Below, one piece after another: positions 1 to 35,923 of a stretch of 35,923 nucleotides of DNA. The stretch is from a virus. The DNA lies in the IMG/VR virus record IMGVR_UViG_3300022748_000011, positions 1 to 35,923 of that record; one strand, given 5' to 3'. A model generated the notes under the pieces. That model was not told where the DNA came from, searched no databases, and worked only from the letters and a program-made list of their open reading frames with translations. Made by a program: the position numbers and the translations under genes. Position 1 is the stretch's first letter, and every line of letters begins with the position of its first letter.

Positions 1-127
1 TAGGACTTTTTCTGTTCCGCAGCAGCCATGTTTAGAATCCTGAACTATATGGGCTTGGAATCCTACGGGTAAATACGCTATTGAGGATGGAATTAACTTG
101 TTTTGCGTATTCTTGTTTGTAAATTTC
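1..127. repeat. Terminal direct repeat, left copy
   Basis: Bases 1-127 are identical to the last 127 bases of the window (35797-35923). The repeat contains the start of the tail nozzle gene and the end of the adaptor gene. A perfect 127-base end overlap is what a de Bruijn assembler with k=127 leaves on a circular contig, so the simplest reading is a circular or circularly permuted genome of about 35,796 bp rather than a biological 127-bp terminal repeat. Confidence 0.95.
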
Positions 128-949
128 TGATTCTCCATAGCTTTGTTCATAAAACTTAGCTAGGTAAGCAGCGTAAAATTTGACCGCAGAAGTGTATGGA
201 TCATTAATAACATCGGTTGCGTTGGGTGTTGACGAGCTTAATGGCAACGGCAATACCACGCAATCAATCTCTAGCTGGTAAATTTCATCGGGTACAGGAC
301 CTAAAAAAATCTGTTGTTGCCCGTAAATGCTAAATGCTAGTGGTCTGCCAATGTAGTTTTGCCAAAAACGCAAGCGAGTATTAAAGTCTGACCAAGACAA
401 ATAATCCATTGGTACACGAGTATTACCCCAATAAAGATTGATATTAACAATATCCAGTACCGTAGTACCCGAAGAAGGGGACAAAGGACTTGATCCAACA
501 AGGTACGATAGGGCTGGATAACTAATATTTTCGCAATTACCCACATAGGTTAGCCCGCAAGTACCGTTTAAGAACTCGGTAGAGGGCGGGTAGTTATTGG
601 CATTGCCTTGTGTGGACTGTGGATACGGGGGTGCAGTATCACTACTTGTACCCGAAGTGGTTACTTGATAAATATAAATATTGCTAAAAACAAACTCACC
701 AGCCGTATATGCTGTATCGGCTTCCCATGCACTAGGATAAGCTGGATCTACGCCACCAATGGTTGCACCAGGAGCTACCATGCAAGGCGTTTGTGTAACA
801 ACTATCTCACGCAAGCATCCAGTATCTCGAACTGTTCGCTCACGAGCAGAATTAATGTAATCGGTTAACTGACTGTCGCTATAAAAATTCCCGTTAGCAT
901 CGTGCAGTAACCTACGAACCTCTGTAATGTAGGTGTTAAGTGTAGCCAC
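32..949 (-). CDS. Head-tail adaptor/connector protein
   Basis: 305 residues. The first 45 residues (LNTYITEVRRLLHD, then a DSQLTDYINSAR helix) match the N-terminal helical pattern of podovirus adaptor proteins that dock under the portal (T7 gp11 / SU10 adaptor type). The middle is Ser/Thr/Pro-rich and the C-terminus (about 250-290) is helical again. The start is GTG at 949, with GGGA about nine bases upstream. The gene follows the capsid and small head genes. Its stop at 32-34 lies two bases before the nozzle start when the circle is closed, so adaptor and nozzle are adjacent and probably translationally coupled. The role comes from position and N-terminal pattern, not from a full alignment. 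Confidence 0.7.
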   Translation of the reverse strand: MATLNTYITEVRRLLHDANGNFYSDSQLTDYINSARERTVRDTGCLREIVVTQTPCMVAPGATIGGVDPAYPSAWEADTAYTAGEFVFSNIYIYQVTTSGTSSDTAPPYPQSTQGNANNYPPSTEFLNGTCGLTYVGNCENISYPALSYLVGSSPLSPSSGTTVLDIVNINLYWGNTRVPMDYLSWSDFNTRLRFWQNYIGRPLAFSIYGQQQIFLGPVPDEIYQLEIDCVVLPLPLSSSTPNATDVINDPYTSAVKFYAAYLAKFYEQSYGESEIYKQEYAKQVNSILNSVFTRRIPSPYSSGF

Positions 950-966
950 TTATTATTTCCCATAAA

Positions 967-1299
967 TCATGCTGCCACCGATAAGACTTTTCCCCCGCCC
1001 TTCTTTTGGGAAGGGAGAGGTACTCGTTCTACCAACGGGGATAACGATTGGTTCTTTTTAGGCGGTTGAGTGGATATTTCCCATTGCGCTAGACGATCTA
1101 AACCGACTTGCATTTCTTGAGTATTTCTTACCCACCCTAACCTTGCCAAGTAAGGCGCTTTATCAGAATCGTTGTAACCAAAAATGTGTCTTGCAGCTTC
1201 TTCAGGTATTTGAATTGTCTTACCTGGAAGAAAATCATAAAAGACACCACCAAAGCCATCTTTGAGGGGTTCTTGGGTGTTGTTGGTTACATAGATCAT
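967..1299 (-). CDS. Hypothetical late protein, probable head/tail accessory
   Basis: 110 residues with no confident family. The N-terminal half contains FYDFLPGKTIQIPEEAARHIFGY, resembling small phage proteins that pair a short beta segment with a helix; the C-terminus is basic and Pro/Lys-rich (QPPKKNQ...PSQKKGGG). It starts directly at the end of the 153-residue gene (shared base at 1299) and sits between small head proteins and the adaptor, so it is expressed with the virion genes. A structural or assembly role is inferred from location only. Confidence 0.6.
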   Translation of the reverse strand: MIYVTNNTQEPLKDGFGGVFYDFLPGKTIQIPEEAARHIFGYNDSDKAPYLARLGWVRNTQEMQVGLDRLAQWEISTQPPKKNQSLSPLVERVPLPSQKKGGGKVLSVAA

Positions 1300-1760
1300 T
1301 AGAACGCCACCACTTGTCCATAAACAACAATATCTACGGTGTTTGAGTTACCAGAAGCGGTGTTCACATTCACATAAAGTGCTTGCGTTTGGTTTCCAGT
1401 AATTTCCGTATTTGATGGATACGCAACCGTCAAATCTTGATATTTACCAGCAGCGCTAACAGATGATAAAACCACATTAGCAACGACCACATTGCTTGAG
1501 GTCATATCGCCTGTGCTTGAAATAGTGATACCAATATTTGCACTAGCAATAGATCCAGTAGGATTTTGTACGGTAACTTGCCGAACAATAACCCCACCAG
1601 AGTTTGCTGTTGCTCCGCTGTTGGTTAACCCGCCTGACAACAAAGGAATCTTAATCTGAGCAGTACCCGTTGTTGCTAAAGACTGAGCAGTTAATTTTCC
1701 AAGTACGCCATATCCAAAACTGTCTAGGTATAGCGCACCAACACGATTCGAGTTAGCCAT
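1299..1760 (-). CDS. Small virion protein, beta-rich
   Basis: 153 residues, almost all Ser, Thr, Ala, Val, Gly and Asn, with alternating patterns typical of a beta-sandwich (VRQVTVQNPTGSIASANIGITIS). No catalytic motif or membrane segment. It lies two genes downstream of the major capsid gene and a few bases after the 112-residue beta-rich protein. Head decoration or neck protein is plausible; neither is proven. Confidence 0.6.
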   Translation of the reverse strand: MANSNRVGALYLDSFGYGVLGKLTAQSLATTGTAQIKIPLLSGGLTNSGATANSGGVIVRQVTVQNPTGSIASANIGITISSTGDMTSSNVVVANVVLSSVSAAGKYQDLTVAYPSNTEITGNQTQALYVNVNTASGNSNTVDIVVYGQVVAF

Positions 1761-1771
1761 TTCTGTTCTCC

Positions 1772-2110
1772 TTAACTGTTGTAAGTGCCAGAAACAGCTT
1801 GTCCACCATTTACTTCAGCCAAGGTGACTGTAGCATTAGTAGTTGCCAACATACGGACATTCACACCATCAGAGATTACAACGCCACCCACATTGATTGC
1901 GCCCACATTACCCCATGTTGCAGTACTTGTGGTTGTGTTGTAAGCCGATACTGCTTGAATAATCACATTAGCTGTTGCAAATGCAATATAAGTTCCAGCG
2001 GGTACGACATTACCAGCAGTAGTTGCGCTGATGGTTGTAAGCTGCCAATACGCACCAGGTGTATTAGCGTTGCTACCTGAAATCAGGATTTTATTTAAGC
2101 CGAGTGCCAT
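1772..2110 (-). CDS. Small virion protein, possible head decoration
   Basis: 112 residues, rich in Thr, Ala, Val and Asn, with beta-strand periodicity and no charged clusters. It begins 12 bases after the capsid stop, with a TAAGGAGAA-type ribosome site before the ATG. Being the first gene after the coat protein, and small and beta-rich, suggests a capsid cement/decoration protein, but the sequence alone does not identify a family. Confidence 0.6.
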   Translation of the reverse strand: MALGLNKILISGSNANTPGAYWQLTTISATTAGNVVPAGTYIAFATANVIIQAVSAYNTTTSTATWGNVGAINVGGVVISDGVNVRMLATTNATVTLAEVNGGQAVSGTYNS

Positions 2111-2122
2111 GACTAGTTCTCC

Positions 2123-3133
2123 TTATAGACTAATAGAGTTGTAGCCAGAAACTCTGGTCATTGACTTCGGCTTGGTGCTTACTAATTCAGCAATCATCAA
2201 GACAGCGCCAACATAACCAATCTGCCAGTTTGGTAGAGTGCTTTCAAATCCAGTAAACACAAAGCTACCTTGGTCATGGATGTACAAGCTCAAGTAGTTC
2301 GAGTTAATGAAATAGACAGTACCCTCTGGGCAATAAGGATCTGGATAAATAGGTACACCAGCGACCATCAATGCTCTGAAAGCAGCTTGAGGACCGTTAG
2401 CATCGCCATCAAATCCGCTACCTGGGGTAATCACATATTGCTCTTGACCGACATAATCTTGAGCTAAAAGTGTCCAAGTACCGAATCCGCAAACGCCAAA
2501 AGTAGGCACTTCTGCACCGTTTTTCACAGTTCCAGAAATATACTGAAGGACATTCTGACGAGTTGGGTTTACACCGCCAGCAGCATAAACCTTCGACTTC
2601 CACCATGTGTAGGTAGAACGGTTGATGTTACCGTAGGTAGTTAAGTTTGTACCATCGTCAATTGCGCCTGGCAAACCAATAAACTGCTGAGTATTGGTGT
2701 AGTTGTTGTACAACGCAGTAGCCATTGCATCCATCATTACATTGGTTGCATCGTTCATACGAGCTTCAATCAATGGAATAATGGCATAGTCTTGTTGTAC
2801 TGCGCCTTCCATTCCGAGGAACGGAACTGGAGCAATCATCAGCTTGAGGTTGAACTCAGCGTTAAATGCACCTTGCTGAACGGCTGGTTGCGTAAAGCTA
2901 CCAGAGTAGTCAGACCATTGTGCGTTAACGAATTGAGCGCCTTGAACTGGTACAGTTACTTGGGATACACCACCAGAAGCCTGTTGACTATTAGCAATCA
3001 ACGCAGCCATCAAGGGTGTGCTGTTATAAAGTTGTACGACCAGCTTGGGGATAAACGCTCTACGAGTTACATAAGTAAGTTCGTTATATTGCGATGTACC
3101 CGATGCTGGAAGAATACCGCCACCTATAGGCAT
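2123..3133 (-). CDS. Major capsid protein
   Basis: 336 residues, the usual size for an HK97-fold coat protein without a protease-cleaved delta domain. It begins ...SQYNELTYVTRRAFIPKLVVQLYNSTPLMAALIANS, a pattern seen in coat proteins where an N-arm precedes a long helix, and has a conserved-looking core around 115-145 (AIIPLIEARMNDATNVMMDAMATALYNN). The start has GGAG eight bases upstream. It lies directly after a coiled-coil scaffold-like gene and before small head proteins, the standard order. No separate head protease is seen. Confidence comes from size, position and residue pattern together. Confidence 0.85.
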   Translation of the reverse strand: MPIGGGILPASGTSQYNELTYVTRRAFIPKLVVQLYNSTPLMAALIANSQQASGGVSQVTVPVQGAQFVNAQWSDYSGSFTQPAVQQGAFNAEFNLKLMIAPVPFLGMEGAVQQDYAIIPLIEARMNDATNVMMDAMATALYNNYTNTQQFIGLPGAIDDGTNLTTYGNINRSTYTWWKSKVYAAGGVNPTRQNVLQYISGTVKNGAEVPTFGVCGFGTWTLLAQDYVGQEQYVITPGSGFDGDANGPQAAFRALMVAGVPIYPDPYCPEGTVYFINSNYLSLYIHDQGSFVFTGFESTLPNWQIGYVGAVLMIAELVSTKPKSMTRVSGYNSISL

Positions 3134-3179
3134 AGTTTATCTCCAAACAAAATTCAAATATCCCCTTCTACTGCAAACT

Positions 3180-3707
3180 TCAAATACCAATTGGTCGAGT
3201 GTTTTTACGCAACTCAGCCAATGCTTTTGCTGCTTCATTCCTTGCGCCTTGTACTGGATTCTTCCAATACTCATTCAAATTAAATCCTTTGAGTGGGCTT
3301 GGATTGTAACCAGACGGTGTAGGTTGGGCAGCTTGTTTCATCCAGTCGAAATACTCGGCAGCAGTTTCGTGATCGGATATTTTCTTTTCAAGCATAATTT
3401 TCTCGATTTCCTCAATATCTTCTTCCGAAGCTAAACCTTTTTTAATCAGTTTATCTCTGCGCTTTTGTAATTCTTCCAACGATTCTTTTTCCTTGAGCTT
3501 GGCTTCCAATTGGGCTACCCGATCTTCAGCTTGCGTCACCTTTTTCTCGGTGTAATCTTCAAGCTCTAGTTCAGGAATAGGCAAATTGGGTCTAACCTTT
3601 TTGGTCAAACGCAAGGCTTCTTTACGAGTAGCGGGATTCTCAGCTAGCTCTTTCATCAAGAGGGCTAACTCATCCCGTTGCTCCAAACTAATATCTTCTA
3701 AGCTCAT
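3180..3707 (-). CDS. Scaffolding-like coiled-coil protein
   Basis: 175 residues, highly charged. Residues about 1-45 and 55-115 are Glu/Lys/Leu-rich helices with heptad character (QAEDRVAQLEAKLKEKESLEELQKRRDKLIKKG); the last 40 residues contain Pro- and Asn-rich segments and end RKNTRPIGI. Position immediately upstream of the capsid gene, size and composition all match internal scaffolding proteins of tailed phages. No protease domain is fused to it. Translation starts at 3707 after a short gap from the 61-residue gene. Confidence 0.7.
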   Translation of the reverse strand: MSLEDISLEQRDELALLMKELAENPATRKEALRLTKKVRPNLPIPELELEDYTEKKVTQAEDRVAQLEAKLKEKESLEELQKRRDKLIKKGLASEEDIEEIEKIMLEKKISDHETAAEYFDWMKQAAQPTPSGYNPSPLKGFNLNEYWKNPVQGARNEAAKALAELRKNTRPIGI

Positions 3708-3727
3708 CTTTTATCCCCTTAATCAAA

Positions 3728-3913
3728 TTAGATGACTTTTTTGGTATCACCAGGTTGACTCATCGACATCATGTTCTTGTAGCCAGCCTTGTTAGCAGCG
3801 GTTAAGCCACCAAACTGAGAATAACGGGGAGTGTTAATCACTTGACCGTTTTTCTGGTTATTGTCTGTTGGTTTGCGTGGTTGACTTGCGCCACGAGGTT
3901 TAAAGAGTTCCAT
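3728..3913 (-). CDS. Hypothetical small late protein
   Basis: 61 residues, basic, Asn/Gln/Lys-rich and apparently disordered in its first half; the second half reads QFGGLTAANKAGYKNMMSMSQ. No family recognised. It sits between the Pro/Ala-rich 159-residue gene and the scaffold gene with short spacers on both sides, so it is co-transcribed with the capsid-morphogenesis genes. Confidence 0.55.
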   Translation of the reverse strand: MELFKPRGASQPRKPTDNNQKNGQVINTPRYSQFGGLTAANKAGYKNMMSMSQPGDTKKVI

Positions 3914-3923
3914 TTTTAGTCCT

Positions 3924-4403
3924 TTACATGGGTTGAGGTGAAGGAGTGGCTACAGGCGATGGTGCTGGAGCAGCCATTCCAGGAATTGCTGGCGCTTGTG
4001 ACATTGCTTTACCTTCAGGCGTAGCGCCACCAGCTTGAGGTAAGGTTTGTAACATCTGTAAAATTTCTGACGGTTGTAAAGCGCTGGCTTGATCTTGTTT
4101 TGGACCAAGCACACCCGTAACCATACGGATTGCACTTAATAATTTTTTGCCTTCTTCCGAATCTGCACCGATAGCTGGCAAGGCTTGTTTTAACAAATCC
4201 ATTGCCATTGAAAGATTAACCATTGCGCCTTCCCGATTACCCATCTTAGGTTCAGGAGTTGACATGGGTGCGCTCATCGGAGGAGCGCTTGAATCGGACA
4301 TACCAGGAGGAGCAGTTTCAGGTGCGGGAGGAACACCAGAGGGAGTAGCGGAATCCCGTTGGCTTCTAATCATTTCCATTAGTTTGTCTGGTGCTACTGC
4401 CAT
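3924..4403 (-). CDS. Hypothetical Pro/Ala/Met-rich late protein
   Basis: 159 residues. The N-terminal 50 and C-terminal 35 residues are Pro/Ala/Ser/Met-rich and probably disordered. The middle (about 55-120) contains two helices (NLSMAMDLLKQALPAIG, SEEGKKLLSAIRMVTGVLG). It resembles small phage proteins found between portal and scaffold genes but has no firm family. It is the first gene after a probable internal promoter (4430-4457), and AGGAAAAAG precedes its ATG. It may be an assembly factor; this is inference. Confidence 0.6.
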   Translation of the reverse strand: MAVAPDKLMEMIRSQRDSATPSGVPPAPETAPPGMSDSSAPPMSAPMSTPEPKMGNREGAMVNLSMAMDLLKQALPAIGADSEEGKKLLSAIRMVTGVLGPKQDQASALQPSEILQMLQTLPQAGGATPEGKAMSQAPAIPGMAAPAPSPVATPSPQPM

Positions 4404-4427
4404 AACTTTTTCCTATCAAATTACTGC

Positions 4428-4457
4428 ATAGATTAAACCTAATCTATTGCTTGTCAA
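4428..4457 (-). promoter_or_regulatory. Putative internal promoter with operator-like dyad
   Basis: Reading the minus strand, a perfect -35 hexamer TTGACA (4457-4452) is followed 16 bases later by TAATCT (4435-4430) as a weak -10. Between and over the -10 is a perfect inverted repeat, ATAGATTA-GGTT-TAATCTAT (4447-4428). The 159-residue gene starts 25 bases beyond it. This fits a separate promoter for scaffold/capsid genes, possibly controlled by a protein binding the dyad. The -10 is poor, so promoter activity is a prediction. Confidence 0.45.
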
Positions 4458-4480
4458 GTGGGGGGTATTATTTTTGCTTC

Positions 4481-4497
4481 CCTCCCCCCAAGGGAGG
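4481..4497. other. GC-rich hairpin between tiny basic ORF and internal promoter
   Basis: CCTCCC and GGGAGG (4481-4486 and 4492-4497) pair around a five-base loop. No T-run follows on the minus strand, so it is not a canonical intrinsic terminator. It could mark RNA processing or attenuation between the portal transcript and the capsid transcript. Confidence 0.35.
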
Positions 4498-4526
4498 TTA
4501 TCGGTCACCCGAATAATCCTTACGGA

Positions 4527-4568
4527 TTACTTGCGAGCTTTACGACCTTTGCGAGCTTTGCGTGCCAT
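4527..4568 (-). CDS. Micropeptide of 13 residues, Lys/Arg-rich
   Basis: The ORF encodes MARKARKGRKARK and then TAA: nine of 13 residues are Lys or Arg. GGAG lies eight bases before the ATG (4577-4580), ideal spacing. It is one of two such tiny basic ORFs in the 300-bp gap between the 54-residue gene and the 159-residue gene. The product could neutralise DNA or bind RNA like protamine, or the ORF could act as a leader peptide. Supported by ribosome-site quality and composition only. Confidence 0.45.
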   Translation of the reverse strand: MARKARKGRKARK

Positions 4569-4648
4569 TTTGATTTCTCCAATTAGCAGCGGTCACCTAG
4601 TTATAAGGTCAGGCAGCCACAACCTTGTTTTCACCCTCACAGTGAAAC

Positions 4649-4693
4649 TTATCTACGGGTCTTACGACCACGCTTCATCTTTTTGCCGTACAT
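4649..4693 (-). CDS. Micropeptide of 14 residues, Lys/Arg-rich
   Basis: The ORF encodes MYGKKMKRGRKTRR and then TAA, with eight basic residues. GGAG (4700-4703) is six bases from this ATG; a second in-frame ATG at 4699 abuts the ribosome site and is unlikely to be used. Same character as the 13-residue ORF 80 bases downstream. Function unknown; it may be a virion DNA-binding peptide or a translated leader. Confidence 0.45.
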   Translation of the reverse strand: MYGKKMKRGRKTRR

Positions 4694-4709
4694 AGCCATC
4701 TCCAGTTAA

Positions 4710-4874
4710 CTATCCCCTAACTTGTCTGCCCATAATCCTTGTCTTTGGACTACGACCATAACTTTGTATGTTCGTTACACGATACTCCAAACCAGCGGGT
4801 TTTTCACCACGCTTTAACGATTCGGTGCTTACTCTAGGCTGATCTGCCTTTGGTGCAATGTTTTGATTAGCCAA
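4710..4874 (-). CDS. Hypothetical small basic protein, TTG start
   Basis: 54 residues from TTG at 4874, chosen because GGGAG lies seven bases upstream (4882-4886); extending to an ATG at 4943 would overlap the portal gene by 77 bases. The protein is basic (ESLKRGEKPAG, RSPKTRIMGRQVRG) with no family I recognise. Its start overlaps the last codons of the portal gene, suggesting coupled translation and a role in head assembly. Confidence 0.6.
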   Translation of the reverse strand: MANQNIAPKADQPRVSTESLKRGEKPAGLEYRVTNIQSYGRSPKTRIMGRQVRG

Positions 4875-6504
4875 CTTGTTGCTCCCGTTTTGGTAACTTA
4901 ATCGGTTGCGCTCCACCACCCGCTTGAGGTTGATCGCCACCACCCTCTTTCTCTTTACGCTTTAATTTGTCTTTTAACAATTGTTTCATTGGCGGTTCAA
5001 GTAAGTCAAGTAGGGATTCTTTGTCAATGGCTTGTGCCTTAAATAAGTTAAACGCCAATTGCTTGAGATCTTCAGTAAAAATTGGGCTATTGCTGTGGGC
5101 ATCGACCTTAACCACATAATCCTTGGTAAATTGTTCAGCGATAAACTCTTTACCTTCGGTGTCCACAAAATGCGTTGGATCGTAGGCTTGCATGAGCTTG
5201 AGGTACAGAGTAGCCATCTTTTCTAAGCTATCCTCAACGACCAATGCCCGCTTCTTAGCTCTGGAGCTACCTAGTCTAGCAAGCTGGCTAGCGTGTCCTT
5301 GGCTGCGGACACCTGATTCGCCACGACCAGAAAGAACATTGCTTATCCCCGAAACCTCGGAGAACATCGCATCAATCTCACGAATGACCTCAAATAGATC
5401 AGTCGGCATCTGTGGTGCTAGACGATCTACTTTGGCGTTTGGCATATCGGTTGCCAATAAACCACCAGCTCGGTTCAAAGCAAAGTTCTTCTCATCCAAT
5501 ATACCCGTAAATCCAACAAGTGCGGTTGGCGGGCTTACTTGCTTGGACAAAAGATCCAATACTTCATTCATGCGTTGATTACGAAGCTGTTGCAAGAGAA
5601 TAAGTTTTTGACATTCGGATTCTCCCCAATAGTAGTCGTACAAGGGGTTTGGACAAACCTGAATAAACGGACATTCGCCTTTAAGAAAAAGGCTAGCACC
5701 TGGGCGGTCATAAATGATTACCCTAGGGCTAGCAATGGTCACCACTTGATAATCCTCGGTTTCGTCATTCCACACCCATAGCTCGTGCATCTCTACGGTA
5801 TCCTCGGCTACTCGTGGAACATATTTCATTTCGCCATACAAATCCATGTTGACATTACCGTAAATGGTCGGATTGGTTTGGCTTGTAATGATGCGGTTAA
5901 CGGCATCGGGCATCTCCGATTCTTTGGGAGATACCATTGTCGAGAGTTTGCTAACGATTTCTTCTCGTTTTGGATGGGAATACAGACGGGCGTAAAGGTC
6001 GGACTTGGTAATGTAGTAGGTCTGAATTAGCGCTTCTTGCCTGTCTGTATATGGGGTATCCTCACGCAGTACGCCCATTGCAGAGGGTTCGACCATGTAA
6101 GGATGAATGCCGTTTTTCATTACCAGCTTCACAAAGCTGGAGTTGTACACCAACGACCAATTCAAAGCCGAAGAAAAAACTTGGTCAGCATTAGAATTGA
6201 GCCACTCGTCATTCAATGCTTGAGTTAACGCTGGACTTTTGCGGTGTTCAATCGGGTTTACGGATGCGCCTAAACCGATAGAGAATCGTGTGGTTTCGGC
6301 TGAATAAAGGAAAGATGAGAGTTGATCGAGGTGCGGGTTAATCTTATTAAAGTAAGCTGGTGGATCTTCTGGTCCAGAGCCAAATAAGTAATAAGCCCGT
6401 AATGTGTTGTAATCTCCCCGCCTTTCTTCTTTAGACACCATACATTTTTGCATGATGTCTAAATAAAAATCTTCTCTGTCTGCGTTATTTGACGGGATTC
6501 TCAT
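4867..6504 (-). CDS. Portal protein
   Basis: 545 residues, typical for podovirus portals (about 500-700). It starts with a helical clip/stem-type segment (DREDFYLDIMQKCMVSKEERRGDYNTLRAYYLFG) and has PHLDQLSSFLYSAETTRFSIG, LNDEWLNSNADQVFSSALNWSLVYNSSFVKLVM and a long C-terminal helical region with EVSGISNVLSGRGESGVRSQGHASQLARLGSSRAKK, all characteristic of portal subunits. The C-tail is Lys/Gly/Gln-rich. It forms the dodecameric DNA-entry ring on which terminase docks. It overlaps the upstream zinc protein gene by ATGA. Function by pattern and order is secure. Confidence 0.85.
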   Translation of the reverse strand: MRIPSNNADREDFYLDIMQKCMVSKEERRGDYNTLRAYYLFGSGPEDPPAYFNKINPHLDQLSSFLYSAETTRFSIGLGASVNPIEHRKSPALTQALNDEWLNSNADQVFSSALNWSLVYNSSFVKLVMKNGIHPYMVEPSAMGVLREDTPYTDRQEALIQTYYITKSDLYARLYSHPKREEIVSKLSTMVSPKESEMPDAVNRIITSQTNPTIYGNVNMDLYGEMKYVPRVAEDTVEMHELWVWNDETEDYQVVTIASPRVIIYDRPGASLFLKGECPFIQVCPNPLYDYYWGESECQKLILLQQLRNQRMNEVLDLLSKQVSPPTALVGFTGILDEKNFALNRAGGLLATDMPNAKVDRLAPQMPTDLFEVIREIDAMFSEVSGISNVLSGRGESGVRSQGHASQLARLGSSRAKKRALVVEDSLEKMATLYLKLMQAYDPTHFVDTEGKEFIAEQFTKDYVVKVDAHSNSPIFTEDLKQLAFNLFKAQAIDKESLLDLLEPPMKQLLKDKLKRKEKEGGGDQPQAGGGAQPIKLPKREQQVG

Positions 6505-7055
6505 GTCTTGATCTTCAGATTATCAGGATCTCTCAAGGTTGCTTTTGGATCTACTCTAGGTCCTGAGTTTATACCAGCCTGAGATGGTGTCAAGCCCACC
6601 GCTTCACCTTTAACAGACTGAATCGCTCGACCCGTTAACAAGGATTGCATATTTAGTCCTTGGAAGCCGCCACCCCAGATCGCTGCATCACCAGGGCGGG
6701 CTTCTGTTGGCGTTTGCGGGATCGGTTGAGGTTGGATCTTGTCTTTGTTGACCCCTCTTTTACGGGTTGCGTACTTTTCGGCTTGCTCGTATTCTTTTTC
6801 GGTGAACTTGTTTTTGCGGGTGAGGTATCCCGTTTGATGTTCGCCTTCCCTCGTTGTTTTGATGTCCGACATTCCGAACTCGATGGCGAGTTGCTTGGTG
6901 GAGTTGTCGGTGAACTTGGTTTTAGCCGAAATAGTTGCTGGAGCTTGCAAAAAAACGATAAAAACTTCATCTTGGCATCCTTTCATTGGACATTGTGCTT
7001 TGGTACTTTCAAAATACCCATGTGTCGGGCATTTGTAATCGTTCTTAACCGCCAT
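6501..7055 (-). CDS. Zinc-ribbon-like protein between terminase and portal
   Basis: 184 residues. The N-terminus has a probable metal site: C9, H12, C22 and C27 in KCPTHGYF...QCPMKGC. The centre (about 70-110) is charged and helical; the C-terminus is flexible and Pro/Gly-rich. Its gene ends on the portal start (ATGA) and begins within the upstream HTH gene's end. It could bind DNA, terminase or portal during packaging; no function is established by the sequence. Confidence 0.65.
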   Translation of the reverse strand: MAVKNDYKCPTHGYFESTKAQCPMKGCQDEVFIVFLQAPATISAKTKFTDNSTKQLAIEFGMSDIKTTREGEHQTGYLTRKNKFTEKEYEQAEKYATRKRGVNKDKIQPQPIPQTPTEARPGDAAIWGGGFQGLNMQSLLTGRAIQSVKGEAVGLTPSQAGINSGPRVDPKATLRDPDNLKIKT

Positions 7056-7452
7056 ATTGATCCCCTTTTAATTGCTCGTCTAGCGTGTTATAACTATAAT
7101 CAAATCTATTTTTAACCCCTATATCTAGTCGTATTTGACCATTTACTACATTTAATCGTGTCGTCTTTCTTAAAACAGGCTTTGATTCTTTGCGGTATTG
7201 CAAAAATCGGGTGTTATCTTTGTTCTGCATAACGGCTACTTCCCCGTTTTGCCACTCGGTGTAAGCCTTGCTAACCCGTCTTTGCACATATTCAGACAAC
7301 GGTTCGCTCTCGTACAAGAAAACTTCTTTGATTTGCGATACCGATACACCAGCTAATTGGGCAAATAAGTCCACGCTGATCCCTCGATTGCGGTCTTTCA
7401 AAAAGCGTTTCATTACTTTTTTAAGAATTACTTTAGGTAAAGTCGGTTTCAT
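7045..7452 (-). CDS. Helix-turn-helix-like protein downstream of terminase
   Basis: 135 residues. About 25-50 reads RGISVDLFAQLAGVSVSQIKEVFLYE, a likely helix-turn-helix, followed by a basic/aromatic region (YVQRRVSKAYTEWQNGEVAVMQN). Start overlaps the terminase stop (ATGA). Proteins with this pattern recur beside terminase genes of related podoviruses, from my recollection of such genomes. A DNA-binding role in packaging (small-terminase-like) or late control is possible but not shown; small terminase is normally upstream of the large one. Confidence 0.6.
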   Translation of the reverse strand: MKPTLPKVILKKVMKRFLKDRNRGISVDLFAQLAGVSVSQIKEVFLYESEPLSEYVQRRVSKAYTEWQNGEVAVMQNKDNTRFLQYRKESKPVLRKTTRLNVVNGQIRLDIGVKNRFDYSYNTLDEQLKGDQYGG

Positions 7453-9209
7453 TGGCCATAAACCCCAATACGCTTTAAGTAATCGCTAACATTTCTGCCT
7501 ACGGTTAATTGTTCTGGAGTGAAATCATCCTGAACCTTGGATATTTCTCGTGTAATCTTTTGAGCAATGAGCCTAGGTTGGACTTGTTCAGCAAAAGCAG
7601 CGCACGCTAACGCAGCTGCAATGACCCGATCATCCTTGTTTCGACCTGATGCTTCAATTGAACCACCATCTCGAATCATGGTTTTCATTTCCTCAATGGT
7701 ATCCATGTCGTAAATGTCCATCATGCCACGCTCAAAGTAATCCTTCATGTAGGTCAACATCCGTTCTTTGGTAGCCGATGTAGTGAGCCAGCCAATGCTA
7801 TTACTGATACCACCCAAGGTATCGTTTCTGCGCCAGATGTAATTTTGCATATTGGCGTACACATCCATTAAGTCTTTACCTAAAGCTGATCCCATTGCAG
7901 CAGCTTGTCTGCGTAAGTTCTTCAGTTCGTTAATGACGGCTTGACCTGGACCGTTAATCTCTAGGTTTAGCGTAGAGTTTTTGTATGCACCCGCTAAGTG
8001 AGCAATGATCCAAGCAAATTGATAGGTGTTTAGTTCGGAAGTCGCAAACGCAGCCACTTGCTCAAGCCCATCAGCATATACCCTAAAGACTTGAATACAG
8101 AAACGATCAGCCCAATCAGAACTACCGTAAGCGGGATCAGCGCCAATAACATAATAAGCAGTATCAACAGGCTGCTCCCAAACTTTGAGCGTAGCCAATC
8201 TTTCTGTGGATTTAACCACTTCAGTATCTTGGAAGTTAACTCCAAAGCTATAGCGATAGTATTCACAATCCATTCGCTTGATTTTTTTAACAGCATCGGT
8301 ACACCTCGCATTAGAAAAGAAAGAAGTTCCTGTCATCACAAACGCATAGTCCTCAGTAGGCGGGAACTCTTGGTACATGAGCGAATCGTCTTTAATTCCT
8401 TCGTAGAGCTTCCAACGCCACCAGGCAATTTGTCGTGAATTAATTTCGTAGCCGTAGAGTTTCTTAATATCTCTGACCCATTCTTTTTCTTCGCCTGTGA
8501 GCTTGCCATCCCAATACACTTTGTAGGTATTGCTCTCAGGATCGAGCATATAGAGTTCATTGCGCCACCAGCCACAAAAAATTGCTCGTTGGGTTCTAGC
8601 CCGTTTAGCGGTGACATACATATCGTGGAACATATTGAATCCTCGTGCTGTACTCTCAAACATATACAGACGATCAGGATTGGTTTCTGCGAGTGATGCT
8701 AAGAGAGATGCTAGTCCTTCTTCATCTCCCCAAGAGCTTGTTTCTGTACCATGCAAGTATGTAATAGCCTTGCCACGACCCAGACTTCCTTTGGCTCTAA
8801 GTCCAGCGACTTGATAAAAGATACGGCTGCGGTTCTTGAGGGAAAGCTGATTTCGGTTGTGAGCAAGGATCGGGATGCGATACTCCTTGGGCAAACCATC
8901 CATATACATTCCCAAAGTTGATCGGAACATATCCCGGTTTTCTTCCGTATCTGTTGTAAGTGTTCCCTGAAGCCCTGGGTGTGTAAAGTGCCAGTAGAGA
9001 TCGAGTGCGAGTGAAATTGTGGTGATGCCAAGTTGCCTTCCTTTCAAGATCACAAAGAAATGCACATCGTCTTGCAATCCTTTTGTAATCTCATCCATTA
9101 CATAAGTTTGGCTACCCAGTAGGTTGCCCATCTTTTTTAAGCCTTGCTCTTTGGTTTCAATTTGCAGTTGTGAGCAAAACTGATAAAACAGTTGTTTATT
9201 AAAATTCAT
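7449..9209 (-). CDS. terL: Terminase large subunit (packaging ATPase/nuclease)
   Basis: 586 residues from ATG 9209, which overlaps the upstream stop (ATGA); an upstream TTG at 9221 is less likely. ATPase half: a deviant Walker A, KGRQLGITT (56-64), an acidic strand around 149-157 and a coupling motif FESTARG (184-190). Nuclease half (RNase H-like): D358 in IGADPAYG, E418 in LNLEING and DD526-527 in KDDRVIAAA. Together these show the motor that cuts concatemers and pumps DNA into the prohead through the portal encoded two genes on. No frameshift or missing key residue seen. Confidence 0.9.
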   Translation of the reverse strand: MNFNKQLFYQFCSQLQIETKEQGLKKMGNLLGSQTYVMDEITKGLQDDVHFFVILKGRQLGITTISLALDLYWHFTHPGLQGTLTTDTEENRDMFRSTLGMYMDGLPKEYRIPILAHNRNQLSLKNRSRIFYQVAGLRAKGSLGRGKAITYLHGTETSSWGDEEGLASLLASLAETNPDRLYMFESTARGFNMFHDMYVTAKRARTQRAIFCGWWRNELYMLDPESNTYKVYWDGKLTGEEKEWVRDIKKLYGYEINSRQIAWWRWKLYEGIKDDSLMYQEFPPTEDYAFVMTGTSFFSNARCTDAVKKIKRMDCEYYRYSFGVNFQDTEVVKSTERLATLKVWEQPVDTAYYVIGADPAYGSSDWADRFCIQVFRVYADGLEQVAAFATSELNTYQFAWIIAHLAGAYKNSTLNLEINGPGQAVINELKNLRRQAAAMGSALGKDLMDVYANMQNYIWRRNDTLGGISNSIGWLTTSATKERMLTYMKDYFERGMMDIYDMDTIEEMKTMIRDGGSIEASGRNKDDRVIAAALACAAFAEQVQPRLIAQKITREISKVQDDFTPEQLTVGRNVSDYLKRIGVYGQ

Positions 9210-9928
9210 GTGGTAATCCAAGGTAACTTGTTATTAAATTTTTCCATCATCCAACGGTTACCAATTTCAAAGAACTCTTTTTGCACACCGCAGCCACCCC
9301 CTAAACGAAAGTTAAAAGTGTGTTTATTGGTGCAAGCAAAGTTCGGATAAATTTGTTTGGCTGCATTGTAAAAATGACGATCAACGGCCAAATCTTTGTT
9401 ATTTAGCAAAATAGCAATTTGGCGTAGTTTTTCGGTTTTCATACCCCACATACACCAGTCAACAAAATGATGACCTTCAATGTTCCAGGCGTGGTGATTT
9501 TCGCCCAAGGCTTCGCAGTTATCCTCAAACAAAAATTTTCCATCTTGGTCGTACACTTTTCGTAAAGAGTGCGCCCATTCGTATCCTTCATTAATTTTTT
9601 CCATGATGGATTTGACATGATGCTTGTCATACCAATCATCGTCATTGCAAAAGAAAGTCACATCCTCGGTAATGAGTTGTGGCGCAGCAGCTAACCATTT
9701 TTGTCCAAGCCAACCATTGCCACCAATCCGGTTACCCCAATACGACCAACGGGCTTTGTACTGGGAATAATCTTGGGTCATGTCATAAAACTGCGCCAGG
9801 CTACTCTCATCATCGCCATCGCACAAAATGTAATGCGTACATGGATAGGATTGATTGGCAACGCTTTCCAAACATTTTTCTAACTCTTTACGGCCTTTGG
9901 TAACGGTGACTACCGCTGCGCTTTTCAT
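9206..9928 (-). CDS. GT-A fold glycosyltransferase (GT2-like)
   Basis: 240 residues. The N-terminus AAVVTVTKGRKELEKCLESVANQSYP is the standard nucleotide-sugar-binding opening of GT2 enzymes, CDGDDES follows, and the metal-binding DXD-type site is D96-D98 in FFCNDDDWYD. No membrane segment, so it is cytosolic. It lies just upstream of terminase with ATGA overlap, so it is expressed late. Substrate unknown: phage DNA bases, a virion protein or host surface glycan are all possible. Confidence 0.75.
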   Translation of the reverse strand: MKSAAVVTVTKGRKELEKCLESVANQSYPCTHYILCDGDDESSLAQFYDMTQDYSQYKARWSYWGNRIGGNGWLGQKWLAAAPQLITEDVTFFCNDDDWYDKHHVKSIMEKINEGYEWAHSLRKVYDQDGKFLFEDNCEALGENHHAWNIEGHHFVDWCMWGMKTEKLRQIAILLNNKDLAVDRHFYNAAKQIYPNFACTNKHTFNFRLGGGCGVQKEFFEIGNRWMMEKFNNKLPWITT

Positions 9929-10173
9929 GAATGTTTTCCTATGCGTTTTTGTTCAAAATGCGTAATGTCCCAATACGCTACTTTTAGCCTTGCTTCGTGA
10001 TTCCTAGCCAATGCGATTAATGCTCCGTAAGTCATTGCAGAATACTTGCTTTTCCATTCGTTGGCTAATTTGATCTTTTGGCGTTTAGTCCGGCAAGCAA
10101 TGGCTTTGAGCATTTCGTTTTTGTAAATTAAACGCTCTTTGGTCAAGCGTTCAATGTCTTGCATCTCCATCAT
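9925..10173 (-). CDS. Hypothetical small basic helical protein
   Basis: About 82 residues from ATG 10173; ATGs at 10170 and 10164 and a TTG at 10182 are alternatives, none with a clear ribosome site. Lys/Arg-rich, helical (DIERLTKERLIYKNEMLKAIACRTKRQKIKLANEWKSKY). Overlaps the end of the 77-residue gene and the start of the glycosyltransferase gene. No family recognised. Its place near the head of the late transcript allows a regulatory role, which is inference. Confidence 0.5.
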   Translation of the reverse strand: MMEMQDIERLTKERLIYKNEMLKAIACRTKRQKIKLANEWKSKYSAMTYGALIALARNHEARLKVAYWDITHFEQKRIGKHS

Positions 10174-10384
10174 CCGGATCAAGCAAGTTACGCAAATACT
10201 CCACTTCCGCTTGGGCTTTCATCAAAAGCTTCGAGCTTTCCGCATGAACCCGCATGAGTTCGTGAAAAATCTGTTCTTTATTCATTTCCCAGACCCTCTG
10301 CATATACATTTTTTTGGCTTCATCGCCAGCTCGCTCAATGTATTCGGAAACGCTTACTACATTGCCGTTCATTCGATTCTCCAT
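10151..10384 (-). CDS. Hypothetical small helical protein
   Basis: 77 residues, largely helical with a heptad-like C-terminal half (HAESSKLLMKAQAEVEYLRNLLD) and an acidic end. No family recognised. The gene overlaps its upstream neighbour by 16 bases and its downstream neighbour by up to 23, so it belongs to the same translated cluster at the start of the late operon. Confidence 0.55.
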   Translation of the reverse strand: MENRMNGNVVSVSEYIERAGDEAKKMYMQRVWEMNKEQIFHELMRVHAESSKLLMKAQAEVEYLRNLLDPDDGDARH

Positions 10385-10590
10385 ACCCGCACCCCGTTGC
10401 CTTCCCGTCTGGCAATAAACCGCATACCGGTTGCCCGACTAATTCGATAATTGTTGTTGCACATCAAACTAATATTGACATCACCGACAAAAAATGACTC
10501 ACCAACATCCATCTTGCGGTAGGGATATGTGTTGCGTTTTTTGCGCTGCGGTGGTGGAATCTCTTTGTCTATTTTAATCATATCAACCAT
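10369..10590 (-). CDS. DUF7303-like small protein, first late gene
   Basis: 73 residues: PPPQRKKRNTYPYRKMDVGESFFVGD, then MRFIARREGNGVRVWRIE at the C-terminus. This two-block pattern is, from memory, the one annotated as DUF7303 in many tailed phages; function unknown. AAGGAGAT lies six bases before the ATG and a good promoter (10611-10639) lies just upstream, so this is the first cistron of the minus-strand transcript. Confidence 0.65.
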   Translation of the reverse strand: MVDMIKIDKEIPPPQRKKRNTYPYRKMDVGESFFVGDVNISLMCNNNYRISRATGMRFIARREGNGVRVWRIE

Positions 10591-10610
10591 AACCTATCTC
10601 CTTCATTAAT

Positions 10611-10639
10611 CTTATACTATGATACACAACATGATTCAA
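10611..10639 (-). promoter_or_regulatory. Putative late-operon promoter
   Basis: On the minus strand TTGAAT (10639-10634) and TATAAG (10616-10611) are separated by 17 bases, close to the sigma-70 consensus (4/6 and 5/6). It points into the DUF7303-like gene and lies inside the first codons of the opposing plus-strand gene. It is the only strong candidate near the start of the long minus-strand gene block. Confidence 0.55.
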
Positions 10640-11350
10640 ACTTACAACGAATACCATTTAGGCGATCAGCTAATTCACCTTAACTTTTTAAGGCGGGCAG
10701 CCCAGGAAAACCCCGACAAAGAGTTTACGCACTATTGCCACCCCCAGTACCACGAGCAGTTAAAGCCGTTAACTGAAGATTGTCCAATCTACCTCAAGGA
10801 TCTTCATGTTCATCCACAGGCGGTTAATGCCTGGATCGGCTCTAACAACTTCTTTTACGAACACCCGCAATGTCGGCATTGGCTTCATGTTCACCTAGAT
10901 TGGTTTACTTACCTTTCCACCATCCTTGGAATTAATAACCCTATGGCTGGCAAGAAGGAACTACTGTTTGATTACCCCCTCTTAAACGCAGCTGTTTACC
11001 CCGAATTTGACTACCTCATCATTAACGCACCCCCGATGAGCAACCAGCTGCCCGAATTTACCCCCTATTATTTCGATAAAGTGGTGCGAAACCTCTTAAA
11101 TCAAGGGTTAAAAGTAATTACCACCCACCCGACAGGGATGTGCAATAGCACTCTGGAGTGGGGTTTTGATGTGACCCAAATCGGCAACCTATCCATCTAC
11201 GCTAAAAACATCATTGCGGTTGATACCGGACCACTCTGGCCAACCTTCAATGTGCATAACGCTTATACGGTTCTTTCACGAACCGTTATTGGCAGAACCT
11301 TCGATAGTATTGGATTAACGGCCAATACCGTTTGTCAGCAAAAACTGTAA
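10619..11350 (+). CDS. GT-B-like (GT9/heptosyltransferase-type) protein
   Basis: 243 residues. The opening NEYHLGDQLIHLNFLRRAA matches the GD-x-(L/I) helix at the start of GT9-type and related GT-B enzymes, and AVDTGPLWPTFNV near 210-222 resembles their conserved C-terminal DTG-P motif. No membrane segment. There is no Shine-Dalgarno before the ATG at 10619 or the in-frame ATG at 10631; TATACT at 10613-10618 could give a leaderless start at 10631. It is head-to-head with the late operon. The sugar donor and target are unknown, and the enzyme call is moderate. Confidence 0.55.
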   Translation: MIHNMIQTYNEYHLGDQLIHLNFLRRAAQENPDKEFTHYCHPQYHEQLKPLTEDCPIYLKDLHVHPQAVNAWIGSNNFFYEHPQCRHWLHVHLDWFTYLSTILGINNPMAGKKELLFDYPLLNAAVYPEFDYLIINAPPMSNQLPEFTPYYFDKVVRNLLNQGLKVITTHPTGMCNSTLEWGFDVTQIGNLSIYAKNIIAVDTGPLWPTFNVHNAYTVLSRTVIGRTFDSIGLTANTVCQQKL

Positions 11351-11734
11351 TTTTTTTCTGGGGGGATTGAGTTGGGGGTCACGCACACCAACCCCTCAAG
11401 TCCATTCAAAAAACCCTAAAAATAATAAAAATGCGATTATAAAATCCAGATTAAATCCCAATTTACCATTATTAAAAATACATTTATCAGCGAGAACGGC
11501 TTGTGGGTATTTAATATCCCAATAATCTAATTACCCCATATATATATATTTATATTATTTAATTACCCATATATTTATATATTCTAATAATCACTATTAT
11601 CTATATAGAAAATAGTATATTTATATATATATATATATTTACTATGAAAAATCGGCTTGTATGCCTTGATCTACCTATACACTTGTAATCTTATTTGCTT
11701 ATCGTCTATACTCGAACTGGGTAATTTTGCCCAA
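11351..11734. other. AT-rich non-coding region upstream of amidoligase
   Basis: No ORF with a usable start is seen in about 380 bases. The second half is nearly all A/T with TA-dinucleotide runs (about 11540-11640). CGGCTTGT occurs at 11497-11504 and 11653-11660 and again at 14206-14213 beyond the cassette. TAATTACCC followed by an ATATAT run occurs twice. It holds the probable amidoligase promoter at its end. Confidence 0.6.
11683..11712 (+). promoter_or_regulatory. Putative promoter of amidoligase cassette
   Basis: TTGTAA (11683-11688) and TATACT (11707-11712) are 18 bases apart, a moderate sigma-70-type match. The expected transcript begins about 35 bases before the amidoligase ATG, leaving room for the leader repeat and ribosome site. 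Confidence 0.45.
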
Positions 11735-11754
11735 TACCTAACGAAAGGATTTAT
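11735..11754 (+). repeat. Leader/RBS repeat, copy 1
   Basis: A 20-base sequence containing CCTAACGAAAGGATTTAT precedes the amidoligase gene and is repeated exactly at 13024-13043 before the amidotransferase gene. It carries the AAAGGA ribosome site. Identity well beyond the ribosome site suggests duplication or a shared control element. Confidence 0.75.
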
Positions 11755-13014
11755 ATGTATATGAACCTATCTGAACAATTTAAGCGGTTAAGAGATAAAA
11801 ACCATATTGTTCGTATGATGCGAATGAATTACAACGCTTATAACGGTCATTCTCGCTTTGATCACATTCGAGATTTCTCACGATTGCAACATGAAAAGCA
11901 ACGCTATCAAGATTTTGGGATTCTCTTCAATACGGCAATTCAGTCTGGCAGTATTCGAGAAACCTTGCGGTTAATCAATACGAACAGTATTCCGGCTAAT
12001 GGCGGCTGGACTGAAATTCTGGAATATCACTTTAAGAACGAAGAATTTTATTGTTGTGACGATTGCGACAATTATTTCCGGATTGATGACACTACCTATC
12101 TGGACTATGAGGATCGTAGGGTTTGCTTTGATTGTGAATCGAACTATGACGAACCGGAAGAGGATCGTAGCTACGAACACATAGGCGGTAGACATTCCAG
12201 TAAGCGGCAGTTAGGTCATATTCCAAGTGCTTACGATCAGCGAAAACCTAGGGTATTGATGGGTTTAGAACTCGAAATGGAAGTGGAAGAGGATTACGAT
12301 CTCGATAATAAAGCGGCTTACATTCTGGATCACATTGGCAGTTATCGTAGTCCAGATGGTAATAGCTATAAATACGCTTTAATTGAAGAGGATTGTTCGA
12401 TTGATCGTGGTTTTGAGATCGTGACCGGCTATACCGGTCTTGATGTGCATAAAGAACAATTAAAGTTTTTCAAAGGCCGTTTGCATGGTGCATTAAGCCA
12501 TAAAACAGATACTTGCGGTTTGCATATTCACATCTGTAAAAGCGATATGACCATGCTACACGCTAGTAAGCTGATTCTCTTTATGAACGATCCGGCTAAT
12601 GAGGATTTGATTTTTGCTCTAGCCCGTAGGCGAAATAATGGCTATTGCAAACAAAAGGATTTAACGAACAAGGATTATCTCAAGCACTCTCTGGAATATC
12701 GAACCAGATCGGATCAGCTGTGTTCGCTTAATTCGGATCGCTATGAACGGCTTAACTTCCAGAATGATCGAACAATCGAATACCGGTTATTTCGTGGCAC
12801 TCTCAAGTATTCAACGATCATGGCTTGTCTAGAATTTACCTACGCTACATGGTTTTTTGCCAAATCAGCCAGTCCTAGCCAGTTAAATGTAGCGAGATTT
12901 TTGCATTTTATCTGTGAACCTGAAAACCGGCTTGATACTCGATTCTTACGAACCTATTTGAAAACAAAAGGGTTTTTAATGCCGTATGAACCCAATCTCA
13001 AAAAAGCCGCTTAA
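11755..13014 (+). CDS. Amidoligase (Amidoligase_2-type) with N-terminal zinc ribbon
   Basis: 419 residues from ATG 11755 (ATG 11761 also possible; AAAGGA is 5 or 11 bases away). N-terminal helical region (1-95), then a probable zinc ribbon with CxxC pairs C101/C104 and C124/C127. The amidoligase domain, COOH-NH2 ligases distantly related to glutamine synthetase, spans about 165-385: GLELEMEVE (170-178), EEDCSIDRGFEIVTG (211-225), CGLHIHI (254-260), RYERLNFQ (329-336) and TIEYRLFRGTL (340-350). Known logic: ATP-dependent peptide or amide bond formation. The next gene is a class II amidotransferase. Substrate unknown. Flanking AT-rich DNA and an own promoter suggest a cargo cassette. Confidence 0.8.
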   Translation: MYMNLSEQFKRLRDKNHIVRMMRMNYNAYNGHSRFDHIRDFSRLQHEKQRYQDFGILFNTAIQSGSIRETLRLINTNSIPANGGWTEILEYHFKNEEFYCCDDCDNYFRIDDTTYLDYEDRRVCFDCESNYDEPEEDRSYEHIGGRHSSKRQLGHIPSAYDQRKPRVLMGLELEMEVEEDYDLDNKAAYILDHIGSYRSPDGNSYKYALIEEDCSIDRGFEIVTGYTGLDVHKEQLKFFKGRLHGALSHKTDTCGLHIHICKSDMTMLHASKLILFMNDPANEDLIFALARRRNNGYCKQKDLTNKDYLKHSLEYRTRSDQLCSLNSDRYERLNFQNDRTIEYRLFRGTLKYSTIMACLEFTYATWFFAKSASPSQLNVARFLHFICEPENRLDTRFLRTYLKTKGFLMPYEPNLKKAA

Positions 13015-13023
13015 TTTTTTTAC

Positions 13024-13043
13024 TACCTAACGAAAGGATTTAT
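13024..13043 (+). repeat. Leader/RBS repeat, copy 2
   Basis: Exact 20-base copy of the sequence before the amidoligase gene, here with AAAGGA nine bases before the amidotransferase ATG. It lies in the 33-base gap between the two genes. Confidence 0.75.
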
Positions 13044-13047
13044 TTTT

Positions 13048-14052
13048 ATGTGTTTATTAGTCAATCAACAATCCAGTAGCCCTATCCTCTCTGATGAATG
13101 GTTATCGGATTTCTATTCTTACAATTCTGATGGCATAGGGGTTATGTATGCCAATAATGGCGAGTTGATCGTCAAAAAGCTACTACCTCAATCTGCTGAG
13201 GATTTCATTCAGTTTTATCGTGAATACATAGCCGGTAGGGATTGTGCTTTTCATTTACGCATGAGAACGCATGGCGATATTGATCTGGATAATTGTCACC
13301 CATACCAGATATTGAACCGGCTTGAGCATGGGATTGATCTCTGGCTTATGCACAATGGGATTCTGGCTACCGGTAATAAAGCTGATGAAACCAAAAGCGA
13401 TACATGGCATTACATTGAGGATTATCTCAAGCCTATGTTATCGGCTAATCCGGATTTTGCTTTTCACCCCTCTTTCGCTGAGATCGTAGGCGAACACATT
13501 GGCTCAAGTAATAAATTTATTTTGATGGATAACGAAGGTAGGCAAACTGTGATCAATCAAAAATCCGGTGTGTATTGGGCTGGACTCTGGCTCTCGAACA
13601 CTTACGCATGGTCTGCTAGTAGCTCAGCCAGTAAGCATGAGATCAAAGGCTTAAAAAAGCAAAAGAAACAAGCAAAAGAAAAGCCGATCAAGATGGTCTA
13701 TCCGAAATGGTATGGCTACGATTCTGGGATCAGCTACGGCTCTGGATCACAATATGCTTACTATGAAGATGATCCAGAGGGCTACTACGATCAGTTATAT
13801 GAGAATGTAGAAACCTACTTAGATGATCTACGCTATATGGGTTATCCAAAAGCCGGTGATATATCGCTAAATCGTGTATTTGATTTTATTGAGCAGTTTT
13901 CGCTTGAGGATTTTAAGGATCTGGCTGATATGGTGATTGATGGGAATCTTTCTGAGGATTGGTTTATTTTGTGTATGTCTGATCCTAAAAAGGCTACTGA
14001 GTGCTTTCCCTATCTGGCTCGATCCAGAAAGGCGATCCAATATGCCGAATAA
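13048..14052 (+). CDS. Class II glutamine amidotransferase-like Ntn hydrolase
   Basis: 334 residues. MCLLV places Cys2 as the N-terminal nucleophile once Met is removed. GFAT-type glutaminase motifs follow in order: NSDGIGVMY (26-34), HLRMRTHG (69-76, matching HTRWATHG), MHNGIL (101-106) and SDT (117-119). These are the residues that bind glutamine and form the oxyanion hole, so the domain looks active. Residues about 195-215 are Lys-rich and the C-terminal 120 are of unknown fold, Tyr/Asp-rich. It probably supplies ammonia or cleaves a gamma-glutamyl amide for the adjacent amidoligase, or removes what the ligase adds. No synthase domain is fused. Confidence 0.8.
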   Translation: MCLLVNQQSSSPILSDEWLSDFYSYNSDGIGVMYANNGELIVKKLLPQSAEDFIQFYREYIAGRDCAFHLRMRTHGDIDLDNCHPYQILNRLEHGIDLWLMHNGILATGNKADETKSDTWHYIEDYLKPMLSANPDFAFHPSFAEIVGEHIGSSNKFILMDNEGRQTVINQKSGVYWAGLWLSNTYAWSASSSASKHEIKGLKKQKKQAKEKPIKMVYPKWYGYDSGISYGSGSQYAYYEDDPEGYYDQLYENVETYLDDLRYMGYPKAGDISLNRVFDFIEQFSLEDFKDLADMVIDGNLSEDWFILCMSDPKKATECFPYLARSRKAIQYAE

Positions 14053-14128
14053 AGATGATATTCTCTGTGCCGTAGTCCTAATTGTGTTCATACTGCTACT
14101 GCTACACATTCCAGATTGTAAGCCGTAG
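14042..14128 (+). CDS. Single-pass membrane micropeptide, third cistron of amidoligase cassette
   Basis: 28 residues from ATG 14042, overlapping the amidotransferase stop by 11 bases. AGAAAGG (14026-14032) lies nine bases upstream. MPNKDD is followed by a hydrophobic run, ILCAVVLIVFILLLLHI, then PDCKP, a clear single transmembrane helix with a cysteine on each side. The terminator follows 16 bases later, so it shares the transcript. It may anchor the enzymes to the membrane or be their substrate; both ideas are speculative. Confidence 0.5.
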   Translation: MPNKDDILCAVVLIVFILLLLHIPDCKP

Positions 14129-14144
14129 CCGTTAAAACCCTCTT

Positions 14145-14168
14145 AAACCCGCTTAGGCGGGTTTTTTT
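14145..14168 (+). terminator. Intrinsic terminator of amidoligase cassette
   Basis: A perfect eight-base stem AAACCCGC/GCGGGTTT with a four-base loop (14145-14164), continuing into seven T residues (14162-14168). Canonical rho-independent terminator ending the amidoligase, amidotransferase and micropeptide transcript. Confidence 0.9.
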
Positions 14169-14313
14169 ATGCCTAGTAATACCTAAGCACCAAATTGAAC
14201 GAAAACGGCTTGTATAGGGGTTTTAAGCGGTTTAATGGCTTTTCTTAGGTTTTACAAGGCTTAGAAGCCTAAAAAAGCAGCTGAAACTATCTATAAGTAT
14301 ATGATTTATATGG

Positions 14314-14414
14314 ATAATTTAATACCTATAATTTAATAACTATCTACTATCAATAAAAAAGTATAGTAATTTTGATAATTTAATTATCAGATAATTTAAT
14401 AATAATAATTTAAT
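14314..14414 (+). repeat. Five copies of ATAATTTAAT
   Basis: Exact decamers start at 14314, 14328, 14375, 14391 and 14405. Spacings of 14, 47, 16 and 14 bases are not strictly regular, and low complexity inflates such matches, but flanking bases (GATAATTTAAT) are also partly kept. Confidence 0.5.
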
Positions 14415-14568
14415 TACTATTATTTAATTAAAATAATTATTATTTATTTAATATTATATTTATTAAATATTATTTTAATTAAATTATTATAATATTTATA
14501 TATTATAATGCAGCTGCGAAAATTTTGCAAAAATTTTTTTCAGGCCCTAAATTATTTTGAACTTGCCT

Positions 14569-14739
14569 GTAGATCGTCAAAATAAAAAACTAGGGTTTTC
14601 CCGTAGATCATCTAAATAAAAAATCAGAGGTATGAATTATTTCGTACCTTGTCAAGTTATTACTTAAGCAATAACAAGAATACCCGATTGTCCCAGGAAG
14701 AACCCCAAAACCCCATTGCCCGTAGATAGCCCAAATAAA
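14569..14739 (+). repeat. Three GTAGAT...AAATAAA repeats
   Basis: GTAGATCGTCAAAATAAAAA (14569-14588) and GTAGATCATCTAAATAAAAA (14603-14622) differ at two positions; a third, shorter copy GTAGATAGCCCAAATAAA lies at 14722-14739. The first two are 34 bases apart and the third is 119 bases further. These could be iterons or binding sites controlling the downstream operon. Confidence 0.6.
14629..14675 (+). other. Tandem hairpins in non-coding region
   Basis: First hairpin: GGTATGAA/TTCGTACC (14629-14636 and 14641-14648) with a TTAT loop and one G-T pair. Second: GTTATT/AATAAC (14656-14661 and 14670-14675) around ACTTAAGC. No T-run follows either one, so they are not terminators. They lie between the second and third GTAGAT repeats, and could belong to an origin or a small RNA. 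Confidence 0.45.
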
Positions 14740-14764
14740 GTTGCCCATACCTAGAAAAGATTAG

Positions 14765-14793
14765 TTGCATATCTTTTTTACATGATGTATAGT
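14765..14793 (+). promoter_or_regulatory. Putative promoter of recombination operon
   Basis: TTGCAT (14765-14770) and TATAGT (14788-14793) with a 17-base spacer. The -10 is good (5/6), the -35 weak (3/6). It is placed 40 bases before the first gene of the plus-strand operon, directly after the repeat region. Confidence 0.5.
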
Positions 14794-14833
14794 TTTAATC
14801 GTAGTATCCTATTAACCTAACTTGGAGAACCCT

Positions 14834-15046
14834 ATGATCTTTAAGGCACACTTCTATGTGACCGATACCGAATCATTACTCGGTTTACTAGACACCATCA
14901 AAGCACAAGTGACTTCTGGCAAGACTGGTGAATACAGCGAACAGTATCCCTTTTATTCGGGCGACTGGTCGATTCATCCATCTGCACAACAGCGTTACAC
15001 ACCAGAAGAACTCGATGATCTTTCAACCATTCCTTTCGGGAGATAA
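14834..15046 (+). CDS. Hypothetical small protein, first gene of recombination operon
   Basis: 70 residues from ATG 14834, chosen because GGAG (14824-14827) lies six bases upstream; a TTG at 14822 would sit on the ribosome site itself. Sequence: FKAHFYVTDTESLLGLLDTIKAQVTSG, then QRYTPEELDDLSTIPFGR. Mixed alpha/beta, no family recognised. The next gene begins two bases after its stop. It may be an accessory or control protein of the recombination genes. Confidence 0.6.
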   Translation: MIFKAHFYVTDTESLLGLLDTIKAQVTSGKTGEYSEQYPFYSGDWSIHPSAQQRYTPEELDDLSTIPFGR

Positions 15047-15048
15047 CC

Positions 15049-15285
15049 ATGGCAAGAACACCAGGCAGTAAGAACAAACCAAAGACTGTAGCAATCTATT
15101 CTGAACAAGATGTGCGGGATCTCAATGCTCGGATTACCAAGCTTGAGGGACTTACTGAACGCCAAGATGAAGCAGTCCAACAAGGGCTAGATGAGATCAG
15201 CGAGTTGCGGGATAAGGTGGAGTTTTATCGCAAACAAACCAACCACTATCTTGCGTTGATTAACATTCTCGCCAAGGGGGTGTGA
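15049..15285 (+). CDS. Hypothetical coiled-coil protein
   Basis: 78 residues. A basic start (ARTPGSKNKPK) resembling DNA-contacting tails is followed by a long helix with heptads (DLNARITKLEGLTERQDEAVQQGLDEISELRDKVEFYRKQTNHY). The stop overlaps the exonuclease ATG (TGATG), so the two are coupled. An oligomeric DNA-associated accessory factor is plausible; not proven. Confidence 0.6.
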   Translation: MARTPGSKNKPKTVAIYSEQDVRDLNARITKLEGLTERQDEAVQQGLDEISELRDKVEFYRKQTNHYLALINILAKGV

Positions 15286-16187
15286 TGGCTAATGATCGCA
15301 ACGACTTCGAACCCGAAGTGCGTAACTCCGCTTGGTGGAGCGGTGACTCTCGCATGGCCGCTAATGGTCGTGCTGTCGATGCCATCCTCACTAAGCAAGG
15401 TAAACGCCAAGCACCTGATCTATCCGACAATGAAGCGGTGCAGATGGGTCATGTCATGCAACCGATCATTGGGCGCTTATTCCAAGACAAGCATAAGATG
15501 GAGTTAAAGGATGCCGATTATGCCCTTACCCACTCCAGCGAGTCTTGGTTTCGCTCTCATTTTGATTTCATTAGCGCAGATGGTCGTGTGCTTGTTGAAG
15601 CTAAAAACTACAATGCGGGAGTTCGCAATAAGTTTGATGCCGACACCAATCGGATTCCTGATGCTGACTACGCCCAATTGGTACATGAGTGCGCTTGTCA
15701 TGGCATTGATCGTATATTTTTGGCTGTGCTTTTTGGAGGTCAGGAGTTCGTTACTTTTGAGTTCAATATCAGCCAAGCTGAGAAAGACGAGTTGGTTCAA
15801 AAGATGGCGAAGTTGTGGGCGTTCTGTAAGACCGACACATTACCTCCAGCCGAGAGCATCGAGCAAACGAAGATCATCTACCCGCAAAGTGCGCCTGGTC
15901 AAATTGTGGCAACACAAAACATCGAGCAAGCCGTAGCGCAACTCAAGGCGGTCAAGCAAGGCATTAAACAGCTTGAGGAACAGGAAGAGCAGATCGAGGT
16001 AGCACTTCGTAATCTGATGCAAGACAAGGATGAGATCGTGTCTTTTTCAGGTGAAACTCTGGTGACTTGGAGATCGTCTAAGGTTTCAAAACGGTTTTCA
16101 GCTACCTTATTTCAACAAGCAATGCCCGACATTTATGAGAAGTTTGTAGTCGAGCAACCAGGATCAAGGAGGTTCTTAGTCAAATGA
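15285..16187 (+). CDS. YqaJ/lambda-exonuclease-type recombination nuclease
   Basis: 300 residues from ATG 15285; the GTG one codon earlier is crowded by AAGGGGG and less likely. PD-(D/E)xK core: SHFDFIS with D94, then RVLVEAKNY with E105 and K107; Q and helix residues follow in DYAQLVHECACHG. The early helix RNSAWWSGDSRMAANGRAVDAI resembles the SRAxxA-type opening of YqaJ nucleases. The C-terminal 110 residues include a coiled coil. It resects double-strand ends for the annealing protein encoded two genes on. The 3' end carries the ribosome site of an overlapping micropeptide gene. Confidence 0.85.
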   Translation: MANDRNDFEPEVRNSAWWSGDSRMAANGRAVDAILTKQGKRQAPDLSDNEAVQMGHVMQPIIGRLFQDKHKMELKDADYALTHSSESWFRSHFDFISADGRVLVEAKNYNAGVRNKFDADTNRIPDADYAQLVHECACHGIDRIFLAVLFGGQEFVTFEFNISQAEKDELVQKMAKLWAFCKTDTLPPAESIEQTKIIYPQSAPGQIVATQNIEQAVAQLKAVKQGIKQLEEQEEQIEVALRNLMQDKDEIVSFSGETLVTWRSSKVSKRFSATLFQQAMPDIYEKFVVEQPGSRRFLVK

Positions 16188-16270
16188 ACTCGATTGATAT
16201 AGCAGTATGGGTTATGGCAGCCACCTCTGTCATTGATTTAGTCCTAACTTTAGCGGAGATATTTACATGA
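16184..16270 (+). CDS. Membrane micropeptide between exonuclease and annealing protein
   Basis: 28 residues. Starts by ATGA overlap with the exonuclease stop and ends by ATGA overlap with the next start. A full AAGGAGGT ribosome site (16166-16173) lies ten bases upstream, inside the exonuclease gene, which has no other reason to be there. The product, MNSIDIAVWVMAATSVIDL then VLTLAEIFT, is one hydrophobic helix with few charges. It is a convincing short gene of unknown role, perhaps a membrane link for the recombination proteins or an inhibitor of a host function. Confidence 0.65.
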   Translation: MNSIDIAVWVMAATSVIDLVLTLAEIFT

Positions 16271-17115
16271 GTAATATTGTTAGTTTTAATGAAATGGATC
16301 AAATGGCCGGTGCGATTGCCGCATCCGGTTTATTTGGGATGAAGGATAAGAATAGTGTATTGGCATTGATGGCGGTGGCTCAGGCAGAAGGTTTGCATCC
16401 AGCCACAGCGGCTCGTGACTTCCACATTATTCAGGGCAAACCCGCATTGAAAGCCGATGCGATGTTGGCTCGTTTTCAAAATGCTGGCGGTAAAGTCGAT
16501 TGGAAGGATTACACCGATGAAAAAGTTACAGGCGTATTTAGTCACCCCAACGGTGGAGAGCTTGCCGTTACTTGGACAATCGAACAGGCACAGAGAATCG
16601 GGCTTGTTAAACCCGGTTCGGGCTGGCAGAAGTTCCCAAGAGCCATGCTCAGATCCCGATGCATTTCAGAGGGTATACGAAGCGTGTTTCCAGGCTCAGT
16701 TACAGGGTTCTATTCTCCTGAAGAAGTGGCAGACTTCGAACCACCAAAAGATGCTAAGACGATCACAATTGATGAAATCAAAAGTGATGAGATAACCGTT
16801 GATGTTAATAGCGGTGAGGTAACTGTTACCCCATCTGGCAAGATTGGCAAATTGGGTAATGTGTCCGTTAATGCCTTACCACTTTACATTCCGGGCAACA
16901 CCGAACCCTACGCTACTTATCTGAACCTAGACGATTGGCAAGATGGATTCGTAGAACTGACCAACAAAATTGACCAATCGAGTAAGTACAGTCCAGAAGA
17001 AAAGCATCAAAAAAAGAAGGATCTTCGGGATGCCAACGATCAGTTTATGAAGTCTTGGTCAGGCACAGAAGTAGCAAAGTTATTAACTAAAACAGCACAA
17101 TCAAGGAGAAAGTAA
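16267..17115 (+). CDS. RecT-family single-strand annealing protein
   Basis: 282 residues. The stretch LMAVAQAEGLHPATAARDFHIIQGKPALKADAMLARFQNAGGKVDW (about 35-80), with later GWQKFPRAMLRSRCISEGIRSVFPG (about 118-142), is the core pattern of RecT-like annealing proteins in phages. GGAG lies eight bases before the start. With the exonuclease it forms an Exo/SSAP pair for recombination-dependent replication or end joining. The C-terminal 130 residues are variable and charged, ending in a basic tail. Its final base overlaps the SSB-like start. Confidence 0.8.
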   Translation: MSNIVSFNEMDQMAGAIAASGLFGMKDKNSVLALMAVAQAEGLHPATAARDFHIIQGKPALKADAMLARFQNAGGKVDWKDYTDEKVTGVFSHPNGGELAVTWTIEQAQRIGLVKPGSGWQKFPRAMLRSRCISEGIRSVFPGSVTGFYSPEEVADFEPPKDAKTITIDEIKSDEITVDVNSGEVTVTPSGKIGKLGNVSVNALPLYIPGNTEPYATYLNLDDWQDGFVELTNKIDQSSKYSPEEKHQKKKDLRDANDQFMKSWSGTEVAKLLTKTAQSRRK

Positions 17116-17378
17116 TGGCAACAGGTCATATTGAACGCATGGGTAGCGGTGTCTTGTACACCAACGAGAAACGCACTAGCGATAAAGCACCGCAGTTTAA
17201 GGGTCATTTGATGATTTCAAAGGACTACAAGGCTGGGGAAAAGATTAAGATTTCCGCATGGATCTACAACACGCCAAAAGGTCAACTGGTGTCCTTGTCC
17301 GAGGATACTTGGAAACCAGATGGTGCGCAGCAGTACCCCAAAGAAGTAACTCTCAAAGACGATGAAGTTCCATTTTAA
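17115..17378 (+). CDS. ssb: SSB-like single-stranded DNA-binding protein
   Basis: 87 residues. Small beta-rich body (FKGHLMISKDYKAGEKIKISAWIYNTPKGQLVSL) compatible with a reduced OB fold, and an acidic C-terminus DDEVPF like the DDDIPF tail that SSBs use to recruit partners. Position after RecT with coupled translation supports the role. It is shorter than bacterial SSB (about 170), so one OB fold with almost no linker. Assignment rests on tail, size and context. Confidence 0.65.
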   Translation: MATGHIERMGSGVLYTNEKRTSDKAPQFKGHLMISKDYKAGEKIKISAWIYNTPKGQLVSLSEDTWKPDGAQQYPKEVTLKDDEVPF

Positions 17379-17388
17379 GGAGAATGCA

Positions 17389-17538
17389 ATGAAAAAATTA
17401 GTTATCGCTTATGTAATAACTTTACTGTGCATGGTCGGATATGCTAATGCGCAAGTGAAATGCGTACCGGATGGCAAGGGTGGTATGTGCTGTTGGGATG
17501 TTGGCACACAAGGACCATTTAGACCTATCGGTTGTTGA
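17389..17538 (+). CDS. Small secreted cysteine-rich peptide
   Basis: 49 residues. AAGGAG lies six bases before the ATG. A classical signal peptide, MKKLVIAYVITLLCMVGYANA, is cleavable after ANA, leaving a 28-residue mature peptide with four Cys (one, then a CC pair, then the last residue), suggesting two disulfides. The stop overlaps the RusA ATG (TGATG). The export signal shows it acts in periplasm or outside the cell. No family recognised; it may be a superinfection exclusion or envelope factor. Confidence 0.65.
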   Translation: MKKLVIAYVITLLCMVGYANAQVKCVPDGKGGMCCWDVGTQGPFRPIGC

Positions 17539-17915
17539 TGATTCGCTTAGACCTACCTTACCCGCCATCGATCAATAATTACTGGATCGCAAGCGGGCAT
17601 CGTAGGTTTATCAGTAAGCGTGGGCAAGAGTTTCGTCAGGCAGTTTGGATTGAATGTTTACAACGGAGAGTACCGAAATTGGGTTCACAGTCGCTCATGG
17701 TTCACATTATTTTGCAGCCAAGAAACAAGAAGCTGATGGATATTGATAACTGCGCCAAAGCGATTTTGGATAGCTTAGAACACGCTGGTATTTTCAATTC
17801 GGATGTTCAGGTTCAAAAGCTATTGATTGAGCGTGGAGAGCAAGTCAAAGGCGGTGGCTGCCAGGTAATGATTGAAGTAATCCCCTCTAGCTCAAAAGAG
17901 AATCCGCAAGGATAG
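17538..17915 (+). CDS. rusA: RusA-family Holliday junction resolvase
   Basis: 125 residues from ATG 17538, overlapping the previous stop. LPYPPSINNYW (6-16) opens the family fold. The catalytic aspartates are D68 and D70 in MDIDNCAKAILDSL and D89 in NSDVQV, with K74, matching E. coli RusA D70, D72, D91 and K76 with a constant two-residue offset. It cleaves four-way junctions as a dimer, resolving recombination intermediates before packaging. Fits the adjacent Exo, RecT and SSB genes. Confidence 0.9.
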   Translation: MIRLDLPYPPSINNYWIASGHRRFISKRGQEFRQAVWIECLQRRVPKLGSQSLMVHIILQPRNKKLMDIDNCAKAILDSLEHAGIFNSDVQVQKLLIERGEQVKGGGCQVMIEVIPSSSKENPQG

Positions 17916-17921
17916 TTAGGT

Positions 17922-17943
17922 AAGGTGCGCCAGCCACCTTTTT
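17922..17943 (+). terminator. Weak intrinsic terminator after RusA gene
   Basis: AAGGTG/CACCTT stem (17922-17927 and 17935-17940) with a seven-base loop and five T residues at 17939-17943. Short, but correctly placed after the recombination genes; partial readthrough into the next genes is likely. Confidence 0.4.
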
Positions 17944-17970
17944 GAGCAGCTGGCACTAACGGGGAAAACT

Positions 17971-18141
17971 ATGGAAAAAACTAATGTAATTGAATGTCGA
18001 GTTTTAACAACTGCTGATATTGCTAAAGTATTTATTCATCATGTTGATACACATAAACATAATGATTTAGAGCGTAATGATTATTTTGATTTTGCAAGAG
18101 CCATTGAGATTGAAGTTTTGAAAAAGGTTCAAGAAAAATGA
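17971..18141 (+). CDS. Hypothetical small protein
   Basis: 56 residues, too short for many gene callers. GGGGA lies about five bases before the ATG, and the stop overlaps the next ATG (ATGA). Sequence includes DIAKVFIHHVDTHKHNDLERNDYFDFARAIEIEVLKK, helical, His-rich in the middle. No family recognised. Coupling to neighbours supports it as a real gene. Confidence 0.55.
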   Translation: MEKTNVIECRVLTTADIAKVFIHHVDTHKHNDLERNDYFDFARAIEIEVLKKVQEK

Positions 18142-18218
18142 AAAAGGTTACTTACGAGATTATTGGGTTTTTACCGAATGGCAAGGTATTGATAAAGGTC
18201 GTGCCAGATCATTTATGA
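18138..18218 (+). CDS. Hypothetical micropeptide
   Basis: 26 residues. It starts by ATGA overlap with the 56-residue gene and ends by ATGA overlap with the 148-residue gene; AAGG lies ten bases upstream. The product begins MKKVTYEIIGFLPNGKVLI, a beta-hairpin-like peptide. Double overlap is the main support. It may be a translational bridge rather than a functional product. Confidence 0.45.
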   Translation: MKKVTYEIIGFLPNGKVLIKVVPDHL

Positions 18219-18661
18219 AAACTAAGCCGTTTAATCAAACGCTACACGATCAATGCGATCCGCATACTCGTAATGCGGTGATTCGGTATTTGAAAAATGT
18301 TTGGTGTGTGGATGCCATACCCAATCCAGATCGCTATGCCGTTGATTTAATTGGCTTTAAGGATTTGATACCGCATTGTTATGTAGAAGTAGAAAACCGG
18401 TATTGGGGTCGTGGGATGCATTATTGTCCGTATCAAACAATCCATGTGCCATATCGCAAGGCCAAACTTTTCAATAATGATTTGCAAACCTTTATGTTTG
18501 TCGTAAATCATTACATGGAAAATGCATACTGGATTGATGCGATCAAGATTAAAGATTCACCAGTAATTGAAGTAAAGAATACGGCAGTAGCGAGCGATGA
18601 GTATTTTTATGATGTACCAATTAAAGAATGGAAGTTAATTAACCTTGAGGATGTTTTCTAA
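18215..18661 (+). CDS. Possible PD-(D/E)xK-like nuclease
   Basis: 148 residues. RYAVDLIGFKDLIPHCYVEVENRYW (about 40-64) has the spacing of a restriction-nuclease core: an Asp, a beta strand, then E-x-E in place of E-x-K. The rest is alpha/beta with many aromatic residues. I cannot confirm catalytic completeness because the usual Lys is replaced. Located between small hypothetical genes and a glycosyltransferase whose ATG overlaps its stop. Confidence 0.4.
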   Translation: MKTKPFNQTLHDQCDPHTRNAVIRYLKNVWCVDAIPNPDRYAVDLIGFKDLIPHCYVEVENRYWGRGMHYCPYQTIHVPYRKAKLFNNDLQTFMFVVNHYMENAYWIDAIKIKDSPVIEVKNTAVASDEYFYDVPIKEWKLINLEDVF

Positions 18662-19401
18662 TGACTAAATTATTTGTAGCAACACCGATGTATGGTGGAA
18701 TGTGCGCTGGTTACTATATGCAATCCGTTATCCAGCTAATGACTACTTGCCAGGGTAATGGCGTGGATGTTCACTTTAGCTTTATGTTTAACGAAAGCTT
18801 GATTACCAGAGCCAGAAACTCATTGGCAGCGACCTTTTTGAAAACAGAATGTACTCATTTGATGTTTATTGACTCTGACATTCGTTTTCGTGCCGATGAT
18901 GTGATCCACATGATTCGTGCTGAAAAAGATATTCTCTGCGGAATCTATCCTAAGAAAGAGATTAACTGGTATCAGGTTAAGGCAGCAATGGATCGGGGTG
19001 TGCCATTCGATCAGCTCAAAAACCATACAGGTAGCTTCGTGGTGAACCTAGTGAATTATGTGGGCGAGGTCACCGTTCCAATCAATATGCCTGTCGAGAT
19101 TTTTAATGGTGGTACTGGCTTCATGCTGATTAAGCGAGAGGTCTTTGAAAAGATGGCTGATGTCGTACCTGAGTACGCTAATGATGTGATTGATCTATCA
19201 GGTCAAATGAAGCAGCTAGAGCCAATCAAAGAATACTTTACGACCTCGATTGAGCCTGGCACAAACCGTTTGCTCTCAGAGGACTACCACTTTTGTCGTA
19301 CTTGGCGAGAAATGGGTGGCAAGGTGTACGCAGCGCCCTGGTGTCAATTAGCCCACATCGGCACTTATGCGTTTGAAGGTCAACTAACCCCATCGGAGTA
19401 A
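18661..19401 (+). CDS. GT-A fold glycosyltransferase
   Basis: 246 residues. Begins LFVATPMYGG, then FNESLITRARNSLAATFLKTECTHLMFIDSDIRF, with DSD (71-73) as the metal/sugar-nucleotide DXD site, and later NGGTGFMLIKREVF and LLSEDYHFCRTWREMGGKVY, the acceptor-side segments of such enzymes in phages. Cytosolic. It is followed two bases later by an FkbM-type methyltransferase, so the two may act on one substrate. Target unknown. Confidence 0.75.
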   Translation: MTKLFVATPMYGGMCAGYYMQSVIQLMTTCQGNGVDVHFSFMFNESLITRARNSLAATFLKTECTHLMFIDSDIRFRADDVIHMIRAEKDILCGIYPKKEINWYQVKAAMDRGVPFDQLKNHTGSFVVNLVNYVGEVTVPINMPVEIFNGGTGFMLIKREVFEKMADVVPEYANDVIDLSGQMKQLEPIKEYFTTSIEPGTNRLLSEDYHFCRTWREMGGKVYAAPWCQLAHIGTYAFEGQLTPSE

Positions 19402-19403
19402 TC

Positions 19404-20141
19404 ATGGAAATTCACGATATTCGTTTAGAAGTAAACCCTGGCAATCCTATTCCACAGTACCAACACAAGCATAAGCTCTATGACCGCTTTTTGCCGTTCT
19501 TAGGAAAATACATTGATGGCACAGTCATTGATGTCGGTGCGAACTGCGGATTACTCATGGCATCCATGATGGCAAACAATCCAGCACTATCCTTTGTGTG
19601 CGTAGAAGCCGAGGAAAACATCTTTAAATATCTTGCCCGTAATTACGATAATGTTAAACAAGTGTTTCCAGACAACAGGGTGCAGCTTGTAAAAGGTAAG
19701 GTAGGTACAATTGGTATTCCACTTGATACGGTCATTCGAGAATATGAGGTTGACGATCTGTCGCTTATTAAGATTGATACCGATGGCTACGACTGGGATG
19801 TGATTCAAAGTTGCTCGTTTGAAAAAAAGCCATTGATCTACTATGAAGCAGACTTTAGGACACCAGAGCAGTATTACAAGTTCTCAAAAGTACCCATCCA
19901 GCTATTAGCCAAAGGGTACAGTCAATTCTATCTATTTGATAATTTTGGGGAATTTGTAACGCAGACCAACGACCCTGAACAGATGTTGCATTTAATGAAC
20001 TATATCTGGCGTATGAAGCAAGGTCATAGCGATACAACAATTTGGTACTTTGACATTCTGGTAACAACACCAGAGCAAGAGGAGTTGTGTAATCAGATCG
20101 TTACCGACTACTGCGCTTCTTCCTTCGCTTTGCCGTCTTAG
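19404..20141 (+). CDS. FkbM-type SAM-dependent methyltransferase
   Basis: 245 residues. SAM-binding motif I VIDVGANCG (41-49), acidic motif II CVEAEENIF (66-74), and LIKIDTDGYDWDVI (about 120-133), the conserved FkbM post-motif strand. FkbM enzymes usually O-methylate sugars, which suits the upstream glycosyltransferase. GGAG lies five bases before the ATG. Its last 41 bases overlap, on the opposite strand, the end of the last late gene. Confidence 0.8.
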   Translation: MEIHDIRLEVNPGNPIPQYQHKHKLYDRFLPFLGKYIDGTVIDVGANCGLLMASMMANNPALSFVCVEAEENIFKYLARNYDNVKQVFPDNRVQLVKGKVGTIGIPLDTVIREYEVDDLSLIKIDTDGYDWDVIQSCSFEKKPLIYYEADFRTPEQYYKFSKVPIQLLAKGYSQFYLFDNFGEFVTQTNDPEQMLHLMNYIWRMKQGHSDTTIWYFDILVTTPEQEELCNQIVTDYCASSFALPS

Positions 20142-20265
20142 CGGATTTACGAAATGCTGATTCCGTTGGCGCACCTTTACTCCCAGGCGTTCTCATACTC
20201 TCGCCTGATCCCTTACGGATGCGCTCTCTCTTTTTATGGATATTTGCATAAAGTCCTGGTTTCAT
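20101..20265 (-). CDS. Small basic protein, last late gene
   Basis: 54 residues, below common length cut-offs. MKPGLYANIHKKRERIRKGS then ESMRTPGSKGAPTESAFRKSAKTAK is a pattern I recall in small proteins of many podoviruses, function unknown. It starts by ATGA overlap with the DUF6321-like gene with GGGGG upstream, and ends 41 bases inside the convergent methyltransferase gene. Lys/Arg-rich, so it may bind nucleic acid or be packaged. Confidence 0.75.
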   Translation of the reverse strand: MKPGLYANIHKKRERIRKGSGESMRTPGSKGAPTESAFRKSAKTAKRRKKRSSR

Positions 20266-20492
20266 CTGCACCCCCATCTGCGTCTAGCTGCTTTACCTCG
20301 TTCACCCTTCCAATGTTTCGATCTGGCACAAAATGAGCGATGCCGACTACCTGATTTTTGGGGTGCTTTTAAGTTTGATCCTGTGGCTCGGTTATATTTG
20401 GCTCGCCCTTTCGCAGTCAAACCACCCCCACGAGAAACGGGGAGCTTCTCGCCACGACCAACCGAAAGACTAGGACCACGCTTGCGAGCCAT
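20262..20492 (-). CDS. DUF6321-like basic protein
   Basis: 76 residues: MARKRGPSLSVGRGEKLPVS, then GGGLTAKGRAKYNRATGSNLKAPQ, then SFCARSKHWKGERGKAARRRW. This is the pattern I know as DUF6321, widespread in tailed phages and of unknown function. AGAAGG lies before the ATG. Strongly basic with little hydrophobic core. It is the middle of three consecutive small basic genes after the endolysin. Confidence 0.8.
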   Translation of the reverse strand: MARKRGPSLSVGRGEKLPVSRGGGLTAKGRAKYNRATGSNLKAPQKSGSRHRSFCARSKHWKGERGKAARRRWGCR

Positions 20493-20494
20493 AT

Positions 20495-20635
20495 TTACCT
20501 TCTTCCTCTGCGCTTTCCTTTTCGTGCTGACGATAGGCTTGCTGCTACTGCTTGTTTTTGTGGGTAACCTTCTCGCATCATTTTTCGAATATTCTTGGAG
20601 ATGGTTTTCCTACTACTTCCTTTTTTGAGTGGCAT
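20495..20635 (-). CDS. Small basic protein after endolysin
   Basis: 46 residues: [20 protein letters not shown], then [20 protein letters not shown] and a basic tail. I recall near-identical layouts in many phage proteins of unknown function. Its ATG overlaps the endolysin stop (TAATG), and it ends two bases before the DUF6321-like start. Predicted helix-turn-helix-like pair with QKQAVAASL as the second helix. Confidence 0.75.
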
Positions 20636-21054
20636 TACGCAATCTCCTTTCCAGCTTTTAAGTCTGCCAAAGTTAAACCGCCTGTGTACTGAAAGTGCGC
20701 TAACTCCTTAAAAGTTCGCCAACGACCAGCCCACTCCAATCCAGCCCTTTCCCCTAACTCGCCAATTGTTTCCCAAATAGGATCAGATCCATCCCAATTG
20801 GGCTTGCCATTAATGAGAGGAACAACATCAATAGCACAACGATAATTGTGCCAAGATTCTCCTGGCTTGGCGTTTGTAACAATTTTTCCAGGTCGTGTTC
20901 TTCCTTGTTCATAAAGAGCTTCCTGTGATTCATTATCACGATAAGTCGAAGTAATTAAAAGATCAATACCTTCTTCATCGCAGAGTTCAATAAACTTTTC
21001 AACTCTAACTTTAACATTTGGAAGTAAGTCATTGATATTTCTACTGTTTATCAT
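20635..21054 (-). CDS. Endolysin, M15-type peptidase
   Basis: 139 residues. Zinc ligands H69 and D76 in [11 protein letters not shown]120 with catalytic E117 in ELAH, the layout of L-Ala-D-Glu or VanY-type peptidases such as T5 endolysin. It cuts stem peptides of peptidoglycan at the end of infection. No signal peptide or separate wall-binding domain, so it needs the holin encoded just upstream (ATGA overlap). Confidence 0.9.
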
Positions 21055-21419
21055 TTTTTCAGATTAGCCATAATCCGAGCGCCAAACAAAAAGCCAAAGG
21101 CGATGTTGGCTGCTTCAATGCCGATACGCTGGATCGATTCGGTTGTGCTGAAGTACAGGGTTGATAAACCAACAACAATAACTACCAATGCGCCTACATA
21201 GCGAGAGGATGCCCGCAGATCAATCACCCATTGGCTAGGTGTGCCACCAGGATTATCGAGCTTGGCAAGGGCTTCAATACGAGCAATCTCGGCTTGATCG
21301 AGCTTTATCTGATCGTCAATCGAAACAGGCTTGCCACCATTAGTCCAGTTTGAAATGAGTTGTTTGATGCCTTCAACACCAACGGGTACTAAAGCGCCAA
21401 TGATCGATTCAATAATCAT
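21051..21419 (-). CDS. Holin, 3TM type
   Basis: 122 residues. An N-terminal amphipathic/hydrophobic helix (2-18), a charged linker (NNGGKPVSIDDQIKLDQAEIARIEAL-type region), and two strong hydrophobic segments (about 74-91 YVGALVVIVVGLSTLYFS and 98-116). This matches the holin-of-3TMs family seen in phages and gene transfer agents. ATGA overlap with the endolysin gene supports a lysis role. Confidence 0.75.
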   Translation of the reverse strand: MIIESIIGALVPVGVEGIKQLISNWTNGGKPVSIDDQIKLDQAEIARIEALAKLDNPGGTPSQWVIDLRASSRYVGALVVIVVGLSTLYFSTTESIQRIGIEAANIAFGFLFGARIMANLKK

Positions 21420-21931
21420 CTAATTTGTTGTGCCGTAATAATGACCGATGGTACTGCTGGTACTGTAGCTGTTGCGTCAATGTGTTCTAAACGAATATTG
21501 GAGTTATCGGTTAACCAATAAATTTCAATATATTGTCCAGCAGCTACGCTTTCAATAAAATTCCATGCTGCCACTACAAAAGGTGCGTTAGATGGAATAA
21601 TTAACTTAGTAGCGGAATCAGCAATGTTGCTACCGTTTAAGGCAAACCAAATTGTTGCTGTTTGTCCAGATCCACCACCACCTGTGTTATAAAACTGCGC
21701 TGAAAATTGAATGTTATATGTGCCAGCGTTTGTAAATGTAACCCTAGTTTTGTTTCCAGCACCGTTAGCTGCTATGCTAACGCCACTCGCATCGGCAGTT
21801 AAATCAGCGATCATTGCCACCGCTGTATTTGCAGTAGCAGTTTGATCGGCAGAGCTATAAAACGATCCGTAAGCTAAATTACCGCCAGCTCCAGTAACAT
21901 TGATTGTGACCGAGCCAGATGATCTGAGCAT
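21416..21931 (-). CDS. Virion protein with TNF/C1q-like beta domain
   Basis: 171 residues, beta-rich. GTYNIQFSAQFYN, ATIWFALNGSNIADSATKLI and NFIESVAAGQYIEIYWLTDNSNIRLEHI form the strand order typical of the C1q/TNF-like jelly rolls used in phage fibre tips and head fibres. Overlaps both neighbours. Likely displayed on the virion; attachment site unknown. Confidence 0.65.
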   Translation of the reverse strand: MLRSSGSVTINVTGAGGNLAYGSFYSSADQTATANTAVAMIADLTADASGVSIAANGAGNKTRVTFTNAGTYNIQFSAQFYNTGGGGSGQTATIWFALNGSNIADSATKLIIPSNAPFVVAAWNFIESVAAGQYIEIYWLTDNSNIRLEHIDATATVPAVPSVIITAQQIR

Positions 21932-22257
21932 TAGTATCCATCCCCAGGAGTGATGTACACAATCGAAGTTCCACTTGAAGTTGCGCCTGTAAAGTATTGA
22001 TTTACATTAAAAGTAAATACTTCCACACTATTTGCGTTCATCACAATCGTTGAATTTTTAACGGTTACATTTGCGGTTGCGGTTGCAGCAGCAGCCGTAT
22101 CACCATAGCCAATAAAAACAGCAACATTGCCACTATTGTTAATGCGGTATTGAGTTCCACCAATGGTTGTGGACAAGGCTTGTACAGGCGTTGGAGCAGT
22201 AGCCGCTGCCACAAAAGTAACGGTGTTCCCCATCGGGGTAAAAGCCATGATTCCCAT
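21931..22257 (-). CDS. Small beta-rich virion protein, paralogue of the 30069-30398 product
   Basis: 108 residues starting MGIMAFTPMGNTVTFVAAATAPTPVQ and ending FTGATSSGTSIVYITPGDG. It aligns end to end with the 109-residue product encoded 8 kb upstream on the same transcript (MGINAFTKTGNTVTFTAAAT, ...TPGDGV). The pairing fixes the start at 22257. Structural role inferred. Confidence 0.7.
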   Translation of the reverse strand: MGIMAFTPMGNTVTFVAAATAPTPVQALSTTIGGTQYRINNSGNVAVFIGYGDTAAAATATANVTVKNSTIVMNANSVEVFTFNVNQYFTGATSSGTSIVYITPGDGY

Positions 22258-22502
22258 TAGACGATCCTATTCTTTTCTGGTTTCGTGGTCGAGGAGATCT
22301 TGCTATTGTAAGAATCCTCAAAGCAGAACATCGAGCGATAGCCACCAATAGGCACTTGACCCGGCTGCCACTTTTGATGGTTAACAGTATTGTCGGATGG
22401 CTTTTGTGGGCGTATTGCTTTAGCGTTAGACTTCTGAGAATAGTTCAGTTCGTCTGCGCCAGGAAATTTACTCTTGGTCTGCCAATCTTTCGGGTTTCTC
22501 AT
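22257..22502 (-). CDS. Hypothetical small late protein
   Basis: 81 residues, polar, Lys/Asn/Gln/Pro-rich (GADELNYSQKSNAKAIRPQKPSDNTVNHQKWQPGQ) and probably disordered, with PIGGYRSMFCFEDSYNSK near the middle. No family. The stop overlaps the next start (TAATG), and its start lies inside the 75-residue membrane gene. Confidence 0.55.
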   Translation of the reverse strand: MRNPKDWQTKSKFPGADELNYSQKSNAKAIRPQKPSDNTVNHQKWQPGQVPIGGYRSMFCFEDSYNSKISSTTKPEKNRIV

Positions 22503-22695
22503 GGGTTTCTCTCTTTCTAGTATTGAGTAGAAGATAACTGAAAATGCTGAAAAAAGCCATTGTTCCCAGGCGTTCCAGCTGCGGTTCGTACATGGTCCAG
22601 CACGCTAGGCTGAACGATAGGGCGAGTGCCAAAATCACCAGCAAACGGTCTGAGATGACCTTTAATGCTAGGCGAATAAGTGCGATTGCTTCCAT
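22468..22695 (-). CDS. Small membrane protein with two hydrophobic segments
   Basis: 75 residues: IALIRLALKVISDRLLVILALALSFSLACWTM and MAFFSIFSYLLLN, with a charged C-terminus (RKRETHEKPERLADQE). AGGGGA lies five bases before the ATG. Topology and position before the lysis genes suggest a second holin or antiholin. A competing 69-codon frame (22517-22726) overlaps it but lacks such pattern. Confidence 0.65.
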   Translation of the reverse strand: MEAIALIRLALKVISDRLLVILALALSFSLACWTMYEPQLERLGTMAFFSIFSYLLLNTRKRETHEKPERLADQE

Positions 22696-22729
22696 AAATA
22701 TCCCCTGAGAAAGTTAAACAATTCATAGT

Positions 22730-22936
22730 TTAACCCTCATCATCTTCTGTTGCAATAAATCCACTACCCCATTCATCATCACTTATTTTCTGCTTTAATT
22801 TTTCTACATTGATGGCTCGGTCTAGGACTTTGCATTTATCAGTTAAAGATGCCATTGGATCGGACATGACATCCGTTAGCAATCGTTCAATTGCATTTTC
22901 AAGTTCGGGGTTTAGACCTTTTTGCTTTTTACTCAT
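22730..22936 (-). CDS. Hypothetical small acidic helical protein
   Basis: 68 residues from ATG 22936, preferred to a TTG at 22966 that would overlap the ejection-protein gene. NPELENAIERLLTDVMSDPMASLTDKCKVLDRAINVEKLKQKISDDEWGSGF is helical; small proteins of this type occur near ejection and lysis genes of related phages. Function unknown. Confidence 0.65.
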   Translation of the reverse strand: MSKKQKGLNPELENAIERLLTDVMSDPMASLTDKCKVLDRAINVEKLKQKISDDEWGSGFIATEDDEG

Positions 22937-22937
22937 A

Positions 22938-24575
22938 TTAGCGTGCAAAAGGAGTTCCCATGCCAATTGCCAATGCTCTGGCTAGTTCTGGGCTAACTTG
23001 GCGTGTAGTAGGGCTTACGCCCTCTGTAAGCGCTTTTTTAACGGGTTCTGAGTATAGGGCTGCTTGCGCACCTCTAAGACCTCCCAGACCCAATCCAACG
23101 GTAGGAGCTGCCAATAATCCTGAGCCAACACCACCAGCGCCAATCATGTAAGGAATAGTTTTAGCTAAGGTAGATGCCTGAGCTGGCTCACCCTTAATTT
23201 TTTGTAGGTATGCCAATTCTTCGGTTGGCAACATTTCTCTGCCGGGTTTTTGAGCCAAAAAGACTTCTGGCCGTCTGCGGTTAATTGCGTCATACAGTTT
23301 GGCAATGTTAAGACCGCCATCTGGTGTTAGTCCTTTGTGCCTTGCAGCATCAAAAATGTCTTGGTAAACCGTATATTGTTTGCGTAACGCTGCCAAATTA
23401 TCAACAATTTCTTGCCTAGCTTTTTTAACCGCACCACCCCTTGCTGCTTCTGGCATGATGGTTCGTTCAGCTGCTTTATCTACGGCACGCTGAATTTGGT
23501 ATAACACTCTTGCTACATTATCTTTTTCAGCGCTACTTGCATATTCACCCAGAATAGAACGCATTTCGTTATATTCTTTACCTGTAATTTTGCCTTCAAC
23601 ACCACGAATCAAATCAATTAAACGATTGGCTTTTGTGCCTTGAAACATCGTGGTAATAAAGTTTTGATCGGCAACATCCAATAAATCTTTTTGTAATTTA
23701 CGATCTAGCGTTACAACCGTATTGTTTAACACTTCATCGTAGCGGTCTTTAAGCCCTTGTTTAGCAAGACCTAACACTTGCTCGTTAATCTCTTTGCCTT
23801 CACGACCCATAGCGCCAAGCACCGTTTCAGCAATTTTGCGTTCATTGGTTTCGTTAATTTTTTTAACTTGTCCAGCAGTCAACGGCATATAAGTAAAAAG
23901 CTTATCTGCACCTTTTAATACAGGGTTTCCAGTAACTTCTCCTGGAGTAAGTTTGATGCCATATTTGTCTGCCAAACCAACTAGTAAGCGTCTTGATTCT
24001 GACAAATCACCAAGTTTTTCAAGTTGTCTGCCAACCGCTGTTGCAGCTGCTTCACCGGCTGCGCCAGTTGCCATACCAATTGCTGCTCGACCAGCTGCTT
24101 TTTTATAAATATCTTCTTCTGGAGTAGCCTTTACTCCGGATTGAATACCGCCAATCGTAGCCTGTTCAGCCAAGCGCCTTTTTAATGGAGCTTCCATACC
24201 CTTGACTAATCCGGTTGCTTTTCCAGCACCGCCTAACATACCGTATTCGGCAATATCACCGGCAAACTCACCAGCACGAGTAGCCACCGGAAATTGCTTT
24301 TTGTATTGACCTAATTCAGCTGCTTGTTTTTTAGCGGTTTCTGTGCCTAACGCACCGCCTGTGGCTAATTGGGCAGCGCCAACCGCTGTGCTGACTGGCC
24401 GACTAATAGCGCCCACACCAAAAGCTTCTAAGGGCGTGGTTTCTTTTACTTTGGCAACTTTACCTGGGCGACCTAAAGCAGCTCCACCTTCGGTTTCTTG
24501 AAAGGTAGTGCGCTCCGGGGTTTTTTCCCGGTCAATTTTGCGTAATGCTTCAAGTTCCGCTCTTAGGTCCGCCAT
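22938..24575 (-). CDS. Internal virion (ejection) protein
   Basis: 545 residues. The N-terminal 190 are Ala/Gly-rich with alternating amphipathic and weakly hydrophobic helices (PVSTAVGAAQLATGGALG, AAGRAAIGMATGAAGEAAATAVG). The middle (190-440) is a charged helical body, and the C-terminus (460-500) has a Gly-rich hydrophobic stretch (PYMIGAGGVGSGLLAAPTVGLGLGGLRGAQ) able to insert in membranes. This is the style of podovirus pilot proteins that exit the capsid and form a channel for DNA. No lytic transglycosylase motif seen. Confidence 0.65.
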   Translation of the reverse strand: MADLRAELEALRKIDREKTPERTTFQETEGGAALGRPGKVAKVKETTPLEAFGVGAISRPVSTAVGAAQLATGGALGTETAKKQAAELGQYKKQFPVATRAGEFAGDIAEYGMLGGAGKATGLVKGMEAPLKRRLAEQATIGGIQSGVKATPEEDIYKKAAGRAAIGMATGAAGEAAATAVGRQLEKLGDLSESRRLLVGLADKYGIKLTPGEVTGNPVLKGADKLFTYMPLTAGQVKKINETNERKIAETVLGAMGREGKEINEQVLGLAKQGLKDRYDEVLNNTVVTLDRKLQKDLLDVADQNFITTMFQGTKANRLIDLIRGVEGKITGKEYNEMRSILGEYASSAEKDNVARVLYQIQRAVDKAAERTIMPEAARGGAVKKARQEIVDNLAALRKQYTVYQDIFDAARHKGLTPDGGLNIAKLYDAINRRRPEVFLAQKPGREMLPTEELAYLQKIKGEPAQASTLAKTIPYMIGAGGVGSGLLAAPTVGLGLGGLRGAQAALYSEPVKKALTEGVSPTTRQVSPELARALAIGMGTPFAR

Positions 24576-25824
24576 GTTTTTTCCTTAAATCTTCAAGTTC
24601 TTTCAACTCTTGTTCGCTTAATGCTTCACTTGGCATTTCAGCTGTGCTTTGTCCGGTAACCGCTTGCCTACGGAAACTTGGCGCTATTGGTTGTGGCATA
24701 TTAACAATTCGATCACGATATTCATCTGAAATACGCTTGGTTTCAGCCCAACCCAAAGCTTCTTCATTAATTGCATCAAACAAAGCACGAACCTTACTTT
24801 GAATAGTTGCAACACTATCATCTCGTAATGGCAAGAATCCTCTGTTTCGTGCAAATTCTTGTACGGTAACCGTTGCACCAGAACGCAGTTTTAACTCTTT
24901 AGAACTAATGTTTTGTAATAAAGACAAGGTTTGTTTTGCAGCATCACTTTGATAATACTGAGCCGCTGCCAATGGAATATTACCGCCAAACACTCCAAAT
25001 ACACCAACTTCATCCTTGACTAAATCAACCATCTTGGATAAAGCTGATAAGTCTTGCATTAAAGCAATATTAGCGCCTACTTCTTTTTCTAATTTTTCAG
25101 ACATTTTTCCAACACCGGACTTCGATGCTAGTTTCTCGGCTTCGCTAATTGATTTGCCAATATCTTGAATATATTTATAAGTTAATTCAGCACCTAATTT
25201 TTTATAAGTTGCTTCTAAAAATGGACTTCCAGCTTTAGCAAGAGCCAATTCCATTTCAATTCGTGATGTAGCCAAGTCATACGGCATTTTTTTAATAGCT
25301 GCTTCAAATTCACGCTGAATTTGCTCTTGTTTAGCTTTCATGGATTGAAAGTTTTTTTCAAATTCCAATTGCTGTTGCTTGATGTAATCTTTTTTACCTT
25401 GTTGGTATCCGGCCATCATTCCGGACATAGCATTAATAGAGTTAAGAGCAGACTGTTTGCCACCAGTATTACCTAAAGTTTGGCCAATCACACCAATTAA
25501 GCTTCCAAGGGTAGCCATACCAATTAAAGTATCTTCATTAGGCTTAAATTCTGGTAATGGTGCAGCTTCCAAAGCTAGTTTTCTAGCCATGTCTGCTTGT
25601 TCGTATTTTTTTGATTCTTCTAAAGCGTATTTACCTTTGGCTTCAGCTTCTTTTACCGGTTTTTCTAAAGCCGCTTTCTTTTCTTCTTCTAAAGCACCTA
25701 AACGCTCTTGGGCAGCTTCTGATTCAAGTTGCCTAATTTCCGAAGATGATTTGGCTTTACCGGATCTACTAAGCAGATCGGTTGATTTGGTAGTTACACC
25801 TAACGCTTTATTAAGTTCAGACAT
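24550..25824 (-). CDS. Internal virion protein, coiled-coil
   Basis: 424 residues, largely helical: SEIRQLESEAAQERLGALEEEKKAALEKPVKEAEAKGK (about 28-65) and YIKQQQLEFEKNFQSMKAKQEQIQREFEAAIKK (about 145-180) are coiled coils around a Gly/Met-rich segment (TLIGMATLGSLIGVIGQTLG). Overlaps its neighbours by 26 bases and by TAATG. Located among other large ejection-type proteins, so probably part of the internal core or ejected channel. Confidence 0.6.
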   Translation of the reverse strand: MSELNKALGVTTKSTDLLSRSGKAKSSSEIRQLESEAAQERLGALEEEKKAALEKPVKEAEAKGKYALEESKKYEQADMARKLALEAAPLPEFKPNEDTLIGMATLGSLIGVIGQTLGNTGGKQSALNSINAMSGMMAGYQQGKKDYIKQQQLEFEKNFQSMKAKQEQIQREFEAAIKKMPYDLATSRIEMELALAKAGSPFLEATYKKLGAELTYKYIQDIGKSISEAEKLASKSGVGKMSEKLEKEVGANIALMQDLSALSKMVDLVKDEVGVFGVFGGNIPLAAAQYYQSDAAKQTLSLLQNISSKELKLRSGATVTVQEFARNRGFLPLRDDSVATIQSKVRALFDAINEEALGWAETKRISDEYRDRIVNMPQPIAPSFRRQAVTGQSTAEMPSEALSEQELKELEDLRKKHGGPKSGT

Positions 25825-26870
25825 TATGCGGTCCTAACAGTTGATGCGCCTGTAATAAATGGTGCTAATAATTGTGCTAATTGTCCATAGAATTGTTGAT
25901 TAGCAGTACCAATGGCACGATCAGCTTCTAAGCCTGTTTTAATAGCGCCCATTGCATAGTTGTCACCAATTTGAGTAACACGCAACCCTAAATTAAATTG
26001 ATTTTCTAATAATAGGTTACGAAGATTGGCCAATTGGGTTTGCATCTGAGCAGCGCCAACACCGCCACGAGTGGCAACGCCTTGTGCCATTTGCGCTTGA
26101 GCAGCTTGTAAGGCTTGTTGACTGGCTGCGCTTAGTTCTCCACGCTGTGCTGCGCCTGTTAATTGTGCGCCAGCTTCTTGATAAGGTTTGCCAATTGCTG
26201 CCAATTCACCACGAGCAGCTTGAGCTTGTTGACCAGCTTGGCGGGTACGAGCAACATTTTGCGCTGTTAATCCACCCATTAAAGCAGTTCCAAGACCAAG
26301 ACGAGTTAAGTCTTTTGGTGACAATCCTAACTTCTCGTACCATGCTTTTTCACCAGCTTGCGGAGGTGTAACCACTCCTGGAGATACTGGAGGAACTCCC
26401 GCAGCAGCCAATTCATATTGATCTCGACCCGCTGGCAAACCACGCCCAAACTCAGCAGCCGTTGGTGCTGCACCGCCATAAAAACCGCCAGGCTGCGCTT
26501 CAACATCGTAACTAGAAACTGGAACTTCAGGAGCAGCGGGAAACATTTCAGGCGTATATGTTGGATATACTTCTGCAAACTGTTGAGGTGTTGGCGCTTC
26601 TCCACCGTAATAACCACCTGGTTGCGCTTCAACATCACCACCGTAGCTACCGCCATAATCACCGCCACCGTAGTCACCACCGTAATCTTCAAATTCTGGT
26701 AAACCCGTATCAGGGTTAATTGTGCCTGATCCACCTCTGCGCTTGAGTAAAGCGGCTTCTTTAGGGGTGATGTGAGCAAGGACAGTATCTCTGCCACGAC
26801 CTTGAGAACGGATTAATTCTGCCAATGCGGGCAAATCCGCTTTCAGAGATTTCATTAGTAATTTACTCAT
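25824..26870 (-). CDS. Internal virion protein with Gly/Tyr-rich repeats
   Basis: 348 residues. After a helical start, 62-90 carries GGDYGGGDYGGSYGG-type repeats. DVEAQPGGYYGGEAPTPQQF (about 79) recurs as DVEAQPGGFYGGAAPTAAEF (about 122), an internal duplication. The C-terminal half is Ala/Gln-rich helix (RQAGQQAQAARGELAAIG, SAASQQALQAAQAQMAQG). Likely an ejected or core protein; low-complexity repeats may mediate phase-like packing in the head. Confidence 0.6.
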   Translation of the reverse strand: MSKLLMKSLKADLPALAELIRSQGRGRDTVLAHITPKEAALLKRRGGSGTINPDTGLPEFEDYGGDYGGGDYGGSYGGDVEAQPGGYYGGEAPTPQQFAEVYPTYTPEMFPAAPEVPVSSYDVEAQPGGFYGGAAPTAAEFGRGLPAGRDQYELAAAGVPPVSPGVVTPPQAGEKAWYEKLGLSPKDLTRLGLGTALMGGLTAQNVARTRQAGQQAQAARGELAAIGKPYQEAGAQLTGAAQRGELSAASQQALQAAQAQMAQGVATRGGVGAAQMQTQLANLRNLLLENQFNLGLRVTQIGDNYAMGAIKTGLEADRAIGTANQQFYGQLAQLLAPFITGASTVRTA

Positions 26871-27751
26871 TATTCACTCCCTGTTTCGTCTTTCACCCGT
26901 AGTGATGCAATATTCCATACTGGTCTGCTATATTTATCTCCACCTCCAGGGCTTTCAATTGGTGCGCCAGGTTCACCGCTACCTATTCTTAATGCTTGAC
27001 CTAATGCAGAGCTTCCAGGAGCAACTAATCCAGCTTGACCTGGAATACCGCCACTTGGAGATTCTCCATAAACAAATTCTCGTGATGTTGGAGCATTTGG
27101 AGCAAATAAACTAGAAACACCATAACCAACGGCAGTACCGCCAACTTGTCTAGCAATATCTTCACCAATTGAAGTATCTTCTCCAGATGGAAAAAACTCA
27201 CTAGTGATTCCAGAAGTTAAACCGCCAATAGCTCCACCTCGTAACATTGGTTCTAATCCTTGACCACGCAAACCAGCGCCAGTAATGCCTGAAGCAACAC
27301 CGCCTGGTATCGGTCCATATTCTGATCCAACGCCAGCACCAACTGCGCCTGTAGCACCACCAATTAAAGCTCCCGTAATGGGATCACGACCTTGTGCAGC
27401 GGATGTTGCTCCACCTCTAGCTGCTCCTAACGCAGCGCCCTTTTCAATTGCAGTTAATCCTGTCGCAGCTTCTCCTGAAGCTCCACCAGCAGCTAATCCA
27501 CTTCCTGTAGTTTCCCATGCCAATCCTGTGGCGGGGTTAATCGCACCAGCAGCGCCTTCTGCGGCAGCAGCTCCACCCGCAATTTCACCCGCAGCGATAC
27601 CGCCTTCTGCGGCAGCGGCAACTTCAGCGGCAGCGGCTTCTCCGCCAACTTCCGCAACGGCTGGTAAAACCTCTGGAGCTACAATTGCAACTACAACAAT
27701 AGCAACAACGGCTACTACAGCAGCTATTCCACCACCACCACCTCCGCACAT
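26870..27751 (-). CDS. Gly/Ala-rich probable ejection/pore protein
   Basis: 293 residues. Starts MCGGGGGG, then a strong hydrophobic helix (IAAVVAVVAIVVVAIVAPEVL), then an extreme Ala/Gly/Glu-rich region to about 130 with GxxxG-like spacing (ALIGGATGAVGAGVGSEYG). The C-terminus is Pro/Gly/Ser-rich. Cys2 next to glycines and a membrane helix suggests a membrane-inserting DNA-ejection protein. Not an enzyme. Confidence 0.6.
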   Translation of the reverse strand: MCGGGGGGIAAVVAVVAIVVVAIVAPEVLPAVAEVGGEAAAAEVAAAAEGGIAAGEIAGGAAAAEGAAGAINPATGLAWETTGSGLAAGGASGEAATGLTAIEKGAALGAARGGATSAAQGRDPITGALIGGATGAVGAGVGSEYGPIPGGVASGITGAGLRGQGLEPMLRGGAIGGLTSGITSEFFPSGEDTSIGEDIARQVGGTAVGYGVSSLFAPNAPTSREFVYGESPSGGIPGQAGLVAPGSSALGQALRIGSGEPGAPIESPGGGDKYSRPVWNIASLRVKDETGSE

Positions 27752-27760
27752 AGCGTTCTC

Positions 27761-28201
27761 CTAATGCAAATGTTTAACTGTGTTAAACCCAACAGTTTTA
27801 TATCCAAGATGGGTGTAAAACTTTTGAGTTTTTTCAATATCTACCGCAGTCGTTTGACCAATACAAATATCATCCACGCCTTTTTCAATAGACCATTCTT
27901 CAAAAGCATGAATTAACCGTAAAGCAGCCCTAGAACCACGATACTCTGGCAATACATAAAATCCCATGTCGGTTGATTTTTGGCGATCACTAAAAAAATA
28001 ACGCTGTGTCATGCCAGCAATAAAACCAATCAATTTGTTGTCTAACTCGGCTAAAAACACCACGCCATTGGGCAACAAAGTCATTAAACGGATTTGTTCT
28101 TTATTAGGCTTGGCTTGGCTAAAGTCTGCTTCACCAATCATTTTTTCAATGAGCTGGTAAAACTCCTCAAACCGATCATCCGTTAATTTGACTATTTTCA
28201 T
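27761..28201 (-). CDS. GNAT-family N-acetyltransferase
   Basis: 146 residues. GNAT order is visible: LAELDNKLIGFIAGM (strands 2-3), MGFYVLPEYRGSRAALRLIHAFEEWS (strand 4 and the acetyl-CoA pyrophosphate loop R-G-S-R-A-A, a variant of R/QxxGxA), and QKFYTHLGYKTVGF at the C-terminus. It sits between structural genes with an ATGA overlap, so it is made late. Target may be a virion protein N-terminus or lysine; unknown. Confidence 0.85.
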   Translation of the reverse strand: MKIVKLTDDRFEEFYQLIEKMIGEADFSQAKPNKEQIRLMTLLPNGVVFLAELDNKLIGFIAGMTQRYFFSDRQKSTDMGFYVLPEYRGSRAALRLIHAFEEWSIEKGVDDICIGQTTAVDIEKTQKFYTHLGYKTVGFNTVKHLH

Positions 28202-28569
28202 AGACCCTCATCTTTAATCATTTGGGCTAGCTTTCCAGCAGAAACCACTCCAGCAAGCATTTTGTAGTCTGGTTGAGGTGGAGCTTCATTTGGAAGCATT
28301 AAACCTTCTTTAACAGCCATTTGAATCAACATGGGGTACAAGGATTTATCTTTAATTGCCATCATCGCCATTTCACCAGCTCTAATTAGTTGATCTGGCT
28401 GAATATTGTTGGCTTGCATGATTTGTTTTAGCTGAGTAATAGCGCCTTCAACTTTAGGATCTTTTTTTGGTTTACCTTTTCGTTTAATAAGGTCCATCAT
28501 TTCAGCATCTTGTTGCGGTGCAACAAAAGCCGATTTTTCTTGGGGTGGGGAAAGAGGTTTTTGGTCCAT
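28198..28569 (-). CDS. Hypothetical late protein
   Basis: 123 residues. A Pro/Gln/Lys-rich start (PLSPPQEKSAFVAPQQDAEMMDLIKRKGKPKKD), then helices (GAITQLKQIMQANNIQPDQLIRAGEMAMMAIKDKSLYPMLIQMAVKEG) and a helical end. Ends by overlap with the acetyltransferase start. Possible substrate or partner of it, given the coupling; no family known to me. Confidence 0.6.
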   Translation of the reverse strand: MDQKPLSPPQEKSAFVAPQQDAEMMDLIKRKGKPKKDPKVEGAITQLKQIMQANNIQPDQLIRAGEMAMMAIKDKSLYPMLIQMAVKEGLMLPNEAPPQPDYKMLAGVVSAGKLAQMIKDEGL

Positions 28570-28570
28570 A

Positions 28571-28912
28571 TTAATTAAGGTCTAGGGCAGCAGCAATTTG
28601 TTGATGAATATAAAGGTGTGAAGCGATCCAATCATAGAAATCCTCCTCGTTATTCCAGTCCACATCGAGCATATTAAAGGGATTATTTAGCCCTAGCAAG
28701 CTCGAAAAGGCTTGGTGTTCGACCTGGTGAGCCAATAACCAGTCATCTAAGTTGTCTGTAGAAGCATCGGTAATGGGATAAATGGGTACTGGGATGCCTT
28801 TATCCTGGAAAGTTTCTTGAAACAGCTTATGTTGAGTGCCATTCTCAAAAAGAAAGTCTTGGAGAGAATCTACATCTCCAAATTTCACGATTGAGAGGGT
28901 TTCCATGTTCAT
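28571..28912 (-). CDS. Hypothetical acidic late protein
   Basis: 113 residues, acidic. Two similar blocks: QDFLFENGTQHKLFQETF (about 18-35) and DDWLLAHQVEHQAFSSLLG (about 56-74), then EDFYDWIASHLYIHQQIAAALDL, each a D/E-W/F-(x)-H pattern, suggesting a three-fold repeated helical motif. ATG at 28906 is an alternative start; no strong ribosome site, so translation may be coupled to the gene before. Function unknown. Confidence 0.6.
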   Translation of the reverse strand: MNMETLSIVKFGDVDSLQDFLFENGTQHKLFQETFQDKGIPVPIYPITDASTDNLDDWLLAHQVEHQAFSSLLGLNNPFNMLDVDWNNEEDFYDWIASHLYIHQQIAAALDLN

Positions 28913-28914
28913 AA

Positions 28915-29094
28915 TTAGTGGATTTTGAAGGCAATCGCAGCCAAAGAAGCCACAATAAAGCCCGCAGAAGCGATCAATATGGTTTCAATCCGCTTTAAGC
29001 GGGCGCAAATACTGTCATAACGAATCTCACACACCGCTTCATGGGTGTTTAGTTTCGCTCGTGTTTCGTCAATTAAAAATTGTGTGGTTTCCAT
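28915..29094 (-). CDS. Small helical membrane protein, XhlA/holin-like
   Basis: 59 residues, too short for many gene callers. A helical region HEAVCEIRYDSICARLKRIE is followed by one membrane helix (TILIASAGFIVASLAAIAF), the layout of XhlA-type haemolysin/holin helpers. ATG overlaps the stop of the fibre gene (TAATG), and its stop lies just before the next ATG. It would form a lysis or membrane factor separate from the lysis genes near 21 kb. Confidence 0.7.
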   Translation of the reverse strand: METTQFLIDETRAKLNTHEAVCEIRYDSICARLKRIETILIASAGFIVASLAAIAFKIH

Positions 29095-30065
29095 TAGAAG
29101 CTACCCGAAGTTCCGTTTCTACCTGGCACAAATGAGATGATGAACCAGTTAGATCCATCTGATTGCACTTGCACCGCATCAAATTGTCTAGCCAAAACCT
29201 CAGTTGTAAACGAATCAATCGTTTGCGATGAAGTAGTGGCTATAGTTACTACATTAGCAGAGCTATCAATTTTCTTGATAGCATAAGTTCTTCCAGTTGC
29301 GCCAACCGATGTTGGCAAAGTAATGGTGACATTTCCTGTAGCAGCGTTAGCTAAAACGGTGCAATCCGTTAATGTAACGGTGTAGTTTGATGTTTTAGTG
29401 GTTAAGGCTTTATTAAATCCGTTAACCGTCAAATTATTAAGAGTTAAATTTCCTACTGATGTTGTTGTACTGCCAAGGGTTACAGTCGTATTTCCCAGGG
29501 TAGCAGAGGAGTTAGCAAGATAGCTATTAGGAAAGGTAGCAGCAACGGAAGCAATATTAGCATTTTGTAATGTTAGATTTCCAACGGTAGTGGCAGTATT
29601 TCCAAGACCAATGGTAGTGTTACCAATGGTAATGTTGCCGTTAGTGATTGCAGTATTGGATATGGCAATAACTACATTGGCTGCTGTGGTTACACGACCT
29701 TTAGCATCTACCGTAACTTGGCTAACAGTTGTTGCATTGCCGTAGATACCCGCAACAACCCCAGAAGTGTTGAGCGTAGGATTAGGATAAGTGCCAGTAA
29801 GGTCACCGCCAGCAGCGCCACCAGGAGAAACACCACTAATCGTAACATTAGCTGCACTTGTAATTTGTCCTTGAGCATTGACGGTTACCTGAGAAACAGT
29901 TGTTGCATTGCCATAAATTCCAGCCGTTACTGTGGTATTTGCAATGGAAATTGTTCCATTGGATGTAATTGGACCGCCAGTTAACCCAGTACCAGTATTG
30001 ACCTGAGTTACTGTTCCTGTACCGCCACCTCCACCGCCAACACTTGTAACGACCTTGAGAACCAT
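29094..30065 (-). CDS. Tail fibre/appendage protein with repeats
   Basis: 323 residues. Gly/Thr-rich start ([35 protein letters not shown]), then [27 protein letters not shown] repeated as [27 protein letters not shown], with [12 protein letters not shown] between, a pattern of phage fibre shafts. Then a [18 protein letters not shown] segment shared with the 157-residue fibre gene, and a C-terminal beta domain ([27 protein letters not shown]). A trimeric fibre is likely. Confidence 0.75.
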
Positions 30066-30068
30066 GTT

Positions 30069-30398
30069 TTACACTCCATCGCCAGGGGTCACATAAATAA
30101 CCGCAGTACCGCTTGCCGTTGCACCAGTAAAATACGCATTGGGTACAAAAGTCAAGATCTCATCTGTTCCAGCCAATAAAGGAAAAGCGGACTGAGAACT
30201 AGTCACTTGAACCGCAGAAGCAGTAGCATTAGTAGAATCTGTGCCATAACCCAAAAATACGGTGACATTACCAGCATTGATGATCCGATATTGATTACCA
30301 CCTAAAGTGGTTGATGAACATTGAACTGGGGTAGGCGCAGTTGCAGCAGCCGTAAAAGTGACTGTGTTACCTGTTTTGGTAAAGGCATTAATTCCCAT
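30069..30398 (-). CDS. Small beta-rich virion protein, paralogue of the 21931-22257 product
   Basis: 109 residues, MGINAFTKTGNTVTFTAAAT through YFTGATASGTAVIYVTPGDGV, matching the 108-residue protein over its whole length. A strong ribosome site (GGAGGTG) lies four to six bases before the ATG, inside the end of the upstream gene. Probably a virion surface or fibre-joint subunit. Confidence 0.75.
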   Translation of the reverse strand: MGINAFTKTGNTVTFTAAATAPTPVQCSSTTLGGNQYRIINAGNVTVFLGYGTDSTNATASAVQVTSSQSAFPLLAGTDEILTFVPNAYFTGATASGTAVIYVTPGDGV

Positions 30399-30936
30399 CT
30401 TGCACCTCCACTTGTTCTGCTTCTAATGCAACTTGTGATGGTGACTTAGCCCATTGAATATTGCTCATAATAGTTTGCACCGCAGCAACATCGGCAGCGC
30501 CAGTTACAGCAGTTCTGGTTTGATCGGCAGTAGCACGAATCGATGCTCTCCAAGAGTTCCAATCTGGATTAATTGGTGTGCTAGTTTCTACGGATTTGAC
30601 CACCATCCAGTCGCTAGGAAAGAGAATGGAATAAGCCGTATTGTTAATTTGGTTAAATGCGTTAGCTTTTACATCGGTTAAATTTTTAGGTGTGCAAGTA
30701 AAGCTAATGTCCACTTGATTTGTTTCTGCGTTATAAACGGGTGCGTTTTGTTGAACCCAGTAATATTGATCGCTCTCTTGTTGACCATAAACTACATCGC
30801 AAATACCGATTGATTCACGCTCTTGTGTGGAAGCTAACTGAATCCAGTTGCCAGGATAATCAACCCCATTCCAACTAAACGGCACTCCAGCCTGTATTAA
30901 AAATTGAATAATTCCGTTTTGAACTAAAGCAAACAT
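30388..30936 (-). CDS. Tail fibre assembly-like protein (DUF4376-like)
   Basis: 182 residues. The C-terminal region (about 105-170: NQINNTAYSILFPSDWMVVKS, WNSWRASIRATADQTRTAVTGAADVAAVQTIMSNIQW) resembles the helical C-terminal part of phage tail-fibre-associated proteins (DUF4376-type). N-terminal part has SWNGVDYPGNWIQLAS. AGGAG precedes the ATG. May chaperone or cap the 788-residue tail protein encoded just before it. Confidence 0.6.
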   Translation of the reverse strand: MFALVQNGIIQFLIQAGVPFSWNGVDYPGNWIQLASTQERESIGICDVVYGQQESDQYYWVQQNAPVYNAETNQVDISFTCTPKNLTDVKANAFNQINNTAYSILFPSDWMVVKSVETSTPINPDWNSWRASIRATADQTRTAVTGAADVAAVQTIMSNIQWAKSPSQVALEAEQVEVQDGN

Positions 30937-30944
30937 TTTTTCTC

Positions 30945-30986
30945 CTATCTTGCGTTAGCGTTTAAATATTGTTTATTAAGTGGCAT
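30945..30986 (-). CDS. Possible 13-residue micropeptide
   Basis: The ORF encodes MPLNKQYLNANAR and then TAG. AAGG at 30993-30996 lies six bases before the ATG, overlapping the stop of the 788-residue gene. It fills the only gap between two late genes, and its stop abuts the next ribosome site. May be a translational coupler only. Confidence 0.3.
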   Translation of the reverse strand: MPLNKQYLNANAR

Positions 30987-30989
30987 ATA

Positions 30990-33356
30990 TCACCTTGCAA
31001 GCGAAAATTTATAAGGAAACTCGGCAAAAACTGCGTAAATGTATGTTCCGCCCGATGCATTACAAAGAGTATCTGTTGAACGGATTTTAAATCCATTAGA
31101 AAGAGCATCAATATATCTACTTAAGCCAGTTGATTCTGCATTTGCTGAATTTGGTAATAAAGTGGTTTGCATAACATTGTATGTATCTCTTGCTGTATCC
31201 CATAAATACCAAGATTCTGCGCCCGAATCAGACCTTTTTATTAAAATCCACTTAGGTCTAAACCCTGTATAAATAAACGGACCATCACTAGAGCCATTGC
31301 CTGTATAACTGCCAAATGCAGAATAGCCAGAGATTTGGGCAAAGCAGTAGGCTACATAGGTTGCTGTACTTGCATTTACTGTTGAATCTGTATTAATTGT
31401 AAAAACAGACGATGTTGGAGCAGTATTATTAAATGAACCTGAATTAGTTGAAAAAGCTCCTGTATCAAAATATAACTGTCCTGTCCAACCACTTGCGGAG
31501 TTCCCAATTACCCAATTTGAATTAGTAGCAGAGCTTCTTTTTTTAATAATTACCCATGATGGAGCAACGCCCAAGCCATGACCAACAGTAGCTAATGCTC
31601 CTGTACCTGTATAAGTAACAATACTAAATCCAGCCGTTGTATTAGCACTTACTGTAGATGTAATAGAACCAGCAGTATTGGTTACTCCTGTGCCACCGCC
31701 CTTCCATTGCCAAGCAACATATGTTGAACCATTGACATTTCCGTCTCCACCTTCAGTTCCGCTATAAGTAAATCCATTTGAATTAAATGAATCAACACCC
31801 CTATCGGTATAAGCTGCAAGCGCATTGTTTGAAAACAGCGTATTGTTAGTTCCTCTAACTATATCGCCAAGCATATGATTTCCAGCACCACTTCTTTCTT
31901 TTGTCCAAACTAAATCTGGAGCAAAACCACCAGCATTAACAATATTGTTAGTTGAACCATTACCAGTATACAGAGTTGCATCCATATACTTATTCGCCTG
32001 TGTCGATGCAGTAGCACCAATCGTAGGAGTAGGTAAGTTAAATGTGTTGAGCGCTACGAAACCCGATGGGGGTGTGTAAGAGAATGGTCTTTGACCGAAG
32101 TTAACAGAAAAAGTAGTGCTTGCAAAAGTTACATAATTCCAAGCAAAATTAAAAGTTGCTGTTGGAGTTGGAATATTAATAGCGCCTTGACTTACATTGT
32201 TTTTATAAAATGTAATTGTTCCAGCACCTACATCAATAGCAACACCAATAACATCACTAGTAGTCCATGATGAGCCATAAGAACTTGTAGTTCCACCTAC
32301 AGTTTTTTGCCCATCACTTCTATATTGAACATCAGTTGAGCTAGTTGTATAACTTCTAATACCAACAGCGGCTACTGTGCTAAGAGTAGAATAACTAAAT
32401 TCGTAATACCATTTACCTGATGTTGGTAATTGCATTGTTGCTTTATAAACAGTAGCTCCATAAGTAGTGCCAGAAGCAGTTAAATTACCATTAGATAGTG
32501 TAACGCTTAAACCAGAAAGATTTTCTTCTAAAGGATTCAACACACAATAATTAGCCGTATTTGAGTTCGTGTTGGTCGGCACATCGGTCATGCTGTCATA
32601 AGTAGAGCCCGATGTAATGCTGATATTGTTTGTGACCCAGTAGTTTCCGTTACCAGAGAAGTCTTTTCCTAAACCCACATTCGATGATGTAGTCAGAGCA
32701 GAGTTATCAGTAAATGGTAAATAGAATCCATTAGTGCCGTATGTTCCTGTGTATTTAATAGGTTGCCATACACCAGTAGCAGCAGATGTAGCACCAAATG
32801 AGGATGGGGTTAGGGCTTGACCATCAATAAAGTTTACTTCTGCTAGGTAGCCATCGAAGTAAATTCCATTTAGCGGATTTCTTCCAATATTATGGGCAAC
32901 TGTTGAATTTATTAAAGGCTGTAAATTTTGTGCTGGATTTGTAGATACTGTTAATGTTTGTAATACACCATTAACATAAATTGCTGTTCTATTTGATGCT
33001 GTTGCTTGAGTTGTATCTAAAAAAACAACAACATGATACCAAGCGGATGGATCTCTAAAAACAGCATTTGTATAAACTCTCATTGTTTCAACATTTGAAT
33101 TTGCTGCATCTAAATAAATCTTATCGCTTACATAATAAATAGTGCAATATGTTTGTGCCAATACAGTTTCAGTTCCTAATAAAACACCATTAGCTAAAGC
33201 ACCTCTTTTAACCCAAGCACTAAAAGTCCAAGTTTTTTGATTTGTTGTGCTTGCTGGAGTTCTACTAAGATAAGCAGAAGCACTAGACCGAAAGCGTAGG
33301 GAGTTGGTTAGGTTATAACCACCAGATGGAGCAGCGGATTTGCGTGAACTAAACAT
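30990..33356 (-). CDS. Receptor-binding tail protein with LamG and SPRY domains
   Basis: 788 residues. A LamG/concanavalin-like domain (about 15-205: SLRFRSSASAYLSRT, TWTFSAWVKRG, WYHVVVFLDTT, TAIYVNGV, YFDGYLAEVNFIDGQ). A SPRY/B30.2-like domain (about 300-430: GKWYYEFSYST, VIGVAIDVGAGTITFYKNNV, FSVNFGQRPF). A C-terminal part (about 470-785) with three related units, FAPDLVWTKERSGAGNHML, VAPSWVIIKKRSSATNSNW and FRPKWILIKRSDSGAESWY. These lectin-like folds suit host-glycan binding. Start overlaps the previous stop (TAATG). Confidence 0.8.
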   Translation of the reverse strand: MFSSRKSAAPSGGYNLTNSLRFRSSASAYLSRTPASTTNQKTWTFSAWVKRGALANGVLLGTETVLAQTYCTIYYVSDKIYLDAANSNVETMRVYTNAVFRDPSAWYHVVVFLDTTQATASNRTAIYVNGVLQTLTVSTNPAQNLQPLINSTVAHNIGRNPLNGIYFDGYLAEVNFIDGQALTPSSFGATSAATGVWQPIKYTGTYGTNGFYLPFTDNSALTTSSNVGLGKDFSGNGNYWVTNNISITSGSTYDSMTDVPTNTNSNTANYCVLNPLEENLSGLSVTLSNGNLTASGTTYGATVYKATMQLPTSGKWYYEFSYSTLSTVAAVGIRSYTTSSTDVQYRSDGQKTVGGTTSSYGSSWTTSDVIGVAIDVGAGTITFYKNNVSQGAINIPTPTATFNFAWNYVTFASTTFSVNFGQRPFSYTPPSGFVALNTFNLPTPTIGATASTQANKYMDATLYTGNGSTNNIVNAGGFAPDLVWTKERSGAGNHMLGDIVRGTNNTLFSNNALAAYTDRGVDSFNSNGFTYSGTEGGDGNVNGSTYVAWQWKGGGTGVTNTAGSITSTVSANTTAGFSIVTYTGTGALATVGHGLGVAPSWVIIKKRSSATNSNWVIGNSASGWTGQLYFDTGAFSTNSGSFNNTAPTSSVFTINTDSTVNASTATYVAYCFAQISGYSAFGSYTGNGSSDGPFIYTGFRPKWILIKRSDSGAESWYLWDTARDTYNVMQTTLLPNSANAESTGLSRYIDALSNGFKIRSTDTLCNASGGTYIYAVFAEFPYKFSLAR

Positions 33357-33829
33357 TAGAAATTCTGCCCAAATACAGATCCATAGGTAACATTACCGTC
33401 TTGGTAAAAGTTGAAAATGTCCACTTTTCCACTAGCAGCCGTTGGAGTTGGCGCTGTGTTTCCAGCCCATTTTAGGGATGTGCCACCAGCCCAAGAGAAG
33501 CTATTATTAGCAGTGTAATAAGTTTGAACGGTGAAACTCTTACCCGCTACAGAAGAAGGCAAGGTAATCGTGATCGTAGCGTTAACATTGACATTCTGAT
33601 AAGTGCCGTTAGCCAAACTAATGGTCACATTGCCACCAGATGAGTTGCTCAATGTTTCTGTGTAGTTGGTAACCGTTGTATTAGTTAAGGTTAAGTTTCC
33701 AACAGATGTAGTGGTATTCCCTAATCCTACGGCAGTATTGCCAAGGGTAGCGGTAGTATTAAAGTTGGCATCTAGGTTTGATAACGGGATCGAAGTCGTT
33801 GCGTTACCAAAAACATACGGAACTGGCAT
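33356..33829 (-). CDS. Tail fibre-like protein
   Basis: 157 residues. [42 protein letters not shown] (about 13-55) is Asn/Thr-rich with a repeated LGNT motif shared with the 323-residue fibre gene. The C-terminal half is a beta domain (GNVTISLANGTYQNVNVNATITITLPS, SFTVQTYYTANNSFSWAGGTSLKW). Gene follows the nozzle gene after one base, so it may join nozzle and fibres. Confidence 0.7.
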   Translation of the reverse strand: MPVPYVFGNATTSIPLSNLDANFNTTATLGNTAVGLGNTTTSVGNLTLTNTTVTNYTETLSNSSGGNVTISLANGTYQNVNVNATITITLPSSVAGKSFTVQTYYTANNSFSWAGGTSLKWAGNTAPTPTAASGKVDIFNFYQDGNVTYGSVFGQNF

Positions 33830-33830
33830 T

Positions 33831-35825
33831 TTAGAACCTCACTCTCAATTCATGTTCAAATTCAAATGTGTTGTACACAAAGCCAGGATTGCTTGATGTA
33901 CTAGTCAATCCTAGGTATTTACCCCATTGCATTGCATCTGACTTATACAACTGATAGCCTGTGCCACCTATCCAAGATATTACTGTAGAACTGTTATTTA
34001 TCCAAGGGATGGTCACATTGCTTGTGTTGTACCAAGTAATGAAGTTTCCAAGGGTGTAAGCTGGACTAGAGTCATATTCCGAATCCACCGTTACATTTAA
34101 AGAAGCTCCTTGAGTAAGCGTGGCTTCAATGCCAAATTTTAAGGCTTGCTTAGTACGGATTGGATCGGTTAATGGTAATAACGCAGTTTGTACTCGGCTA
34201 GTGATGCTTGCCGTATCATCATCATATAAATTATATAAAGCATTGCCAGACACACCATATAAAACAATTCTGCCAGCTTCAGGTACAGAAGTAATATATT
34301 TAAGATCGTTTCCTTGGCTTGTAATAAACCATTTTTTCTCAAAAAAGACCGCTTGGATATAACGGTAGCTTTCGGTAAAAGTAGCATCGTAATAACGGAA
34401 ATTAAAGGCTGCACAGAGGATGTTGTTGAGCAAAACCTGACCCGCATAAACAGGAGCAGTAAAGTCAATATTAGGGAAAACCCCATCTAAACCATCGGAT
34501 AGCTTGGAAGTGGTTGATCCTACTAAAGCGTAAACCCCGTAATCATTCATAAATAAGACTGAACGGAAATACGGAAATATAGCGTGGGGTAATTTAGAAC
34601 CAACGGAAGCGCTTACATTGGTATTGGTAAATAAGGTAGTACCACTAGTAGTAACCCTAACATCTGAGAATACATTAATAGAATCATCGCCAAAAATGTA
34701 CAAAAAGTTATTGGCTGATAGGAGTTGAACAATGTTGCCATGCAAGGTAGCGTCTGTCAAAGTTACGCCACCCGCAGAAACGCTTGTAAAGTCGCTATAC
34801 GAACCCGCAGCGCTGTAAGACACAGTTCTTCCTGATGCAATCCATACTCGCCCAGAAAAGCTCGCTATACCCACATTTTGGTCACTATTGACTACCGCTT
34901 TTAATACTGCTCCTGAACCACCGCCACCTGATACGGTAGCTGTCACATTAGCAGCATTGGTGTAGTTGCTTCCCGCATTGGTCATAATGACTTGAGTAAC
35001 CACATTACCCGACACAATGGGCGTGGCTGTCGCTCCTGTACCGCCACCTCCAGAGATACTGACCGTTACATTGGCTGCGTTGGTATAGCCTGAACCACCG
35101 TTGACAACCACTAAGTTTAAAGTGCCTGTTTTAAAAGACAAAAGTTCTGCAACGGCAGTTGCGTTTGCTCCACCGCCACCGCTAAAGGTAACGGTTAAGT
35201 TAGCTGCATTGGTGTATCCAGTACCCGCATTGGATAGATTTACGGCTGTGACCGCACCAGCAGAGATTGTTGCAGTCGCATTGGCTTGCACCCCACCCGT
35301 TTGATCTGGACCGCTAATAACTACGCTTGGTGCGCTGGTGTATCCAGATCCTCCATTGGTAATTCCTATCAATCCAACAGAACCGATAGTTACAACATTA
35401 TTGCCATCCCAAGTTGAATACCCCTTGTCTGGATCAAGAATAAGCATTCGTTCATTGTTCCATTGGGTAACATTTATTCCAGAACTAGAGAAAGTACCCG
35501 CTGAAGCAATATTGCCAGTTACATCGCTCGTAATGTCAAAATATTGCGCTGCGCCATTTTCTTCAAATGCCACCACATAATCTTTAACGCCAATGTTAAT
35601 TGAAGATAAATAACTAACGGTATTGGCAAAAGTAACGGCTACATTGCCAGAATCCTTGGCAGTTGTTTCTGCTGGCGTAATCTTTAGGTTGCCATAACCA
35701 ATTGGTTGAGCGTTTTCTACCCAACTAAATTCATCTTCCCCAATGGCTGTACGGTTGGCTTTGGTGTTTAGTCCTTTAAACTGCTTAATGACTTGGTAGG
35801 ACTTTTTCTGTTCCGCAGCAGCCAT
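33831..35825 (-). CDS. Tail nozzle-like protein with four internal repeats
   Basis: 664 residues. The N-terminus (SYQVIKQFKGLNTKANRTAIGEDEFSWVENAQPIGYGNL) and beta-propeller-like body (NERMLILDPDKGYSTWDG, GRVWIASGRTVSYSAAGSYSDF, NFLYIFGDDSINVFSD) match T7 gp12/P22 gp10-type nozzle proteins that close the short tail. Between 155 and 310 four units of about 42 residues are inserted, with GGSGYT or variants at 158, 200, 243 and 284, each followed by NVTVSISGGGGTGA-type strands. Its start lies in the terminal repeat, two bases past the adaptor stop on the closed circle. Confidence 0.75.
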   Translation of the reverse strand: MAAAEQKKSYQVIKQFKGLNTKANRTAIGEDEFSWVENAQPIGYGNLKITPAETTAKDSGNVAVTFANTVSYLSSINIGVKDYVVAFEENGAAQYFDITSDVTGNIASAGTFSSSGINVTQWNNERMLILDPDKGYSTWDGNNVVTIGSVGLIGITNGGSGYTSAPSVVISGPDQTGGVQANATATISAGAVTAVNLSNAGTGYTNAANLTVTFSGGGGANATAVAELLSFKTGTLNLVVVNGGSGYTNAANVTVSISGGGGTGATATPIVSGNVVTQVIMTNAGSNYTNAANVTATVSGGGGSGAVLKAVVNSDQNVGIASFSGRVWIASGRTVSYSAAGSYSDFTSVSAGGVTLTDATLHGNIVQLLSANNFLYIFGDDSINVFSDVRVTTSGTTLFTNTNVSASVGSKLPHAIFPYFRSVLFMNDYGVYALVGSTTSKLSDGLDGVFPNIDFTAPVYAGQVLLNNILCAAFNFRYYDATFTESYRYIQAVFFEKKWFITSQGNDLKYITSVPEAGRIVLYGVSGNALYNLYDDDTASITSRVQTALLPLTDPIRTKQALKFGIEATLTQGASLNVTVDSEYDSSPAYTLGNFITWYNTSNVTIPWINNSSTVISWIGGTGYQLYKSDAMQWGKYLGLTSTSSNPGFVYNTFEFEHELRVRF
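34896..35363 (-). repeat. Four 42-codon repeats inside nozzle gene
   Basis: Encodes the GGSGYT/AGTGYT/GGSGYT/AGSNYT units of the nozzle protein with regular spacing of 41-43 codons and Gly-rich turns. The units interrupt a propeller-like body, so they look like an inserted beta module grown by tandem duplication. Confidence 0.75.
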
Positions 35826-35923
35826 GTTTAGAATCCTGAACTATATGGGCTTGGAATCCTACGGGTAAATACGCTATTGAGGATGGAATTAACTTGTTTT
35901 GCGTATTCTTGTTTGTAAATTTC
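35797..35923. repeat. Terminal direct repeat, right copy
   Basis: Identical to bases 1-127. It repeats the nozzle start codon region and the adaptor 3' end, so the adaptor gene appears truncated here only because the window restarts. Confidence 0.95.

Follow-up and report, generated by a model that had tools for sequence, protein, structure and literature searches.

What does a small phage gain from carrying an amidoligase gene, a glutamine amidotransferase gene and a micropeptide gene in a row? We addressed this question in the window, that is, the whole 35,923-nt stretch of viral DNA analysed here. The pairing of amidoligases with class II amidotransferases is already published, and an earlier note on this DNA was right both about the pair and about its published link. 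What is new is the genomic context, because in relatives recognised by their RecE gene the slot that holds the pair is swapped with antirestriction genes. Our literature search found no experiment on what phage amidoligase-amidotransferase pairs act on, and among the papers listed none joining amidoligases with ArdC or antirestriction. Our main reading, to which we give a probability of roughly 0.45, is that the pair is a two-protein, glutamine-dependent, ATP-driven amide-forming enzyme that travels as exchangeable cargo in the early region and most likely acts against host defence early in infection.

Organization of the module

The three open reading frames claimed in the earlier note are all present (Table 1), and the AT-rich blocks it described on either side lie inside the slot at about 11520-11660 and 14290-14520 (GC 0.16 and 0.10). 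The shared promoter did not hold up: 10 such sites were found where chance predicts 15.1, the 9/12 match at 11683 among them, and we discarded it as evidence. The terminator hairpin (8-bp stem, 14145-14164) and the Ts that follow it were found, but its fold was only modestly more stable than shuffled sequences (z -1.5). Because the second ATG of the amidoligase gene (11761) aligns with the start of its relatives, it is probably the true start. The PHROG/Pfam scans were consistent with a phage without its own polymerase.

Table 1. Positions of the module, its control elements and the flanks of its slot in the window
Feature	Position	Strand	Remarks
Amidoligase_2-family enzyme	11755..13014	+	419 aa; PF12224, PHROG, predicted fold
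Class II (Cys-Ntn) glutamine amidotransferase-like protein	13048..14052	+	334 aa; family profile, predicted fold
Single-span membrane micropeptide	14042..14128	+	28 aa; same overlap position in 14 pair-bearing loci
Intrinsic terminator	14145..14171	+	8-bp stem, 4-nt loop, T tract
17-bp leader CTAACGAAAGGATTTAT, 5' of amidoligase	11738..11754	+	Likely ribosome-binding site; exact duplicate before next gene
17-bp leader identical to CTAACGAAAGGATTTAT, 5' of amidotransferase	13027..13043	+	Exact duplicate
Variable cargo slot	11351..14821	.	Between conserved gene 10619-11350 and ORF 14822/RecE
Conserved left flank of slot	10619..11350	+	243 aa; without Pfam/PHROG match
Conserved right flank of slot, RecE-like exonuclease	15282..16187	+	phrog_434 5.4e-44, PF09588

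The amidoligase

The first protein consists of an N-terminal helical region, a four-cysteine ribbon (C101, C104, C124 and C127) and a GS/GCS-fold core (about residues 159-408). It matched PF12224 over residues 209-364 with 35.8 bits, above the gathering cut-off of 22, which bears out the family named in the earlier note, and it also matched phrog_16683 (1.3e-25) and phrog_2443 ("amidoligase enzyme", 9e-14). A sequence-based search for a solved close homologue returned only weak zinc-finger matches, to the ribbon, so a fold search was needed. The AF2 model (pLDDT 88.7) gave Z scores of 10.5 to 1tt4 and 10.1 to plant GCL, with YbdK and plant GCL as the top structural matches. The predicted fold is of the glutamine synthetase/GCS type with a conserved ExE, D, HxH, ExR pattern. 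This fold and its acidic/His/Arg pattern are shared with the GS, GCS, YbdK and PafA-Dop ligases, whereas identity to them is at most 17% and the four-cysteine ribbon is an addition of the window protein.

The amidotransferase

The second protein has an Ntn domain (about residues 1-200), a low-confidence linker (221-239) and a C-terminal helical domain (about 243-331). Its catalytic Cys directly follows Met1, and the RxxTHG and HNG motifs are present. Searched alone, it fell below the Pfam cut-off for PF13230 (E 0.0033, 16.8 vs 23 bits), but this score is not a defining feature of the class II superfamily, and family profile and fold do match. The family profile reached PurF in the PDB (1ao0, E 1.6e-8), and 49 of 63 relatives matched GATase_4. 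In the fold search with the AF2 model (pLDDT 89.2), GlmS (2j6h, 187 residues, 4.2 A) and EgtC (4zfj, 172 residues, 3.9 A) tied at Z 11.4, and PurF was also among the matches. The class II assignment made in the earlier note is thus upheld by both profile and fold.

Conservation of the pair

The two enzymes form a conserved, near-obligate unit. Their genes were adjacent in 152/152 viral loci having both (many of them overlapping copies), and no viral locus surveyed carried a single gene with room for its partner. A Cys2 amidotransferase-like ORF also lay directly downstream of the amidoligase in 65/74 bacterial loci. Pairwise distances of the two proteins correlated in phages (r 0.79, Mantel p 0.001); fused amidoligase-amidotransferase proteins were sought and none were found.

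Across 98 distinct pairs, the catalytic residues of both enzymes were essentially invariant, and the motifs quoted in the earlier note hold the most conserved columns. Amidoligase residues G170, E172, E174, D213, S215, E221, H257, H259, R329, E342 and R344 were kept in 98/98, as were C2, R71, T74, G76, N82, H84 and P85 of the amidotransferase. In the latter, N103 and G104 were kept in all rows with letters at these positions, and H75 and Asp118 in 91% each. Lack of a family match, non-convergent catalytic residues and the absence of any other phage with the two genes together, on which that note had said its idea could fail, did not occur.

We also looked for a substrate gene by clustering the neighbours at 61 distinct viral loci. 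None was recognised; the neighbours were terminase, primase-helicase, RecE-region, structural and unannotated small genes only.

The micropeptide

The start of the micropeptide ORF overlaps the amidotransferase ORF by 11 nt. Peptides with P[NT]xxD and a hydrophobic span, at the same stop-start overlap, recur in 14 pair-bearing loci with a pN/pS of 0.35, so the 28-residue membrane peptide of the earlier note is real. The membrane-bound system proposed there fared less well, as the only membrane span is in the micropeptide, whose family is absent from most relatives.

Comparison with known systems

The nearest published arrangement is in the Methylophilales phages MEP401/MEP402, which carry an amidoligase (PF12224) + GATase (PF13522) pair (PMC10580990). 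Families, order and adjacency are the same as in the window, the catalytic residues align, and in both cases the pair lies just upstream of early replication genes. Overall identity to the window proteins is 21-22% and 27-29%, with the ribbon cysteines partly shared, and no homologue of the window micropeptide was found in these phages.

In phiEco32, LUZ24, RIO-1 and PSA-HP1, the two families of the window pair, Amidoligase_2 and class II amidotransferase, belong to an early "peptidoglycan modification cassette" (PMC5498523, PMC3890496). That cassette adds an ATP-grasp ligase, a gamma-glutamyl cyclotransferase and a second COOH-NH2 ligase, whereas PHROG/Pfam scans of the window's main ORFs, in a record not proven complete, found none of these. 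The module is therefore not the full cassette, which we ruled out as its identity; "self-contained", as the earlier note put it, is apt. A tblastn search with the window amidoligase gave no LUZ24- or phiEco32-type phage among its matches.

In Clostridia/Ruminococcus pairs, as in the window, the amidoligase has N-terminal Cys pairs and a Cys2 GATase starts within a few bases. Their GATase, in contrast, matches GATase_6 and not GATase_4, and in the case examined a DUF960 gene comes next in place of the micropeptide.

Exchange of the slot with counter-restriction genes

We surveyed the slot in phages with closely related RecE, which gave 22 distinct slots. ArdC occupied 15 of them (once with Mom), a PAPS-reductase-like gene 3, a C5 methyltransferase 1 and the pair 1, with 2 holding none of these. 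The cargo was assigned to ArdC (PF08401, 1.7e-34), C5 DNA methylase (8.7e-55), Mom (1.8e-40) and PAPS_reduct (5.5e-7), the last of which is not a proven counter-defence gene. About 10 cargo changes were needed on the RecE tree, and within the window's 7-row RecE clade alone the pair, ArdC, C5 methyltransferase and PAPS-type cargo all occur. In no case was the pair accompanied by ArdC (0/12 vs 15/21, Fisher p 5e-5 with relatedness ignored). What ArdC, Mom and the C5 DNA methyltransferases of close relatives share with the pair is the slot; they have other chemistry and no homology to the pair, neither protein of which gave an antirestriction-family (ArdC, Mom, DNA methyltransferase) match in Pfam/PHROG, and their shared position may point to a common role. 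Slot sharing is not proof of shared purpose, since slots hold unrelated accessory genes too. In a second phage family, with a primase-helicase flank, the pair occupied 3/32 regions and the alternatives were mostly unannotated small genes, so the antirestriction link has no independent replication there and is neither supported nor refuted by that family.

The earlier note had argued that spending 2.4 kb on the module implies a strong benefit; the exchange with ArdC, methyltransferase and PAPS-reductase-like genes is better read as that of interchangeable accessory cargo. Among the roles it guessed at, the exchange fits the anti-defence alternative better than modification of a virion protein, and peptide tagging in particular found no support.

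Proposed mechanism and alternatives

Judging by its fold and conserved residues, the Cys2 amidotransferase would hydrolyse glutamine. The amidoligase would then use ATP at its ExE/D/E/HxH site to activate a carboxylate, which it would amidate with this ammonia, as family chemistry and the near-obligate pairing suggest. We consider this enzymology quite probable. The four-Cys ribbon and N-terminal helices may select a macromolecular or peptide substrate, and the translationally coupled micropeptide, where present, might conceivably anchor the complex at the membrane or regulate it there. Because the slot is interchangeable with ArdC, DNA methyltransferase and Mom, the modification may protect the phage or disarm a defence; the exchange is observed, and the common purpose is what we infer from it.

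The main competitor is modification of the cell envelope, in which peptidoglycan stem peptides or another surface peptide would be amidated by the pair, or given an amide-linked residue, so that superinfecting phages are excluded. Glutamine-dependent amidation of wall peptides has precedents in MurT/GatD and AsnB/LtsA. The membrane micropeptide of some lineages would suit such a role, and a hint of surface chemistry comes from the glycosyltransferase and FkbM genes predicted at other places in the window. The same idea has for years been attached to phages with these two families (the phiEco32-type hypothesis), and cell-wall modification against superinfection is favoured in PMC10580990, PMC5498523 and PMC11318856, citing Iyer 2009. 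Against it, the companion enzymes known from the published cassettes did not turn up in the window, and the slot exchanges with antirestriction genes, not with known envelope genes. We regard this explanation as possible but doubtful. Since the slot is swapped with counter-restriction cargo and ArdC and the pair are never found together, we prefer, with moderate confidence, early counter-defence by glutamine-dependent amidation over the published superinfection/peptidoglycan idea.

The two enzymes could also work in opposite directions, the amidoligase forming an amide, gamma-glutamyl or other amino-acyl, and the Ntn protein removing it or acting as a tag peptidase. EgtA and EgtC carry out ligase and hydrolase steps in ergothioneine synthesis, and the level standing of EgtC with GlmS among the structural matches, together with YbdK and plant GCL at the top of the amidoligase list, agrees with such a cycle; an EgtC-like fold also fits a gamma-glutamyl hydrolase. 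We nevertheless think it unlikely, as the GlmS/PurF-type glutamine-binding residues are kept (RxxTHG, HNG, and Asp118 in 91%) and the profile search by sequence ranks PurF/GlmS first. The kept glutamine-site residues are not decisive on this point, as the gamma-glutamyl group that EgtC binds is a related one.

A special case of our main reading is DNA modification, with the pair amidating or conjugating a carboxyl-bearing modified base and blocking restriction as Mom and C5 methyltransferases do. The slot is shared with C5 DNA methyltransferase and Mom-containing cargo, and in one other pair-bearing contig (L008/L054) a C5 methyltransferase lies about 1 kb downstream. That contig is the only such case among 160 loci, and among the window's genes we recognised none that would make a carboxylated base, which leaves this version very unlikely.

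Auxiliary metabolism, the recycling of host nitrogen or glutamine into phage building blocks as read for phage-ZRK32, is the most improbable, since no gene of an amino-acid or nucleotide pathway was recognised among the recurrent neighbours, antirestriction genes take the place of the module in relatives and the ribbon suggests a macromolecular partner. The phage-ZRK32 nitrogen reading and the Giles interaction paper were set aside as having no bearing on the substrate of the pair.

Implications

In a bolder and speculative form of the counter-defence reading, which we rate as rather unlikely, the pair would represent a new class of counter-defence enzyme. It would defeat restriction by amidating carboxylates of defence proteins, for example by masking acidic active-site residues, or modified bases of the phage DNA, and would be equivalent in function to ArdC, Mom and DNA methyltransferases, each able to replace the other. 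The near-obligate pairing across phages and Clostridia loci, the kept active sites and the exchange of the slot together narrow an open annotation to a few ideas that can be tested directly. To our knowledge, amidation has not been described as a restriction-evading chemistry, and if the counter-defence reading is true, it would be a new way of evading bacterial restriction.

Results

The window, a single IMG/VR virus record 35,923 bases long, has a three-gene unit on its + strand, at the left-hand edge of the early region. Upstream of each enzyme gene we found a 17-bp leader, CTAACGAAAGGATTTAT (11738-11754 and 13027-13043), which has exact copies in the window at these two sites only and may ensure equal translation of both subunits. 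AT-rich blocks (GC 0.16 and 0.10) border the unit. At 0.40-0.41, the GC content of the unit is lower than in the genes on either side of the slot (0.45-0.48). The promoter proposed at 11683 in the earlier note is a 9/12 match, and it carries no weight as evidence because such matches are rarer in the region (10) than in its shuffles (15.1).

Features of the window and of related loci
Feature	Position	Strand	Remark
Family 2 glycosyltransferase	9206-9928	-	PF00535, 2.6e-7
Amidoligase	11755-13014	+	likely second-ATG start at 11761, where relatives align
Class II amidotransferase	13048-14052	+	
28-aa hydrophobic peptide	14042-14128	+	start within final 11 nt of amidotransferase ORF
Terminator	14145-14164		3' of unit
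Weak Anp1-type match	18661-19401	+	2.2e-5, below cut-off
FkbM methyltransferase	19404-20141	+	PF05050, 2.6e-5
~214-aa cargo protein	L329 3507-4151; L330 2502-3146; L334 2595-3239; others		

The amidoligase scored above the Amidoligase_2 cut-off in Pfam and also matched PHROG amidoligases. The window amidotransferase by itself fell below the Pfam threshold; 49 of its 63 relatives matched GATase_4, and its family profile found PurF (1.6e-8) and GlmS in the PDB. AlphaFold models of both enzymes were confident (pLDDT 88.7 and 89.2, respectively). In the predicted model, the amidoligase core (159-408) resembles the glutamine synthetase/GCS superfamily, with 1tt4 (YbdK type, Z 10.5) and plant glutamate-cysteine ligase (Z 10.1) as top folds, further matches to glutamine synthetases and Dop, and PafA in the Foldseek list. 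The amidotransferase model matched GlmS and EgtC equally well (Z 11.4 each), then PurF (Z about 9-10), with proteasome-type Ntn folds clearly below these (Z about 5).

We then compared 98 distinct pairs. Many loci had been fetched by amidotransferase (HxRxxTHG or DNCH) or amidoligase (CGxHxH or RYxxxN) patterns, so conservation within these short required stretches partly reflects how the loci were chosen, a bias that residues outside them do not share; with this in mind, the invariant positions were G170, E172, E174, D213, S215, E221, H257, H259, R329, E342 and R344 in the amidoligase and C2, R71, T74 and G76 in the amidotransferase. N103 and G104 of the amidotransferase were invariant in rows with letters there, H75 and D118 were each present in 91% of rows, and the four ribbon cysteines of the amidoligase were 99% conserved.

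Both genes were adjacent and on the same strand in all 152 fetched viral loci that had the two, a set that includes many overlapping copies of one contig; the single-gene viral loci (6 amidoligase-only, 1 amidotransferase-only) were all cut at an edge. MW202733 and Methylophilales phages MEP401/402 are among the named phages that carry it. A Cys2 amidotransferase-like ORF lay right at the amidoligase stop, or very close to it, in 65 of the 74 bacterial loci with room, mostly Clostridia; most of these ORFs were too diverged for the phage profile, and in one examined case the ORF matched GATase_6 and had a DUF960 gene after it. Within the main phage clade, the two proteins had correlated pairwise distances (r 0.79, Mantel p 0.001), and no fusion of the two was found in the fetched loci. 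On these grounds, the two-protein unit is real, old and coupled. In three Ruminococcus loci (L236, 5797-8181; L209; L215), a third gene accompanies the amidoligase and the class II amidotransferase; in L236 it is DUF960 (2.5e-25). L215 also has an ORF that looks Cas9-like by eye (9178-12642).

In 14 pair-bearing loci, including the window, we found peptides in which a P[NT]xxD motif precedes a membrane span, at the same place and with a stop-start overlap of 4-11 nt. They are under purifying selection (pN/pS 0.35, with synonymous sites near saturation). Other lineages had unrelated hydrophobic peptides there, or none; the micropeptide often accompanies the pair but does not define it. In pair-bearing locus L008, a 40-aa protein carrying two CxxC motifs (8193-8315) replaces it directly after the pair, and a C5 DNA methyltransferase (9187-9936) lies about 1 kb beyond.

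To survey the slot, we scanned for relatives of the RecE-like exonuclease on its right flank (15282-16187), which yielded 77 new loci. Where these had 3.5 kb or more of upstream sequence, the pair was present in 1 and absent in 32, a count that omits cassette-bearing relatives found earlier. Loci lacking it often kept the 10619-11350 homologue, and other cargo filled the intervening 2.7-3.9 kb: ArdC antirestriction protein (PF08401, 1.7e-34; PHROG anti-restriction, 1.3e-89), C5 DNA methyltransferase (8.7e-55), Mom (1.8e-40; PHROG Mom-like, 2e-58) or a PAPS-reductase-like protein (5.5e-7; PHROG, 7e-53). The 22 distinct slots held ArdC (15, one with Mom), PAPS-type genes (3), C5 methyltransferase (1), the pair (1) or none of these (2). 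With same-flank cassette-bearing relatives added, ArdC occurred in 0 of 12 pair-bearing slots versus 15 of the 21 remaining ones (Fisher p 5e-5, ignoring relatedness). On the RecE tree cargo needs 10 changes; the window's own clade (7 rows, support 98/95) contains the pair (3), ArdC (2), C5 methyltransferase (1) and a PAPS-type gene (1), and the window's closest relative by identity (84%) has the PAPS-type gene. Thus, the module is cargo that can be exchanged, and counter-restriction genes dominate its slot. The antirestriction role of ArdC has experimental support for plasmid R388 (PMC7213743).

The slot (11351-14821 in the window; relatives in loci L248-L319) is a cargo hot spot, and in relatives it also contains many unannotated small ORFs, which are candidates for new counter-defence genes. 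The conserved 243-aa protein adjoining it in most relatives (10619-11350) had no Pfam or PHROG match and appears glycosyltransferase-like by eye only.

A second slot test used another phage family, taking the primase-helicase flank of locus L089. Here the pair was a minority occupant of the variable region (3 of 32) and the alternatives were mostly unannotated, which replicates accessory cargo, not antirestriction. A recurrent cargo protein of ~214 aa (LSKTSKL..SWSLQALDTCPG...C..CYA) occupies the early region of primase-helicase phages without the pair.

Discussion

Pairing of these enzyme families in phages was already known. The phiEco32/LUZ24/RIO-1 cassette has an additional ATP-grasp enzyme, a cyclotransferase and a second ligase, whereas Pfam and PHROG scans of the window, in which some ORFs were compared with one of the two libraries only, found none of these in a possibly incomplete record; we therefore do not file the pair under that cassette. 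A fuller version is annotated in Stenotrophomonas phage StenR_269, which has cyclotransferase, amidotransferase, GS-like, D-Ala-D-Ala ligase-like, amidoligase and second amidotransferase genes together.

We observed the folds, residues and pairing, and infer the ammonia transfer, reaction direction and substrate: in the most economical chemistry, the Cys2 enzyme would hydrolyse glutamine and the amidoligase would use the released ammonia to amidate an ATP-activated carboxylate. Given the EgtC fold match, the amidoligase and the Ntn protein may instead, with lower probability, form a ligase/hydrolase cycle.

As to role, we rank early counter-defence first on the basis of slot exchange, but with no more than moderate confidence, because a shared slot is indirect evidence. 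Such pairs have been proposed to modify the envelope against superinfection (PMC10580990, PMC5498523, PMC11318856), but the slot data point to early counter-defence instead. Nitrogen recycling by the pair is also a published view. Elsewhere in this small phage, the window has matches that suggest sugar chemistry (Anp1-type, FkbM and family 2 glycosyltransferase entries in the table).

The relatives compared are mostly metagenomic. As far as checked, four points are new: the four-Cys ribbon is conserved, a micropeptide is coupled to the pair, pairing is near-obligate when measured in both phage and bacterial loci, and the pair exchanges with antirestriction genes.
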